Shown here in pieces: positions 1 to 64,000 of a stretch of 64,000 nt of DNA. The stretch spans positions 124,001 through 188,000 of the forward strand of contig NZ_QYRN01000006.1 of assembly GCF_003583935.1 (NCBI RefSeq), written 5' to 3'. Origin of the DNA: Aureimonas flava. Its GTDB lineage: Bacteria; Pseudomonadota; Alphaproteobacteria; Rhizobiales; Rhizobiaceae. The notes under the pieces were generated by a model that was not told the origin of the DNA, made no database searches, and was given only the letters and a program-made list of their open reading frames with translations. Numbering within the stretch: position 1 is the first letter of the stretch; the number at the start of each line of letters is the position of its first letter. A program made the position numbers and the translations under genes.

Positions 1-1
1 G

Positions 2-3000
2 ATCGGCCCGACCGGCGCCGGCAAGACCTCGATCCAGGACGCGATCCAGACCGTCATCACCGGGGCCAGCCAGAACCGGCTCAATCTCAACGCCAGCGCC
101 TCGGGCCGCTCCTCGCGCTCGGTGCTGGAATACTGCCTCGGCATGACGGGCGACCCGGCCGAGAACGGCCGGCCGCTGCGCCAGTCCTGCGAGACGCTGC
201 TGGTGCTCACCTTCGCCAACGACCAGACGGGCGAGCCGATCGCGGTCGGCATCGCCATGGCCGCGCGCCATGGCGAAGGGCGCGAGGAGATCCTGTCGCG
301 CTTCATCGCGCCCGGCCACGCCTTCTCGCTGGAGGCGGTGCGGCGGCGCGAGGGCGGCGTCGAGACCGTGGCGCCCTGGGCCGAGATCGCGGCGACCTTG
401 CGCGGGAGCTGCCCGGCCTTCGCCGAATACAAGGCATCCGCCGAGAAGTTCACCGCCGAGATGCTGTCGGCCATGCGCGGGCCCGCCTCCGCGCCCAACG
501 CGCGCCATTTCCTGCGTGCCTTCTCCAACGCTTTGGCCTTCCGGCCGATCTTCGATCCCACCGTGTTCGTGCGCGACTTCGTGCTGGAGCCAGACCCGCT
601 GGACGTCGAGCGCGTACGCGCCTCGATCGCCACCTGGCGCGAGCTGGAGGGCCTGATCGAAGAGGCCGAGGCCAAGCACCGGCATGTCTCGCGCATCGCC
701 GGCCGCTTCCTCGGCTGGGGGCGCGAGCGGCTGGCCGCCGATCTCGGCCGCTGGCGGGCGGGCGCTTTCCAGGCGCGGCGCACCGGCATGGAATGGCTCG
801 GCATCCGCCGCACGCTGCGCGAGCGCGAGGCCGAGCTGGCGCTGGAGCAGGGCGTCCTGACCACGCGGCGCGAGTGGATCCGCGCCTGGGACGAGGAGAT
901 CCGCGACAAGAGCGCCCGGCTGGCGGCGGCCGGCGGCGAGGGGCGCCTGCGCGAGATCGCGGCCGAGACGCGGCTCAACGAACGCGACATCCGCGAGATC
1001 GAGCAGGGCTGGGGGCGCATCGCCGACGGGCTCGGCACGCTGGCCCGCCTGGTGCTGCGCCATGCCGAGGACCTGCCGCCCGGCGCCGTGGAAGCGGGCC
1101 GCGCGGCGGCCGAGGCGCTGACGCTGGTGCGTGACGGGGACTCCTTCCTCGACAGCGCGCGCGGCCAGGGCGACCGGCTGGAGGACCTGGTGGCCGCGGC
1201 GCGCCGGCTCGACGGGTTCGAGGCGGCCCTCGACGGCGCGACCGAACGGCTCGGCGCGCGCGCCCATGCCCTCGAAGGCGAATTGGACCGCCTGCGCGGC
1301 GCCCTGTCGCGGCCGCGGGGCGCGGGCGGCGTCCTGTCGCGCGAGGCCTCGCGGCTCCTGTCGACCCTGGGCGCCGCTGGTATCCCGGCGGTGCCGCTCT
1401 GCGACGTGGTGGAGGTGCTCGATCCGAGCTGGCAATACGCGGCGGAGGCGCTGCTCGGACGCGGGCGCGAGGCGCTGATCGTCGAGCCGGCGCTGCTCGG
1501 GCGCGCCTTCGACCTCATGTGGCGCGATCGGAACGCCTTCGCCGGCTGCACGCTCGTCAAGACCAGCGCGACGCGCTCCACCCATGCGCGCGCTCCCGCC
1601 GGCAGCATCCTCGAGGCGCTGGACACGGCCGACCCGCACGCCCGTGCCTTCCTCAACGTGCGCATCGGCGCCTTCCGCAAGGCCGAGACCGACGCCGAGC
1701 TCGACCGGCTGGACCGCGGCGTGATGCGCAACGGCAAGACCTCGTCGGGCATGGGCCTTTCGGTTCAGCGCGATCTCGGCGACCTGCTGCTCGGTCGCGG
1801 CGGCGAGGGCGACGGCGGCGCCGGACTGGAGGCCGAGCGCGCGCGGCTGGAGGCGGAGCTCGCGGCCGTGCGCGCCCGCCTGCGCGAAGCGCGCGAGGGG
1901 GCCCGGGCGCTCGGCTCCGTTCTCGCCGCGCTGTCGCCCGAGGCGGGGCCGGCCGAGCTGGAGCGGCGCGCCATGGGCGTGCGCCAGCGCGGCGAGGAGC
2001 TCATGCGAGACCGGCGTGCGCTCGAGGACGGCGAGGCCGCGGCGCTGAAGGCCGAGATCGAGGACATCCGCGCCGAACGCGACACCTATGCCGCCGAGCT
2101 TGCCGAGGAGGTGGAGCCCAAGGTCGAGACCCTGCGCCAGACGGTGGCCAACCTCAAGGCGCGCGGCGACATGGCGGCCGAGCGCCACCGTTCGGCGGTG
2201 CTGCGCCGCCGACGCGCCTGGGACATCCTGGCGACCGAGGCCGCCGCCGAGCTGCTGGCGCTCACCCGCGAGGGCGAGGCGGAGCCGGTCACGCCGGCTC
2301 GCCTCGGGCAGGAGCTTCGGGCGGAGATTGTCGCCGGCGAGGCGGAGCGGCGCGACGCCGCCGCCTGGCTCGCGGCCGCGCGCAACGAGGCCGAGAGCGC
2401 AGCCGAGGCCGCCGAGGGTGCCGCCCGGCGCGAGCAACTGTCCGGCCTGCGCGAGCTCACCGAATATGCCGGCCGCTGGAGCGCGCCGGTGCCCGCCTTC
2501 GACGGCGAGACGATGCGGGCGGCGCTCGCCTGGGTGCTGGAGGAAGCCTCGCGCCTGGAGACGCACGAGCTGCGCGGCCACCGCGACGCCTGCGTGCGCG
2601 CGGCCGCCGAGATGCGCCGGATGATGCGCGAGGACCTCCTGGCGCGCCTGTCGGAGAAGCTCGCGCGGGTCGGCTACCGCCTCGCCGGCATCAACCGGCT
2701 CCTCAAGCGCCATCGTTTCACCGGCCAGACCTATGCCTTCTCCTACGCCGTGAACGGCCGGTTCGAGGGCATGCACGACCTCGCCCAGCGGGCCGCCGAG
2801 GGCCAACTCACCGACGAGGCCTTCGCGACGTCGATGGGCGAGGTGGAGGCGATGATTGAGGGCGCCGAGGACGCGGCGCTGCTCGCCGACTACCGCCAGT
2901 ACTACACGTTCGAGATCGTGATGAGCGACGCGGAGGGCAACCGGACGACCCTGTCGTCACGCGCCATGAAGGGCTCGGGCGGCGAGGCGCAGGTGCCGTT

Positions 3001-3361
3001 CTACGTGGCGATCGCGGCCTCGCTGGCGCTGGCCTACTTCCCGGGGCACATCGCGGGGCGGCCGGTCGGCATGGGGCTCGCGCTGTTCGACGAGGCGTTC
3101 AACAAGCTGGACGTGCCCAACACGCAGGCGCTGCTGCGCTTCTTCCGCGACATGGGGCTCCAGCTCCTGATCGCCGGGCCGGAGGACAAGCGCGCCACCT
3201 TCACCGAGGTGCTCGACACCATCGTCCTGATCAACAAGTCGATGGACGGAAGGGCGGTCTATATTGACACCGAGTATCCCGGCGAGACCGCCAAGCAGGC
3301 GCTCGCCCGGCTCAATCCCGACCATCGGGGCATCGACGGCTTCCGCTCGGCGGCGGAATAG
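2..3361 (+). CDS. jetC: JetC-like SMC/MukB-type ATPase of a Wadjet-type complex (5' end cut by window)
   Basis: This is a large SMC-like ATPase. In Wadjet systems, JetC forms a motor with JetA and JetB that extrudes DNA loops, and JetD cleaves closed circular plasmids. About 1119 residues are visible. The reading frame is open from the first bases, where a Walker A motif (GPTGAGKTS) sits at the very edge, so only a short N-terminus is missing. The middle is long, charged and Arg/Glu/Ala-rich, as expected for coiled coils. The C-terminus has the SbcC/MukB-type signature and Walker B block: GSGGEAQVPFYVAIAASL, then LALFDEAFNKLD near residue 1033. No jetD follows: the next gene is a convergent CsbD-like gene. 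JetA, JetB and any JetD must lie upstream, outside the window. A housekeeping MksF-type condensin subunit is an alternative. Confidence 0.75.
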   Translation: MGPTGAGKTSIQDAIQTVITGASQNRLNLNASASGRSSRSVLEYCLGMTGDPAENGRPLRQSCETLLVLTFANDQTGEPIAVGIAMAARHGEGREEILSRFIAPGHAFSLEAVRRREGGVETVAPWAEIAATLRGSCPAFAEYKASAEKFTAEMLSAMRGPASAPNARHFLRAFSNALAFRPIFDPTVFVRDFVLEPDPLDVERVRASIATWRELEGLIEEAEAKHRHVSRIAGRFLGWGRERLAADLGRWRAGAFQARRTGMEWLGIRRTLREREAELALEQGVLTTRREWIRAWDEEIRDKSARLAAAGGEGRLREIAAETRLNERDIREIEQGWGRIADGLGTLARLVLRHAEDLPPGAVEAGRAAAEALTLVRDGDSFLDSARGQGDRLEDLVAAARRLDGFEAALDGATERLGARAHALEGELDRLRGALSRPRGAGGVLSREASRLLSTLGAAGIPAVPLCDVVEVLDPSWQYAAEALLGRGREALIVEPALLGRAFDLMWRDRNAFAGCTLVKTSATRSTHARAPAGSILEALDTADPHARAFLNVRIGAFRKAETDAELDRLDRGVMRNGKTSSGMGLSVQRDLGDLLLGRGGEGDGGAGLEAERARLEAELAAVRARLREAREGARALGSVLAALSPEAGPAELERRAMGVRQRGEELMRDRRALEDGEAAALKAEIEDIRAERDTYAAELAEEVEPKVETLRQTVANLKARGDMAAERHRSAVLRRRRAWDILATEAAAELLALTREGEAEPVTPARLGQELRAEIVAGEAERRDAAAWLAAARNEAESAAEAAEGAARREQLSGLRELTEYAGRWSAPVPAFDGETMRAALAWVLEEASRLETHELRGHRDACVRAAAEMRRMMREDLLARLSEKLARVGYRLAGINRLLKRHRFTGQTYAFSYAVNGRFEGMHDLAQRAAEGQLTDEAFATSMGEVEAMIEGAEDAALLADYRQYYTFEIVMSDAEGNRTTLSSRAMKGSGGEAQVPFYVAIAASLALAYFPGHIAGRPVGMGLALFDEAFNKLDVPNTQALLRFFRDMGLQLLIAGPEDKRATFTEVLDTIVLINKSMDGRAVYIDTEYPGETAKQALARLNPDHRGIDGFRSAAE

Positions 3362-3380
3362 GACGGCGCGAACGAAAGAC

Positions 3381-3408
3381 CCCCGCGCACCGGTGTCGCC
3401 GCGCGGGG
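3381..3408. terminator. Hairpin between convergent jetC and csbD-like genes
   Basis: An 8-bp perfect stem (CCCCGCGC / GCGCGGGG) with a 12-nt loop lies in the 67-bp gap between two converging genes. It has no long U-run on either side, only ATAATCTT after it on the plus strand and a pyrimidine-rich stretch on the minus strand. A bidirectional terminator is likely from position. Confidence 0.5.
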
Positions 3409-3428
3409 ATAATCTTGACGCGCCGTGC

Positions 3429-3770
3429 TCAGTCGCGGTCGCGGGCGAGAAGGCCCAGCACGAAGCCGATGGCGCCGGCCACCAGCAGGGACGACAGCGG
3501 GTTGTCGTGCACCGTCTGACGCACCACGCGCCCGCTCCGATCGGCGTAGGCGCCCGCGTTCTCGTAGAGGTCGCTCGCATAGCGCGTGGCGTCGTTGGTC
3601 GCTTCGCGCAGGGCGTCGCGGCCCTGGCCGTAGAGGTTCTGCGCGCTGCCCTCGAACTCGCGGCGGCGGCCTTCCGCCGAATCCTTGTCGGAGCCGAAGG
3701 CGTCACCCAGCGCCCCTTGCAGCTTTCCGCCCATTTCCTTGGCGCTGCCTTCGAGACGGTTGCTGTCCAT
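3429..3770 (-). CDS. CsbD/YjbJ-like stress protein with C-terminal membrane or glycine-zipper segment
   Basis: This is a 113-residue protein. It starts MDSNRLEGSAKEMGGKLQGA, which is the CsbD/YjbJ-like N-terminal pattern of small hydrophilic general-stress proteins. The C-terminus (NPLSSLLVAGAIGFVLGLLARDRD) is a single hydrophobic segment, as in the ElaB/DUF883 family that associates with inner membrane and ribosomes. The protein therefore looks like a CsbD-to-DUF883 hybrid. The ATG at 3770 has AGGGAG about 10 nt upstream. A TTG three codons earlier is less likely. A TATAGT box lies about 50 nt upstream on the minus strand (3817-3822) without a clear -35. No enzymatic role is expected. Confidence 0.8.
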   Translation of the reverse strand: MDSNRLEGSAKEMGGKLQGALGDAFGSDKDSAEGRRREFEGSAQNLYGQGRDALREATNDATRYASDLYENAGAYADRSGRVVRQTVHDNPLSSLLVAGAIGFVLGLLARDRD

Positions 3771-3869
3771 GGGTTCCAAACTCCCTGATCGACGCGCGGC
3801 CGAGCCGCTTTCGCCAACTATAAGCCGCCGGGCGCCGATTGGTTCGACCGTGGCCCCGCGAAATTCGCC

Positions 3870-5918
3870 TCAGCGCACCACGGTGAGTGCGGCGCTGCGG
3901 CAGGGATGGCGCAGGAGATCGAGCAGTTCGTCGTCGACATGAAGCAGCGACAGCGAGACGCCGGCCATGTCGAGCGAGGTGTAGTAGGGGCCGACCCAGG
4001 CGCCGACCACCTCGACGCGCCGGGCCCGCAGGCGCTGGGCGAGCCGCCGGTGGACCACGTAGAGCTCCATCGCCGGCGTCCCGCCGAGCGAGTTCACCAG
4101 CGCCGCCACCCGGTCGCCCGGCTGGAGGCGCATCTCGGAGAACAGGCGGTCGAGCAGGAGGTCGGTCACCGCGTCGGCGCTGGCCAGAGGCTCGCGGGCG
4201 ACGCCCGGCTCGCCGTGGACGCCGACGCCGATCTCCATGTCGGCGGGCCCGAGCGCGAAGCTCGGCCGTCGCGTGTCGGGCATCGTGCCGGGCTCCAGCG
4301 CGACGCCCATCGAGAAGGTGCGCGCCGCCGCGCGCCGCGTCACGGCCTCGCAATCCTCGAGCGACATCATCCGGTCGGCGGCCGCGCCCGCGATCTTGAA
4401 GACGAACACGTTGCCGGCGACGCCGCGCCGCGACCCCACCGCGTCGGCGGGCGCCGAGGCGATGTCGTCCACGGTGACCACGGAGCGGGTCGCGATGCCC
4501 CGTTCGGCCAGTTCCTCGGCCGCCATCTCGAAGTTGAGGACGTCGCCGGAGAAGTTGCCGTGGACGTAGAGCACGCCGGCGCCGCCGTCGGCCGCCCGGG
4601 TGCAGGCGAGGATCGGCGCCGGCGGCGGGGCGGCGAAGAGGTTGCCGATCGCCGCCGCGTCCGCGAGGCCCGGCCCGACATAGCCCCAGAAGGCGGGCTC
4701 GTGGCCCGAGCCGCCGCCGATCACGAGGCCGACCTTGCCCGGCCGCGCCCCCGCCACCGAGCGGATCGCGCGCGGCGCGCCGGCGACCGGGGTGATCAGG
4801 CCGGCATGGGCGGCGACCGCGCCTTCCAGGACCTCGTCCACGGCGGCGTGCGGGTCGTTCAGGAGCTTCTTGGTGTGGGTCCGTCCGACGGGCGCGGTGC
4901 TCGGCGCGGCGGCGGGGGCGCGGCGCGCCGGCTCCGTCCAGCCGTCGGCCGTGAGCACGCCCCAGCCGGTCTGGGTGTCGGTGACGAGGACGCTGGCGAA
5001 CCCCCCGCGCAGCGCCCCGAGGATCGCCGGCACCTTGTCCGGACCGCCCGCCACCGCGATGCGCTGCGGCACGGCGCGCAGGGCGGCCAGCTCGATGCCG
5101 ATCGTGCGCCCGTCCAGCGGCCCCGGCACCGGCGCGCCCGATGCCGAGATGAAGCGACCGGCGATGCTGCCGATGGCCACCTGCTCGTAGTCGTGGCGCT
5201 CGGGCCCTTCCAGGAAGCCGCTCGTGTGGATCGTGCTTTCGGGCCGCAGCGAGGAGATGCCGAAGAGGATGCGCCCGGCCTCTCCCAGCACCGCCATCTG
5301 CTCAGCCAGCACGGGCTCGGCGAGGAGCATGTCGCGCATGGCCGCGCTCGAGACGATCGCCGGCGCCGACAGGGGGATGCAGCGTCCGCCCAGCGCCTCG
5401 GCGAGGCGCGAGGCGCAGGCCTCCGGCGTCCACGGGATCTTGGCCGTGGTGCCGCCCGTCGCCTGGACGACGCGCAGGTCGCTGAGCGGCGCGACGCGCA
5501 GCGCCTCGGCCAGCGCCAGCACCGTGCGCCCCCAGGTGACGGCCAGCGTGTCGCCCGAGCGAGCGAAGCGGGCGAGCGCCTGCGCGCCGGCCGCGCCGAG
5601 CCGGGCGGTCAGCGATCGGTCGCCGCCGCTGGCCGGCACCACCAGGCAGTCCTCCAGGTCGAAGCGTGCGCGCAGCGCCTCGGCGAGCGTCAGCGCGCGG
5701 AACTGGCGGGGCTCGATCTCGATCGCCACGAGGCCGCGCGTGCGCGCCTCCGCGAGATACGCGTTCACCGAAGCGCGCGAGACGCCCATCTCGGCGGCGA
5801 TGTCGCCCTGGGTCATGCCCTCCTCGTGGTAGAGCCAGGAAGCCCAGAGCAGCGCGTCGTCGCCGAAGCGCAGCGGGATCGTCGGCTCGCCGACCGAGCG
5901 GGGGGAGGGGCGTGCCAT
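3870..5918 (-). CDS. SorC-family regulator fused to dihydroxyacetone kinase subunit DhaK
   Basis: This is a 682-residue fusion. Residues 1 to about 335 are a SorC-type regulator: a helix-turn-helix (MTQGDIAAEMGVSRASVNAY, about residues 35-54) and then the phosphosugar-binding domain. From about residue 345 it is a complete DhaK: GGGSGHEPAFWGY, HGNFSGD with the active-site Asp, and VGVHGEPG with the His that covalently holds the ketose. The same polypeptide can therefore bind the ketose substrate and, probably, sense the phosphorylated product on DNA. It overlaps dhaL by ATGA and faces the sugar ABC importer operon, its likely target. The architecture is known as a bifunctional sugar-binding regulator/DhaK. 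Substrate is inferred to be dihydroxyacetone or a tetrulose. Confidence 0.9.
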   Translation of the reverse strand: MARPSPRSVGEPTIPLRFGDDALLWASWLYHEEGMTQGDIAAEMGVSRASVNAYLAEARTRGLVAIEIEPRQFRALTLAEALRARFDLEDCLVVPASGGDRSLTARLGAAGAQALARFARSGDTLAVTWGRTVLALAEALRVAPLSDLRVVQATGGTTAKIPWTPEACASRLAEALGGRCIPLSAPAIVSSAAMRDMLLAEPVLAEQMAVLGEAGRILFGISSLRPESTIHTSGFLEGPERHDYEQVAIGSIAGRFISASGAPVPGPLDGRTIGIELAALRAVPQRIAVAGGPDKVPAILGALRGGFASVLVTDTQTGWGVLTADGWTEPARRAPAAAPSTAPVGRTHTKKLLNDPHAAVDEVLEGAVAAHAGLITPVAGAPRAIRSVAGARPGKVGLVIGGGSGHEPAFWGYVGPGLADAAAIGNLFAAPPPAPILACTRAADGGAGVLYVHGNFSGDVLNFEMAAEELAERGIATRSVVTVDDIASAPADAVGSRRGVAGNVFVFKIAGAAADRMMSLEDCEAVTRRAAARTFSMGVALEPGTMPDTRRPSFALGPADMEIGVGVHGEPGVAREPLASADAVTDLLLDRLFSEMRLQPGDRVAALVNSLGGTPAMELYVVHRRLAQRLRARRVEVVGAWVGPYYTSLDMAGVSLSLLHVDDELLDLLRHPCRSAALTVVR

Positions 5919-6586
5919 CAGCGGTCCGTCCGGCGGCGGGCGAGCACCGCCTCGTAGCCCTCGCGCAACGCGTCGACCACCACGGCGGCGGACGCGGCAC
6001 CGGGATCGACATGGCCGAGGCTGCGGGTGCCGAGCCGCGCCGCCCGGCCCTTGGAGGCGATCATGGTGCGCGTCGCCTCCCGCCCCTCGGCGGCGGCCCG
6101 CGCGGCCGCCCGCAGCGCCTCGCCGACGCCCGCGCCGTCGGCCTCCGCCGCCGACGCGGCGCGGATCGCCGGGCCGTACGCGTCCATCATGGTCTTGTCG
6201 CCCGGAACGGCCCGGCCGCGCCGGGCGATCCCCTCGCCAAGGCCCGCGAGGAGAACCAGGAGATCGGCGTCGGCGAGCGCGGCACGGCCGGCGAGGCGGC
6301 GACCGGCCTCGGCGAAGCCCCCGGCATAGAGCGGCCCGGCGGTGGCCCCCACGGCGTTGAGGAAGGATCGGGCCGCGATCGGCAGGAGCTCGGCCGCCCC
6401 AGCCCCGCGCCGCGCGGCCTCGTGCGCGTCTCGCACCACGGCCGCGAACCCTTCCGACATGGTGCGGCCGTGGTCCGCGTCGCCGATCGCCCCGTCGAGC
6501 TCTGCCAGGTGTTCGCGCGCCTCGTCGATCCGTGCGGAGACGATGCGCAGGATCTCGACGAACTGCTCGGCGGCGATGCGGGTCAT
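5918..6586 (-). CDS. dhaL: Dihydroxyacetone kinase subunit DhaL
   Basis: This is a 222-residue DhaL, the nucleotide-binding subunit that phosphorylates the ketose held by DhaK. It has the DhaL signature LDGAIGDADHGRTMSEG with the Mg-binding aspartates, the glycine-rich NAVGATAGPLYAGGF segment and the GDKTMMDAYGP block. The start at 6586 gives the usual DhaL N-terminus. An in-frame ATG at 6658 would add 24 residues and run across the promoter/operator region, so it was rejected. The stop overlaps the start of the SorC-DhaK fusion. No PTS-type phosphodonor DhaM is encoded nearby, so either ATP is used directly or DhaM is elsewhere. Confidence 0.92.
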   Translation of the reverse strand: MTRIAAEQFVEILRIVSARIDEAREHLAELDGAIGDADHGRTMSEGFAAVVRDAHEAARRGAGAAELLPIAARSFLNAVGATAGPLYAGGFAEAGRRLAGRAALADADLLVLLAGLGEGIARRGRAVPGDKTMMDAYGPAIRAASAAEADGAGVGEALRAAARAAAEGREATRTMIASKGRAARLGTRSLGHVDPGAASAAVVVDALREGYEAVLARRRTDR

Positions 6587-6651
6587 GGCCGCATAGTCGG
6601 GGCGCGGCGGCGATTCGGCAAGCGAGGCATCGTTCCCCCGCGACAACCGGA

Positions 6652-6680
6652 TTGACATTTGTCGTCGCTGAATTGAACAT
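6652..6680 (+). promoter_or_regulatory. Sigma-70-type promoter of the ABC importer operon
   Basis: A perfect -35 TTGACA (6652-6657), a 17-nt spacer and a -10 GAACAT (6675-6680) lie about 70 nt upstream of the ATP-binding protein gene. Both boxes are overlapped by dyads that look like repressor sites. Confidence 0.55.
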
Positions 6681-6687
6681 TGTCGAA
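6654..6687. promoter_or_regulatory. Two candidate operator dyads for the SorC-DhaK regulator
   Basis: Two related dyads are spaced about two helical turns apart, centre to centre. The first is GACA-TT-TGTC (6654-6663), a perfect 4-bp-arm palindrome on the -35 box. The second is TTGAACATTGTCGAA (6673-6687), an imperfect 15-bp palindrome on the -10 box. They share the core ACATTNGTCG. They lie between the divergent dhaL-dhaK and ABC importer operons, the natural site for autoregulation by the fused SorC protein. Confidence 0.5.
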
Positions 6688-6751
6688 AAGGAGCTGCCGA
6701 TCGGGGGAATCGGCGGTGGAGCCCTGCGAGGGGGCTCCGGGAGGACGATGG

Positions 6752-8233
6752 ATGACGGTTCCGCTTCTCAAGGTGGAAGGGCTGCGCAAGTCCTTCGGCG
6801 GCGTCGCCGCGCTGCGCGACGGCCGCTTCGAGCTGGAGGCCGGTTCGGTGCACGCCCTGTGCGGCGGCAACGGCGCGGGCAAGTCCACCTTCCTCACCAT
6901 CGTCATGGGCATTCAGAAGCGCGACGGCGGCACGATCTGGCGGAACGGCCGGCCGGTGGAGTTCTCCAGCCCCGCGGACGCCCTGAGGCAGGGCATCGCC
7001 ATCATCGAGCAGGAGCTGAGCCCGGTCCCGCACATGAGCGTGGCCGAGAACATCTATCTCGGGCGCGAGCCTTCGGGCCGCTTCGGCGGCATCGACTTCC
7101 GCAGCATGAACCGCGAGGCGCAGTCGCTCCTGGACGGGCTGGGCTTCGCGATCGACGCGCGGCAGGCCATGGCGACGCTGTCGGTGGCCCAGATGCAGCT
7201 CGTCGAGATCGCCAAGGCGCTCAGCCACGACGCCGAGGTCATCTTCATGGACGAGCCGACCTCGGCCATCGGCGAGCGCGAGGCGCAGCACCTGTTCGCG
7301 GCCATCGAGCGGCTCAAGGCGCAGGGGCGCGGCATCGTCTACGTCTCGCACCGCCTGTCCGAGATCTTCCAGATCGCCGACAGCTACACCGTGTTCCGCG
7401 ACGGGGCCTACGTGTCGAGCGGCCGGCTGGCCGAGACCGACCGACCGGGGCTGATCCGCATGATCGTCGGGCGCGAGCTCGGCGAGGAATACATCAAGAC
7501 CAACACGCCTTCGGAGACGGTCGGCCTCTCGGTGGCGGGGCTCGCCAGCCCCGGCCGCATCGCCGACATCTCGTTCGACGTGCGCAAGGGCGAGATCTTC
7601 GGCATCTACGGACTGATGGGCTCCGGCCGCACGGAGATCTTCGACGCCCTGTTCGGCCTCGACCCCAAGGCGCGGGGGCGCATCGCGCTGGACGGGCAGC
7701 CGGTCGACGTCCGCCGGCCGGCCGACGCGATGGCCGAAGGGATCGCCTTCGTCACCGAGGACCGCAAGCAGACCGGGCTCAACCTCCACGATTCGGTGCG
7801 CGGCAACATCGCCCTCGCCAGCCTGCCCGAGATGAGCCCCGCCTTCGCCATGCGCCGGCGCGAGGAGGCCACGGCCAGCCGCGCCATGATCGACCGCTTC
7901 GCCATCAAGGCGGCGCGCGACACGATGCCGGTGTCGGGCCTTTCGGGCGGCAACCAGCAGAAGGTGGTGCTCGGCAAGTGGTTCCTGCGCAAGCCGCGCG
8001 TCCTGCTCCTGGACGAGCCCACCCGCGGCGTCGACGTCGGCGCCAAGCGCGAGATCTACCGCATCATCTGCGAGTTCGCCGCCGCCGGCGGAACGGTGGC
8101 GATGATCTCCTCCGAGATCGACGAGGTGCTGGGACTTTCCGACCGCGTCATGGTGATGCGGGGCGGGCGCTCGGCCGGCATCCTGGCGCGCGGCGAGGCC
8201 AGCGCGCAGTCGCTCGTCCACCTTTCCACCTGA
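6752..8233 (+). CDS. Sugar ABC importer, duplicated ATP-binding protein (RbsA/XylG type)
   Basis: This 493-residue protein has two ABC domains and powers import of a monosaccharide or polyol. Domain 1 has Walker A GGNGAGKST, a weak signature LSVAQMQ and Walker B VIFMDEPTS. Domain 2 has a degenerate P-loop (GLMGSGRTE), a perfect signature LSGGNQQK and Walker B VLLLDEPTRG, the usual asymmetry of CUT2 importers. The ATG at 6752 follows CGGGAGGAC. It is the first gene of a plus-strand operon (ATPase, permease, binding protein, dehydrogenase, DhaK, DhaL), so the cargo is probably a small polyol or ketose fed to the DAK kinases. Confidence 0.9.
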   Translation: MTVPLLKVEGLRKSFGGVAALRDGRFELEAGSVHALCGGNGAGKSTFLTIVMGIQKRDGGTIWRNGRPVEFSSPADALRQGIAIIEQELSPVPHMSVAENIYLGREPSGRFGGIDFRSMNREAQSLLDGLGFAIDARQAMATLSVAQMQLVEIAKALSHDAEVIFMDEPTSAIGEREAQHLFAAIERLKAQGRGIVYVSHRLSEIFQIADSYTVFRDGAYVSSGRLAETDRPGLIRMIVGRELGEEYIKTNTPSETVGLSVAGLASPGRIADISFDVRKGEIFGIYGLMGSGRTEIFDALFGLDPKARGRIALDGQPVDVRRPADAMAEGIAFVTEDRKQTGLNLHDSVRGNIALASLPEMSPAFAMRRREEATASRAMIDRFAIKAARDTMPVSGLSGGNQQKVVLGKWFLRKPRVLLLDEPTRGVDVGAKREIYRIICEFAAAGGTVAMISSEIDEVLGLSDRVMVMRGGRSAGILARGEASAQSLVHLST

Positions 8234-8284
8234 ACCCGTCCGCCGGGGTCCGAGCCCGCGCAGTCCACTGAGGGAGCCGTTCCC

Positions 8285-9289
8285 GTGACCGACATCAACG
8301 CAAAAGCCGCCGATCCGAGCGCGGGCGCCGAACGCCGGCGCCTCCTGATCCAGGAATACGGCATCTTCATTGCCTTCCTGATCCTGGTCGGGGTGCTGGC
8401 CGTCTCCAGCCCCTACTTCCTGACGGCCGGCAACATCTCCAACGTCCTGCTCCAGACCTCGATCAACGGCATCCTCGCCATCGGCATGACCTTCGTCATC
8501 CTGACGCGCGGCATCGACCTGTCGGTCGGCTCGGTGGTGGCGCTGGCGGGCATCGTCAGCGCGAGCTTCGTCACCACGACCGCCAATGCCAGCGTGGCGG
8601 GCGGCCCCTATCCGATGGTGCTGGCGCTCGCGGTCGGCATCGCGGTGGGCGTGGCGAGCGGCGCCATCGTCGGGTTCATCGTCTCGCGGTTCAACGTGCC
8701 GGCCTTCGTGGCGACCCTCGGCATGCTCTCGGCCGCGCGCGGCATGACGCTGATCTACGGCGGCGGCCGCCCGGTGCCCGGCCTGATCCCGGAGTTCCGC
8801 TGGATCGGCACCGGCAACATCCTGGGCGTGCCCCTGCCGGTGGTGATCCTGGCCGCGGTCTTCGCCGTGTCCTGGTGGCTGCTCTCGTCCACCCGCTTCG
8901 GCCGCTACATCTACGCCGTGGGCGGCAACCCGCACGCCGCCAAGACGTCCGGCATCAACGTCGCCCGCATCCGCTTCCTGGTCTACGTCATCTCGGGCGC
9001 GCTCGCGGGCCTCGCCGGCATGATCCTGTCGGCGCGCACCGGCTCGGCGCTGCCCCAGGCGGGCGTCGCCTACGAGCTCGACGCGATCGCCGCCGTGGTG
9101 ATCGGCGGCACGTCGCTCTCCGGGGGCGTCGGCCGCGTCACCGGAACGCTGATCGGCGCGCTGATCATCGGCGTGATGAACAACGGCCTCGATCTCATGG
9201 GCATCCAGTCCTACTACCAGCAGATCCTCAAGGGCGCCCTGATCGTGGGCGCGGTGATGCTGGACCAGAAGCGCAGCCACGCCGGCTGA
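8285..9289 (+). CDS. Sugar ABC importer permease (RbsC family)
   Basis: This 334-residue hydrophobic protein has the CUT2 permease pattern: several transmembrane helices, GIDLSVGSVVALAGI near residue 78 and the cytoplasmic-loop region GGNPHAAKTSGINV. It starts with GTG, 51 bp after the ATPase gene, preceded by AGGGAG. It should homodimerise and pair with the double-ATPase upstream and the periplasmic binding protein downstream. The cargo is unknown and is inferred from the operon to be a three- or four-carbon polyol or ketose. Confidence 0.9.
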   Translation: MTDINAKAADPSAGAERRRLLIQEYGIFIAFLILVGVLAVSSPYFLTAGNISNVLLQTSINGILAIGMTFVILTRGIDLSVGSVVALAGIVSASFVTTTANASVAGGPYPMVLALAVGIAVGVASGAIVGFIVSRFNVPAFVATLGMLSAARGMTLIYGGGRPVPGLIPEFRWIGTGNILGVPLPVVILAAVFAVSWWLLSSTRFGRYIYAVGGNPHAAKTSGINVARIRFLVYVISGALAGLAGMILSARTGSALPQAGVAYELDAIAAVVIGGTSLSGGVGRVTGTLIGALIIGVMNNGLDLMGIQSYYQQILKGALIVGAVMLDQKRSHAG

Positions 9290-9383
9290 CCGCCGCCAAT
9301 TCCGCCCGGCCGCTCGCGCCGGGCCGAACGGGGCGACGCCATTCCGGCGCGCTCCGACAGGTTCCAAACGGGAGGAGACTTCG

Positions 9384-10364
9384 ATGAAGACCCTATTGCT
9401 CGCCCTCGGGCTCGCCACGGCCCTTTCCGCGCCCGCGATGGCGCAGGAGAAGCTGAAGATCGGCGCGACCGTCTACGGCCTCAACGCCGAATTCATGCAG
9501 ATCTGGACCGCGGCGCTGCAGAAGCACCCGGCCGTGCAGAACGGCGAGGTCGAGGTGACCGTGTTCGACGGCCGCTACGACGCGCTGGTCCAGCAGGAGC
9601 AGTTCAACACGATGATCACGCAGCAGTACGACGCGATCATCTTCGTGCCGATGGACATCGAGGCGGGCGCGGCGCCCGTGCAGGCCGCGGTCGACGCCGG
9701 CATCCCGGTGGTCGGCTCCAACGCCCGCGTCAACTCCGATCTCCTGACCTCCTACGTCGGCTCCAACGACGTCGAGGCGGGCGAGCTGGAGGCCAAGGCT
9801 GTGCTCGACAAGATGGGCTGCAAGGGCAACCTCGTGATCATCGAGGGCCCGATCGGCCAGAGCGGCCAGATCCAGCGCCTCGAGGGCAACGAGAAGGCGC
9901 TCGCCGCCTGCCCCGACGTCAAGGTGCTGGAGCAGCAGACCGGCAACTGGTCGCGCGCCGAGGCGCAGACCCTCATGGAGAACTGGCTGACCTCGCATCC
10001 GGGCCAGATCAACGGCGTGATCGGCCAGAACGACGAGATGGCGCTCGGCGCGATCGAGGCGATCAAGGCCGCCGGCCTCGATGTCGGCGACTTCGCCATC
10101 GCCGGCATCGACGGCGTGACCGACGCGATCAACGCCGTGAAGGCCGGCGAGATGGCCTCGATCCTCCAGGATGCCAACGCGCAGGCCCAAGGGGCGCTCG
10201 ACATCGCCATCAAGGCGGTCAAGGCCGACTACGAGCCGCAGTCGCCGATCTGGCAGCAGTATCCGTCGATGGGCTGGGAAGACGGCAAGGCCAAGACCTA
10301 TCTCGTGCCCTGGACGCCGGTGACCACGGACAACGCCGACGAGCTCCTGAAGTCGCGCCAGTAG
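9384..10364 (+). CDS. Periplasmic sugar-binding protein (RbsB-like, CUT2)
   Basis: This 326-residue exported protein starts MKTLLLALGLATALSAPAMA with predicted cleavage before QE. The mature part is a periplasmic-binding-protein type 1 fold: KIGATVYGLNAEFMQ, a DAIIFVPMD core, IPVVGSNARVN and IGQNDEMALGAIEAIKAAGL, close to ribose/galactose-type binding proteins. It gives the importer its specificity. GGGAGGAG lies 8 nt before the start. A strong GC hairpin lies directly after the stop, which may protect this part of the mRNA and raise binding-protein level over the enzymes downstream. Confidence 0.9.
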   Translation: MKTLLLALGLATALSAPAMAQEKLKIGATVYGLNAEFMQIWTAALQKHPAVQNGEVEVTVFDGRYDALVQQEQFNTMITQQYDAIIFVPMDIEAGAAPVQAAVDAGIPVVGSNARVNSDLLTSYVGSNDVEAGELEAKAVLDKMGCKGNLVIIEGPIGQSGQIQRLEGNEKALAACPDVKVLEQQTGNWSRAEAQTLMENWLTSHPGQINGVIGQNDEMALGAIEAIKAAGLDVGDFAIAGIDGVTDAINAVKAGEMASILQDANAQAQGALDIAIKAVKADYEPQSPIWQQYPSMGWEDGKAKTYLVPWTPVTTDNADELLKSRQ

Positions 10365-10371
10365 TCGCGAC

Positions 10372-10405
10372 GGGGGCGGCGGCCGCATCGCCTGCCGCCG
10401 CCCCC
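10372..10405 (+). terminator. Intercistronic hairpin after the binding-protein gene
   Basis: A perfect 11-bp stem (GGGGGCGGCGG / CCGCCGCCCCC) with a 12-nt loop starts 7 nt after the binding-protein stop. It has no U-run, so it is more likely a 3'-end stabiliser or partial attenuator than a full terminator. Confidence 0.55.
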
Positions 10406-10438
10406 CCATTCCCTTCCCCCGTTCCAGGAGCCCGTCCG

Positions 10439-11206
10439 GTGAGCGACGCCCCTTCCATCGATCTCGACTTCTCGCTGGCGGCCAAGGTCGCGCTCGTCAC
10501 GGGCGGCGGCTCCGGCATCGGCCAGGCCATCGCACGCGCTCTCGCCGCCAAGGGCGCGCGCCTCGCGCTTCTCGACAACAACCTGCCGGCCGCCGAGGCG
10601 ACCGCCGCCGAACTGCCCGACGCCCGGGCCTTTCTCTGCAACGTGGCCGACCCCGCCTCGGTGGAGGAGGCCGTGGGCGCCGCGGAGGCGGCCTTCGGCG
10701 CGATCGACATCGTGGTCAACAGCGCCGGCATCGTGGCGCTCGCGCCGGCCGAGAGCCTGACGCTCGACCAGTGGGACCGCACCATCGCGATCAACCTCAA
10801 GGGCACGTTCCTGGTGTCGCAGGCCGCCGGGCGGCGCATGATCGCGGCCGGGCGCGGCGGGCGCATCGTCAACCTCGCCTCGCAGGCCGGCACGGTCGCG
10901 ATCGAGGAGCACGTCGCCTATTGCGCCTCGAAGTTCGGCGTCATCGGCCTCACCAAGACGCTTGCCGCCGAATGGGGCCGCCACGGCATCACCGCCAACA
11001 CGATCTCGCCCACGGTCGTTCTCACCGAGCTCGGCAAGGCCGCCTGGGCCGGCGAGAAGGGCGAGGCTGCCAAGCGCCGCATCCCGACCGGTCGCTTCGC
11101 CTATCCGGACGAGATCGCGGCGGCGGCCGTGTTCCTCGCCTCGGGCGCGGCGGCCATGGTCAACGGCGCGGACCTCGTGGTCGACGGCGGCTACACGATC
11201 CTCTGA
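10439..11206 (+). CDS. SDR oxidoreductase, GolD/DthD-type polyol dehydrogenase
   Basis: This 255-residue short-chain dehydrogenase has the NAD-binding motif VTGGGSGIGQA, the NSAG motif and the catalytic YCASK (Tyr-x-x-x-Lys) preceded by the Ser-containing strand. It also has a typical C-terminal VNGADLVVDGGYTI. It probably oxidises a polyol to a ketose (glycerol to dihydroxyacetone, or threitol to erythrulose), since it sits between a polyol-type importer and a DhaK/DhaL pair. That gene set is typical of the GolD/DthD family. The start is GTG with CAGGAG upstream. The exact polyol cannot be told from sequence. Confidence 0.85.
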   Translation: MSDAPSIDLDFSLAAKVALVTGGGSGIGQAIARALAAKGARLALLDNNLPAAEATAAELPDARAFLCNVADPASVEEAVGAAEAAFGAIDIVVNSAGIVALAPAESLTLDQWDRTIAINLKGTFLVSQAAGRRMIAAGRGGRIVNLASQAGTVAIEEHVAYCASKFGVIGLTKTLAAEWGRHGITANTISPTVVLTELGKAAWAGEKGEAAKRRIPTGRFAYPDEIAAAAVFLASGAAAMVNGADLVVDGGYTIL

Positions 11207-11249
11207 CGTTCCCCACCTTCCCGCTTCCCCTTCAGAACGGACCACGCCC

Positions 11250-12248
11250 ATGCAGCGCTTCATCAACGACCCCGACCAGGTGGTGGACGACACCGTCCGC
11301 GGCTTCGTGAAGGCCCATCGCGACCTCGTGCGCCTGTCGGAGACGAACCGGCGCGTGGTGGTGGCGGCCGGCGCGCCGAGAAGCGGGCGCGTGGGCGTCG
11401 TCACCGGCGGCGGGTCGGGCCACGAGCCGGCCTTCATCGGCTATGCCGGGGCGGGGCTGGTGGACGCGGTCGCCGTGGGCGAGCTGTTCTCCTCGCCAAC
11501 GGCCAAGAGCTTTCACGACGCGATCCGGGAGGCGAGCGGCGGGGCCGGCGTCGTCTGTCTCTACGGCAACTACGCCGGCGACAACATGAACGTGAAGATG
11601 GCGCAGAAGCTGGCCGCCAAGGACGGGATCGAGGTCGCCGTGGTGGTTGCCAACGACGACGTGTGCTCGGCGCCGGCCGAGGAGCGGGCCAAGCGCCGCG
11701 GCGTGGCGGGCGAGATCTTCATGTGGAAGATCGGCGGCGCCAGGGCGGCCGAAGGCGCGAGCCTCGAGGACGTGCGCGCCACCGCGCAGAAGGCCATTGA
11801 CAACTGCCGCTCGATCGGCGTCGGCCTCGGCCCCTGCACGCTGCCCGCCGTCGGCCATCCGAACTTCCAGATTGAGCCGGGCACGATGGAGGTCGGCATC
11901 GGCCACCATGGGGAGCCCGGCATCCGCGTCGAGCCGCTGAAGCCGGCCGCCGAGGTGGCGCGCGAGATGGCGCGGATCGTGCTGGACGACCACGCGCTGG
12001 CCGCCGGCACCGAGGTCGCCGTCCTGGTTTCCGGCCTCGGCGCGACGCCGCTCAACGAGCTCTACATCCTCAACGACATGATCGCGTCGGAGATCGAGGA
12101 CCGCGGCCTGTCCGTGTACCGGACCTATGTCGGCAACTACTTCACCTCGCTGGAGATGGTGGGTGCGACGCTGACGATCCTGGCGCTGGACGACGAGCTC
12201 AAGCGTCTTCTGGACGCCGAGGCGCGCGCGCCCGGTTTCCGGGCCTGA
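11250..12248 (+). CDS. dhaK: Dihydroxyacetone/tetrulose kinase subunit DhaK (second copy)
   Basis: This 332-residue DhaK starts MQRFINDPDQVVDDTV and has GGGSGHEPAFIGYAG, YGNYAGDNMNV and the covalent-substrate His in GIGHHGEPG. The residue before that His is another His, where the SorC-fused copy has Val. A difference next to the substrate may mean a different ketose. It follows the dehydrogenase and precedes its own DhaL by 15 bp, so the importer operon is self-sufficient: import, oxidation, phosphorylation. Paralogues of this kind act on erythruloses in other bacteria, so both dihydroxyacetone and tetruloses are plausible. Confidence 0.92.
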   Translation: MQRFINDPDQVVDDTVRGFVKAHRDLVRLSETNRRVVVAAGAPRSGRVGVVTGGGSGHEPAFIGYAGAGLVDAVAVGELFSSPTAKSFHDAIREASGGAGVVCLYGNYAGDNMNVKMAQKLAAKDGIEVAVVVANDDVCSAPAEERAKRRGVAGEIFMWKIGGARAAEGASLEDVRATAQKAIDNCRSIGVGLGPCTLPAVGHPNFQIEPGTMEVGIGHHGEPGIRVEPLKPAAEVAREMARIVLDDHALAAGTEVAVLVSGLGATPLNELYILNDMIASEIEDRGLSVYRTYVGNYFTSLEMVGATLTILALDDELKRLLDAEARAPGFRA

Positions 12249-12263
12249 GAGGAGCACCCGAGC

Positions 12264-12905
12264 ATGCAGAGCTTTCCCAATGCCGGCGGCGGCGCCATCG
12301 TCGAGGCGATGGCCGCCCGGATCATCGAGAACAAGGCCTATCTGTCCGAGATCGACGGGCGGATCGGCGACGGCGACCACGGCGTGAACATGGCCAAGGG
12401 GTTCGGCATGGCGGCCGAGCGCCTGGCCGGTCGCGACGCCTCGCTCGCCGAGGCGCTGGCGCTGCTCGGCGAGGTGCTGATGGGCGAGATCGGCGGCTCC
12501 ATGGGGCCGCTCTACGGCATGACCTTCACCGAGTTCGCCGAAGGCATCGAGGGGCAGGAGCGGATCGACGCTGCCCTGTTCTCGGCCATGCTCCGCAAGG
12601 GGCTCGACGGGGTCCGCTCGATCGGCTCGGCCGAGGTGGGCGACAAGACGCTGCTCGACACGTTCGTGCCGGCCGTGGAGGCCTTCGACGCCGCGACCGC
12701 GGACGGGCGATCCTTCGCCGAGGCGCTGGACGCGCTGCGCGCTGCCGCCGAACGGGGGCGCGATTCCACGATCGACCTCGTGGCGAGGATCGGCCGCGCC
12801 AGCCGGCTCGGCGAGCGCTCGCGCGGCGTGCTGGACGCCGGCGCCACCTCCTGCGCGATGATCCTCGACACGCTCGCGGAAGGGGCGAAGGCGCGCCTGA
12901 GCTGA
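12264..12905 (+). CDS. dhaL: Dihydroxyacetone/tetrulose kinase subunit DhaL (second copy)
   Basis: This 213-residue DhaL has IDGRIGDGDHGVNMAKG, with the Mg-ADP/ATP-binding aspartates, GGSMGPLYGMTF and VGDKTLLDTFVPA. It is the ATP-binding partner of the DhaK directly upstream. GAGAGGAGCACCCGAGC precedes the ATG. It closes the operon: a rho-independent-like terminator starts 30 nt after its stop. Compared with the minus-strand DhaL, the metal site reads GDGDHG instead of GDADHG. Confidence 0.92.
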   Translation: MQSFPNAGGGAIVEAMAARIIENKAYLSEIDGRIGDGDHGVNMAKGFGMAAERLAGRDASLAEALALLGEVLMGEIGGSMGPLYGMTFTEFAEGIEGQERIDAALFSAMLRKGLDGVRSIGSAEVGDKTLLDTFVPAVEAFDAATADGRSFAEALDALRAAAERGRDSTIDLVARIGRASRLGERSRGVLDAGATSCAMILDTLAEGAKARLS

Positions 12906-12934
12906 CCCGCGCGACGAAGCGGCTGATAAGTGAG

Positions 12935-12967
12935 GGGGAGGGGCCGGTCCGGTCGCCTCCCCGTTTT
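12935..12967 (+). terminator. Terminator of the polyol/DHA-kinase operon
   Basis: A stem GGGGAGG / CCTCCCC (12935-12941 with 12956-12962), with a GC-rich internal loop, is followed by GTTTTC. It lies 30 nt after the dhaL stop. Confidence 0.65.
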
Positions 12968-13012
12968 CGTCGTTGGGGTTTCCGCCGCCGATCGCCCGAG
13001 CACGAACAGGCC

Positions 13013-13181
13013 AAAAAAAACGCCCTGCCGGGGGAGGACCGGCAGGGCGTCATGGGTAAAGTCCGCGTGGGAGGAGGATCGCGGACTTCGATCCGCTGCG
13101 GCCGTTGGGAGGAGGTTGGCCGCCGCGAAACTCTGGAGTGGCTGGCCGGCGTCTCGTAGACGCTTCGTCCGGTGCTCCGAT
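13013..13181 (-). ncRNA. CcsR/cuckoo-like small RNA with repeated CCUCCUCCC loops
   Basis: Read on the minus strand, four hairpins follow one another. The first is GCGTCT-ACG-AGACGC (13163-13149). The second is GCGGCC/GGCCGC with loop AACCTCCTCCCAAC (13123-13098). The third is GTCCGCG/CGCGGAC with loop ATCCTCCTCCCA (13086-13061). The last is a perfect intrinsic terminator: an 11-bp stem with loop TCCTCCC (13049-13021) followed by eight U (13020-13013). Loops presenting CCUCCUCCC, an anti-Shine-Dalgarno sequence, define the alphaproteobacterial CcsR or 'cuckoo' stress-induced RNAs. The 5' end is a guess from a TATGTT box at 13193-13188. No -35 was found and no DUF1127 gene, the usual upstream partner in Rhodobacter, is present. 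Confidence 0.78.
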
Positions 13182-13375
13182 GGTTGAAACATAGACCCGT
13201 CCGCCCGATTGCTGTAGTGCAAAAAACGCATGGCTGCATTGCGGTAGAGGTCTGCGACGACCGCGTTCGGCGGCATCGGCCGGGAAGGCGCATGGGCGGC
13301 TATTCATCGATCTGTCATACGGGATGACATTCGACCGCCGTGCCCCTAGCGTGGCGCCCACGATGCGGGGGTGAC

Positions 13376-14041
13376 ATGAACCATCTGGACTTTCCCAAGA
13401 GCTTCGCCGGGCTGCTGGCGGGGCTCCTCCTTTTCGTGCTCGCTTGTGCGCTCGCGACCGTGCCGTTTCTCGGCCTCGACCTCGCTTCCGGCGAGAACGG
13501 CCCGCTGGAATGGACGCAGGAGGCGATGCTGATGGCGGCCGTCGTGTTCTCGGGTGCCGCCGCGCTCGGACTGCGGGGGCCGGAGCGCTTGGCCGCCTTC
13601 CTGGCGACGCTGCTCTATGCGGTTTTCCTCCTGCGCGAGCTCGAGTTGCCGGTGACGGGCCCGATCACCCGCTATCTCGCTTCCGGCATGTTCCGCTGGC
13701 ACGAGACGCTGGTGCTGGCGGTCCTGGTCCTGCCCTATGCGGCCCTTCGGTTCCGCTTCTGGCCGGCCATCCTGTCCTATGGCCTCAGCCTGCGCGGCTG
13801 GCCCTTCGCGCTGGCGGCACTCCTCGTGGGAACGGGCGCCGTCTTCGACGGCGTGCCGAGCCTCGGCGGCGTCGCCCATCTCAGCACCTTCCTGGAGGAG
13901 ACGGCGGAGCTTCTCGGCTACACCGTCCTGGCGGTGGCGGCCGGTTGGGTGCTGGCGCGCGCGCGCGCCGAGGACGGGGCGGCGCAGGGACCGGTGGCCG
14001 GCGGCGCCGCGCCGCTCGGATGTCCTTCGCGAGGCGCCTGA
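13376..14041 (+). CDS. Hypothetical polytopic membrane protein
   Basis: This 221-residue protein has about six hydrophobic segments (roughly residues 12-35, 48-64, 68-86, 106-124, 138-160 and 176-194) joined by short loops. The motif WTQEAMLMAAVVFSG lies after the first segment, and conserved-looking acidic residues sit in FLEETAELLGY near the end. No family is recognised with confidence. The charged Glu pairs inside membrane segments suggest more than a simple anchor. The ATG at 13376 is preceded by GCGGGGGTGAC. The gene stands alone between the sRNA locus and a convergent gamma-glutamyltransferase gene. Confidence 0.75.
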   Translation: MNHLDFPKSFAGLLAGLLLFVLACALATVPFLGLDLASGENGPLEWTQEAMLMAAVVFSGAAALGLRGPERLAAFLATLLYAVFLLRELELPVTGPITRYLASGMFRWHETLVLAVLVLPYAALRFRFWPAILSYGLSLRGWPFALAALLVGTGAVFDGVPSLGGVAHLSTFLEETAELLGYTVLAVAAGWVLARARAEDGAAQGPVAGGAAPLGCPSRGA

Positions 14042-14063
14042 GCGCCCGGCGGCCCGGCCGGGC

Positions 14064-15809
14064 TCAGTAGCCGATCGCCGCGCCCGCGCCGGCGCGGCTG
14101 TCGATCGCCCCGAAGAAGCGTTCCGGCCGGTCGGGGTCGCGCTCCGCAAGGCTCGGACCGCCGATCAGGATGCCGGCGGCCTGGCCCCAGACGGGCCAGT
14201 CGGGATCCTCGGCGACCTTGTGCCCCTTGGCTGCCAGAAGGGCGATCGTGTCGGGCGACAGGGCGTGCGGCTCGATCGTGATGCGGTCGGGCTGCCACTG
14301 ATGGTGGATGCGCGGCGCGTCGATCGCCTCCTGGATGTCCATCCCGTGCTCCACGACGTTGAGGATGGCCTCCAGCGTGATGGTGATGATGCGCGAGCCG
14401 CCGGGGCTGCCGATCACCATCAGCGGCTCGCCGTCGCGCGACACGACGGTCGGGCTCATGGAGGACAGAGGCGACTTGCCCGGCTCGATGGCGTTGGCCG
14501 CGCCCTGCACCAGCCCGTAGAGGTTCGGCACGCCCGGCTTCTGGGTGAAGTCGTCCATTTCGTTGTTGAGAAGGACGCCCGTGCCCGGCGCCACCACGCG
14601 CGCCCCGAAGGAGCCGTTCAGCGTGTAGGTCACGGCCACCGCGTTGCCGTCCCGGTCCACGATCGAATAGTGCGTCGTCTCGTGGCTTTCCCCCATGCCG
14701 GCGGGCTTGAGGTCGGCCGAGACGCCGGCGCGGTTCGGGTCGATCCGGGCGCGGATCTCGGCGGCGTGCTCCTCCGACAGGAGCATCTCGACCGGATTGT
14801 CCACGAAGTCCGGGTCGCCCAGCGCCGAGTTGCGGTCGACATAGGCGTGGCGCATGGCCTCGGCCATCAGGTGCACCGTGGCGGCGGACCCGAAGCCGGT
14901 ATAGGCGATCGGATAGGCCTTCAGGATGTTCAGGATCTCGCAGATGATCACCCCGCCCGAACTCGGCGGCGGCGACGACACGATCTCGTAGCCCTTGTAG
15001 TCGCAGCGGATCGGCTCCAGCTCGCGCACCTTGTAGCCCTCGAAGTCCGACGCCTCGAGGATGCCGCCGTTGGCGCGGCTCGCCTCGACGATCGCCTGCG
15101 CGGCCAGACCCCGGTAGAAGCCGTCCGGTCCGCGCTCGGACACGGCGCGCAGCACCCCGGCAAGGTCCGCCTGCACCAGCCGCTCGCCCGCCCGGAACGG
15201 GACGCCGCCGGGTTTCAGGAAGATCGCGGCGGCCGCCGGGTCCTCGGCGAGGTCGGCGTTGGCGTCCGCGAAGCTCGCGACGTCGCCCTGCGTGAGCGCG
15301 AAGCCCTCGGAGGCGAGCCGGATCGCCGGTGCGATCAGCGCCGCGCGCTCGCGCGTGCCGTAGTGCTCGCGCGCGTGCTCGAAGCCGGCCACCGAGCCCG
15401 GCACGCCGACCGCGAGATAGCCGTCCGTGGACAGGCCCTCCACCGGATCGCCGTTCGCGTCGAGATACATGTCGCGGGTCGCCCGGCCCGGCGCGCGCTC
15501 GCGGAAGTCGATGAAGGTGGATCGTCCGTCCCGCAGGCGGATGGTCATGAAGCCGCCGCCGCCGAGATTGCCGGCGGTCGGATAGGTGACGGCCAGCGCG
15601 TAGCCCACCGCCACCGCCGCATCCACGGCGTTGCCGCCGCCCTTCAGCACCTCGACGCCGACCTCGCTGGCCAGCCGCTGGGCGGTGACGACCATGCCGT
15701 TCTCGCCCGCCACGGGCGCTGGAGAGGCCGCGAGCGCGGCCGCCGTCTGCAGGACGCAGAGCGTCAGGACGCCGGCGCGGCCGGCCCTCGAAAAGCGTTG
15801 CGCGGACAT
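14064..15809 (-). CDS. ggt: Gamma-glutamyltransferase, periplasmic
   Basis: This 581-residue N-terminal-nucleophile hydrolase precursor transfers or hydrolyses the gamma-glutamyl group of glutathione and related peptides in the periplasm. A signal peptide covers about the first 28 residues (ending TAAALAASPAP). The large-subunit motif GNLGGGGFM and the self-cleavage site ESHETTHYSIVD, whose first Thr becomes the catalytic nucleophile, are intact. SPGGSRIITITLEAILN of the small subunit follows. Length is normal for the family. It is followed on the same strand (upstream in coordinates) by an M23 peptidase gene 98 bp away, possibly co-transcribed. Confidence 0.93.
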   Translation of the reverse strand: MSAQRFSRAGRAGVLTLCVLQTAAALAASPAPVAGENGMVVTAQRLASEVGVEVLKGGGNAVDAAVAVGYALAVTYPTAGNLGGGGFMTIRLRDGRSTFIDFRERAPGRATRDMYLDANGDPVEGLSTDGYLAVGVPGSVAGFEHAREHYGTRERAALIAPAIRLASEGFALTQGDVASFADANADLAEDPAAAAIFLKPGGVPFRAGERLVQADLAGVLRAVSERGPDGFYRGLAAQAIVEASRANGGILEASDFEGYKVRELEPIRCDYKGYEIVSSPPPSSGGVIICEILNILKAYPIAYTGFGSAATVHLMAEAMRHAYVDRNSALGDPDFVDNPVEMLLSEEHAAEIRARIDPNRAGVSADLKPAGMGESHETTHYSIVDRDGNAVAVTYTLNGSFGARVVAPGTGVLLNNEMDDFTQKPGVPNLYGLVQGAANAIEPGKSPLSSMSPTVVSRDGEPLMVIGSPGGSRIITITLEAILNVVEHGMDIQEAIDAPRIHHQWQPDRITIEPHALSPDTIALLAAKGHKVAEDPDWPVWGQAAGILIGGPSLAERDPDRPERFFGAIDSRAGAGAAIGY

Positions 15810-15907
15810 CGGCGGTCCCTCCGGTGGTTGGCCCACGCCGAGGATGCAACAGGACGGGAGCCGTGTCGAAGCGAAAGCGACGCAACGGCCGGCCGCCACC
15901 TGTACGT

Positions 15908-16912
15908 TCAGCCGGCGACCTCGACCTCGCGCCGCTGCGAGGCGATGGCCTCGCCGTTGCGGATCACCTCGACCGACACGGTCCAGCGGCCGGGCAGGAG
16001 CGGTCGCTTGCGTCCCGCGAAGGCGGAGTAGACGGCCTGGTTGCGCTCCAGCGGCGCGCTCGATCCCTCGAAGAAGGGCGTGCCGTCGGGCGCCACCATG
16101 CGAAAGGCGAGCGCGTCGCCCTTCCGGAGGTTGGTGACCCAGGCCCAGACGATGGCGGCGTCCCCGCCCGCCGGCGGAGCCGGCGGCGCGCCGTCCACCA
16201 CGAGCCGGCCGTAGTCCACCGGGGCGCCGGCGAGGCCGAGGCCGAGGACGCCGGTCGGCCCTTTCTCCAGGGCGGCCACGGCTTCGGGCTGGAACAGCGT
16301 GCCCGCGAAGGCGGGTCCGGTGGAGCAGCCCGATCCCACCGCGTGGCCCGTGGCCGGATCGATCTTCTCGCCGTTGCGGCGCACCGACAGGTGCACGTGC
16401 GGAAACTCGGCGGCGCCCGACGCGCCGATCTCGCCGAGCCGGGCGCCGGTCTCCACCCTGTCGCCCGTCTTCACGCCCACGCTGCCGCGCCGGAGGTGGC
16501 AGACCTGGGTTTCCCAGCCGTCGCCGTGGTCGATCACCACGCCGTTGCCGCACTCGACGCCCTTCACGCTGTCGCGCCCTGCCTGGGTCGGGCCGATCAG
16601 GCGGTCGGGCATGGCGTCGCGCACGCCCTTCACCGTGCCGGCCGCCGGCGCCACGACGGCGACGCCGCGCGCGACGTCGGCCATGGAGCGCAGGCGGATG
16701 TCGAGGCCGTCGTGCCCGTCATAGGCGGCCATGCCGCAGAACGGGTCGCTTGCGCCGGGACCGGCGTCCATGTCCGGCCATTGCTGGACGAAGCAGTCCG
16801 TTCCGATCGTGCAGGTCACGGGCAGGCCGAGGCGGAACTCGGCTCGCGCCGGTGGAGCCCCCGCTCCGAGGAGCGTGAGCGCCAGGGCGGCGGTGATGGC
16901 GTCGAACCTCAT
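15908..16912 (-). CDS. Exported M23-family peptidase (LytM/peptidoglycan endopeptidase-like)
   Basis: This 334-residue protein has a signal peptide (MRFDAITAALALTLLGAGAP, cleavage near ARA-EF). The zinc site of M23 metallopeptidases is present: GHDGLDIRL gives His and Asp, and PHVHLSVR gives the HxH pair, within about residues 65-190. Several cysteines (TCTIGTDCF, DPFCG, VECGNG, QVCHL) suggest disulfides. A C-terminal domain of about 120 residues after the peptidase resembles a beta-sandwich and is not recognised. It probably cuts peptidoglycan crosslinks in the periplasm. Confidence 0.88.
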   Translation of the reverse strand: MRFDAITAALALTLLGAGAPPARAEFRLGLPVTCTIGTDCFVQQWPDMDAGPGASDPFCGMAAYDGHDGLDIRLRSMADVARGVAVVAPAAGTVKGVRDAMPDRLIGPTQAGRDSVKGVECGNGVVIDHGDGWETQVCHLRRGSVGVKTGDRVETGARLGEIGASGAAEFPHVHLSVRRNGEKIDPATGHAVGSGCSTGPAFAGTLFQPEAVAALEKGPTGVLGLGLAGAPVDYGRLVVDGAPPAPPAGGDAAIVWAWVTNLRKGDALAFRMVAPDGTPFFEGSSAPLERNQAVYSAFAGRKRPLLPGRWTVSVEVIRNGEAIASQRREVEVAG

Positions 16913-16988
16913 GCGTGCGTCGCTCCCCTTCCGTTGCGCGGCGAGGAGAGGGGGTCGGCCGCAAATCGGGCGAGGCGATGACGAAGGG

Positions 16989-18395
16989 TCAGACGTGCTC
17001 GGCGGCCCCCGCCGTGCCCGCCGAATGGGCGCGCGCCTCGGCCTGCGTGAAAACGCGGTTGAACAGGAGGTTCAGGAGAACCGCCGCGATCGCGGCCAGG
17101 AGGATGCCCGATTCCAGAAGCGGCTGGAGCGCGCGCGGCATGTGGTGGAAGAACCCCGGCGCCACGAGCGGAATCATCCCGATGCCGACCGAGACGGCGA
17201 TCACGAAGAGGTTCTGCCGCCGGGCGTGGAAGTCCACGCCGGACAGGATGCGGATGCCGGTGGCCGCCACCATGCCGAACATCACGATGCCCGCGCCGCC
17301 CAGCACCACGGTCGGCACCGCCTCCACCACGGCCGCCATCTTCGGCGTCAGGCCGAGCACCAGGAGAATAAGCCCGCCCGCCGCCGTGACATGGCGCGAC
17401 TTGACGCCGGTCACGCCCACCAGCCCGACGTTCTGCGAGAAGGACGTATAGGGGAAGGTGTTGAAGACGCCCCCGATCAGCGTGCCGACGCCGTCCGCCC
17501 GCAGCCCGCGCACGATCGCGCGGCGGTCCGGCGCGCGGCCGGTCATCTCGCCGAGCGCCAGGAACATGCCGAGCGATTCGATCATCACGACGATCATCAC
17601 CAGGCACATGGTCAGGATCGGGACGAGGTGGAACTGCGGCATGCCGAAATGGAAGGGTAGGATCAGGCCGAACCACTCGGCCTCCGCCACCTTGTCGAAG
17701 CGCATGCGCCCGGTCAGTGTCGCCACGGCGGCGCCGGCGACGATGCCGAGGAGCACCGCGACGTTGGCGACGAAGCCGCGCCCCCAGCGCAGGAGCGCCA
17801 GGATCACGGCCAGCACGAAGACCGACAGCGCGAGGCCGCCGGGCGCCCCGTAGTCGGGATTGGGCACCTGCACGCGCTGCCCCTCGATCACCTGGGTCAG
17901 GAAGGGCTGGCCGCCGCCCGCCCAGTTGATGCCGACGCGCATCAGCGAGATGCCGATCACCAGGATGATCGTGCCGGTGACCACCGGTGGGAACAGCGGC
18001 AGGACCCGCCCGATCAGCGGCGCGGCGAGGATGCCGAAGACGCCGGCGGCGATCACCGAGCCGTAGATGCCGAGAAGCCCGACCTCGGGCGCGGCGCCCA
18101 TCGCCAGCATCGGCCCGACGGAAGCGAAGGTGACGCCCATCATCACCGGCAGGCGGATGCCGGCGCCCGGCATGCCGAGGCTCTGGATCAGCGTCGCGAT
18201 CCCGCAGGCGAAGAGGTCGGCCGAGATCAGGAAGGCGACGTCCTCGGGCGAGAGCTGCAGCGCGCGGCCGACGATCAGCGGCACGGCGACCGCGCCCGCA
18301 TACATCACCAGCACGTGCTGCGCGGCCAGCGGCCACAGGCGGCGCGCCTCCGGTCGCCGGTCCACCGGATGGACTGCCGCTCCTGTCCCGTCCAT
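16989..18395 (-). CDS. NCS2-family purine (xanthine/urate) permease
   Basis: This 468-residue polytopic protein (12-14 helices) belongs to the nucleobase-cation symporter-2 family. It carries the family signature QNVGLVGVTG, which matches the QN-x-G-x4-T-[RKG] pattern, and the motif TFASVGPMLAMG early in the protein. It should import xanthine, urate or uracil by proton symport. The purine-breakdown genes 14-30 kb away suggest a purine. The chosen ATG at 18395 has AGGGGAAGGGG upstream and gives the normal N-terminus before LWPLAAQHVLVMYAGAVAVP. It is divergent from pncB. Confidence 0.88.
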   Translation of the reverse strand: MDGTGAAVHPVDRRPEARRLWPLAAQHVLVMYAGAVAVPLIVGRALQLSPEDVAFLISADLFACGIATLIQSLGMPGAGIRLPVMMGVTFASVGPMLAMGAAPEVGLLGIYGSVIAAGVFGILAAPLIGRVLPLFPPVVTGTIILVIGISLMRVGINWAGGGQPFLTQVIEGQRVQVPNPDYGAPGGLALSVFVLAVILALLRWGRGFVANVAVLLGIVAGAAVATLTGRMRFDKVAEAEWFGLILPFHFGMPQFHLVPILTMCLVMIVVMIESLGMFLALGEMTGRAPDRRAIVRGLRADGVGTLIGGVFNTFPYTSFSQNVGLVGVTGVKSRHVTAAGGLILLVLGLTPKMAAVVEAVPTVVLGGAGIVMFGMVAATGIRILSGVDFHARRQNLFVIAVSVGIGMIPLVAPGFFHHMPRALQPLLESGILLAAIAAVLLNLLFNRVFTQAEARAHSAGTAGAAEHV

Positions 18396-18574
18396 TGCCG
18401 TCGCCCCTTCCCCTCGTGCCGTTCCGGAGACTAGAGCACGAGTCGTGGCGATGAAAAACAGGGCATGCCGAAGTTCGCGGCATCGCCGAGAGGGATAGCG
18501 AGAATTTGTGTTGCGGACCGCCGTTCGGTTAAGGGTCGGTCGCCACACGACCGCCAGCGGACGCCAGACGAATC

Positions 18575-19879
18575 ATGGTCGCCATCGACATCGCCACCCG
18601 GGTCTGGAACCACACGTTCAAGCTCGATCCCATCGTCCGCTCGCTGCTCGACACGGACTTCTACAAGCTCCTGATGCTCCAGATGATCTGGGGCCTGCAC
18701 GGCGAGACGGACGTCACCTTCCGCCTCATCAACCGCACCCGGACGGTGCGCGTCGCCGACGAGGTCGACGAGGGGGAGCTGCGCGCCCAGCTCGACCACG
18801 CGCGCTCGATCCGCTTCTCGAAGCGCGAGATGATCTGGCTGGCGGGCAACACGTTCTACGGCGAACGGCAGATCTTCCGCCCCGCCTTCCTGGAGTGGCT
18901 GAAGGACTTCCAGCTCCCGCCCTACGAGCTGGCCAAGCGCGACGGGCAGTACGAGCTGATGTTCCGCGGTCGCTGGACCGACACGATGATGTGGGAGATC
19001 CCGGCGCTCGCCATCATCAACGAGCTGCGCTCGCGCTCGGCCATGAAGAGCTATCGCCGCTTCGAGCTCGACGTCCTCTATGCCCGCGCCAAGGCCAAGA
19101 TGTGGGAGAAGGTGGAGCGGCTGGACAAGCTGCCGGCGATCCGCATCTCCGACTTCGGCACGCGCCGCCGCCACTCCTTCCTGTGGCAGCGCTGGTGCGT
19201 GGAGGCGCTGAAGGAGAAGCTGGGCAGCCGCTTCATCGGCTCATCCAACGTGCTTCTGGCGATGGAGGCCGACCTCGAGGCGATCGGCACCAACGCGCAC
19301 GAGCTGCCCATGGTGGCCGCCGCCCTCGCCGAGACGGAGGCGGACCTGCGCGAGGCGCCCTACCGCGTGCTGAAGGAATGGCAGAGCTGGTACGGCGGCA
19401 ACCTCCTGGTGGTGCTGCCCGACGCCTTCGGCACGGCCTCCTTCCTGGAGCGCGCGCCCGACTGGGTGGGCGACTGGACGGGCTTCCGCCCCGATTCGGC
19501 CCCGCCGATCGAGGGCGGCGAGGCGATCATGGACTGGTGGCGCTCCAAGGGCATCGACCCGCGCGACAAGCTGCTGGTCTTCTCGGACGGCATGGACATC
19601 GGCACTATCGAGGAGACCTACCGCCATTTCGACGGGCGCGTGCGCATGAGCTTCGGCTGGGGCACGAACCTCACCAACGACTTCCGGGGCGTGGCGCCGG
19701 AGGAGAACCTCGGCCTCCATCCGATCTCGCTGGTCTGCAAGGTGATGGAGGCGAACGGGCGCCCGGCGGTGAAGCTGTCGGACAATCCGGCCAAGGCCAC
19801 CGGCAGGCCGGAGGACATCGAGCGCTACCGCCGGGTGTTCGGCACGGCGGCGAAAATTCCGCGCGAAGTCACGGTTTGA
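18575..19879 (+). CDS. pncB: Nicotinate phosphoribosyltransferase
   Basis: This 434-residue enzyme makes nicotinate mononucleotide from nicotinate and PRPP in the NAD salvage pathway. Family blocks are clear: [15 protein letters not shown] at the N-terminus, [39 protein letters not shown] with the phosphorylated His in GTNAHE, and [15 protein letters not shown] with GWGTNLTND for the phosphate-binding end. Length is as expected. It is a single gene with its own 5' region, divergent from the purine permease. Confidence 0.95.
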
Positions 19880-20009
19880 GAAATTCGTCCCTTCAACCGG
19901 GGGCGCCCGTCGTGCAAACCGGGGCCGACCACCATCGCGGGGCTTTTGCTGCGCCGCGTCAGGCTCTATCTCCCGAGCGAATTTCGTCCTCTTGCCCGAA
20001 GGTCCGATC

Positions 20010-20837
20010 ATGACTGCCACCGCCGAGACCGCGGCCCCGGCTTCCGGCGCGCCGAGCTTTCCGATCCCCGCCAACGTCTTCGCCGAGACGGTGACGGAGG
20101 TGAAGCACTACACGGACAGCCTGTTCAAGTTCCGCATGACGCGCCCGGCGAGCTTCCGCTTCCGCACCGGCGAGTTCGCGATGATCGGCCTGCCCAACGC
20201 CGAGAAGCCGGTGTTCCGCGCCTATTCGATCGCCAGCCCGTCCTGGGACGAGGAGCTCGAGTTCTTCTCGATCAAGGTGCCCGACGGTCCGCTGACCGAG
20301 CACCTCCAGAAGATCCGGCCGGGCGACACGGTGCTGATGCGCAAGAAGCCGACCGGCACGCTGGTGCTCGACGCGCTTCTGCCCGGCAAGCGGCTCTACC
20401 TGTTCTCGACCGGCACCGGCATCGCCCCCTTCGCGGGCACGATCCGCGACCCGGAGACCTACGAGAAGTTCGACCAGGTCATCCTCACCCACACCACGCG
20501 CACGCTGGCCGAACTGCACTACGGCGAGGAACTGGTCGAGGCGCTGCGCACGGACGAGATTCTCTCGGAGATTTCCGGCGGCAAGCTCCTGTACCATGGC
20601 TCGGCCACCCGCGAGGGCGAGCACAAGGGCGAGCGCATCACCACGCTGATGGAGACGGGCAAGCTGTTCACCGATCTCGGCGTGCCGCCGATCGACCCGG
20701 CCGAGGACCGCGCCATGATCTGCGGCTCGATGGCCATGCTCAAGGACACGGCCGCCATGTGCGAGCGCTTCGGCCTCGCCGAGGGCTCCAACGCGAATCC
20801 GGGCACCTACGTGGTGGAACGCGCCTTCGTCGATTGA
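20010..20837 (+). CDS. fpr: Ferredoxin/flavodoxin-NADP reductase
   Basis: This 275-residue FAD enzyme exchanges electrons between NADPH and ferredoxin or flavodoxin. It has the FAD-binding motif FRAYSIASP, a KVPDGPLT block, the NADP-binding STGTGIAPF and ICGSMAML, and it ends in the AFVD tail of the bacterial class I, Azotobacter-like subgroup. The ATG at 20010 is preferred over a TTG 18 nt earlier. A Thr/Ala/Pro-rich N-terminal leader of about 20 residues precedes the conserved NVFAETV start. It is monocistronic. Confidence 0.93.
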   Translation: MTATAETAAPASGAPSFPIPANVFAETVTEVKHYTDSLFKFRMTRPASFRFRTGEFAMIGLPNAEKPVFRAYSIASPSWDEELEFFSIKVPDGPLTEHLQKIRPGDTVLMRKKPTGTLVLDALLPGKRLYLFSTGTGIAPFAGTIRDPETYEKFDQVILTHTTRTLAELHYGEELVEALRTDEILSEISGGKLLYHGSATREGEHKGERITTLMETGKLFTDLGVPPIDPAEDRAMICGSMAMLKDTAAMCERFGLAEGSNANPGTYVVERAFVD

Positions 20838-20918
20838 CGGCGGGGGCGCCGGGCCTTCTGGCCGGCGCCCGTCTCCGCTAGAACGGGTGCCCAGCCCGCC
20901 CGAGGATCGGAGTGCCCG

Positions 20919-21755
20919 ATGACGACATTCTGGACGCCGGTCGCCGATTTCGACGCCGCCTACGACAATTCGGCCGCGGTCGCCGGGTCCTCGGCCTTCA
21001 TCGGCGAGTTCGGGGCGCAGGCCGCCGCGTTCCGCGAGGCGGCCGGGGCGCGGGGCCGGGCCGAGCTCGACATCGTCTACGGAACCGACGCGCGGCACAG
21101 GCTCGACCTCTTCCGGCCCGACCGGGACCGGCCACAGGGGCTCGTGGTCTTCGTGCACGGCGGCTACTGGAAGGCGCTTGACAAGTCCGTCTGGTCGCAC
21201 CTGGCGCGCGGCGCGCGCGACAACGGTTATGCCGTGGCGGTGCCGAGCTACCGGCTGGCGCCCGCCGCGCGCCTTGCCGAGATCGCCGAGGACGTGGCGC
21301 GCGCCGTCCTCCACGCGAGCCAGGCGGTGGACGGGCCGATCCGCCTCGTCGGACATTCGGCCGGCGGCCATCTTGTGGCGCGCATGATCGCGAGCGATTC
21401 TCCGTTGCCGGCGTCGGCGATGTCGCGCATCGACCTCGTGGTACCCGTCAGCGGTCTGTCGGACCTGCGGCCGATCCGCCGCACCCGCATGAACGACATC
21501 CTGCGCATCGACGCGCGCGAGGCGCAGGCGGAAAGCCCGGCGCTGCTGGAGCCCGTCCACGACTGCCGTATCGAGGCCGTGGTGGGGGCGGACGAACTGC
21601 CCGAGCTGCGGCGCCAGACCCATGCGCTGGCTTCCGCCTGGGCGGGGCTCGGCGCCCGCATCGCCGCGAGCGAGATCGCGGGGACGCACCATTTCGACGT
21701 GGTCGCCAGCCTCGCGGACGCCTCGGGGCGCCTGGCGCGCCTGGTGAGCGCCTGA
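20919..21755 (+). CDS. Alpha/beta hydrolase, kynurenine-formamidase-like
   Basis: This 278-residue serine hydrolase has the HGGYW oxyanion-hole motif typical of arylformamidase-type and carboxylesterase-like enzymes and the nucleophile elbow GHSAGGH. A late His (GTHHFDVV) completes the triad. In this family the enzyme hydrolyses N-formylkynurenine, but no tryptophan-degradation genes are in the window, so the substrate is open. The gene lies between fpr and the Lrp-domain gene, with its own ribosome-binding site (GGATCGGAG). Confidence 0.8.
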   Translation: MTTFWTPVADFDAAYDNSAAVAGSSAFIGEFGAQAAAFREAAGARGRAELDIVYGTDARHRLDLFRPDRDRPQGLVVFVHGGYWKALDKSVWSHLARGARDNGYAVAVPSYRLAPAARLAEIAEDVARAVLHASQAVDGPIRLVGHSAGGHLVARMIASDSPLPASAMSRIDLVVPVSGLSDLRPIRRTRMNDILRIDAREAQAESPALLEPVHDCRIEAVVGADELPELRRQTHALASAWAGLGARIAASEIAGTHHFDVVASLADASGRLARLVSA

Positions 21756-21827
21756 CGAACTCGCGTCCGGCGCGTCGCGCTTTGACGCGCGGCGCGTCGC
21801 TCTGATAGGCACGAGCCGGAGGTCCCC

Positions 21828-22076
21828 ATGCAAGCCATCTTCGTCCAGTTCAAGTGTCGGCCCGGCAAGGCCTACGCCGTCGCCTGCGCCCTTGTGGAGA
21901 CGGTGGAGGAAATCTCGGAGGTGTTCTCCACCTCCGGCCAGTACGACCTCATCGCCAAGTTCTACCTGGACGCCGGCCGCGACATCGGCCACTTCGTCAC
22001 CGAGCGGCTCCAGGTGCTGGACGGCGTGTCCGACACGTTCACCACGGTAGCCTTCAAGGCCTTCGGGCGCGGCTGA
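21828..22076 (+). CDS. Stand-alone Lrp/AsnC ligand-binding (RAM) domain protein
   Basis: This 82-residue protein consists only of the Lrp/AsnC effector-binding domain (QAIFVQFKCRPGKAYAVACA ... TSGQYDLIAKFYLD ... FTTVAFKAFGRG) and lacks a DNA-binding helix-turn-helix. Such small RAM proteins oligomerise and bind amino acids or other small effectors. Its stop is directly followed by the ATG of the MfnB-like/FolB fusion (TGAATGAG), so the two are translated together, and it may sense a metabolite of that pathway. Confidence 0.85.
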   Translation: MQAIFVQFKCRPGKAYAVACALVETVEEISEVFSTSGQYDLIAKFYLDAGRDIGHFVTERLQVLDGVSDTFTTVAFKAFGRG

Positions 22077-22955
22077 ATGAGCGCTCGCGCCTCGTGCCGC
22101 CTGGCGGCCCTCGTGTCCTCGCCGGACGAGGCCCGCCGCGCCCTCGAAGGAGGCGCGGACTACGTGCTCGCCCCGGCCCGGCGTGACCGACCCGCCCTGG
22201 GCGTGCCGGACCGCCTGCGCGAGACGGGCGAGCAGACGCTGTTCGCGGTGGCGGCCGACGAGGCGCTGCCGGCCGAGCCGCGCCGCGTCCGCAGCGTGGA
22301 GGCGCCCGCCGACCCGGCCGACTTCCGGCGCGAGGGCGTCGCCATCCTCCTTCTCGATCCGGGCCGGCCGCTGCTGCGGGCCCTGTCGCTGGAGGTTCTC
22401 GCCAACCAGGTCGCGGCCTGCCACGCGGCCGGCGTCGAGTGCTGGTTCGGCGGGGCGCTGGAGCTGCCGGACCTGCCGCGCCTCACCGCACTGAACCCCG
22501 ACGCGCTGGTGGTGGAAGGGTTCGACGCCGAGGCGCTCGCCGAGGCGCGCCGGATGCTCGAGCCGCCGCCCGAGCCGTCGCCGGGCGCCCCGACCGACCT
22601 GATCCGCATGACCAACCTCGTGCTCTCGGCCCGCGTCGGCGCCTACGGCTTCGAGCGCGACCGTGCCCAGCGCCTCCGGTTCAGCGTGGAGGCGGCGGTC
22701 CGGCGTCCGAGCGCCGGGGTCCCGCGCGCGATCGGCGAGGTCTATTCCTACGACATCGTGATGGATGCCGCGCGCCGCCTCTGCGAGCGCGGGCACACCG
22801 ACCTGGTGGAGACGCTGGCCGAGGAACTGGCGGGCGAACTCCTGGCCGACCCGCGTCTGGTCGAGGTGATGGTCCGCGTGGAGAAGCTCGATCTCGGCCC
22901 GGAAGCGGTGGGCATCGAGATCCGACGCGCCAAGGGTGCGGTGCACTCGGCCTGA
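22077..22955 (+). CDS. MfnB-like (degenerate)/dihydroneopterin aldolase FolB fusion
   Basis: This is a 292-residue two-domain protein. Residues 1 to about 165 resemble (5-formylfuran-3-yl)methyl phosphate synthase (MfnB, DUF556): RLAALVSSPDEARRALEGGADYV opens the barrel. The usual lysine of the D-x-K-x-P motif is missing (VLAPARRDRPALG), so this half may not form the Schiff base. Residues 172-292 are a dihydroneopterin aldolase-type domain with ARVGAYGFERDRAQRLRFSV, the LVETLAEELAGELL helix and the Lys in VRVEKLDLGPEAVGIEIRR. Together with the MfnE-like kinase downstream it suggests synthesis of a methanofuran- or pterin-type C1 cofactor. Confidence 0.7.
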   Translation: MSARASCRLAALVSSPDEARRALEGGADYVLAPARRDRPALGVPDRLRETGEQTLFAVAADEALPAEPRRVRSVEAPADPADFRREGVAILLLDPGRPLLRALSLEVLANQVAACHAAGVECWFGGALELPDLPRLTALNPDALVVEGFDAEALAEARRMLEPPPEPSPGAPTDLIRMTNLVLSARVGAYGFERDRAQRLRFSVEAAVRRPSAGVPRAIGEVYSYDIVMDAARRLCERGHTDLVETLAEELAGELLADPRLVEVMVRVEKLDLGPEAVGIEIRRAKGAVHSA

Positions 22956-22987
22956 TCGCGGTTTTCACGCGCGTGTGACGGGGAACT

Positions 22988-23016
22988 TTGCAAGCGGGAG
23001 AAAACTTGTTCAAAAT
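22988..23016 (+). promoter_or_regulatory. Candidate promoter upstream of the MfnE-like kinase/ureD genes
   Basis: TTGCAA (22988-22993), a 17-nt spacer and CAAAAT (23011-23016) lie 60 nt before the kinase start, in a locally AT-richer stretch. The kinase, ureD and ureA could all be read from it. Confidence 0.4.
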
Positions 23017-23075
23017 GGGGCGCAACGGACCCTGGTCCGAAGCGTGCCGAAATGCAGAGTTGGGAGTCGCCGGAA

Positions 23076-23720
23076 ATGAAGGACGTCCTGGTCGTCAAGT
23101 TCGGCGGCAGCTCGATCGCCTCCACGGACCTGCGCAAGTGGGTCGAGGCGATCGAGAAGTCGACGCGTCGCCTCGTGGTGGTGCCGGGCGGCGGTCCCTT
23201 CGCCAAGCTCGTGCGCCAGTACCAGACGCGCATCGGCTACGACGACGACGCCGCGCACCGCATGGCGCTCCTCGGCATGGAGCAGTTCGGCCACGCGCTG
23301 ACGAGCCTGGGAACGCGGCTTCGTCCCGCCGCGACGATCGAGGCCATCGCCGCCGCGCACGCCGACGGGATGATCCCGGTCTGGATGCCGGCCAAGCTGG
23401 TGTTCCGCGCCGACGAGATCGAACACACCTGGAGCACCACGTCCGACAGTCTCGCGGCCTGGCTCGCCGGGCGGATCGAGGCCGCCTCGCTCTGCCTCAT
23501 CAAGCAGATCGACCTGCCGACGGGCTCCACCATCGAGGCGGTGTCCGCCGCGGGCGTCGTGGACCCCGGCTTCGTCGGCCTCCTGCATCCCGCGACGCGC
23601 GTTTTCGTGGCCGGGCCGTCCGACCTCGCCGTGGCCGGCCGCCGGCTTGCCGAAGGCACGGTGCCGGGGCGCGAGGTGGCGCACGAGAAACAGGCCGGAT
23701 TCGTCGAAGCCGCCCAGTGA
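23076..23720 (+). CDS. Amino-acid-kinase-fold protein, MfnE-like
   Basis: This 214-residue kinase of the amino acid kinase fold has VVKFGGSSIAS for phosphate binding, VVPGGGPFAKLVR and HTWSTTSDSLAAWLAGRIEAA, then LIKQIDLPTG. This pattern matches the kinases of methanofuran synthesis (MfnE-type, F1-phosphate kinase) and the homologues in methylotroph tetrahydromethanopterin clusters. Start at ATG 23076 with TGGGAG 10 nt upstream. An ATG 24 nt earlier has no ribosome-binding site. It overlaps the GTG of ureD by 4 bp, an odd coupling of a cofactor gene to urease assembly. Confidence 0.7.
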   Translation: MKDVLVVKFGGSSIASTDLRKWVEAIEKSTRRLVVVPGGGPFAKLVRQYQTRIGYDDDAAHRMALLGMEQFGHALTSLGTRLRPAATIEAIAAAHADGMIPVWMPAKLVFRADEIEHTWSTTSDSLAAWLAGRIEAASLCLIKQIDLPTGSTIEAVSAAGVVDPGFVGLLHPATRVFVAGPSDLAVAGRRLAEGTVPGREVAHEKQAGFVEAAQ

Positions 23721-24601
23721 CGCCGTCCAGCCACGGCGCGGGCGACGCCGTCATCGAGACCGCGCGTCCCACGGGCGCGTCGAGCGCCGCGACGCCGCCG
23801 CTCCAGCGTGCCCGAGGCGAGGCGAGCGCCCTCGTCGGGGCGTCGCGACGCGGCCAGCGGGCCCGCAGCGGCATCCGTCGCCTCCATCAGGCCGGATGCC
23901 TGAAGCTGCGCTTTCCGCGCCTGCCGTCCGACGAGTGCCAGGCCGTGGTCATCAACACCGCCGGTGGCCTCACCGGCGGCGACCGGCTGGCGCTCGGCTT
24001 CGAGCTGGAGGCCGGCGCGGCGCTGACGGTGACCACCCAGGCCTGCGAGCGGATCTACCGGTCGAGCGGCGGCGCGGCGGAGGTCGAACTGACGATGCGG
24101 CTGGGGCAGGGGGGCACGCTGTCCTACCTGCCGCAGGAAACCATCCTCTTCGACGGCGGGCGCCTCGCGCGCCGGCTGACGCTCGACGCGGCGGCCGATA
24201 GCCGCTTCCTGCTTCTGGAAAGCGTGATCCTCGGGCGCGCGGCGATGGGCGAGACCGTGACGGAAGGCGAGATCGTCGACCGGTGGCGGATCCGCCGGGA
24301 CGGCCGGCTCGTCCTGGCGGAGAACCTGAGGCTCGGCGGCGCGATCGGCGCCCTGACCGCGCGGGGCTGCACGCTCGGCGGCGCGCGCGCCTTCTCGACC
24401 CTGGTCTGGCAGGGACCGGAACCCGGCGCCATGCTGCGGCGACTGCGCGGGGAGCTGCGGGAGGGGGAGGGGGCCAGCCTCGTGGACGGGCTCGTGGTCG
24501 CGCGCCTCGTGGCGGCCGACGGCTACGCGCTCAGAAAACGTCTCTGGCCGGCCGTCGCGCTGCTGGCGCAATCCCCACTGCCGCTTGTATGGTCCGTCTG
24601 A
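23717..24601 (+). CDS. ureD: Urease accessory protein UreD
   Basis: This 294-residue protein is part of the UreD-F-G chaperone complex that loads nickel and CO2 into apo-urease. Recognisable segments: [27 protein letters not shown] (the family's strongest block), [11 protein letters not shown] and [13 protein letters not shown]. The N-terminal 45 residues are poorly conserved and low-complexity. The GTG start overlaps the kinase stop (GTGA). ureA follows 28 bp downstream. Confidence 0.92.
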
Positions 24602-24629
24602 CCGCAGTCCCCAATCGGAACCGATCCTC

Positions 24630-24932
24630 ATGAACCTGACCCCGCGCGAGAAGGACAAGCTCCTGGTGGCCATGGCGGCGACGGTCGCGCGCAAGCGCCT
24701 GGACCGGGGCGTCAAGCTCAACCACCCGGAAGCGATCGCCCTGATCACCGATTTCGTGGTGGAGGGCGCGCGGGACGGGCGCTCGGTGGCCGACCTCATA
24801 GAGGCCGGCGCCCATGTCGTGACCCGCGATCAGGTGATGGAGGGCATCGCCGAGATGATCCACGACATCCAGGTCGAGGCGACCTTTCCCGATGGCACCA
24901 AGCTCGTCACCGTGCACGAGCCGATTCGCTGA
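24630..24932 (+). CDS. ureA: Urease gamma subunit
   Basis: This 100-residue structural subunit is nearly canonical: [45 protein letters not shown] and [17 protein letters not shown]. It packs with UreB and UreC into the (alpha-beta-gamma)3 urease that hydrolyses urea to ammonia and CO2. Its last 26 bp overlap the end of a small gene on the opposite strand. The next urease gene, ureB, lies 447 bp away behind that gene. Confidence 0.97.
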
Positions 24933-25152
24933 GCGGATCCGCCGGCGCCATGGCGACGATCTCGCCGGCGGGCGCGCCGACCACGAACCGGTAGCTGCGC
25001 GACATGTGCGAGTAGTAGGCCGGCCCGCTGGTGCCGTTCATGGTCACGGTGCGCACCTGGAAGGGTTCCGGCGCGCCGGCCGGTATCGCCGTGCCCGCCG
25101 TCGCCAGCAGCGCCACGGCCAGGATGGCCGCTCCCGTCAGCTTGGGTCTCAT
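24907..25152 (-). CDS. Small exported protein of unknown function inside the urease cluster
   Basis: This 81-residue protein has a clear signal peptide ([20 protein letters not shown], cleavage near AIPAGA). The mature part includes [20 protein letters not shown]. No family is recognised. It is encoded tail to tail with ureA, overlapping it by 26 bp, so it splits the ureDA and ureB genes. Its start at 25152 is supported by a plausible ribosome-binding site (AGGGACC) and by the signal peptide. Confidence 0.55.
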
Positions 25153-25312
25153 CGTTCGTCGGTCCCTGTGCCGCCGGTTCTGTTGTCGGTCGGCGCTTGC
25201 CCGCCGCCGATGACCAGCTTGTCTGGGACCGGAAACTAGCAGGCGCGGGTTTCGATCCGGTGTCGTCGCCGGTGCTCGGTGTTGCGCGCCCGTTGCGAGC
25301 GAGGCACCGACT

Positions 25313-25341
25313 TTGACAGGGCCGTGTCGCGGCTCCATGAT
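25313..25341 (+). promoter_or_regulatory. Sigma-70-type promoter in front of ureB
   Basis: A perfect -35 TTGACA (25313-25318), a 17-nt spacer and a -10 CATGAT (25336-25341) lie 38 nt before the ureB start. They would let ureB be expressed despite the opposite-strand gene between ureA and ureB. Confidence 0.5.
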
Positions 25342-25379
25342 CCCGGGCCGAGGCGAAGCATCCAGACGGGCCGGTACCG

Positions 25380-25691
25380 ATGATTCCAGGCGAGATCCTG
25401 ACGCGCGAGGGCGAGATCGTCCTGAACGAGGGGCGCGACGCCCTCAGCCTGCGCGTCGCCAACACGGGCGATCGGCCGATCCAGGTCGGCTCGCATTACC
25501 ATTTCGCCGAGACCAACCCGGCGCTCGACTTCGACCGTGCCGCCGCGCGCGGCATGCGGCTCGACATCGCCGCCGGCACCGCCGTGCGCTTCGAGCCCGG
25601 CCAGTCCCGCGACGTGCGGCTGATCGCCTTCGCGGGCGACCGGCGCGTTCATGGGTTCAACGCGCGGGTTTCGGGGCCGCTGGAGGGCTAA
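25380..25691 (+). CDS. ureB: Urease beta subunit
   Basis: This 103-residue structural subunit has the family blocks [48 protein letters not shown] and [21 protein letters not shown]. Length is normal. It is separated from ureC by two small genes on the other strand, so urease is not one continuous operon here. A TTGACA promoter precedes it. Confidence 0.97.
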
Positions 25692-25711
25692 GGTCCCGCC
25701 CGCTTGCGCCG

Positions 25712-26197
25712 TCAGTATCCGCGAGCGTCGGGGGTCGCGTTGGGGCCCATGCGCAAGGCGGCCCGGATGGCGCCGAGATCGACGTTCACGCGCGCGCGGG
25801 GGATGTTGTAGAGCGCGGCCGATCCCGCACCCGACTGCCCGTAGGTGGTTCCACCCACCGTGTCGCCGGTCGTGCCGGCGTTTCCGATCGTGGTGGCCGA
25901 GCCGACGTCGCCGGTGCGTGCGGCCGCGTCGGCGTTGATCGAGTTGAGCGTGCCCGAGCCCGCCGTGGCGCGCTGCTGCGTGCTGGTGGCGCTGGAGCCG
26001 ACGCCGCCCGAGGAATCGATCGCGTTGCTCGCCCCGCCGAGGCTCGGCGTGCTGGTGGAGCTGCTGCTTGTGCTGGAACTGCCCGACGAGCCGACCGAGT
26101 TCGATGCGCCGCCGAGCGACTGCGCCCCGGCGGGCACCGCGAGGGACGGGCCCAGAAGGGCGGCGAGGCCAAGGAGGAACAGCGGAGCGCGGCGCAT
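25712..26197 (-). CDS. Exported Ser/Gly/Thr-rich low-complexity protein
   Basis: This 161-residue protein has a signal peptide (MRRAPLFLLGLAALLGPSLA, cleavage near AGA-QS). The mature part is almost all small residues, with runs such as SSGSSSTSSSSTSTPS and repeated LGGASN units. It ends in a more ordered ARVNVDLGAIRAALRMGPNA segment. No family is recognised. It could be a cell-surface or matrix protein. An upstream in-frame ATG (26266) would precede the signal peptide by 23 charged residues, so 26197 was chosen. It lies between ureB and ureC on the opposite strand. Confidence 0.6.
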   Translation of the reverse strand: MRRAPLFLLGLAALLGPSLAVPAGAQSLGGASNSVGSSGSSSTSSSSTSTPSLGGASNAIDSSGGVGSSATSTQQRATAGSGTLNSINADAAARTGDVGSATTIGNAGTTGDTVGGTTYGQSGAGSAALYNIPRARVNVDLGAIRAALRMGPNATPDARGY

Positions 26198-26312
26198 GGG
26201 GCGGGCCTTTCGGTTGAGCGACCGCGCCGGGTCGGGCGCGCGCAGCCGTGAAACGGGAGCAGACATCCCGTCCGCTATAGGGGCAAATGTCTGAGCGGAG
26301 GCTTAAGTTGCA

Positions 26313-26741
26313 TCAGCGCGCCTCCCGCACGATCCGGGCCCGGCGCGGTGGCGAGATCGGCCGCGTCACGCCGCTCCGGTTGATCACCGATCCGTCCGAG
26401 CGGGCGAAGTCCCCGGCCGTGTCCGGCTCGATGGTGGAGCGCCCTTCGGCGGCGCGGAGCCGGGACGACGTGCCGTCGGCATCCGGGCGCACGATGCGCG
26501 GGTGCAGGTACGAATCGTCGTAGTCGCGCCCGTAGGCCCGCTCCTGAACCGTGTCGCCGAACACCGGAGCGTTGGGGATCGCGAGCGGGGGCGACGGCGG
26601 CCGATAGCCGGCGATCGGCGCCCCCGACATGGACTGGCCGACCGAGATGCCCGGCGGCCCCGGATCGAAGGGCTGGGCGCCGGCCTCGGCGGCGAGCGAG
26701 GCCGCCAGGGCGACGGCGGCGGCGTGCGGACGGAATGGCAT
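26313..26741 (-). CDS. Exported Pro/Arg-rich protein of unknown function
   Basis: This 142-residue protein has a short signal peptide (MPFRPHAAAVALAASLAAEA, cleavage near AGA-QP). The mature part is Pro/Gly/Arg-rich, with YDDSYLHPRIVRPDADG and a basic tail (PISPPRRARIVREAR). No family is recognised. It is read in the same direction as the Ser-rich exported gene 115 bp downstream, so the two may be one transcript, divergent from ureC. The pair interrupts the urease genes. Confidence 0.55.
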   Translation of the reverse strand: MPFRPHAAAVALAASLAAEAGAQPFDPGPPGISVGQSMSGAPIAGYRPPSPPLAIPNAPVFGDTVQERAYGRDYDDSYLHPRIVRPDADGTSSRLRAAEGRSTIEPDTAGDFARSDGSVINRSGVTRPISPPRRARIVREAR

Positions 26742-26872
26742 CGTGTTCTCCCGGTTTCCGAAGGGCAACGCGCGGCGCGCAAAAAAGCTCGGTGACCCCG
26801 CGGCGGGAGGCAGACAAGCCGGCGCGCGCGGCCTAGTCTTGTGCGGCGCAACCGCAAGTCGCCGGAGGAGCC

Positions 26873-28585
26873 GTGTCCACTTCGATCTCTCGTCCCGCCT
26901 ACGCCGCCATGTACGGGCCGACCACCGGGGACCGCGTGCGGCTGGCCGACACCGATCTCCTGATCGAGGTGGAACGGGATCTGACCACCTACGGCGAGGA
27001 GGTCAAGTTCGGGGGCGGCAAGGTGATCCGCGACGGCTTGGGCCAGTCGCAGCGCTCGCGCGCCGAAGGGGCGGTCGACACGGTGATCACCAACGCGCTG
27101 ATCCTCGACCATTCGGGGATCTACAAGGCCGACGTCGGCCTGCGGGGCGGGCGCATCGCGGCGATCGGCAAGGCGGGCAACCCGGACACGCAGCCGGACG
27201 TCACCATCGTGGTCGGCCCGGGCACGGAGGCGATCGCCGGCGAGGGCAAGATCCTCACCGCCGGCGGCATCGACAGCCACATCCACTTCATCTGCCCGCA
27301 GCAGATCGACGAGGCGCTGTATTCCGGCGTCACCACCATGATCGGCGGCGGCACCGGCCCCGCCCACGGCACGCTCGCCACCACCTGCACGCCCGGCCCC
27401 TGGCACCTGGCCCGCATGATCCAGTCGCTCGACGCCTTTCCGATGAACTTCGCGCTGTCGGGCAAGGGCAACGCCTCCCAGCCGCAGGCGCTGGTGGAGA
27501 TGGTCAAGGCGGGTGCCGCCGCGCTCAAGCTGCACGAGGACTGGGGCACCACGCCCGCCGCCATCGACTGCTGCCTCTCGGTGGCCGACGACCACGACGT
27601 GCAGGTGATGATCCACACCGACACGCTGAACGAATCCGGCTTCGTGGAGAACACGGTGGACGCCTTCCGGGGGCGCACCATCCACGCCTTCCACACCGAG
27701 GGCGCGGGCGGCGGCCACGCGCCCGACATCATCCGCGTCTGCGGCCTGCCCAACGTCCTGCCGGGGTCCACCAACCCGACCCGGCCCTACACGGTGAACA
27801 CGCTGGAGGAGCATCTCGACATGCTCATGGTGTGCCACCATCTCGACGCCTCGATCCCCGAGGACATCGCCTTCGCCGAATCGCGCATCCGCAAGGAGAC
27901 GATCGCTGCGGAGGACATCCTCCACGACATCGGCGCCTTCTCCATCATCGCCTCCGACAGCCAGGCGATGGGCCGGGTCGGCGAGGTGGTGATCCGCACC
28001 TGGCAGACCGCCGACAAGATGAAGCGGCAGCGCGGCGCGTTGCCGGGCGAAACCGGCGACAACGACAACCTGCGCGCCCGACGCTACGTGGCGAAATACA
28101 CGATCAACCCGGCCATCGCGCATGGCCTGTCGCGGGAGATCGGCTCGGTGGAGGTCGGCAAGCGCGCCGATCTCGTTCTCTGGGATCCGGCCTTCTTCGG
28201 CGTGAAGCCGGCCATGGTGCTGCTCGGCGGCACGATCGCGGCCGCCCCGATGGGCGATCCCAACGCCTCGATCCCGACGCCGCAGCCGATGCACTACCGG
28301 CCAATGTTCGGTGCCTTCGGCAAGGCCGTGGGCGCCAGCGGCGTGACCTTCGTGTCGGGCGCGGCGATGGCCGACGGGCTGCGCGAGAAGCTCGGCTGCG
28401 AGAAGACGTTCCTGGCGGTGGAGAACACCCGGTCGGGCATCTCCAAGGCCTCCATGATCCTCAACGACCGGACGCCGCACATCGAGGTGAATCCGGAAAC
28501 CTACGAGGTGCGCGCCGACGGCGAGCTTCTCACCTGCGAGCCCGCCAAGGTCCTTCCGATGGCGCAGCGGTACTTCCTGTTCTAG
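26873..28585 (+). CDS. ureC: Urease alpha (catalytic) subunit
   Basis: This 570-residue amidohydrolase is the nickel-containing catalytic subunit. All active-site residues are present: His136 and His138 (DSHIHF), carbamylated Lys219 (ALKLHEDWG), the His pair in IHTDTLNE and [12 protein letters not shown], the flap Cys321 in VCHHLD and Asp362 (SDSQAMGR). It starts with GTG after GGAGGAG. Length matches the family. ureE follows only after a DUF29 gene and a lysozyme-inhibitor gene. Confidence 0.98.
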
Positions 28586-28594
28586 GGTCGCTGC

Positions 28595-29053
28595 ATGGCC
28601 AAGCCGCACGTCGCCGACGCCCCGCTTCACGAACGCGACGCCAACGTCTGGACGCAGAACCAGGCGGCGAAGCCGCGCGCGCGGACGTACGCTTCGATCG
28701 ACCGGCGCGACACGGCCGAGGAACTCGAGAGCCTCGGCGCCCTCCGGCGCGGCGAGATCGAAAGCCGGAGGAACGTCCCGCTTCCGCATTTCCCGAAAGG
28801 GACCTGCCAGCCGTCCCTCAGGTCCGGCGGTCGGAAGGGCGCGATCGCCGAGCAGCGCCGTCGGCTGCATCGGCGAATGACCGGGAGCCCGAGCCTGAAA
28901 ATCTATCCCGACGAGGTGTTGGCGGAAGAATTCGCGCGCGCCGGGACCCTCGCTGCGTCCGGGGCCGATCTTCCCGGAGACGCCTTCCCGCAATCCTGCC
29001 CCTTTCGGCTGGAAGACATCCTCCTTCCCGATTTCTACCCTGACGGCGAATGA
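28595..29053 (+). CDS. DUF29 family protein
   Basis: This 152-residue protein has the DUF29 layout: an N-terminal ERDANVWTQNQA, then DTAEELESLG, EIESRRNVPLPHFPKG, AIAEQRRRLHR and the C-terminal LPGDAFPQSCPFRLEDILLPDFYP. DUF29 proteins are common and often multi-copy in alphaproteobacteria and cyanobacteria, and their function is unknown. Several usually hydrophobic positions are replaced here by Arg, Pro or Lys (for example KPRARTYASI), so it may be a decaying copy. Its stop overlaps the next gene by 4 bp (ATGA). Confidence 0.75.
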   Translation: MAKPHVADAPLHERDANVWTQNQAAKPRARTYASIDRRDTAEELESLGALRRGEIESRRNVPLPHFPKGTCQPSLRSGGRKGAIAEQRRRLHRRMTGSPSLKIYPDEVLAEEFARAGTLAASGADLPGDAFPQSCPFRLEDILLPDFYPDGE

Positions 29054-29409
29054 AGACTGCCCTGATCCTGCCCGCGGCGCTGACCGCGCTGGTTGCCGGC
29101 GCCAAGGCCGACCCGCTGACGCTCGACCTGCCCGGCGCGCCCGAGCGCATGCGCTTCGCCTACGAGTGCTCCGACGGCGTGCGCCGCGAGGTGGAATACG
29201 TGAACCTTCCCGACAACGACCTCGCGCTGGTCGAGGCGGGGCCCAGCCGGCGCCTCTTCGTCGGCGTCATCTCCGCATCGGGGGCGAAATACGCGGCCGG
29301 CGCGCAGGTCTGGTGGTCCAAGGGGACCGAAGCCAGCCTCCTCGACGTCACCAAGGGCGATGCGCCGGTCGCCGAATGCCAACAATCCAGGAAAGGGCCG
29401 CGCGGTTGA
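29050..29409 (+). CDS. Periplasmic MliC/PliC-like c-type lysozyme inhibitor
   Basis: This 119-residue protein has a signal peptide (MKTALILPAALTALVAGAKA) without a lipobox Cys, so it is probably periplasmic (PliC-like) rather than a lipoprotein. The MliC pattern is seen in MRFAYECSDG, YVNLPDNDLALVEAG and SGAKYAAGAQVWWSKGTEASL, with two cysteines that could pair. It would protect the cell wall from host c-type lysozyme. It overlaps DUF29 at its start and runs 34 bp into ureE, so it is embedded in the urease transcript. Confidence 0.8.
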   Translation: MKTALILPAALTALVAGAKADPLTLDLPGAPERMRFAYECSDGVRREVEYVNLPDNDLALVEAGPSRRLFVGVISASGAKYAAGAQVWWSKGTEASLLDVTKGDAPVAECQQSRKGPRG

Positions 29410-29858
29410 TCGAGGCAGGACAGATCCGCGAGCGGGGCCGTTGGGACGCTCCGGCCGACGACACGATCACGCTGGACGAGGCGCAGCGCCATCGGCGCCG
29501 GATGGCCATGGTGTCGGACGGCGGCATCGCCTTCCTGCTCGATCTGCCCGAGGCGCGTCTCCTGGTGGAGGGCGACGCGATCGTCCTGTCGGACGGGCGC
29601 CTGGTCGAGGTGCGGGCGAAGCCCGAACCGCTGCTCAGCGTCCGGGGACGCGACGCCGACCACCTTCTCCAGATCGCCTGGCAGATCGGCAATCGGCATC
29701 TGCCCTGCCAGATCCGCGACGGGCGCATCCTCCTGCGCCGCGACCACGTGATCGCCGACATGCTGCGCGGGCTGGGCGCCGATGTCCACGAGGTCGAGGC
29801 GGCGTTCGACCCCGTGGGGGGCGCCTATGCGGGCGGCCATCACCACGCGCATGACTGA
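29376..29858 (+). CDS. ureE: Urease accessory protein UreE (nickel chaperone)
   Basis: This 160-residue nickel chaperone delivers Ni to the UreD-F-G complex. It has the two-domain UreE form: an N-terminal peptide-binding-like domain (DDTITLDEAQRHRRR, FLLDLPEARLLVEGDAI), the metal-binding half with LLQIAWQIGNRHLPCQI (conserved His at the dimer Ni site), and a short His tail GGHHHAHD. The ATG at 29376 lies inside the lysozyme-inhibitor gene. UreF starts 8 bp before its stop. Confidence 0.92.
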   Translation: MPTIQERAARLIEAGQIRERGRWDAPADDTITLDEAQRHRRRMAMVSDGGIAFLLDLPEARLLVEGDAIVLSDGRLVEVRAKPEPLLSVRGRDADHLLQIAWQIGNRHLPCQIRDGRILLRRDHVIADMLRGLGADVHEVEAAFDPVGGAYAGGHHHAHD

Positions 29859-30530
29859 CGGTCCGCCGCCGGCGGGGACCTGCGATCTCGCGGCGCTGGT
29901 GAAGCTTCAGACCTGGCTGTCGCCGGCCTTCCCCGTTGGCGCCTTCGGCTATTCGCACGGGCTGGAGGCGGCGATCGCGGGCGGGCTCCTGCGCGATTCG
30001 CCCGGCTGTCACGACTGGATCGCGACGCTGCTGGAATACGGCAGCGGCTGGAACGACCTGGTGCTTCTCGCGGCGGCCCACCGCGCGGCGGCGGCGGGGC
30101 GGGACGAGGACCTCACCGAGCTCGCGGACCTTGCGGCCGCCTTGTCCGGCTCGGCCGAGCGCCGCCGCGAAACCGCGGACCTCGGGGCGGCCTTCGCTGC
30201 GGCGGCCGCGCCCTGGGGCTCGGGACGGGGGGCGGCGATGCCCTATCCGGTGGGGGTCGGCGCCCTTGCCGCGCAACAGCGCGTGCCGCTCGAAGCCGCC
30301 TGCGCGGCCTTCGCCCACGCGTTCGCCGCCAATCTCCTCAGCGTCTGCGTGCGCCTCGTGCCGCTCGGCCAGCGCGAGGCGGTGGCGATCCTGCATGCGT
30401 TCGAGCCCGTGCTGGAGCGGGTGGCCCGATGCGCCGGCGCCTCGACGCCGGACGACCTCGGCTCGGCGGCGATCCTGTCGGACATTCAGGCGATGCGACA
30501 CGAAACCCTGGAAACGAGGCTATTTCGCAC

Positions 30531-30534
<4 letters not shown>
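29851..30534 (+). CDS. ureF: Urease accessory protein UreF
   Basis: This 227-residue helical protein binds UreD and recruits UreG for urease activation. Family motifs: [21 protein letters not shown] at the N-terminus, [12 protein letters not shown] in the middle, and a C-terminal [19 protein letters not shown], which forms the UreG/UreD-contacting tail. It overlaps ureE by 8 bp and ureG by 4 bp (ATGA), showing translational coupling. Confidence 0.95.
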
Positions 30535-31190
<656 letters not shown>

Positions 31191-31193
31191 GCG

Positions 31194-32531
31194 ATGGCGC
31201 GCCTGTTCCTGAAATCGCCGCTCGCCGTCCACGCGCCGGGCGCCGAGGGCGGGCTCGTGGTGGAGGACGGCCGGATCGCGGAGCTGGTGGCGTCGGGCGG
31301 CGCGCCCGCCGCGCCCGTGGACGAGACCTTCGACGCCTTCGCCCACGTGGTGCTGCCGGGCCTCGTCAACACGCACCACCACTTCTACCAGACGCTGACC
31401 CGCGCCCATCCCGCGGCGGTGGACAAGGAGCTGTTTCCCTGGCTCCAGGCGTTGTATCCGATCTGGGCGAGGCTCGATCCGCACAGCTTCCGCCTGTCGG
31501 TGCGCCTGGCGCTGACCGAGCTGCTCCTGTCCGGCTGCACCACGGCGGCCGACCACCACTACCTCTTCCCACAGGGGCTCGGCGATGCGATCGACGTCGA
31601 GGCCGAGGAGGCGCGGGCCCTCGGCATCCGCGTGACGCTGACGCGCGGCTCCATGAACCTGTCGCAGAAGGACGGTGGCCTGCCGCCCGATTCCGTGGTG
31701 CAGGACGAGGACGAGATTCTCGCCGATTCGGAACGGCTGCTGACGACGCTCCACGAGCCGGGCGAGGGCGCGATGGTGCAGGTGGCGCTGGCGCCCTGTT
31801 CGCCCTTTTCCGTGACCAAGAGCCTGATGGAGAAGAGCGCCGGGCTTGCGGAGCGGTTCGACTGCCGGCTCCACACCCATCTCGGCGAGACCGAGGACGA
31901 GAACCGCTTCTGCGAGGAACGCTTCGGCTGCCGGCCGGTGGACTACCTGGAGGAGGTCGGCTGGCTCGGGCCTCGCACCTGGCTCGCCCACGGCATCCAT
32001 CTCACCACGGAGGAATGCCGACGGCTCGGCCGGCATCGCGTCGGCGTCTGCCATTGCCCGACCTCCAACGCGGTGCTCGCCTCGGGTTTCTGTCCCACGG
32101 CGGAGCTGGAGGCGGCCGGAAGCCCGGTCGGCCTCGGGGTCGACGGCTCGGCCTCCAACGACAGTTCCAACATGATGGAGGCGGTCCGCCACGCGCTGAT
32201 GGTCAATCGCCTGCGGCGCGGCTCCGCCTCCGCCGTCACCGCGCGCGACGCCATCCGCTGGGCGAGCGAGGGCTCGGCCGCCTGCCTCGGACGCACGGAC
32301 ATCGGGCGGATCGCCGTGGGCTCCCAGGCGGACCTTGCCCTGTTCACGCTGGACGAGCTTCGCTTCTCCGGGGCGCACGACCCGATCGCCGCGCTCGTGC
32401 TGTGCGGGGCCACGCGGGCCGACCGCGTGATGGTGGCAGGGCGCTGGCGCGTCGTGGACGGGATGCCGGTCGGCCTCGATCTCGCGCGGCTGCGCCGCGA
32501 GCACGGCGAAGCCGCGCGCCGCTTCGCCTGA
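31194..32531 (+). CDS. 8-oxoguanine deaminase (amidohydrolase)
   Basis: This 445-residue amidohydrolase of the TrzN/AtzA-like group has NTHHHFYQTLTRA, WLQALYPIWARL, HTHLGETEDENRF, AHGIHL and LGVDGSASNDSSNMMEA, the pattern of enzymes annotated as 8-oxoguanine deaminase, which convert 8-oxoguanine to urate and ammonia. Substrates such as other hydroxylated purines or cytosine analogues are possible, but the neighbours (urease, allA, xdh, puuD, guaD) favour a purine. It follows ureG by 3 bp and is convergent with the methyltransferase gene. Confidence 0.88.
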   Translation: MARLFLKSPLAVHAPGAEGGLVVEDGRIAELVASGGAPAAPVDETFDAFAHVVLPGLVNTHHHFYQTLTRAHPAAVDKELFPWLQALYPIWARLDPHSFRLSVRLALTELLLSGCTTAADHHYLFPQGLGDAIDVEAEEARALGIRVTLTRGSMNLSQKDGGLPPDSVVQDEDEILADSERLLTTLHEPGEGAMVQVALAPCSPFSVTKSLMEKSAGLAERFDCRLHTHLGETEDENRFCEERFGCRPVDYLEEVGWLGPRTWLAHGIHLTTEECRRLGRHRVGVCHCPTSNAVLASGFCPTAELEAAGSPVGLGVDGSASNDSSNMMEAVRHALMVNRLRRGSASAVTARDAIRWASEGSAACLGRTDIGRIAVGSQADLALFTLDELRFSGAHDPIAALVLCGATRADRVMVAGRWRVVDGMPVGLDLARLRREHGEAARRFA

Positions 32532-32537
32532 GAAACG

Positions 32538-33296
32538 CTAGAGGCGCCGGCAGCGAAAGGCGCTGGTGACGTAGGGCATCGTCACCTCGCTCTTGCCCGC
32601 GAGATCCGGGGTCGCGTCGATCACGGCCTGGAGGCGGTCTGCGACCGTCTCGCGCTCCGGCGCCGGCAGCGCGGCGACGAAGCTCACCGACAGGAACCGG
32701 TCGAGGATCACGTGCTCGGCCGCGCCGCGATGCGCGTGGGCGAAACGCGTTTCCTCGAGCGGCGCGAACCCGTGCGCCGGGAACATCGCCCGCCACGCGC
32801 CCGATCCGTAGCGCGGCGCGTCGTCGGCCCACGCGTCGACCACTTCGCCGAGCGCGCGTACCCACGGCACCGTCTCGTCCCGCACGTTCCAGACCAGCAG
32901 AAGCGAACCGCCGGGCTTCAGCACCCGTCGGAACTCGCCCATCGCCTCCGGCGTCGCGAACCAGTGGAAGGACTGCGCGCAGCACACGGCGTCGATCGAG
33001 CCATCCGGGAAGGGAAGGTCGGCCGCCACCGCCTCGATCGCGCGGATGCCGGGGTGATGTGCGCAGAACGCCGCGCGCATCGCCTCCACCGGCTCCACCG
33101 CGACGACCTCGCAGCCCGTTCGCGCCAGATGCGGGGTGAACTTGCCCGTGCCCGCCCCGATCTCCGCCGCGATGCGACCCGGCCCGAGCGAGGCGGCGAG
33201 CCATTCGTCCAACGCCGGCGGATAGTCCGGGCGGCCGCGCATGTAGGTGTCCGCGGTCCGGTTGAACCCCTCGCCGGCCGCGCGGTGCACGCTCAT
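32538..33296 (-). CDS. Class I SAM-dependent methyltransferase
   Basis: This 252-residue methyltransferase has the SAM-binding motif I AAEIGAGTGKFTPHLA, the acidic end of strand 2 (VVAVEPVEAM) and a motif IV region DAVCCAQSFHWFATPEAM. It matches methyltransferase-11-type proteins (SmtA/UbiE-like group), and the acceptor is unknown. The C-terminal half is family-specific. It shares a strand with gcd, 12 bp downstream of it, probably in the same transcript. Confidence 0.85.
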   Translation of the reverse strand: MSVHRAAGEGFNRTADTYMRGRPDYPPALDEWLAASLGPGRIAAEIGAGTGKFTPHLARTGCEVVAVEPVEAMRAAFCAHHPGIRAIEAVAADLPFPDGSIDAVCCAQSFHWFATPEAMGEFRRVLKPGGSLLLVWNVRDETVPWVRALGEVVDAWADDAPRYGSGAWRAMFPAHGFAPLEETRFAHAHRGAAEHVILDRFLSVSFVAALPAPERETVADRLQAVIDATPDLAGKSEVTMPYVTSAFRCRRL

Positions 33297-33308
33297 CGAA
33301 GGCCGCGC

Positions 33309-35915
33309 TCAGGGCAGCGCGTAGGCGATCACCGAATCGCCGCGCTTGGTGCCGAGCGATCCGTGGCCGCCCGCGACCACCAGAACGTACTGTCGCCCGT
33401 CGGCGCCGCGATAGGTCATCGGCGTCGCCTGGCCGCCGGCCGGCAGACGCGCCTTCCAGAGCTCCTCGCCCGTGGTCACGTCGTAGCCGCGCACGTAGTC
33501 GTCGATCGTGCCCGACAGGAACGCCACGCCGCCGGCCGTCATCATCGGACCGCCGAGATTGGGCACGCCCATACGGAACGGCAGCGGGATCGGCGAGGCA
33601 TCCCGCGTCGTGCCGTTCTTGTGCATCCACGCGGTCTCGCCGGTCGTCAGGTCGACGCCCGCGACATAGCCCCAGGGCGGCTGCTGGCAGGGCAGGCCGA
33701 GCGCCGAGGTGAAGGGGCCGAGCTCGATCGCGTAGGGCGCGCCGAAGTTCTCGTTCAGGGCGGGCAGCGCGCCCTGGGGCTGACTGTCGTTCACCACCAG
33801 GGTCCGGCTGTCGGGCCGGGGCACGAGGCGCGAGGTGAAGGCGAGGTAGGTCGGCGTCGCGAACATCACGCCGCGCGCCGGGTCCACCGCCACCGAGCCC
33901 CAGTTGAAGACGCCGAAATTACCCGGATAGATCAGCGACCCGTCCAGCGACGGCGGGGTGAACCGGCCGCCGTACGCCAGCCCGTGGAAGGCGATGCGGC
34001 AGGCGAGCTGGTCGAACATCGTGGCGCCCCACATGTCGCGCTCGCGCAAGGGGGGCGGATCGAAGGAGATCGCCGATTTCGGCTGCGTCGGGGCCGCGCG
34101 GTCGGGGAGGACGGCGCCGCCCGGCGCGCGCCGCTCGACCACGGGCATGACCGGCTCGCCGGTGCGCCGGTCGAGCACGAAGATCTCGCCCTGCTTGGTC
34201 GGCTGCACCAGCGCGGGCACGATCTCGTCGCCGATCGGAAGATCGATCAGGCTCGGCTGCGCGGGCACGTCGTAGTCCCACAGGTCGTGGTGCACGGTCT
34301 GGAAGTGCCAGCGCGGCTGGCCGGTGCGGATGTCGAGCGCGACGATCGAGGAGGAATACGCCTCGACCTCGGGCGAGCGGTTGGCACCCCACTGGTCCGG
34401 TGGCTGGTTGCCGAGCGGCACGTAGACGAGGCCGAGCGCCTCGTCGGCGCTCATGATCGACCAGGAATTCGGGCTGTTGGGCGTGTAGGTCTCGCCGGCC
34501 CCGATCGGCTGCGTGTCGTTCGGCTTGCCGGAATCCCAGTTCCACAGGAGGTTGCCCGTGGTGATGTCGAAGGCGCGGATCACGCCTGAGGCCTCGGCGG
34601 TGGAGACGTTGTCGAGCACCGTGCCGCCGACGATCACGCTGTTGCCGGCCACGATCACCGGAGAGGTCGAATAGTATGAGCCCGGATTGACGTTGGGCAT
34701 GCGGTCCCAGAGGTCGATCTGTCCGTCGCCGCCGCCCGCGTTGGCGCAGACCGCGCCGGTCTCGGGGTCGAGGATCACGATCCGTCCGTCGGCGGTGGGC
34801 ATGAAGAGCTTGTCGTCGCAGGTGGCGGTGCGGGCGTTGGCGGCGGCCACCGGCAGGCCGGGATCGGCACTGCCGCCGGTCTCGTCCACCGGTGCGCCGT
34901 CGGAGGCGCCGGGCGTCGCCGCGTCCTCCTGCGGGGCGGTGAGCCCGCCGCCGGCGGCCAGCTCGCTCGCGGTGCCCTGCGGCGCCGTGGATGCCGCAGG
35001 CTGGCTGGGCGAGGCGGGCTCCGCCGGTGCGGCGGCCTGCGGCGCGGCCGCCGCGGCCGCCTCGGCGCTCTGGTAGGACAGGCCCCGGCAGGTGAGATGC
35101 TGGAGTGCCAGCTCGCCCTGGATCACGGGGTCGTAGCGCCAGACCTGCGCGCCGGTGGTGGCGTCGAGCGCGATGACGTTCTGGTGCGGCGTGCAGAGGT
35201 AGAGGCGCTCGCCGATCTTGAGCGGCGTGACCTGGAAGGTGGTCTCCTCCGGATCGCCCGGCTGCGGCTCGTCGCCGGTCTCGAAATGCCAGGCGACCTG
35301 GAGCGAGGACACGTTGTCCGGCGTGACGTCGGTGAGCGGCGAGTAACGCTGGCCCATCTGGCTGCGGCCGTAGGCGAGCCAGTCGCCCTCGGCGACGCCG
35401 CCGTCGCCGACCCCGAGCCGCGTGCCGGGCAGTTCGCCCCGGATGCGATGGAGGTCCGTGAACCAGGACGTGGCGGCGACCGCGACGGCCGCCAGCAGCG
35501 AGGCGGCCAGGAAGGCGCGGTGCCCCGCCACCGGCGACAGGGCGGCCCCGCGCCCGTCCAGCGCGTCGGCCACGGTCCGGCGGGCAAGCGGGCGCGCCAC
35601 CCACGGCAGGAGCAGCAGCGCGCCGATCACGAACACCACGTCGCCGCGCGCGGCCAGCGGCCACCAGTCGAAGCCGACCTCGTAGAGCGCCCAGATCAGG
35701 GTGCCGACCACGAGCACGGCGAAGACGCTGAGCGCCTCCGGGCGGCCGCGATGGAGGAGCACGGCCGTGGTCAGGAAGAGGAGCGCGGCGACCACGTAGT
35801 AGAACGAGCCGCCGACCGCCACGAGCCAGCCGCCGCCCAGGAGAAGGGCGACGCCGCAGAGCCCGACCACCCAGGTCATCACGCGCAGGAAGGTTCGGGA
35901 GGATCTCGTCGGCAT
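33309..35915 (-). CDS. gcd: Membrane-bound PQQ-dependent glucose dehydrogenase with an extra Ala/Pro-rich loop
   Basis: This 868-residue quinoprotein oxidises glucose to gluconolactone in the periplasm and passes electrons to ubiquinone. About five N-terminal transmembrane helices (residues 10-145) are followed by an eight-bladed PQQ propeller, with WLAYGRSQMGQRYSPL, the catalytic Asp block HDLWDYDVPAQPSLIDL, the PQQ-contact Lys in QPTKQGEIFVLDRRTGEP and NLGGPMMTAGG. Between CRGLSYQ and CDDKLFMPTADGRI it carries about 66 extra residues, almost only Ala, Pro, Ser and Gly (about 283-348), where E. coli Gcd has a short loop. Holoenzyme needs PQQ from elsewhere. Confidence 0.93.
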   Translation of the reverse strand: MPTRSSRTFLRVMTWVVGLCGVALLLGGGWLVAVGGSFYYVVAALLFLTTAVLLHRGRPEALSVFAVLVVGTLIWALYEVGFDWWPLAARGDVVFVIGALLLLPWVARPLARRTVADALDGRGAALSPVAGHRAFLAASLLAAVAVAATSWFTDLHRIRGELPGTRLGVGDGGVAEGDWLAYGRSQMGQRYSPLTDVTPDNVSSLQVAWHFETGDEPQPGDPEETTFQVTPLKIGERLYLCTPHQNVIALDATTGAQVWRYDPVIQGELALQHLTCRGLSYQSAEAAAAAAPQAAAPAEPASPSQPAASTAPQGTASELAAGGGLTAPQEDAATPGASDGAPVDETGGSADPGLPVAAANARTATCDDKLFMPTADGRIVILDPETGAVCANAGGGDGQIDLWDRMPNVNPGSYYSTSPVIVAGNSVIVGGTVLDNVSTAEASGVIRAFDITTGNLLWNWDSGKPNDTQPIGAGETYTPNSPNSWSIMSADEALGLVYVPLGNQPPDQWGANRSPEVEAYSSSIVALDIRTGQPRWHFQTVHHDLWDYDVPAQPSLIDLPIGDEIVPALVQPTKQGEIFVLDRRTGEPVMPVVERRAPGGAVLPDRAAPTQPKSAISFDPPPLRERDMWGATMFDQLACRIAFHGLAYGGRFTPPSLDGSLIYPGNFGVFNWGSVAVDPARGVMFATPTYLAFTSRLVPRPDSRTLVVNDSQPQGALPALNENFGAPYAIELGPFTSALGLPCQQPPWGYVAGVDLTTGETAWMHKNGTTRDASPIPLPFRMGVPNLGGPMMTAGGVAFLSGTIDDYVRGYDVTTGEELWKARLPAGGQATPMTYRGADGRQYVLVVAGGHGSLGTKRGDSVIAYALP

Positions 35916-36027
35916 CGCGCGTCCTTTCGCCGGGGCGCGGGGCCCGGCATCCGTGCGACGCCGTGGAACCCTGGCCGGGCACGGCGGACATGTCGCGCGG
36001 CCGCCGGGCGTCAAGCGTCCCGGCGCG

Positions 36028-36525
36028 TCAGCCCTCCACCAGCACCGGCTCGTCCAGCAGGAACTCCGCCAGGTTGCTGCCCGAGCCGCCCCGGTCGACC
36101 ACCAGGAAGTCGGATCGCTCGTCCAGCGCGATCAGCGGATGGTGCCAGGTGCCGCGCGCGTAGGACACGCCCTGCGAGCCGCTCGCCAGGAAGGCCGCCG
36201 GCTCGCCCGGCCGCCCGCCGGCGTCGGGTGCGACCACCACGAGATAGGGCCGCCCCTCCAGCGGCATGAAGGCCTGGCTGCCCAACGGATGGCGCTCCAG
36301 CATCTCGACGCGGAAGGGCAGGGCGAAGGGCTTGCCGCGGAAGATCGAAATCAGCGCATGGCCGCCGCCGCCCGAAACGTCCACCGGCGCGATATCGTGG
36401 AAGCGGGTCGTGGTGCCGTTGTTGATGAGGCGGATCTCGGTGCAGTTGTCGGGCTCGATCACCTCGCCGAACGCCCGGAAGGCTTCGGCGGTCAGCGGCC
36501 GGGGGCGGATGGTGCGCGCGCTCAT
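36028..36525 (-). CDS. allA: Ureidoglycolate lyase
   Basis: This 165-residue cupin-fold enzyme splits ureidoglycolate into glyoxylate and urea, the last carbon step before urease. Family blocks: RPRPLTAEAFRAFGEVI, INNGTTTRFHDIAPVD, MLERHPLGSQAFMPL and ARGTWHHPLIAL. It overlaps the start region of its neighbour: its ATG at 36525 overlaps the stop of puuE-uraD by 4 bp. Both are read towards gcd. Confidence 0.93.
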   Translation of the reverse strand: MSARTIRPRPLTAEAFRAFGEVIEPDNCTEIRLINNGTTTRFHDIAPVDVSGGGGHALISIFRGKPFALPFRVEMLERHPLGSQAFMPLEGRPYLVVVAPDAGGRPGEPAAFLASGSQGVSYARGTWHHPLIALDERSDFLVVDRGGSGSNLAEFLLDEPVLVEG

Positions 36526-37961
36526 GCGCCGGACCCGAGGATCGCGTCGAGGCGCAGCCGGGCGATCCGCTCGACCTGCGCGCACGCGGTGCGGATCTCG
36601 GTCTCCTGGTCGTTGCCGAGCCGATCCTCGAAGGCGGCGAGGACGTCGTCCTTCGTGAGGCCGCGCACGGCCACGATGAAGGGGAAGCCGAAGCGGGCTT
36701 GGTAGCGGGCGTTGAGGTCGGTGAAGCGGGCGAGCTCGTCGGGCGTCAGCCGGTCGAGCCCGACCGAGGCCTGCTCGGCCGAGGATTCGGCCGTCAGCTC
36801 TCCGGCCAGCGCGAGCCGGCCCGCGAGGTCGGGATGGGCGCGCAGGACCCCGAGCCGCTCCTCGCGCGTCGCGCGTCGGAACTGCACCGCGAGCGCCGCC
36901 GCGAGCCCTTCGGCCGTGTCGTGCGCGCGGCCGAGGCCCCGGTCGTAGGCGCGCTGCGCCAGGAACGGCGAATGCTCGTAGATCCCGCCGAACAGGTCGA
37001 GGAACACGGAGCGCTCCATGCGGCTCGGGGCGATGGTCTCGCGATAGGGGAAGCGCGCCCGCCAGTGGCGGGCGATGTCGGCGCGCGTCGCCACCCAGAC
37101 GTCCGGCTTCGACCGGACGTAGTCGAGGAAGCGCGCCAGCGCCGCCGAGCGGCCGGGACGCCCCGCGAGCCGGCAGTGGAGGCCGACATTGAGCATCTTG
37201 GCGGCGCCCGCCTCGCCCTCCTGGTAGAGCGCGTCGAAGGCGTCCTTCAGGTAGGAGAAGAAGTGCTCGCCGGTGTTGAACCCCTGCGGCGTGGCGAAGC
37301 GCATGTCGTTGGAGTCCAGCGTGTAGGGCAGGACCAGAAGAGGCTTCGATCGCGTTTCCTGCCAGTAGGGCAGGTCGTCGGCATAGGTGTCGGACACGTA
37401 GAGGAAGTCGCGTTCGGCGGCGAGTTCCAGCGTGTGCTCGGAGGAGCGGCCGGTGTACCAGCCGAGCGGCGCCTCGCCCGTCACCGCCTCGTGGAGGGCC
37501 AGCGCCTCGTCCATGTCGGCGCGCTCGGCGTCCCAGGCGTGGTCGCGGTAGTCGATCCATTTCAAGCCGTGCGAGGCGATCTCCCAGCCGGCCTCCCGCA
37601 TCGCCGCCACCTGCTCGGGGCTGCGCTCCAGGGCGGTGGCGACGCCGTAGACCGTCACCGGCATGGCGCGCTCGGTGAACAGCCGCCAGAGCCGCCAGAA
37701 GCCGGCGCGCGCGCCGTACTCGTAGATCGATTCCATGTTCATGTGGCGCTGGCCGGGCCAGGGCGCGGCGCCCACGATCTCCGACAGGAAGGCCTCCGAC
37801 GCCTTGTCGCCGTGGATCACGGCGTTCTCGCCGCCTTCCTCATAGTTCACCACGAACTGGACGCAGATCTTGGCGGGGCCCGACCCGCCGGGGTTGGGCC
37901 ATTGCGGATCGGGAGCGTGGCGGCCGTGGCCGCGCATGTCGCGAGGGTAGGGCGTGGTCAT
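36522..37961 (-). CDS. puuE: Bifunctional allantoinase (PuuE type)/OHCU decarboxylase (UraD)
   Basis: This is a 479-residue fusion. Residues 1 to about 310 are a PuuE-type allantoinase of the polysaccharide-deacetylase fold ([58 protein letters not shown]). From about residue 315 it is a UraD domain: [32 protein letters not shown], then [10 protein letters not shown] and [20 protein letters not shown]. The UraD end acts first (OHCU to S-allantoin) and the PuuE end opens the allantoin ring to allantoate, so an unstable intermediate is passed within one protein. It starts at ATG 37961, divergent from uraH across 170 bp. Confidence 0.94.
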
Positions 37962-38014
37962 GGGGCTGGCCTCGGCTCGTCGCGTTCGGTTCGTCTCGAT
38001 ACGCGCTCCGGGCG

Positions 38015-38029
38015 GCGCTTGCCAAGCGC
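38015..38029. promoter_or_regulatory. Palindromic candidate operator between puuE-uraD and uraH
   Basis: GCGCTTG-C-CAAGCGC is a perfect 7-bp-arm palindrome in the 170-bp divergent region between the allantoin and the uraH-xdh operons. A dimeric regulator of purine breakdown could control both from here. It was not found at other purine genes in the window. Confidence 0.4.
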
Positions 38030-38130
38030 GTCGCGCGTGGAACGCCTCCAACCTTTCCGCTGGACGTCGCCGCGCGAACAGGTGCAGACTGGACAGTCGA
38101 ATGCCCGAAAACGGAACGGATCCTCTCCCC

Positions 38131-38502
38131 ATGGCTGACACGCAACCCGGCTCCGGCCGGCTGACGACGCATGTTCTGGACACGGCGCGCGGCGTGCCCG
38201 CGCGCGACCTGGAACTCGTCCTGCATCGGCTGGAGGGCGACCGGCGGGAACTGGCGGGCGAGGGTCGCACCAACCACGACGGGCGCTGCGACGCTCCGCT
38301 CCTGGACGGCGCCGCGTTCCGCCACGGGACCTACGAGATCACCTTCTTCTGCGGCCCCTATTTCGACGCGCAGGGCGTCGCCCCGGCCCAGCCGAAGTTC
38401 CTGGACGACGTGGTGATCCGCTTCGGCATCTCGGAGGACCGGCACTACCACGTGCCGCTGCTGCTCTCGCCCTTCGGCTATTCCACCTATCGGGGAAGCT
38501 GA
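38131..38502 (+). CDS. uraH: 5-hydroxyisourate hydrolase (transthyretin-like)
   Basis: This 123-residue transthyretin-like protein hydrolyses 5-hydroxyisourate, the PuuD product, to OHCU. Signature residues: [14 protein letters not shown] with the catalytic His, [12 protein letters not shown] with Asp and Arg, [22 protein letters not shown] with the His pair and the C-terminal YRGS tetrapeptide. An in-frame ATG 30 nt earlier (38101) is possible. 38131 fits the family N-terminus better. Its stop overlaps the ATG of xdhA by 1 bp. Confidence 0.95.
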
Positions 38503-39941
38503 TGGCGCCGATCCGCTTCATCCTGAACGGGCAGGAGCGCGCCGTGGAGGGACTGGCGCCCACCACCACCGTCCTGCAGTACCTGCGCGGCACCGAGTGC
38601 CTCACCGGCACCAAGGAAGGTTGCGCCGAGGGCGATTGCGGCGCCTGCACGGTGCTGGTGGAGGAGCCGGACGGAGCGGGCGGGCTGCGCCGCCGCTCCA
38701 TGAACGCCTGCATCCTGTTCCTGCCGGCGCTGCACGGCCGTTCGGTCGAGACGGTGGAGCACCTCGCGTCCGCCGAAGGGCTCCATCCCGTGCAGCGGGC
38801 GATGGTGGAGCGGCACGCCAGCCAGTGCGGCTTCTGCACGCCCGGCTTCGCGATGCAGCTCTATGCCGGCTGGCGCATGGGCGCCCTCTCGGACCGGCAG
38901 TCCGTGAAGGACGCGGTGTCGGGCAATCTCTGCCGCTGCACCGGCTACGGCCCGATCGTGGACGCGGGGCTCGATCTCGCCGGGTGCCCGACGCCCGACA
39001 CCCGGGGGGAGGACGCGGCACGCGCCGAGGCGCTGACGGCGCTGCGGGGGGCGGGCGTCTTTCGCTACGAGGCGGGCGGCGCCGCATGGCTCGCGCCCTC
39101 GCATGTCGACGAGCTCGCCGACACCTATGCGGCCCATCCGGCCGCGACGCTGGTCGCCGGCGCCACCGATGTCGGGCTTTGGGTCACCAAGCAGCACCGC
39201 GACTTCGAGACGATGATCGACGTCTCGCGCGTCCACGACCTGCGTCACGTCGAGGAAGGGCCGGAAAGCCTGTTCTTCGGCGCCGCCGTCACCCATGCGG
39301 AGGCGCGCGCACGGCTGGCCGAGCTGCATCCCGACCTCGGCGAGGTGATGCGCCGCTTCGCCGGTTGCCAGGTGCGCAACGCCGGCACGGTGGGCGGCAA
39401 CATCGCCAACGGCTCGCCGATCGGCGACCTGCCCCCCGCCCTGATCGCGCTCGACGCCACCTTGTACCTGCGCCAGGGCGAGGCGGTGCGCCGCCTGCCG
39501 CTGGAGGACTATTTCCTGGAATACGGCCGGCAGGACCGCCGCGAGGGCGAGTTCGTGGTCGCCGTGGAGGTGCCGCTCCTGAAGCCGGACGACCGGTTCT
39601 CGGCCTCCAAGATCTCCAAGCGGATGGATTCCGACATCTCGGCGGTGCTGGCCGCGTTCAAGCTCGGCTTCGCCGACGGGCGCGTCGCCAGCGCGCGGCT
39701 CGCCTTCGGCGGCATGGCGGGCACGCCGAAGCGGGCCGCGGGCGCCGAAGCGGCGCTGGTCGGTCGGCCCTTCGACGCGGCGGCGGTGCGGGACGCGACC
39801 GAAGCCCTCGCCGGCGACTTCCGGCCGTTGAGCGACATGCGCGCCACCACCGACTACCGCCTCGCGGCCGCGGCCGCCTGCCTGGAGCGCTTCCGCCTCC
39901 AGCTCGCGGGCGTTCCGACGCGCATCGGGGAGGTCGCGTGA
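38502..39941 (+). CDS. xdhA: Xanthine dehydrogenase small subunit (2Fe-2S and FAD)
   Basis: This 479-residue electron-transfer subunit has an N-terminal plant-type [2Fe-2S] domain (GCAEGDCGACTVL), a second [2Fe-2S] domain (SQCGFCTPGFAMQLY and GNLCRCTGYGPI) and an FAD domain (LVAGATDVGLWV, RNAGTVGGNIANGSPIGD). It takes electrons from the molybdenum site of XdhB to NAD. Length is normal. It is joined to uraH and xdhB by 1-bp stop/start overlaps. Confidence 0.96.
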   Translation: MAPIRFILNGQERAVEGLAPTTTVLQYLRGTECLTGTKEGCAEGDCGACTVLVEEPDGAGGLRRRSMNACILFLPALHGRSVETVEHLASAEGLHPVQRAMVERHASQCGFCTPGFAMQLYAGWRMGALSDRQSVKDAVSGNLCRCTGYGPIVDAGLDLAGCPTPDTRGEDAARAEALTALRGAGVFRYEAGGAAWLAPSHVDELADTYAAHPAATLVAGATDVGLWVTKQHRDFETMIDVSRVHDLRHVEEGPESLFFGAAVTHAEARARLAELHPDLGEVMRRFAGCQVRNAGTVGGNIANGSPIGDLPPALIALDATLYLRQGEAVRRLPLEDYFLEYGRQDRREGEFVVAVEVPLLKPDDRFSASKISKRMDSDISAVLAAFKLGFADGRVASARLAFGGMAGTPKRAAGAEAALVGRPFDAAAVRDATEALAGDFRPLSDMRATTDYRLAAAAACLERFRLQLAGVPTRIGEVA

Positions 39942-42349
39942 TGGACGAGACGCGCATCCAGGACCGCGGCGAGGCGGGGACGCTGGACCCGGCGGCGGCG
40001 CCGGACGAGCGGCGCCCCGCCCCGCGTGCCCGTCTCCAGGGCGGGGTCGGCCAGCCGATCCACCACGACAGCGGCCCCAAGCACGTCACCGGCGAGGCGC
40101 GCTACATCGACGACGAGCCCGAGCTGCCGGGCACGCTGCAGGTGTTCATCGCCATGAGCCCGCGCGCCAACGCGCGCATCCTGCGGATCGACCTCGCGTC
40201 CGTACGCGCGGCGCCGGGCGTGGTCTGCGCGCTGGGGGCGGGGGACGTGCCCGGCGTCAACGACTACTCTCCGGTGTTCGGCGACGATCCGATCTTCGCG
40301 GAGACCCACGTCCATTACGTCGGCCAGCCGATCTTCGCCGTGGCCGCGCCCGACCTTCGCACCGCGCGCCGCGCCGCGGCGCTCGCGCGGGTCGACTACG
40401 AGGACGCGGCAGCCCCCGCGCTTTCGATCGATGAGGCGCTGGCGGCCGCCGACGAGGCCGGCGAGGACCTTCTTCCCGCCCACGAGATGCGGCTCGGCGA
40501 CGCGGGCGGCGCGATCGACGCGGCGCCGCACGTCGTGCGCGGGCGCGTGGAGACCGGTGGGCAGGACCATTTCTACCTGGAGGGCCAGATCGCCTATGCG
40601 ATCCCGGGGGAGGACGGCGACGTCCTGGTGCGCTCCTCGACGCAGCATCCTTCCGAGGTGCAGCACAACGTCGCCAAGGCGCTTGGACGGCCCGACAACG
40701 CGGTGACGATCGAGGTGCGCCGCATGGGCGGCGGCTTCGGCGGCAAGGAATCGCAGCCGGCGCTGTTCGCCGCCGTGTGCGCGATGGTGGCGGTGCGGAC
40801 CGGACGGCCGGCCAAGTGCCGGCTCGACCGCGACGACGACATGGAGATGACCGGCAAGCGGCACGAGATGCGGACCGACTACCGCGTCGGCCACGACGGG
40901 GAGGGGCGCATCCTCGGCGCCGAGTTCCTCCAGGCTGTGCGCTGCGGCTATTCCAAGGACCTGTCCGGCGCCATCGCCGACCGCGCGATGTTCCATGCCG
41001 ACAACGCCTACGACCTGAAGGCCGTGCGCATCCGTTCGCGGCGCCTGAAGACCAACACCGTCTCCAACACCGCCTTCCGGGGCTTCGGCGGGCCGCAGGG
41101 CATGGTGGCGATCGAGCGGGCGATGGACCGCATCGCCTTCGATCTCCGGCTCGATCCGCTGGACGTGAGGAAGCGCAACTTCTACGCCGCGATGGGCACG
41201 CCCACCCCCGGCACGACGCCCTACCACATGGCCGTCGAGGACTGCGTCGTCGCCGAGATCGTGGACGAGCTCGAGGCGTCCAGCGACTACCGGGCGCGGC
41301 GCGCGGCGGTGGCGTCCTTCAACGCGGCGAGCCCGGTCCTCAAGAAGGGGCTGGCGCTGACGCCGGTGAAGTTCGGCATCTCCTTCACCACCTCGCATCT
41401 CAACCAGGCCGGCGCGCTGGTCCACGTCTACAAGGACGGCTCGGTCCACCTCAACCACGGCGGCACGGAGATGGGGCAGGGCCTCTTCACCAAGGTCGCC
41501 CAGGTGGTGGCCGAGGAGTTCCAGATCGACGTCTCCGACGTGAAGATCACCGCCACCACCACCGCCAAGGTGCCCAACACCTCCGCGACGGCGGCCTCGT
41601 CCGGCTCCGACCTCAACGGAATGGCCGCGCAGGCCGCCGCCCGCACGATCAAGGAACGGCTGATCGACTACGCCGTCGGCCGCTACGACGTGGCGCGCGA
41701 GGCGGTGGAGTTCGCGCCCGGCCGGGTGCGGGTGGGGACGAAGGAGATGCGCTTCCGCGACCTGGTGGGCGAGGCCTACCTCGCGCGCGTCTCGCTGTCG
41801 TCCACCGGCTTCTACGCCACGCCCGGCATCGCCTACGACCGCGAGAGCGCCAGCGGCAGGCCCTTCTACTATTTCGCCTACGGCGCGGCCTGCTCGGAGG
41901 TGGTGATCGACACGCTGACCGGCGAGAACCGGCTGCTGCGCGCCGACATCCTGCACGACGTCGGCCGCTCGCTGAACCCCGCGCTAGACCTCGGGCAGAT
42001 CGAGGGCGGCTTCATCCAGGGCATGGGCTGGCTGACCATGGAGGAGCTGTGGTGGGACAAGGCCGGGCGGCTGCGCACCCACGCGCCCTCCACCTACAAG
42101 ATCCCCACCGCCAACGACCGGCCGGACGACCTGCGCGTGCGCCTGTGGGACCGGGGCCGGAACCCCGCCGCCACGATCTTCCGCTCCAAGGCCGTGGGCG
42201 AGCCGCCCTTCATGCTGGCGCTGTCGGTGTTCTCGGCGCTCGGCGACGCCGTGCTGGCGGCCGGCGAGGGCCGGCGCTTTCCCGAGCTCGACGCGCCCGC
42301 GACGCCCGAGCGGATCCTCGCCGCCGTGCGGGCGGTGCGGGAGCCTTGA
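39941..42349 (+). CDS. xdhB: Xanthine dehydrogenase large (molybdopterin) subunit
   Basis: This 802-residue subunit oxidises hypoxanthine and xanthine to urate at a molybdenum cofactor. Key sites: GQDHFYLEGQIAYAIP, GGGFGGKESQPALFA, the Arg in NTAFRGFGGPQGM, TEMGQGLFTKVAQV and the active-site Glu in KAVGEPPFMLALSVFSA. About 45 N-terminal residues, acidic and poorly conserved, precede the usual start (GVGQPIHHDSGPKHVTGEA). It starts at ATG 39941, overlapping the xdhA stop. Confidence 0.96.
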   Translation: MDETRIQDRGEAGTLDPAAAPDERRPAPRARLQGGVGQPIHHDSGPKHVTGEARYIDDEPELPGTLQVFIAMSPRANARILRIDLASVRAAPGVVCALGAGDVPGVNDYSPVFGDDPIFAETHVHYVGQPIFAVAAPDLRTARRAAALARVDYEDAAAPALSIDEALAAADEAGEDLLPAHEMRLGDAGGAIDAAPHVVRGRVETGGQDHFYLEGQIAYAIPGEDGDVLVRSSTQHPSEVQHNVAKALGRPDNAVTIEVRRMGGGFGGKESQPALFAAVCAMVAVRTGRPAKCRLDRDDDMEMTGKRHEMRTDYRVGHDGEGRILGAEFLQAVRCGYSKDLSGAIADRAMFHADNAYDLKAVRIRSRRLKTNTVSNTAFRGFGGPQGMVAIERAMDRIAFDLRLDPLDVRKRNFYAAMGTPTPGTTPYHMAVEDCVVAEIVDELEASSDYRARRAAVASFNAASPVLKKGLALTPVKFGISFTTSHLNQAGALVHVYKDGSVHLNHGGTEMGQGLFTKVAQVVAEEFQIDVSDVKITATTTAKVPNTSATAASSGSDLNGMAAQAAARTIKERLIDYAVGRYDVAREAVEFAPGRVRVGTKEMRFRDLVGEAYLARVSLSSTGFYATPGIAYDRESASGRPFYYFAYGAACSEVVIDTLTGENRLLRADILHDVGRSLNPALDLGQIEGGFIQGMGWLTMEELWWDKAGRLRTHAPSTYKIPTANDRPDDLRVRLWDRGRNPAATIFRSKAVGEPPFMLALSVFSALGDAVLAAGEGRRFPELDAPATPERILAAVRAVREP

Positions 42350-43182
42350 GTTTGCTGTCCGATCTCAGGGCCGCGCTGGCCGCCCGCGAGCCGGCGATCG
42401 TGGTGCGGGTCGAGCGTGCGGAGGGGTCCACCCCGCGCGAGCCTGGCGCGGCGATGCTGGTGACCGCCGGGGCCGTGTTCGGCACGGTGGGCGGCGGCGC
42501 GCTGGAAATGGAGGGCATCGCCGAGGCGCGCCGGATGCTGGCCGCGGGCGAGCGCGAGGGGCGGCTCGACATCCCTCTCGGGCCCGCCATCGGCCAGTGC
42601 TGCGGCGGGCGCGTGGTGCTCGGCCTCGAGCGGGGCACGTCGGCGATGCTGGAGCGGCTGGAGCGGGCGGACGCGACGGCGCGCCGCGCCTGGCCGCACG
42701 TCTATCTCTTCGGGGCCGGCCATACCGGACAGGCGACCGCGCGCGCACTGGAGCCCCTGCCGCTGCGCACCCTGGTGGTCGACACGCGCGCCGAGCGCCT
42801 GGCCGAGCTGCCGGGCGGGGTGGAGCCTCGCCGCGCCGCGCTGCCGGAGACCGAGGTCGCCGGCGCGCCGCCGGCCTCCGCCTTCGTGGTGATGACCCAC
42901 GACCACGGGCTGGACTTCCTGATCGCGGCGGCCGCGCTCGCGCGCGCGGACGCGGCCTATGTCGGCATGATCGGCTCGGCCACCAAGCGCGAGAAGTTCC
43001 GCCGCTTCCTGGCCGAGCGCGGGGAAGGGGAGCGGATCGGGCGGCTCGTCCTGCCGATCGGCGGCTCGGCGGTGCGCGACAAGCGGCCGGCGGTGATCGC
43101 CGCGATGGTCGCGGCCGAGCTCGTCGTTCAACTTCTTGGGCAAAACATGAACCAGGATTGCGCAGGCTTTGCGCCTGCGTAA
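42346..43182 (+). CDS. xdhC: Xanthine dehydrogenase accessory protein XdhC
   Basis: This protein of about 278 residues sulfurates or carries the molybdenum cofactor before insertion in XdhB. It has the XdhC N-terminal block EGSTPREPGAAMLVT, VGGGALEMEGI, GPAIGQCCGGRVVLGLE and a Rossmann half with VYLFGAGHTGQA, then YVGMIGSATKREKFRRFL. No ATG or GTG is near the expected start. TTG at 42346, overlapping the xdhB stop (TTGA), is the best start, and TTG at 42352 is the alternative. A small hairpin covers its last codons. Confidence 0.9.
   Translation: MSLLSDLRAALAAREPAIVVRVERAEGSTPREPGAAMLVTAGAVFGTVGGGALEMEGIAEARRMLAAGEREGRLDIPLGPAIGQCCGGRVVLGLERGTSAMLERLERADATARRAWPHVYLFGAGHTGQATARALEPLPLRTLVVDTRAERLAELPGGVEPRRAALPETEVAGAPPASAFVVMTHDHGLDFLIAAAALARADAAYVGMIGSATKREKFRRFLAERGEGERIGRLVLPIGGSAVRDKRPAVIAAMVAAELVVQLLGQNMNQDCAGFAPA
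43161..43179 (+). terminator. Small hairpin at the end of xdhC
   Basis: The stem CGCAGGC / GCCTGCG with loop TTTGC ends right before the xdhC stop codon (TAA 43180-43182). No U-run follows, so it may only weaken read-through into the ABC importer genes. Confidence 0.3.
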
Positions 43183-43227
43183 ACTCGGTGCAATAACGGA
43201 TCCCGGTTTCTCGCCGGTCGGAGCTCC

Positions 43228-44757
43228 ATGGCGCATCGTCTTGAACTGAAGGGCATTTCGAAGCGCTTCCCAGGCGTCGTGGCGAACGACGACGTGTCCT
43301 TTTCCGTCGAGCCCGGTCGCATCCACGCGCTGCTCGGCGAGAACGGGGCGGGCAAGTCGACCCTGGTCAAGATCATCTACGGCGTGCAGCAGGCCGACGA
43401 GGGGCAGATGCTGTTCGACGGACGGCCGGTGCGCGTCGGCTCCCCGCGCGAGGCGCGAGGCCTCGGCATCGGCATGGTGTTCCAGCACTTCTGCCTGTTC
43501 GAGGCGATGACCGTCCTCGAGAACGTCGCGCTCGGCATGGACGACCCGCCACCGCGCCGCGAGCTCGAGGCGCGCGTGCGCGAGGTCATGGCGGCCTACG
43601 GCCTCGGCCTCGACCCGCATCGCGAGGTGCATACGCTTTCGGTGGGCGAGCGCCAGCGCATCGAGATCGTGCGCGCCCTGCTCGGCCGGCCGAAGCTCCT
43701 GATCATGGACGAGCCGACCTCCGTCCTGACCCCGCAGGAGGTCGAGGCGCTGTTCGGCGTGCTGCGCCAACTGGCGGCCGAGGGCTGCTCGATCCTCTAC
43801 ATCTCGCACAAGCTCGGCGAGATCAAAGCCCTGTGCACCTCCGCCACCATTCTGCGCGGCGGCCGCGTCGTCGCCTCCTGCGACCCGCGGGAGGAGACCG
43901 CGCGCTCCATGGCCGAGCTGATGATCGGCGGTTCGCTCAAGGCGCTGAAGCCGAAGGCGCAGGGCTATGTCGGCGCCGTTCGCCTCGGCGTCGAGGGGCT
44001 CAGCGTACCGGGCGATCCGCCCTTCGGCACCAGCCTCAAGGACGTGTCCTTCACGGTTCGGTCCTACGAGATCCTCGGCATCGCGGGCGTGGCCGGCAAC
44101 GGGCAGAACGAGCTTCTCAAGGTCCTGTCCGGCGAGAAGCTGGACGGCGTGACGGGCGCGATCGAGATCAAGGGCGCACGTGTCGAGCGGGCTGGCGTCT
44201 CGGACCGCCGTCGCCATGGCCTCGCCACCGTGCCGGAGGAGCGCAACGGCCATGCCGCGGTGCCGGCCCTGTCGCTTGCCGAGAACGCCATCCTGTCCGC
44301 CCGCACGCGCAAGGGGCTGGCCAGCCGGGGGCTGATCCGCGTCCGGGCGGCGCGCGACTACGCGCGCGACGTCATCGCCGCCTTCTCCGTGAAGGCGACG
44401 GGCGAGGCGGCGCTGGCCGGCAGCCTGTCGGGCGGCAACCTTCAGAAGTTCATCATGGGCCGCGAGATCGGCCAGGAGCCCGAGGTCCTCGTCGTGTCGC
44501 AGCCGACCTGGGGCGTCGACGCGGGCGCCGCCTCCTTCATCCGCCAGGCGATGATCGACCTCGCCTCGCGCGGGACCGCCATCGTGGTGGTGAGCCAGGA
44601 TCTCGACGAGCTCCTGGAGCTGTGCGACCGGATCGCCGTGCTCAACGAGGGCCGCCTGTCGGAGGCGATGAACGTCGAAGGCATCTCGATCGAGCGGGTC
44701 GGCCTGCTGATGGGCGGGCTCCACGGCGAGCCGCCTGCCGGCGCCGAGGCCGCCTGA
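43228..44757 (+). CDS. BMP-type nucleoside/purine ABC importer, ATP-binding protein
   Basis: This 509-residue double ABC ATPase is of the group that serves BmpA-type nucleoside importers. Domain 1: Walker A GENGAGKST, signature LSVGERQR, Walker B LLIMDEPTSVLTP. Domain 2: GVAGNGQNELL in place of Walker A, signature LSGGNLQK and a Walker B in which the acidic pair is replaced (VLVVSQPTWGVDAG), normal for this group. It follows xdhC by 45 bp and starts a four-gene importer set (ATPase, two permeases, binding protein). Cargo is inferred to be a nucleoside, purine base or urate. Confidence 0.9.
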   Translation: MAHRLELKGISKRFPGVVANDDVSFSVEPGRIHALLGENGAGKSTLVKIIYGVQQADEGQMLFDGRPVRVGSPREARGLGIGMVFQHFCLFEAMTVLENVALGMDDPPPRRELEARVREVMAAYGLGLDPHREVHTLSVGERQRIEIVRALLGRPKLLIMDEPTSVLTPQEVEALFGVLRQLAAEGCSILYISHKLGEIKALCTSATILRGGRVVASCDPREETARSMAELMIGGSLKALKPKAQGYVGAVRLGVEGLSVPGDPPFGTSLKDVSFTVRSYEILGIAGVAGNGQNELLKVLSGEKLDGVTGAIEIKGARVERAGVSDRRRHGLATVPEERNGHAAVPALSLAENAILSARTRKGLASRGLIRVRAARDYARDVIAAFSVKATGEAALAGSLSGGNLQKFIMGREIGQEPEVLVVSQPTWGVDAGAASFIRQAMIDLASRGTAIVVVSQDLDELLELCDRIAVLNEGRLSEAMNVEGISIERVGLLMGGLHGEPPAGAEAA

Positions 44758-45896
44758 TGGGCCTGCGCTTCGTTCCCCGGCGCGAGCCGAGCCGACGCAT
44801 GCTGTTCGCCACGCCCGTCCTGGCCGTGGCGCTGACGCTCGCGGTCGGCACCCTGGTCTTCACCCTCCTGGGCTACGACGGGCTCGGCGCGGCGCGCGAG
44901 ATCTTCGTGACGCCGCTGTTTAACCCCTATCGTTGGCAGGACCTCCTGGTGAAGGCGGCGCCGCTCGCCACGATCGCCATCGGCCTGTCGGTGGGGTTCC
45001 GCGCCAATGTCTGGAACATCGGCGCGGAGGGGCAGTACGTCGTCGGCGGCCTCGCCGGCACCGGCGTCGCGCTCCTGACCCTCGACATGGACGGGTTCTG
45101 GATCCTTCCGGCGATGATCGCCGCCGGCGTCGCCGGCGGCATGGCCTGGTCGGCGATCCCGGCCGTGCTGCGCAACCGGCTCGGCGTCTCTGAGATCCTG
45201 TCCTCGCTGATGCTGAACTACGTCGCGATCCAGATCCTGTACTATCTCATGCGCGGGCCCTGGAAGGACCCGATGGGCTTCAACTTCCCGCAGACGGCCA
45301 TGTTCTCGTCGGCGCAGACCTTGCCCTACGTGGTGCCCGGCACCCTGATCCACCTCGGCATCCCCGTGGCGCTGGCGCTGGCGCTCGCCGTCTGGTTCCT
45401 GATCGCCCGAACGGTGGCCGGGTTCCAGGTGCGGGTCGTCGGGCTCAGCCCGCAGGCCGCGCGCTACGGCGGCTTCCGCGAGGCGCGCGTGGTCTGGCTG
45501 TGCATGCTGCTCGGCGGCGCCATGGCTGGGCTTGCGGGCATCTTCGAGGCGTCCGGCCCGTTCGGCCAGATGGTGCCGAGCTTCCCGGTCGGATACGGCT
45601 TCACCGCGATCATCGTCGCGTTCCTCGGGCGCCTCCACCCGGTCGGCATCGTGCTCGCCGCGCTGGTCCTGGCGCTGACCTACGTGGGCGGCGAGAGCGC
45701 GCAGACCACGATCGGCCTGCCGGCCGCCGCGATCGGCGTGTTCCAGGCGATGATGCTGTTCTTCCTGCTCGCGGTGGACATCCTGGTCCGCTACCGGCTG
45801 ACCGGCTCCGGCGCGGCGGCGCCCGCGCCGGTCGCCCCGGCGCCTGTGCCGACCCTCGCGCCCGAGCCGGGCTCCGGCCGGGGAGCCGCCGCATGA
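44757..45896 (+). CDS. BMP-type ABC importer permease 1
   Basis: This 379-residue inner-membrane permease of the branched-chain/BMP type has GLSVGFRANVWNIGAEGQYVVGG, the hallmark of the YufP/NupP-like subunit, and RVVGLSPQAARYGG in the coupling loop. A low-complexity Ala/Pro tail of about 25 residues ends the protein. ATG overlaps the ATPase stop by 1 bp (TGATG). It forms the channel with permease 2, which it overlaps by 4 bp. Confidence 0.9.
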   Translation: MGLRFVPRREPSRRMLFATPVLAVALTLAVGTLVFTLLGYDGLGAAREIFVTPLFNPYRWQDLLVKAAPLATIAIGLSVGFRANVWNIGAEGQYVVGGLAGTGVALLTLDMDGFWILPAMIAAGVAGGMAWSAIPAVLRNRLGVSEILSSLMLNYVAIQILYYLMRGPWKDPMGFNFPQTAMFSSAQTLPYVVPGTLIHLGIPVALALALAVWFLIARTVAGFQVRVVGLSPQAARYGGFREARVVWLCMLLGGAMAGLAGIFEASGPFGQMVPSFPVGYGFTAIIVAFLGRLHPVGIVLAALVLALTYVGGESAQTTIGLPAAAIGVFQAMMLFFLLAVDILVRYRLTGSGAAAPAPVAPAPVPTLAPEPGSGRGAAA

Positions 45897-46816
45897 GCCC
45901 CGAGCTGATCGTCGCCATCGTGGTGGCCGTGGTGGCGTCCGCCACGCCCATCCTGATCGCCGCGCTGGGCGAACTGGTGGTCGAGAAGTCGGGCGTCCTC
46001 AATCTCGGCGTCGAGGGCATGATGCTGATCGGCGCGGTGACCGGCTTCGCCGTGTCGGTCACGGTCGGCTCGCCCTGGGCGGGCGCGGCGGCAGCGATCG
46101 TGGCCGGCGCCGCATCGTCCCTGATCTTCGCCTGGCTGACGCTGACGCTGACGGCCAATCAGGTCGCGACGGGCCTCGCGCTCACCATCTTCGGCACCGG
46201 CGTCTCGGCGCTGGCGGGCGCCGGCTTCGTCGGCATCACCACGCCGACGCTCGGCTCCGTGTTTCCCGCCTCGCTGTCCGCGGATCCGCTCTGGCGGGTC
46301 CTGTTCGGCTATTCGCCGGTCGTCTACCTGTCGCTCGCGCTCACCTTCGGCGTCTGGTGGTTCCTTCGGCATTCGCGCGCCGGGCTGATCCTGCGCGCGG
46401 TCGGGGAGAGCGACGCCTCGGCCCATTCCATCGGCTACCCGGTCCTGAAGGTGCGCTATCTCGCGGTGCTGTTCGGCGGCGCCATGGCGGGGCTGGCCGG
46501 CGCCTACTACTCGCTGGTGCTGACGCCGATGTGGGCCGAGCGCCTGACCGCGGGGCGAGGCTGGATCGCCATCGCGCTCGTGGTCTTCGCCTCCTGGCGT
46601 CCGGGGCGCCTTCTCCTGGGCGCCTACCTGTTCGGCGCCGTGATCACGCTGGAGCTCCAGGCCAAGGCGGCCGGCTGGTCGCTGGTGGCGCCCGAGTTCC
46701 TGACCAGCCTTCCCTATCTCGCGACCGTCGTGGTTCTGGCCCTGATCTCGGGCAGCGCGCGGACGCGGAACGCCGCGCCGGCCTGCCTCGGCAAGCCGTT
46801 CCGGGCAACCGCCTGA
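45893..46816 (+). CDS. BMP-type ABC importer permease 2
   Basis: This 307-residue permease is the YufQ/NupQ-like partner: TPILIAALGELVVEKSGVLNLGVEGMMLIGA at the N-terminus, LTLTLTANQVATGLALTIFGTG and VGESDASAHSIGYPV in the coupling loop. The start overlaps permease 1 (ATGA). The C-terminal 20 residues are polar and poorly conserved. It is followed after 28 bp by the binding-protein gene. Confidence 0.9.
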   Translation: MSPELIVAIVVAVVASATPILIAALGELVVEKSGVLNLGVEGMMLIGAVTGFAVSVTVGSPWAGAAAAIVAGAASSLIFAWLTLTLTANQVATGLALTIFGTGVSALAGAGFVGITTPTLGSVFPASLSADPLWRVLFGYSPVVYLSLALTFGVWWFLRHSRAGLILRAVGESDASAHSIGYPVLKVRYLAVLFGGAMAGLAGAYYSLVLTPMWAERLTAGRGWIAIALVVFASWRPGRLLLGAYLFGAVITLELQAKAAGWSLVAPEFLTSLPYLATVVVLALISGSARTRNAAPACLGKPFRATA

Positions 46817-46844
46817 CCACACCCATGCCCTTGCAAGGAGCCCC

Positions 46845-47930
46845 ATGAGCCTCTTCACCCGCCGCCAAGTCCTCCTCGGGGGCGCCGCGATCGTCGCCGT
46901 CTCGGCCATCGGCCTGCCTGCCTTCGCGCAGGTCGCCGACCGCCCGGTCAAGGCCGCCTTCGTCTATGTCGGCCCGGTGGGCGACTTCGGCTGGACCTAT
47001 GCCCACGACCAGGGACGCAAGTACCTGGAGGAGAAGCTCGGCGACAAGGTGCAGACGAGCTTCGTGGAGAACGTCGCCGAGGGGCCGGACGCCGAGCGCG
47101 TCATCCGCCAGCTCGCGCAGGACGGCAACGACATCGTCTTCGCCACGTCGTTCGGCTTCATGAACCCGACGCTCAAGGTCGCCAAGCAGTTCCCCAACGT
47201 GAAGTTCGAGCACGCGACGGGCTACCAGCAGGCGCCCAACATGGGGCTCTACAACTCGCGCTTCTACCAGGGCCGCGCGGTGCTCGGCACCATCGCCGGC
47301 ATGATGTCGAAGACCGGCAAGGCCGGCTACGTCGCCTCGTTCCCGATCCCCGAAGTGGTGATGGGCATCAACGCCTTCACGCTGGCGGCCCGCAAGGTCA
47401 ACCCGAACTTCGAGACGCAGGTCGTCTGGGTGAACTCGTGGTACGATCCGGCCAAGGAGGCGCAGGCCACCGGCGCGCTCCTGGACCAGGGCGCCGACGT
47501 CATCACCCAGCACACCGACAGCCCCGGCCCGCTGCAGGAGGCCGAGAAGCGCGGCGCGATCGCCTTCGGGCAGGCCTGGGACATGACGAGCTTCGCACCC
47601 AACGCCCACATGACCGCCATCGTCGACCAGTGGGGCCCCTACTACGTCAGCCGCGTCAACGCGGTGATCGACGGGAGCTGGAAGGCCGACAACGTCTGGC
47701 TGGGCATGAAGGAGGGCGAGGTCGAGATGGCGCCCTTCAACGACAAGATGCCCGCCGACGTGAAGGCCGCCGCGCAGAAGGTCGTGGACGAGACCAAGGC
47801 CGGCACCTACGAGGTGTTCACCGGGCCGATCAAGGACCAGTCGGGCGCCGAGAAGATCGCGGCGGGCACCGTGATCCCGGATGCCGACCTCCTGAAGATG
47901 GACTGGTACGTCGAGGGCGTGCGCAACTGA
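46845..47930 (+). CDS. BMP family periplasmic binding protein with Tat-type signal
   Basis: This 361-residue binding protein of the BmpA/PnrA family has KAAFVYVGPVGDFGWTYAHD, VRQLAQDGNDIVFATSFGF-like core segments, QHTDSPGPLQEAEKRG and WGPYYVSRVNAVIDG. The leader contains TRRQVLLGG, so export is probably by the Tat path, with cleavage after AFA. BmpA-type proteins bind nucleosides or purines. Placement between xdhABC and puuD/guaD supports a purine-derived ligand. AAGGAG lies upstream. Confidence 0.9.
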   Translation: MSLFTRRQVLLGGAAIVAVSAIGLPAFAQVADRPVKAAFVYVGPVGDFGWTYAHDQGRKYLEEKLGDKVQTSFVENVAEGPDAERVIRQLAQDGNDIVFATSFGFMNPTLKVAKQFPNVKFEHATGYQQAPNMGLYNSRFYQGRAVLGTIAGMMSKTGKAGYVASFPIPEVVMGINAFTLAARKVNPNFETQVVWVNSWYDPAKEAQATGALLDQGADVITQHTDSPGPLQEAEKRGAIAFGQAWDMTSFAPNAHMTAIVDQWGPYYVSRVNAVIDGSWKADNVWLGMKEGEVEMAPFNDKMPADVKAAAQKVVDETKAGTYEVFTGPIKDQSGAEKIAAGTVIPDADLLKMDWYVEGVRN

Positions 47931-47948
47931 CCCGACGGTGACCGCGGC

Positions 47949-47977
47949 CGCGCGTTGCCCCTTGCCGGGCACGCGCG
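47949..47977 (+). terminator. Hairpin after the BMP-binding-protein gene
   Basis: An outer stem CGCGCGT / ACGCGCG and an inner stem GCCC / GGGC form one hairpin 18 nt after the stop. It has no U-run, so termination is uncertain. Confidence 0.35.
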
Positions 47978-48133
47978 CGGTGTTGCATCCTGGAACCCTT
48001 CGAAGGGCGCCCGCGCCCTTCCCAAGACGCCTGCCCCTCCCACCGTCTCCTGAACGGCGAGGGGCCGCCAAGGCACATCGGATCATCGTTGGGAGTGTCC
48101 GCGACAAGGGGGCGGCGCTTCGGGAGCCATCCC

Positions 48134-49402
48134 ATGTGGACCTATTTCGCCGAATGGCTGCAATTCGGCGTGCGCTGGCTGCACGTCGTCACCGCGATCG
48201 CCTGGATCGGATCGTCCTTCTACTTCATCGCGCTGGACCTCGGCCTGCGCAAGCCGCGCGGCGCGCCGCTGGTGGGCGTCGGCGGCGAGGCGTGGCAGGT
48301 CCACGGCGGCGGCTTCTACCACATCCAGAAATACATGGTCGCGCCGCCGCACATGCCGGAGGACCTCACCTGGTTCAAGTGGGAGAGCTACTTCACCTGG
48401 CTGTCCGGCTTCGCGCTCCTGTTCCTGGTCTACTATATCGGCGCCGACCTCTACCTGATCGACCCGTCCGTCGCCGACCTGCCGGCCTGGGGCGCGTCGC
48501 TGATCGGCATCCTGGGCCTTGGCCTCGGCTGGGTGGTGTACGACGCCATCTGCAAGTCGCCGCTGAAGTCCAACGATTCGGCGCTGCTCGGCGTCCTGTT
48601 CGTCTACGTGGTGGCGGCGAGCTTCGTGTTCAGCCAGCTCTTCTCCGGGCGCGGCGCCATGCTGCACACGGGCGCCATGATCGCGACGATCATGACCGCC
48701 AACGTCGCCATGCTCATCATCCCCAACCAGAAGATCGTGGTGGCCGACCTCAAGGCCGGGCGCACGCCCGACCCGCGCCTCGGCGCGGCGGCGAAGCAGC
48801 GCTCGCTCCACAACAACTACCTGACGCTGCCTGTCATCTTCCTGATGCTCTCGAACCACTATCCGCTCGCCTTCGCGACGCAGTGGAACTGGGCGATCGC
48901 GGGTCTCGTGCTCCTGATCGGCGCCGTGGTGCGCCACTTCTTCAACACGATGCATCGCACGGGCCGGCAGCTCTGGTGGTGCTGGGCGGTGGCCGGCCTG
49001 CTGTTCGCCGCCGTGATCACCCTGTCGGGCGCGCCGGGCTGGCGGGCCGCGCCGGGCACCCAGGCCGAGCCGGCCGGGGCGAGCGAGGCCGGGCTCGACT
49101 TCGCGGCGGACCCGCAGGTGGCGCTCGCCCGCTCGCCGCTGTTCACCGAGGCCGAGAGCATCGTCCAGTCGCGCTGCTCCATGTGCCACGCCCGCGCGCC
49201 CCTTTGGCCGGGCATCGGCCACGCGCCCAAGGCGATCCTCCTGGAAACGGGGCGCGACATCGTTCTCAACGCCGCCCTGATCGACCGACAGGCGGTGCGG
49301 AGCCACGCCATGCCGCCCGGCAACGTCACCGGCCTCGAGCCGGAGGAGCGGCTGGCGTTGGCACGCTGGATCGAATCGGGCGACGGCACCTGGCGGCGCT
49401 GA
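48134..49402 (+). CDS. puuD: Urate hydroxylase PuuD (membrane-bound, cytochrome c-linked)
   Basis: This 422-residue urate oxidase of the PuuD type is unrelated to cofactor-free uricase. About eight transmembrane helices (WLHVVTAIAWIGSSFYF, GGGFYHIQKYMVAPPHMP, LKSNDSALLG, HNNYLTLPVIFLMLSNHYP) are followed by a C-terminal c-type cytochrome domain with the haem motif CSMCH (Cys348, Cys351, His352). Urate electrons go to the respiratory chain, giving no peroxide. The ATG at 48134 starts the conserved MWTYFAEWLQFGVRWLHV. guaD follows after 12 bp. Confidence 0.94.
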   Translation: MWTYFAEWLQFGVRWLHVVTAIAWIGSSFYFIALDLGLRKPRGAPLVGVGGEAWQVHGGGFYHIQKYMVAPPHMPEDLTWFKWESYFTWLSGFALLFLVYYIGADLYLIDPSVADLPAWGASLIGILGLGLGWVVYDAICKSPLKSNDSALLGVLFVYVVAASFVFSQLFSGRGAMLHTGAMIATIMTANVAMLIIPNQKIVVADLKAGRTPDPRLGAAAKQRSLHNNYLTLPVIFLMLSNHYPLAFATQWNWAIAGLVLLIGAVVRHFFNTMHRTGRQLWWCWAVAGLLFAAVITLSGAPGWRAAPGTQAEPAGASEAGLDFAADPQVALARSPLFTEAESIVQSRCSMCHARAPLWPGIGHAPKAILLETGRDIVLNAALIDRQAVRSHAMPPGNVTGLEPEERLALARWIESGDGTWRR

Positions 49403-49414
49403 AGGGCTGACACC

Positions 49415-50824
49415 ATGACCGAGACATCGACGGCCGGTGGCACGCTGGCCATCCGCGCGCGCGTTCTGACCTACCACGCCCATCCGCTGATCCATGGCGT
49501 CGAGGGCTCGCACCGCTACATCGAAGACGGGCTCGTGGTGGTCCGCGACGGCCTGGTCGAGGCGGTGGGGGAGGCGGGCGAGCTGCTGGCGGGTCTCGAC
49601 CCGCGCATGGCCGTCGCCGACCACCGGCCGCATCTCCTGGTGCCGGGCTTCATCGACCCGCATCTCCACATGCCGCAGACCCAGGTCATCGGCTCCTACG
49701 GCACGGAGCTGATGGAGTGGCTGGCGAAATACACCTTCCCCGAAGAGTCGCGCTACGGCGACCCGGCGGTGTCGAACGCGGCCGCACGCTTCCTGATGGC
49801 CGAGCTCCTGCGCAACGGCACCACCACGGCCGTCGCCTTCTGCACCTCCCATCCCCAGTCGGCGGACAGCTTCTTCGCGGAAGCGGACCGGCAGGGGCTG
49901 CGCATGGTGGGCGGCAAGGTGATGATGGACCGAAACGCCCCGGCCGCGCTGCTCGACACGCCGCAGCGCGGCTACGACGAATCCGCGGAGCTGATCCGCC
50001 GCTGGCACGGGCGGGGGCGCCTCGCCTTCGCGATCTCGCCGCGCTTCGCGCCGACCTCGACGGAGGCGCAGCTGGAGGCGGCGGGCGCCCTGGCGGCCGC
50101 CCATCCCGACCTGCACATCCAGACGCATCTTTCCGAGAACCAGGGCGAGATCGCCTTCGTGGCCGAGCTCTTCCCCTGGGCGCGGGACTACACCGCCGTC
50201 TACGAACGGTACGGCCTCGTGCGTCCGAAGGCGCTGTTCGGGCACTGCATCCACCTGTCGGAGCGCGAGCGCGGCGCGCTGGCGGAGGCGCAGGCGAGCG
50301 CCGTGTTCTGCCCGACCTCCAACCTCTTCCTCGGCTCGGGCCTGTTCGATCGGGACGCGGCGCTGGCCGCCGGCCTCAAGACCGGCATCGCCACCGACAT
50401 CGGCGGCGGCACGTCCTATTCCATGCTCGCCACCGCCGCCGAGGGCTACAAGGTGCTGGCGCTGCGGGGCCAGAAGCTGCGCGGCCACGCGGCCTTCTAC
50501 ATGCTGACCGCCGGCAATGCCGAGGCGATCGGCATGGAGGACCGGATCGGCCGCGTGGCGCCCGGCTTCGAGGCCGACTTCGCCGTGCTCGACACGCACG
50601 CCACCCCGGCCCAGCGCCGGCGCGCGGAGCGGGTGGAGACGCTGGAGGAGGAGCTCTTCGTGCTGATGACCATGGGCGACGAGCGCAGCGTGGCGGCCAC
50701 CTACGCCGCCGGGCGTCGGGTCCATGCGCGCGGCGGGACGGGCGACCTGCCGGCGCGGCTGGACCAGCCGCCGACGCGGCCTGCGCCCGGCGGCCCGTCG
50801 GCCGGCGAGGCGCAGGCGCGCTGA
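49415..50824 (+). CDS. guaD: Guanine deaminase
   Basis: This 469-residue zinc amidohydrolase converts guanine to xanthine, feeding XdhAB. Motifs: PGFIDPHLHMPQTQVIGSYG, YTFPEESRYGD, HLSENQGEI, GHCIHLSERERG and GIATDIGGGTSYSML with the catalytic Asp. The C-terminal 30 residues are a non-conserved, Pro/Gly-rich tail (DQPPTRPAPGGPSAGEAQAR). It closes the purine supercluster. The sequence after it changes in base composition. Confidence 0.95.
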   Translation: MTETSTAGGTLAIRARVLTYHAHPLIHGVEGSHRYIEDGLVVVRDGLVEAVGEAGELLAGLDPRMAVADHRPHLLVPGFIDPHLHMPQTQVIGSYGTELMEWLAKYTFPEESRYGDPAVSNAAARFLMAELLRNGTTTAVAFCTSHPQSADSFFAEADRQGLRMVGGKVMMDRNAPAALLDTPQRGYDESAELIRRWHGRGRLAFAISPRFAPTSTEAQLEAAGALAAAHPDLHIQTHLSENQGEIAFVAELFPWARDYTAVYERYGLVRPKALFGHCIHLSERERGALAEAQASAVFCPTSNLFLGSGLFDRDAALAAGLKTGIATDIGGGTSYSMLATAAEGYKVLALRGQKLRGHAAFYMLTAGNAEAIGMEDRIGRVAPGFEADFAVLDTHATPAQRRRAERVETLEEELFVLMTMGDERSVAATYAAGRRVHARGGTGDLPARLDQPPTRPAPGGPSAGEAQAR

Positions 50825-50975
50825 CCGACCGTTCCGTCGTCGCCCTCGGTCACGAAGCGCTGACCCGGCGACGTTCGCCGACGGGTCGTATGGGTGGTTT
50901 GCAGAAGGTCCGCATCCAGGCAAGTTCCAGCGAAAGCGGACATGGTTGCGGAGTGTCCCGGAGGGCCGAGCGGAC

Positions 50976-51923
50976 ATGAGCAGCGGATCGAACCTCGACG
51001 GCTCCAGTGTTGAGAAGCCGAAGAAGAAACGATGGTGGCCTCGTGAGCGCCTTGCACAGTTCTTCTTCGTCATCTCCCTCGCACTGTGCGTACCCTTCAT
51101 TGTCGAACACGCGTTCCAGTTCTTGCGGTCACGTCAGTTCCTAAGGCTGGCTGAGAAAGCGGCTGCTTACGAACCCTATGCCTATTTCTTGGGGAGCATC
51201 CTTGCTGTCAGTTTTACGTGGGGACTTTGGAAAAGCAGGGGCTTTGAGCACAACGAGGGGAAGTTCGAGTCAAAGTTCGGACAGGGCAAGTTCGTGCTCA
51301 TCCTGCTGTTTACCCCTGGCATGGCCTTCTTCTCTGGATGGCTGATCGTCACCCTTTGGGTCCCGCTCGTGCTGCACCAGTTCGCAACAAAGACCCAGGT
51401 TGAGGTTCCGTTCAAAATCAAAGGTTTCGAGTTCGGTCGAAGCTGCCGCGGTGTGAGGGCAGTCCATCCGCGGTTTTATGACGACAAGCTATGCGGTGTG
51501 CAGCGCCGGGGTCACTCCACCGAATGGGAAGGGCGGACGATCGTCGTCATCGGCAAGCAGTCCTCGTACGGGCTATCGATGGAGCGCTATCGCTTCGAGG
51601 AGGCGTCATTTGTACAGCCTTCGGATGCCGCATCAACTCCCGCACCAGCACTTCCGGCCGATCGTATGGCTGAAATCAATCGGGTGTTTGCAAGTTGCGT
51701 CAAAGCCCCACACGACATTCCACGGCCCCTCGAGGTCCTCTTCAAGATCGTCATTGGCGCCAAGGGCGATGCCCCGTCTGTGAAAATCGCGTCGCTTCGC
51801 TCGCCATCTTCTCCAACATATCAGTTGGCTGCGGAGAGTATCGCTGCACGGCTCCAAGCGTGCCCGTCACTGGGCGGCGTCCCCCCAGGCAACTACTCGC
51901 TTCCCGTGGTTGTTGGGAGGTGA
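50976..51923 (+). CDS. Membrane protein with a TonB-C-like C-terminal domain (accessory gene)
   Basis: This 315-residue protein is not recognised as a whole. A basic N-terminus (EKPKKKRWWPRERL) leads into three hydrophobic segments (about residues 27-45, 68-85 and 107-130). After about 90 residues, which include a Cys-containing loop (GRSCRGVRAV, DDKLCGVQ), the last 80 residues look like a TonB C-terminal-type domain (FKIVIGAKGDAPSVKIASL, YQLAAESIAARLQACPSLGG, NYSLPVVVGR). It does not look like a normal TonB, having no Pro-rich stalk. GC content is clearly lower than in its neighbours, so recent gain is likely. Confidence 0.65.
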   Translation: MSSGSNLDGSSVEKPKKKRWWPRERLAQFFFVISLALCVPFIVEHAFQFLRSRQFLRLAEKAAAYEPYAYFLGSILAVSFTWGLWKSRGFEHNEGKFESKFGQGKFVLILLFTPGMAFFSGWLIVTLWVPLVLHQFATKTQVEVPFKIKGFEFGRSCRGVRAVHPRFYDDKLCGVQRRGHSTEWEGRTIVVIGKQSSYGLSMERYRFEEASFVQPSDAASTPAPALPADRMAEINRVFASCVKAPHDIPRPLEVLFKIVIGAKGDAPSVKIASLRSPSSPTYQLAAESIAARLQACPSLGGVPPGNYSLPVVVGR

Positions 51924-52009
51924 TGTGCTTTCATAGCCATCATCGACCAAAAGTGTATGTCCGCTCTTGGAATTGGGATGCACGCGTTCCTAATGACGCG
52001 GATGGGTCG

Positions 52010-52897
52010 TCAGGAGCCCTCCATTCCTCTCCCGGCCTCGACGGCAACGAGGAGCAAGGCCGCGAACGCATCTGCGATGGTTGTCCTCGACGGCGCTCGG
52101 TGAAGCACCAGCGCAAGCGATCCGAGATCGGGAAGGGGAGCATCGTCGAGATGCAGCTCGCGCAGATCGGATGGGATCGCGTCCACGGTCCGCACCGTGA
52201 CCCCGAGGCCGGCCCGGACGGCGGCCCAGACCCCGAGAAGGCTCGAAGTCAAGAACGCTTGACGCCAAGCGCGACCCGCCGCGTCGAGCGCCTCTGTCGC
52301 ACGGTGCCGGAAGGCGCAGGGCGCATCGAAGGCGACGAGCGAGAGCGGGTCGCCATCCACGATGCGGTGGTCTGCTGCCGCGATCCAGGCAAGCCGCCGT
52401 TCACCTACGAGCTGGCCGTCGGGCTTGCCCATCTCCCCCCAGGTCAGGGCGAGATCCAACGCGCCAGCGCCGACCGCATCCGCCATCGCGGCGCCCCGGT
52501 CGACCCGGGCCTCGACACGGACCTTCGGGTGAGCACGCTGGAAGCGGGCCAGCAGTAGGGGGAGCCACGTCTCGGCGAAGTCCTGGGGCACGCCGACGCG
52601 CACCCAGCCCTCCAACCCCGCGAGACCGCCGAGAGCCAGCCTCGCCTCGTCGTTGAGATCGAGGATGCGGCGGGCGTAGCCCATCAGCATCTCGCCCGCT
52701 TCTGTCAGGACGAGGCCGCGACCTTGCTTGCGCACGAGCGGCTGTCCGATCTGGTCCTCGAGCTTGCGCAGGTGGAGACTGACGGCGGACGGGGAGCGCC
52801 CGAGCCGGTCGGCAGCCTTGGCGAAGCTGCCGAGATCGGTGCCGATGACGAAGGTCCGAAGCACGTCCATGTCGAGGTTGACGGGGCTGCGCACCAT
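52010..52897 (-). CDS. LysR-family transcriptional regulator
   Basis: This 295-residue LysR-type regulator has an N-terminal winged helix ([53 protein letters not shown]) and a substrate-binding half with VRVGVPQDFAETWLPLLL and FDAPCAFRH. It belongs to the group with a shortened effector domain. It is divergent from the tautomerase gene, whose expression and its own it probably controls through the dyad in the shared 96 bp. Confidence 0.92.
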   Translation of the reverse strand: MVRSPVNLDMDVLRTFVIGTDLGSFAKAADRLGRSPSAVSLHLRKLEDQIGQPLVRKQGRGLVLTEAGEMLMGYARRILDLNDEARLALGGLAGLEGWVRVGVPQDFAETWLPLLLARFQRAHPKVRVEARVDRGAAMADAVGAGALDLALTWGEMGKPDGQLVGERRLAWIAAADHRIVDGDPLSLVAFDAPCAFRHRATEALDAAGRAWRQAFLTSSLLGVWAAVRAGLGVTVRTVDAIPSDLRELHLDDAPLPDLGSLALVLHRAPSRTTIADAFAALLLVAVEAGRGMEGS

Positions 52898-52920
52898 TCA
52901 GTTCTTCTCGAGCGTGGGTT

Positions 52921-52941
52921 TGAAACTACGCGATAGTCGCA
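52921..52941. promoter_or_regulatory. Candidate LysR operator between lysR-type and tautomerase genes
   Basis: The pattern TG-N2-ACTA-N5-TAGT-N2-CA is a 21-bp interrupted dyad, centred in the divergent 96-bp region. The form and location fit a LysR-type activator site. Confidence 0.45.
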
Positions 52942-52993
52942 ACGATCGTGGGGCGGCATGATCCTCCCGTCAACCGGATCGGGAACAACCGCT

Positions 52994-53383
52994 ATGCCCT
53001 TCGTTCATATCCGCATCGCCGGTGCGGAACCTCGACTAGAACAGATCGAAGCCCTTCAAGAAGGAGCGACGAAGCTCATGGCGAGCGTCATGCGCAAGAA
53101 GGCCGACCTAACGGCCGTCCTCGTCGAGACACACGACACGTTGCGCTGGAGCATCGGCGGTCAGCCGGTCTCCCGTGCTGCCCATCTCGACGTGAAGATC
53201 ACAGCCGGTACCAACAGCGTGGACGAGAAGGTCGAGTTCGTTCGACAGGCGCATGATTTGCTCAGGAGCGCGCTCGGCGCCAATCTACCGCTCGCAACCT
53301 ATATCGTGGTCGACGAGGTGTCAGCCGACGCTTGGGGATACGGAGGACTGACGCAGGAGGCTCGACGGGTAGCAGCTACCTGA
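52994..53383 (+). CDS. 4-oxalocrotonate tautomerase-superfamily protein
   Basis: This 129-residue protein starts MPFVHIRIAG, so the catalytic amino-terminal Pro of the tautomerase superfamily is exposed after Met removal. It has the double-length layout of two beta-alpha-beta units seen in MIF/CHMI-like members (GATKLMASVMRKKADLTAVLVE, then ADAWGYGG near the end). The substrate is unknown. Start at 52994 is fixed by the Met-Pro. It is regulated, most likely, by the divergent LysR protein. Confidence 0.82.
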   Translation: MPFVHIRIAGAEPRLEQIEALQEGATKLMASVMRKKADLTAVLVETHDTLRWSIGGQPVSRAAHLDVKITAGTNSVDEKVEFVRQAHDLLRSALGANLPLATYIVVDEVSADAWGYGGLTQEARRVAAT

Positions 53384-53674
53384 TCGCTAGCCCGACCTTA
53401 GGCGAACCGATCGCGGATGTCCGGTTCGGGGTCGATGCGATCCGCACGAGAGTGGCGTAGAAAGGCCGACACCGCCCGCGCGGCAGGCGGTCCTTCGCCC
53501 GAGGCCGGGGTGCGGCTCGCTTCCGCCGAAGGTGGGGCACGTCCCCGGATGGCGCTCGCAAGGTTTTGTCGCCGACGTCCGGCCTCCCGATCCATGAGCC
53601 CTGGCCTCCGGCGCCCGCTTCGGCCTATGCCTGATGCCGAACGGGGCGCGGCCCCGCAACGGAGAGGGTGACAC
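53384..53674. other. 291-bp intergenic region, no gene seen
   Basis: Nothing coding was found. A 7-bp hairpin (CGAACCG / CGGTTCG, 53403-53428) lies shortly after the tautomerase stop and may end that transcript. GGAGAGGG just before 53675 is the ribosome-binding site of the next gene. Confidence 0.5.
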
Positions 53675-54514
53675 ATGCGTCTGGTCCGATTTGGCGAGCC
53701 CGGGGCCGAGAAGCCCGGGCTCATCGATGCCGAGAACCACCTGCGCGACCTTTCGGGCGAGATCGCCGACATCGCGGGCCCCGTCCTGTCGCGCGAGGGG
53801 TTGGAGAAGCTGCGCGCGCTGGACCCGAAGAGCCTGCCCAAGACCGACCCGAGCCACCGGCTCGGACCGCCCGTCGCGGGCACGCGCAATTTCGTGGCCG
53901 TCGGGCGCAACTACGCCGAGCACGCCGCCGAGACCGGCTCGGACGTGCCGCAGGAGCCGCTGCTCTTCAACAAGGCGGTGTCGTCCATCGCGGGCCCGCG
54001 CGACGGCGTGACGATCCCACGGGGCGCGACCAAGGTCGACTGGGAGGTCGAGGTCGCGCTGGTGATCGGCGAGCGCTGCCACCAGATCTCGAAGGCCGAG
54101 GCGATGGACTACGTCGCCGGCTTCTGCCTGTGCAACGACGTGTCCGAGCGCGCCTGGCAGAAGGATCGCGGCGGGCAGTGGCTGAAGGGCAAGAGCGCGC
54201 CGGGCTTCGGCCCGCTCGGGCCCTGGCTGGTGACACGCGACAAGATCCATGACCCGGCGGCCCTCGAACTCTGGCTCGACGTCAACGGGCAGCGCATGCA
54301 GACCGGCTCCACGGCCGACATGATCTTCGACTTCGCCACGATCGTCTCCTACGCGTCCGAATTCTTCGCGCTGGAGCCGGGCGACGTCGTCACCACGGGC
54401 ACGCCGCACGGCGTCGGCGCGGGCATGAAGCCGCCGGTCTTCCTGAAGGCGGGCGACATCGTGACCCTCGGCAACGCGCAGCTCGGCGAGCAGCGCCAGG
54501 TCTTCTCCGCCTGA
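53675..54514 (+). CDS. Fumarylacetoacetate hydrolase-family protein
   Basis: This 279-residue protein of the FAH superfamily has the metal-binding core VGRNYAEHAAETG, KVDWEVEVALVIG (acidic ligands), FCLCNDVSERAWQKDRGGQW and TGTPHGVGAGMKPP. Relatives act as ureidoglycolate-lyase-like, 2,4-diketo-3-deoxy-fuconate/rhamnonate hydrolases or acylpyruvases. The RGGQWLKGKSAPGFGPLGPW block fits the diketo-deoxy-sugar group. No sugar-acid genes lie beside it, so the substrate is unresolved. It is single, with a strong ribosome-binding site. Confidence 0.88.
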   Translation: MRLVRFGEPGAEKPGLIDAENHLRDLSGEIADIAGPVLSREGLEKLRALDPKSLPKTDPSHRLGPPVAGTRNFVAVGRNYAEHAAETGSDVPQEPLLFNKAVSSIAGPRDGVTIPRGATKVDWEVEVALVIGERCHQISKAEAMDYVAGFCLCNDVSERAWQKDRGGQWLKGKSAPGFGPLGPWLVTRDKIHDPAALELWLDVNGQRMQTGSTADMIFDFATIVSYASEFFALEPGDVVTTGTPHGVGAGMKPPVFLKAGDIVTLGNAQLGEQRQVFSA

Positions 54515-54568
54515 GGGGCGCGCGGGGCGGCCCTCGAGGCGCCCCGGCGAAGAATCGGCCCGTCAAAA

Positions 54569-54602
54569 GGGCCGGGCGCACTGGAACCGGCGCGCCCGGC
54601 CC
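54569..54602 (+). terminator. GC-rich hairpin between the FAH-family gene and glgE
   Basis: A perfect 11-bp stem (GGGCCGGGCGC / GCGCCCGGCCC) with a 12-nt loop lies 54 nt after the FAH-family stop. It is followed by CTATTCCTT, not a pure U-run. AAAA precedes it, so it could work on either strand. Confidence 0.45.
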
Positions 54603-54678
54603 CTATTCCTTCTGCGCGTCGGGGCGGCCGTTCGAGAGGGCCGTCCGGTTTCCCGACTGGCAGCAGGAAGGTCCGCCC

Positions 54679-56730
54679 ATGTCCCAGGCCGAAACCGAAT
54701 CGAAGCCGAAGAAGCGCGACGGCGCAGGCCGCAAGGCCGCTGCCGCGGCTTCGCTGGAGCGCCTGCAGCGCCTCGCCTCGGATCGCGTCGCCATCGAGGG
54801 CGTCGAGCCGGAGATCGACGGCGGGCGCTTCGCGGTCAAGCGCGCCGAGGGAGAGCCGCTCACCGTCACCGCCGACATCTTCTCCGACGGCCACGAGATC
54901 ATCGCCGCCGCGCTGCTGACGCGCGGCGCGGACGAGGCGAACTGGCGCGAGACGCCGTTCGCCTTCATCTCGAACGACCGGTGGGGCGCGACCGTCGCCT
55001 TCGACACGCCGGGCCCCTACCGCTTCACGATCCTCGCCTGGCGCGACACGTTCGCGACCTGGGCCAGCGACACGCGCAAGAAGAAGGACGCCGGCGTCGA
55101 CATCGCGCTGGAGCTGCGCGAGGGCGCGATCCTGCTCGACAAGGCCGCCGGCTCCGGTCGCGGCAGCAAGGAGCAGCAGAAGGCGCTGAAGGCCCTGCGC
55201 GAGCGCGTCGCCAAGCTGGCCGCCAAGGGCGACGGCGCGGCCGTCTACGCCGCCTTCGAGGAGGCGTCCACGATCGCCCTTCTTCGCGACGTGGGCCTTC
55301 GCGAGAACCTGTCGTCCTACGGCGCGGAAGTGCCCGTCTGGGTGGATCGCGAGCGGGCCGCGTTCTCCTCCTGGTACGAGCTGATGCCGCGCTCCCAGTC
55401 GGGCGATCCGAGCCGCCACGGCACGTTCGACGACGTGATCGCGCGCCTTCCCGACATCCGCGAGATGGGCTTCGACGTCCTCTACTTCCCGCCGATCCAC
55501 CCGATCGGCCAGTCCAACCGCAAGGGCAAGAACAACAACGTCACCGCGAAGGACGGCGAGCCCGGCAGCCCCTATGCGATCGGCTCGCACGAGGGCGGCC
55601 ACAAGGACCTCCACCCCGAGCTCGGCTCCTTCGCCGACTTCCAGCGGCTGGTCACCCGCGCGGCCGACCACGGGCTGGAGATCGCCATCGACTTCGCCAT
55701 TCAGTGCTCGCCCGACCATCCCTGGATCAAGGCGCATCCGGAGTGGTTCGACTGGCGGCCCGACGGGTCCATCAAATACGCCGAGAACCCGCCGAAGAAG
55801 TACCAGGACATCGTCAACGTCGACTTCTACCGCGAAGGGGCGATCCCCTCGCTCTGGCGGGAGCTCCTCGACGTGGTCCTGTTCTGGCTCGACAAGGGCG
55901 TGCGCATCTTCCGCGTCGACAATCCGCACACCAAGCCCTTTCCCTTCTGGGAATGGCTGATCGCCGAGGTGCGGCAGGTGGATCCGGGCGCGGTGTTCCT
56001 GGCCGAGGCCTTCACGCGGCCCAAGCTCATGAAGCGTCTCGCCAAGGTCGGCTACAACCAGTCCTATTCCTACTTCACCTGGCGGAACCAGAAGTGGGAG
56101 CTGCGCGAGTACCTGACCGAGCTGACGCGCGAGGAATGCGCCGAGTTCATGCGGCCGAACTTCTTCGTCAACACGCCGGACATCAACCCGCTCTTCCTCC
56201 ACACGAGCGGACGGCCGGGCTTCCGCATCCGCCTCGCGCTTGCGGCGACGCTCGCGGGCAACTACGGCGTCTATTCGGGCTTCGAGCTGTGCGAGTACGA
56301 GCCGCTGGTGACGGGCAAGGAGGAGTACAAGGACTCCGAGAAGTACGAGATCCGCGCCTTCGACTGGAAGCGCGAGGGCAATATCCGCGAGGACATTGCC
56401 TTCTTCAACCGCATCCGCCGCTCCGAGCCGGCGCTGCGCGACTTCCGCAACCTCGAGTTCCTGAACTTCTGGAACGACAACGTCCTCTACTACGCCAAGC
56501 GCACGGCTGACCGCTCTTCCTACATCCTCGTGATGGTGAGCCTCGACCCGCACAACGCGCAGGGCGGGCATTTCGAGGTGCCGCTCTGGGAACTCGGTCT
56601 TGGGGACGAGGATTCCGTCACCGTCGAGGACCTCGTGGACGACCGGCAGTTCGTCTGGACCGGGAAGATCCAGCATTGGTGGTTCCGCCCCGAGGAGCGG
56701 CCCTACGCCGTGTTCCGCATCTCGGCCTGA
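54679..56730 (+). CDS. glgE: Alpha-1,4-glucan:maltose-1-phosphate maltosyltransferase
   Basis: This 683-residue GH13_3 enzyme extends alpha-glucan with maltosyl units from maltose-1-phosphate. Catalytic residues by motif: nucleophile Asp414 (FRVDNPHTKPFPFWEW), acid/base Glu443 (FLAEAFTRP) and Asp501 (VNTPDINPLF). The N-terminal beta domain and NRKGKNNN loop are typical. The first 25 residues are Lys/Ala-rich and variable. It heads the glgE-mak-glgB set. treS, which normally supplies maltose from trehalose, is absent from the operon. Confidence 0.96.
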   Translation: MSQAETESKPKKRDGAGRKAAAAASLERLQRLASDRVAIEGVEPEIDGGRFAVKRAEGEPLTVTADIFSDGHEIIAAALLTRGADEANWRETPFAFISNDRWGATVAFDTPGPYRFTILAWRDTFATWASDTRKKKDAGVDIALELREGAILLDKAAGSGRGSKEQQKALKALRERVAKLAAKGDGAAVYAAFEEASTIALLRDVGLRENLSSYGAEVPVWVDRERAAFSSWYELMPRSQSGDPSRHGTFDDVIARLPDIREMGFDVLYFPPIHPIGQSNRKGKNNNVTAKDGEPGSPYAIGSHEGGHKDLHPELGSFADFQRLVTRAADHGLEIAIDFAIQCSPDHPWIKAHPEWFDWRPDGSIKYAENPPKKYQDIVNVDFYREGAIPSLWRELLDVVLFWLDKGVRIFRVDNPHTKPFPFWEWLIAEVRQVDPGAVFLAEAFTRPKLMKRLAKVGYNQSYSYFTWRNQKWELREYLTELTREECAEFMRPNFFVNTPDINPLFLHTSGRPGFRIRLALAATLAGNYGVYSGFELCEYEPLVTGKEEYKDSEKYEIRAFDWKREGNIREDIAFFNRIRRSEPALRDFRNLEFLNFWNDNVLYYAKRTADRSSYILVMVSLDPHNAQGGHFEVPLWELGLGDEDSVTVEDLVDDRQFVWTGKIQHWWFRPEERPYAVFRISA

Positions 56731-56805
56731 CGCCGGCGTTCCGCGCGGCGAACGGTGAACCGCTTCGGCGGGCGAGATGAACCCATGGGAATCGAAAGGG
56801 CCAGC

Positions 56806-58292
<1,487 letters not shown>

Positions 58293-58296
<4 letters not shown>

Positions 58297-60518
58297 GCCA
58301 GACTGAAACGACACGTTCGCAGACCCGCTCCGGCATCGACCATGCGCTGCACGGCGACGAGGCGCAGGCCCTCGCGCTCGGGCGCCACGAGAACCCGTTC
58401 GCGGTTCTGGGGATCCACCGGACGGAAGGGGGCGCGGTGATCCGCGTCCTTCGCCCCGGCGCCGAGCGCGCCGAGGTGATCGACGCCGATGGCAAGGTGC
58501 TCGGTACGCTGGAGCGGGGCGAGGTCGATGGGCTCTTCACCGGCTTCCTCGCGGGCGAGGTGCCGGCGCACCGCTTCCGCTTCACCCACGGCGACGTGAC
58601 CTGGGAGGAGGAGGACACCTACCGCTTCGGCACGATCCTCACCGATTTCGATGCCTATCTCCTGGCCGAGGGGCGGCACTACAAGCTCTACGAGAAGCTA
58701 GGCGCCCACCCGCGCGAGATGGACGGCGTGGCGGGCGTCGCCTTCGCCGTCTGGGCGCCGGACGCGCGGCGCGTTTCGGTGGTGGGCAACTTCAACGCCT
58801 GGGACGGCCGCCGCCACGTGATGCGCAAGCGGCTCGACACCGGCGTCTTCGAGATCTTCGTGCCCGGCCTGCGGCGCGGCGAGGTCTACAAGTACGAGAT
58901 CATCGGCAAGCACGGCGAGGTCCTGCCGCTCAAGGCCGACCCGGTCGGCTTCCGTCAGGAACTCGCTCCGTCCACCGCCTCGATCGTGGACGGGCTGGTG
59001 GAGCACGAATGGTCCGACGACGCCTTCCGGGCCAAGCCCCAGGACTGGCAGGGCCGCGAGAAGCCGGTGTCGATCTACGAGGTGCATCTCGGCTCCTGGC
59101 GGCGCGGCGAGGGCGACACCTTTCTCGACTACGACGCGCTGGCCCGGGAACTGACGGCCTACGTCAAGGACATGGGCTTCACCCATGTGGAGTTCATGCC
59201 GGTCTCCGAACACCCGTTCTACGGCTCCTGGGGTTACCAGCCGATCGGCCTCTACGCGCCGACGGCGCGCTACGGCGACCCGGAAGGCTTCGCGCGCCTC
59301 GTCGACGCGCTGCACGGGGCCGACATCGGCGTGCTCCTCGACTGGGTGCCCGGCCACTTCCCGACCGACGTGCACGGGCTCGGCCGCTTCGACGGCACCG
59401 CGCTCTACGAGCATGCCGACCCGCGCCGCGGCTTCCACAAGGACTGGAACACGCTGATCTACGACTACGGGCGCACGGAGGTGAAGAACTACCTCGTCGC
59501 CAACGGCCTGTACTGGCTGGACCGGTTCCACGTCGACGGGCTGCGCGTCGATGCCGTCGCCTCGATGCTCTATCTCGACTATTCGCGCAACCACGGCGAA
59601 TGGGAGCCCAACATCCACGGCGGGCGCGAGAACCTGGAGGCCATGGCCTTCCTGAAGGAGACCAACGAGCAGGTCGGCGGGCAGTATCCCAACGCCTCGA
59701 CCCATGCCGAGGAGTCCACCGCCTTTCCGGACGTGTCGCGCCCGACCTATGCCGGCGGCCTCGGTTTCCACTTCAAATGGAACATGGGCTGGATGCACGA
59801 CACCCTGCATTTCATGCAGGAGGACCCGATCAACCGCAAATACCACATGCACCACATGACCTTCGGCATGGTGTACGCGTATTCGGAGAACTTCGTCCTG
59901 CCGCTCAGCCACGACGAGGTGGTCTACGGAAAGGGCTCGATCCTCGGCAAGATGCCGGGCGACCGCTGGCAGAAGTTCGCCAACCTGCGCGCCTACTACG
60001 GCTTCATGTGGACCCACCCGGGCAAGAAGCTGCTCTTCATGGGCGGCGAGTTCGGGCAGTCGGCCGAGTGGAACCACGACCAGTCGCTGGACTGGCACCT
60101 TCTCCAGCATCGCGAACACGAGGGCGTCCAGCGGCTGATCCGCGACCTCAACACCCTGTATCGCGGCGTGCCGGCGCTCTACGAGAACGACTGCGACCCG
60201 CAAGGTTTCGAGTGGGTGGACACGTCCAACGCCGACCAGTCGATCCTCAGCTTCCTGCGCAAGGACAAGCACGGCGGCGCGGCGCTGGTGGTCTGCAACT
60301 TCACGCCGAACGTCCACCACGACTACCGGATCGGCGTGCCGCACGGCGGTTTCTGGGCCGAGGCGCTGAACACGGATGCCGAGATCTACGGCGGGTCGAA
60401 CGTCGGCAACATGGGCGGCAAGGAGGCGGAGGAGATCCACGCCAACGGTCGGCCGTTCTCGGTGGCGTTGAGCCTGCCGCCGCTTTCCACCGTGGTGCTG
60501 GTGCCCTCGGCGCGGTGA
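58293..60518 (+). CDS. glgB: 1,4-alpha-glucan branching enzyme
   Basis: This 741-residue GH13_9 enzyme introduces alpha-1,6 branches into the glucan made by GlgE. It has the extra N-terminal domain ([17 protein letters not shown]), a CBM48 domain ([22 protein letters not shown]) and the catalytic barrel with nucleophile Asp420 ([15 protein letters not shown]), Glu473 (HAEESTAFP) and [14 protein letters not shown]. The start overlaps the mak stop (ATGA). It is convergent with the GGDEF gene, whose stop is 5 bp away. Confidence 0.97.
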
Positions 60519-60522
60519 GGGC

Positions 60523-61659
60523 TCAGGCGGCGAGCGTCTCCGGCTCGACCCGGTTCCGGCCGAGCCGCTTGGCCCGGTAGAGCGCGCGGTCGGCGGCGGC
60601 CATGGTGGCCTCCAGGTCGCGGTCCTTGCTGGATGCGACGCCCACGCTCACCGTCACCGCGACCGCCTGCGTGGACACGCCGGCGGCTTCGCGGAAGCGG
60701 CAGCGCAGGCGATCCGCCAGCCGCTCGCCCTCGCGCAGGTCGCAGAAGGGGACGAAAGCGGCGAATTCCTCGCCGCCGAGCCGCCCGATCACGGCGTTGG
60801 GCTTCATCTCGCTTTCCGCCACCTGGGCGAAGAGGCGCAGGATCTCGTCGCCGGTCTGGTGGCCGAACGTGTCGTTGACGGCCTTGAAGTGATCGAGGTC
60901 GAAAACGAGAAGGACACCCGCCGGGCCGTCCGGCGTGATCCGCTCCCCGGCCTGCTGGGTGAAGCTGCGCCGGTTGGCGAGGCCGGTGAGGAAGTCGGTC
61001 TGCGCGGCGACGATCAGGCGGTTCTCGCCCTCGTCGCGCACCATGGCGAGAAGCGTGATCGGGGCGGCTACGGCGTAGAGCACGCCTTCACCCATGGTGA
61101 GCACGGACAGGACCTGGAGCGCGAAGGCGTCCGTCGCCGGATCGAGAAGCGGCATGGCGATCACGCGCCCCATGTAGACCATGCCGTGGATCACGAAGAT
61201 CGCGATGGCGATGGGCCGCGAGCGCAGGGAAGCGAGCGAAGGGGAGAGGAGCGCCGCGACGCCCGCGAACTGGATGCAGGCGATCACCAGCGCGGCCATC
61301 GCGTGCCACAGGGGAAGCGGCAGGTCGGGGCCGGCCCAGAGCCACAGCACGATGCCGCAGGCGATGGGGCCGAGCGGCGCGCGCACCGGCTGCCCGCCGA
61401 TGGCCGAGATGCCGGCGACCATCAGCCCGTATCCGACGAAGATCAGGACGTTCGACAATCCCGCGCCCAGCACCGGCGGCAGCTCCGCGCGCCAGACCAC
61501 GAGCATGGAGCCAGCCAGCAACGCGACATAGGCGAGCGACCAGATGCGCAGGACCTTCTGGTGGCGCAGGTTGAACAGGCTTTCCCCGAAGGCCATGGCG
61601 CTCGCCACGCCCAGCACCGCTGCGCAGAGAACGTATATCGTGAAGAGGTCGATCTGCAT
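60523..61659 (-). CDS. Membrane GGDEF diguanylate cyclase
   Basis: This 378-residue protein has about seven N-terminal transmembrane helices (residues 5-205, unrecognised sensor) and a C-terminal GGDEF domain: TDFLTGLANRRSFTQQ, FDLDHFKAVNDTFGHQTGDEIL and the active site GGEEF, competent for cyclic-di-GMP synthesis. The residues at the usual RxxD inhibition site read KPNA, so product feedback is probably missing. It is encoded at the end of a minus-strand group but has its own start after a 94-bp gap from the transglutaminase gene. Confidence 0.92.
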   Translation of the reverse strand: MQIDLFTIYVLCAAVLGVASAMAFGESLFNLRHQKVLRIWSLAYVALLAGSMLVVWRAELPPVLGAGLSNVLIFVGYGLMVAGISAIGGQPVRAPLGPIACGIVLWLWAGPDLPLPLWHAMAALVIACIQFAGVAALLSPSLASLRSRPIAIAIFVIHGMVYMGRVIAMPLLDPATDAFALQVLSVLTMGEGVLYAVAAPITLLAMVRDEGENRLIVAAQTDFLTGLANRRSFTQQAGERITPDGPAGVLLVFDLDHFKAVNDTFGHQTGDEILRLFAQVAESEMKPNAVIGRLGGEEFAAFVPFCDLREGERLADRLRCRFREAAGVSTQAVAVTVSVGVASSKDRDLEATMAAADRALYRAKRLGRNRVEPETLAA

Positions 61660-61753
61660 GAGGCACCGTCTTGAGGTGCCGCGACCCTGGACCCGGAGGA
61701 ACGAAGGATTCCTTACAAGGTTCGCGCGATCTCGGTGCAGACGGGAGCTGTCG

Positions 61754-62647
61754 TTAACAATCTCGTACCGCCTCGGCGACCGGCACCATGTCCACCGTGT
61801 GGCGGTGCTTCTGGGGGCCCGCCGTGATCAGCGCGCCGTCGATCGGTGCGACGTCTGCATAGTCGCGCCCGAGCGCGACCAGGACGTGGTCGTCGCCCGC
61901 AAGGCACCCGTTGGTCGGGTCGAAGCCGATCCAGCCCCCGTCGGGGCCGGTCCAGGCTTCCACCCAGGCATGCATGGCGTCGGCGCCCTCCAGCCTCGGC
62001 CGGCCGGGGGGCGGCTCGGTGCGCAGGAAGCCGCTGGCATAGGCGGCCGGGATGCCGCAGCCGCGAAGGCCGGCGATCATCATGTGGGAGAAATCCTGGC
62101 AGACGCCGCGCCGCATGGCGAAGGTCTCCTCGACCCGTGTCGCCACCGACGAGACGCCGGCTTGGAAGCGGAACTCGGATCGGATGCGGCGGGCGAGGGC
62201 CAGCAGCCCGAGGCCGATGGAAGAGGCCTCGTCCAGCGTCTGCGCCGCCCAGGCGGCGATCGCGGGCGAGGGGGCGACGAGCTGGCCGGCGCCGCCGAAG
62301 TGGATCGGGCTGTCGCCCTCGCTGTCGCGCGTCTCGCCGGCGAGGCGCCGGACCACGGCGGGCGGCGGCGTCTCGACGAGGTTCGGCGTCGGTCGATCCA
62401 CCCGAACGCGTGTCGTGAGGCCGACGCGCAGGGCGTCGTGGGCGCGGGGGATCAGGAGATGCGCGGTTCGGTTGCCGAAGAAGTCGTCCTCGCCCTGCAT
62501 CTCGCCCGGCGACGGCTCGACGGCGAGGCGCCGCGACAGGACGCGTTGCCCGCGGTCCTCGCGCGGCTCGACGCGCAGGATATGGCGGGCGTCCTTTACG
62601 AAGCTCGGATAGTGATAGGAGATCAGGAGACGGATGTCGTAGAGCAC
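61754..62647 (-). CDS. Transglutaminase-like cysteine protease/peptidase family protein
   Basis: This 297-residue protein has an N-terminal beta domain (YDIRLLISYHYPSFVKDARHI, the bacterial transglutaminase-like N-terminal region) and a transglutaminase-like core with the triad Cys (RRGVCQDFSHMMI), His (DAMHAWVEAW) and Asp (IGFDPTNGC). Such proteins are almost always encoded with circularly permuted ATP-grasp and alpha-E proteins, as here (7 bp apart). They are thought to cut or form isopeptide-like bonds in a peptide-ligation system of unknown role. Confidence 0.9.
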   Translation of the reverse strand: MLYDIRLLISYHYPSFVKDARHILRVEPREDRGQRVLSRRLAVEPSPGEMQGEDDFFGNRTAHLLIPRAHDALRVGLTTRVRVDRPTPNLVETPPPAVVRRLAGETRDSEGDSPIHFGGAGQLVAPSPAIAAWAAQTLDEASSIGLGLLALARRIRSEFRFQAGVSSVATRVEETFAMRRGVCQDFSHMMIAGLRGCGIPAAYASGFLRTEPPPGRPRLEGADAMHAWVEAWTGPDGGWIGFDPTNGCLAGDDHVLVALGRDYADVAPIDGALITAGPQKHRHTVDMVPVAEAVRDC

Positions 62648-62654
62648 GGGGGGC

Positions 62655-64000
62655 CTATTCGCTGCCGAAACGCTCGATGGACCCTTCGGGCGCCACGGCG
62701 AAGTAGCGTTCCGACAGGAGGTCGGAGATGTCGCGCAGGTCGGCCGCCACGCGGTACAGGAAGGCCGGCGTCACCTCGGCGGGAACGGCGGTCTCGAGCC
62801 GGACGTTGAGGCGCGCGATCCGGCGCGCCGCGCTGTCGAGGCTTTCGCCTGCGTGGATGCCCGGCAGGTCCGCCATGGTGCGGCGGGCGGCGGCGACCTG
62901 ATAGGCGACGGAGCGCGGGTTGAGAGGATCGAGGAGACATAGGTCGAGCACGCTCTCGGCCTGAAGTTCGACCGAGAAGCGGCGTCGGTAGGTGAGGCGG
63001 CTGTCGGTGAACTCCAGCAGCGCCTCGAAGACGCCTCCGCCGCCGGCCGCCAGGAATTCGGCGCAGGCCGAGGCGGTCGCCTCGCCGCGCTCGATCCGGC
63101 GTCCGCACTGAAGGAAGCGCCAGCCGGCGAACTGGTACATGTTCTCCTCGACCAGGCCCGAAAAGCCGGCAAGGCGCGTCAGGAGGCGGCCGGCCAGGGC
63201 CGCGTGGTCGGCATGCGCGCTGTCGCGGCGCGCCTCGTCCAGAAGCTCCACCACCTCGGCGAGGGCCCGCCAGGCGTCCGGCGAGAAGCGGTCGCGGATG
63301 CGCGAGGCGATGTCGAGCGCCGCGCGGGCGACGCGGTGCAGCCCGGCGAGCGGGGCGGCGGCCCCCACGCCGGAGCGCGTCAGGATCGCGCGGCGCGCGG
63401 CGTCCACCCCCGTCTCACGCTCCTCGCCGCCGCGTTCCAGCGCGGCGCGCCAGAGGCGGATCGCCACCTCCGTGCGCTCGGCGTTCCGCCCGAGCCAGAA
63501 CAGGTTGTCGGCCGCACGGGCCGGCAGCGATCCCGGGAGGCGGCGGCGGAACTCCCGGCCGGACGCCAGAAGCGTGATCGGCGCGTCCGGCTCGTCGCCC
63601 GGTATCCACACGTCCACCGATCGCCCGCCCGCCCCGATCGCCGGCATCGCGTCGCCGGGCGCGCGGGAAGCGCGGGCGAAGCCGCCCGGCATGACCTCCC
63701 AGCCGCCCGGCGCGCGGGCCAGGAACACCCGCAGCGTCACGGGGCGGGCCTCCAGACGGCCGTCGACGTCCAGGGGTGCGCAGGACAGGGGTGAGGCGCG
63801 GCGCGCCACGAGATGCACGGCCTGGTCCGGCACGGGCGGAAGCGCGATCTCGCCCGGCGCGCGCGCGGGCTGGCCCGGAAAGGCGGGGCCGATCTGCCAT
63901 CCACCGCCCGCGGCGGCCTCGGCGTGGCCGTCCGCATCGGCGCACCACAGGGTGTCCACCGAGCGCAGCGCCAGCGGCTCGCCGATCAGCCGCTCGGCCA
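62655..64000 (-). CDS. Circularly permuted ATP-grasp/alpha-E fusion protein (5' part outside window)
   Basis: Only the last 448 codons are seen. The frame stays open to the window edge. The visible N-terminal part is the end of a circularly permuted ATP-grasp domain (RPVTLRVFLARAPGGWEVMPGGFARAS, matching the family's C-terminal block). From about SLPARAADNLFWLGRNAERTE on it is an all-alpha 'alpha-E' domain (DUF403-like) with GLVEENMYQFAGWRFLQCGRRIERG and PRSVAYQV. In many genomes these are two genes. Here they are fused. The protein is proposed from family knowledge to form amide or peptide bonds using ATP. The start and the ATP site lie outside the window. Confidence 0.88.
   Translation of the reverse strand, partial: AERLIGEPLALRSVDTLWCADADGHAEAAAGGGWQIGPAFPGQPARAPGEIALPPVPDQAVHLVARRASPLSCAPLDVDGRLEARPVTLRVFLARAPGGWEVMPGGFARASRAPGDAMPAIGAGGRSVDVWIPGDEPDAPITLLASGREFRRRLPGSLPARAADNLFWLGRNAERTEVAIRLWRAALERGGEERETGVDAARRAILTRSGVGAAAPLAGLHRVARAALDIASRIRDRFSPDAWRALAEVVELLDEARRDSAHADHAALAGRLLTRLAGFSGLVEENMYQFAGWRFLQCGRRIERGEATASACAEFLAAGGGGVFEALLEFTDSRLTYRRRFSVELQAESVLDLCLLDPLNPRSVAYQVAAARRTMADLPGIHAGESLDSAARRIARLNVRLETAVPAEVTPAFLYRVAADLRDISDLLSERYFAVAPEGSIERFGSE

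Follow-up and report, generated by a model that had tools for sequence, protein, structure and literature searches.

Excerpts of two papers (PMC10746234, PMC7143759) describe the αr14 sRNAs, represented by NfeR1, as three-hairpin RNAs with variable stems, an ultraconserved CCUCCUCCC and activation by LsrB. According to the same excerpts, they pair with the translation start region of ntrB, and free-standing αr14 genes are known, NfeR1 being one. The predicted targets of NfeR1 are mostly ABC transport genes in the passages available of PMC10746234. The same loop design was described in 2011 (PMC3927594, in part), and, in the relevant passages of PMC10253847, short DUF1127 proteins often go together with a CcsR-like sRNA, as at the CIN1 locus. 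This class of RNA is thus already known and its link with DUF1127 is likewise in print, since the excerpted parts of these four papers describe them. The instructive part of the present case is the evolutionary setting of such an RNA among the relatives of its host.

Identity of the sRNA

The window, i.e. the whole 64,000-nucleotide stretch of Aureimonas flava DNA analysed here, was searched in full with Rfam. It contains a minus-strand match to αr14 (RF02344) at 13133-13016 that spans the full model length and scores 88.5 bits, for a gathering score of 58.8 (E = 1.1e-14). The sRNA is a member of αr14, the NfeR1 family, a class of anti-Shine-Dalgarno sRNAs. The earlier note had called it a CcsR/'cuckoo'-type sRNA; the design with anti-Shine-Dalgarno loops holds, but the family is αr14 rather than the CcsR1 of Rfam. 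In the covariance-model search with the CcsR family that the note had proposed, CcsR1 (RF02791) reached 28.2 bits for a gathering score of 65.3. CcsR1, αr7 and other Rfam families were ruled out for the stretch 13013-13181, as their scores are below the gathering scores. Furthermore, the window copy lacks the co-transcription behind a DUF1127 gene that characterizes CcsR RNAs. No DUF1127 match was found at its locus at E 0.001, nor at E 0.01 on the sRNA strand, and the description of the sRNA as free-standing was thus correct. Read as a coding sequence, the ORF at 13050-13361 on the minus strand has no Pfam match. Taken as a whole, the best explanation is probably that the window encodes a free-standing αr14 sRNA about 170 nt long. 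The features of the sRNA and its neighbours are as follows.

13016..13133, minus: αr14 sRNA body with three hairpins (Rfam RF02344, 88.5 bits)
13094..13127, minus: hairpin 1, loop CCTCCTCCC at 13115-13107, one unpaired base on each side (folding)
13058..13089, minus: hairpin 2, loop CCTCCTCCC at 13077-13069 (folding)
13013..13051, minus: hairpin 3/intrinsic terminator, stem 13051-13019, loop TCCTCCC at 13038-13032, T-run 13020-13013
11250..12248, plus: DhaK-like DAK1-domain gene (Pfam PF02733), start codon set by eye
12264..12905, plus: DhaL-like DAK2-domain gene (Pfam PF02734), convergent neighbour
13376..14041, plus: divergent neighbour of 221 aa, without a Pfam match at E 0.001 (13370-14041 searched)
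14064..15785, minus: gamma-glutamyltranspeptidase (ggt) gene (Pfam PF01019), used for synteny and for a tree

Several observations concern other parts of the window or its gene content. The 221-aa protein has matches in nine of 101 sampled family genomes. The long minus-strand ORF at 5918-9418 has a second DAK2 domain at its end (residues 977-1152), so that the region has two DhaL-like genes on opposite strands. A match to the Rfam family 5_ureB_sRNA (27027-27314, minus strand, 115.6 bits) is antisense to a urease-alpha-like ORF, named by eye, at 26873-28585 on the plus strand; conservation of that protein-coding sequence may explain the match.

Structure and covariation

Folding places the two CCTCCTCCC loops on the minus strand where the earlier note had seen them, and the stems that it gave are the inner parts of the predicted hairpins 13127-13094 and 13089-13058. 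The terminator with loop TCCTCCC followed by eight T is likewise found, as hairpin 13051-13019, and so is the additional hairpin upstream, at 13163-13149, which folds within the predicted transcript. Among the five relatives with a stand-alone copy (see below), G076 keeps an equivalent small hairpin here that differs by the exchange of one pair, and the other four fold less regularly. The two full CCUCCUCCC loops are unpaired and the third has only UCCUCCC, in keeping with the three-hairpin organization of αr14.

Enrichment of the motif in the window was rejected as evidence: CCTCCTCCC occurs three times in 64 kb for 1.36 expected, an unremarkable count that 13 of 100 shuffles reach. It is the arrangement of the hairpins, not the motif count, that exceeds chance, because the folding z-score of the region is -4.83 (none of 200 shuffles being as good) and the αr14 match has the E value given above.

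We tested covariation on 36 copies from the genus, aligned with MAFFT without structure, with the structure of the window copy as the reference. These are 36 of the 40 genus matches above the cut-off (81 matches in all); L038, a near-twin of L037, and three matches without a locus were left out. Paired cells represent 84.5% of the total, versus 77.7% in shuffles, which leave the relatedness among copies in place, and 47.5% or less in slid controls. Cells changed on both sides number 62; shuffles give 22.9 and slid controls no more than 28, and none of 500 shuffles reaches either observed value. Changes on both sides affect five of nine pairs in hairpin 1, eight of ten in hairpin 2 and 17 of 32 overall. 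Pairs 102-130, 103-129 and 104-128 of helix 3 fail in 23 of the 36 rows because the stem of the relatives is one base shorter and the alignment does not adjust to it. The outermost pair fails in 19 rows for helix 2 and in 17 for helix 3. The loop cores are near-invariant, with loop 2 shortened in some copies. The alignment across relatives that the note had called for thus gives stems that covary around nearly fixed loop cores, i.e. the variable but paired stems and conserved loops of αr14.

Promoter and leader

Upstream of the hairpins, the following elements were delineated.

13134..13182, minus: predicted 5' leader, within which the fourth hairpin lies at 13163-13149 (start placed from the -10 box; folding)
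13188..13193, minus: predicted -10 box TATGTT (six aligned genomes share TAYRTT here)
13228..13240, minus: VtlR/LsrB-like box A-N3-CA-N3-ATGC, reverse complement of GCAT-N3-TG-N3-T
13210..13243, minus: conserved upstream block, near-invariant in the six genomes with a stand-alone copy here

The box corresponds to the VtlR box consensus GCAT-N3-TG-N3-T reported in the excerpted part of PMC7486931. Its loose 13-base form occurs four times in 64 kb. The distance between box and -10 is 34 nt in the window, as in many DUF1127-αr14 units, and 24 of the 27 box/-10 pairs lying within 28-40 nt of each other are exactly 34 nt apart, in DUF1127-linked and stand-alone copies alike. This shared spacing could help in finding further genes controlled by the same regulator. 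A 10-base version of the box is present upstream of 32 of 60 loci and absent from 28, including the contig-9 partner copy of the window genome; a matching -10 is missing in six of the 32. Over 61 loci, the 10-base box is found 34 times in 29.9 kb upstream versus four times in 149 kb elsewhere, a density to be read with the facts that the pattern was picked after viewing the sequences and that the scanned loci are related. By eye, the window promoter has a weak -35 and no exact copy of the TGCA-N6-GCAT motif or of the CTTAGAC -35 given in the passages available of PMC10746234. The box suggests that a LysR-type regulator of the LsrB/VtlR kind might activate the sRNA. A search of this genome for AbcR (αr15, RF02345) gave no match, and the controls gave none either.

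The window copy could also be silent or decaying at an unexpressed locus. According to an excerpt of PMC7143759, northern blots reliably detect only one of the six NfeR1-type copies of S. meliloti. Nevertheless, silence of the window copy is very unlikely, as across the six genomes the leader diverges and yet the box, the place of the -10 and the sRNA body are kept.

Copies and distribution

The genome carries three αr14 copies. In addition to that of the window, there is one on contig 9 and one on contig 11, both with a DUF1127 (PF06568) match that ends about 40 nt upstream. Matches above the αr14 cut-off were found in all 21 genus genomes and in 56 of 61 sampled family genomes, the window's own genome being counted in both cases, and in 60 of 61 at E 0.001. 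The commonest state is a DUF1127 match ending at most 120 nt upstream, which holds for 34 of the 61 αr14 loci scanned, among which are one near-twin and one mis-anchored locus.

Other arrangements were also noted. Tandem αr14 runs within about 500 nt comprise four copies in G027 contig 45 and three each in G037 contig 1 and G042 contig 1. Loci L005, L006, L008, L009, L010, L011, L013, L016 and L020 have αr14 without an upstream DUF1127 match in the locus; for these nine, at least one DUF1127 match is listed 290-1470 nt downstream of the sRNA start.

The locus in Aureimonas relatives

A stand-alone copy adjoins the same divergent gene and ggt in five other genomes of the genus (G076, G074, G068, G078 and G071), the named forms being Aureimonas sp. 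AU22, SK2, Leaf324, A. phyllosphaerae and a MAG. In four of the five, dhaL is on the other side; the flank analysed in G076 gave no dhaL match. At the same locus, defined by the divergent gene and ggt, Aureimonas sp. ME7 has the box, the -10, an open DUF1127 frame and then the sRNA, and no dhaL match was found there. The comparison covers the 18 genus genomes with a close ggt, the three without one being left out. αr14 is above the cut-off at the locus in seven of them. The DUF1127 ORF is present in one of the seven (ME7) and missing in the window and the five others.

In a ggt protein tree, the seven locus-bearing genomes form one clade (97/94), within which the six without the ORF form an inner clade (100/99) with ME7 outside it; this tree was built from untrimmed stop-to-stop frames (695 of 989 columns), its root is weak and lies on chosen rows, and a long-branch warning concerns the outgroup rows. 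As for the direction of the ORF change, there is no outgroup at the locus, 11 of the 18 genomes lacking αr14 there. The comparison suggests that the window locus goes back to a DUF1127-αr14 unit from which the protein gene has disappeared, and as the DUF1127-linked state is so common, a single loss of the ORF is the simplest reading. We also looked for a DUF1127 remnant in the leader and rejected it: a likeness by eye to the 3' end of a DUF1127 gene is not upheld in the aligned relatives.

Alternatively, the stand-alone form might be the older one here, with ME7 having acquired the DUF1127 gene through recombination involving a different DUF1127-αr14 locus. The occurrence of the ORF in only one of the seven genomes would fit such a gain, as would the likeness by eye between the two DUF1127 proteins of ME7 and the exchange of sequence that seems to take place between copies at different loci in some genomes. 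We nevertheless find this scenario unlikely, as it runs against the prevalence of the DUF1127-linked arrangement and as the start of the window leader resembles the 5' UTR of the DUF1127-linked L034 at 20 of 23 bases (by eye, in the best-looking row).

Sequence exchange between copies

Each of the six genomes with a stand-alone copy has a second αr14 copy behind a DUF1127 gene. The window copy and that of contig 9 are 95% identical over 121 nt. Identities between stand-alone and linked bodies, approximate because 3' ends were cut unevenly (the copy tree used fixed ends), are 100% in G074, 99.1 in G068, 94.8 in G078, 90.8 in G000 (the window genome), 89.7 in G071 and 85.0 in G076. The mean within-genome identity is 93.2, versus 87.4 among stand-alone bodies, 92.3 among linked bodies and 88.4 between stand-alone and linked bodies of other genomes. 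In a permutation test that still contains species relatedness, three of the 720 genome pairings, counting the actual one, are at or above the observed total. In the copy tree, the two bodies of G074 are identical, the copies of the window genome pair (80/83), the stand-alone copies of G071 and G078 group by locus (99/98) and that of G076 lies away from the linked copy; a single branch of the tree is starred. One clade of all stand-alone copies is rejected (AU p 0.022), and one clade of all linked copies is not rejected (AU p 0.062).

With moderate confidence, we attribute this pattern to gene conversion between copies, at least for G074 and the window genome, where the likeness is clearest; the body of the window sRNA would thus have exchanged sequence with a DUF1127-linked copy. 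The within-genome likeness might instead reflect common selection or repeated duplication, a possibility that we regard as real though somewhat doubtful. The grouping by locus in G071 and G078, the absence of excess likeness in G076 and the species relatedness left in the permutation test all speak for it, as do the few informative sites, because the bodies are about 110 nt long with constrained loops and terminator. On the other hand, the changes shared in G074 and G000 fall in stems that are free to vary, and the flanks stay specific to each locus, with stand-alone promoters aligning across genomes and DUF1127 genes likewise. So few pairings reaching the observed total also argue for conversion. 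A literature search on gene conversion and sRNAs, which covered titles, abstract starts and passages, returned no title on these sRNAs.

Putting conversion together with loss, we tentatively propose, as a history with a fair share of doubt, that one Aureimonas lineage lost the DUF1127 cistron and kept promoter and sRNA, and that conversion with the distant linked copy took place repeatedly. As repeated conversion makes both RNAs alike, the cell would hold nearly one RNA sequence under two promoters.

Proposed action and candidate target

The promoter with its VtlR/LsrB-like box and -10, the leader, the two CCUCCUCCC hairpins and the terminator with a shortened loop would together yield an sRNA of about 170 nt. 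By analogy with NfeR1, its loops may pair with the Shine-Dalgarno sites of several mRNAs and block their translation, the neighbouring sugar-binding-protein mRNA being one likely target.

9370..9377, plus: candidate target site, the GGGAGGAG Shine-Dalgarno of gene 9384-10364, which encodes a periplasmic sugar-binding protein (predicted duplex)

The predicted loop duplex at 9370 has an energy of -16.6 kcal/mol (-19.4 for a perfect control), a value reached by 0.175% of 4000 random 36-mers. It is the strongest among the seven window genes tried, dhaK and a dehydrogenase gene giving weak pairing. GGGAGGAG is found five times in 64 kb, always on the plus strand, and two of these are the complement of the sRNA itself. 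At the ribosome site of this gene in three relatives, GGGAGGAG is kept in two and the third has GGGAGGAA. The modelled pairing makes the gene at 9384 a plausible target. A genome scan for GGGAGGAGG-N3-9-ATG gave nine sites versus one in a reversed control; as the frames that open at some of these sites are short (15 to 110 codons), we claim no target list.

Comparison with known systems

Anti-Shine-Dalgarno sRNAs could hit many messages, and the way in which their copies come under separate control therefore matters. A clade with and without DUF1127 at one locus also offers a natural test of whether production or use of the RNA depends on the protein.

The AbcR sRNAs (αr15) have anti-Shine-Dalgarno motifs as the window sRNA does, and AbcR and VrsA of Agrobacterium are VtlR-activated, according to excerpts of PMC7143759 and PMC7486931; they belong to RNA families other than αr14. 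The cuckoo RNA family and its CIN1 locus, compared here through descriptions given in parts of other papers, share the fixed loop motif, the free stems and the DUF1127-linked sister copies. CcsR1-4 of Rhodobacter sphaeroides (RF02791) have CCUCCUCCC loops as well, and this genome likewise has DUF1127-linked sister copies; unlike them, the window locus has no DUF1127 gene and encodes a single sRNA that ends in a terminator of its own, where CcsR1-4 form a cluster of four. The likeness to NfeR1 (Smr14C2) of Sinorhizobium meliloti (RF02344), as described in the passages available, includes three hairpins with anti-Shine-Dalgarno loops, variable stems and a free-standing gene, and the VtlR/LsrB-like box of the window may correspond to its LsrB-type promoter motif. 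In contrast to NfeR1, the window sRNA has a predicted leader of about 50 nt before hairpin 1 and a shorter third loop, TCCTCCC, and in a sister strain a DUF1127 gene is present at this locus.
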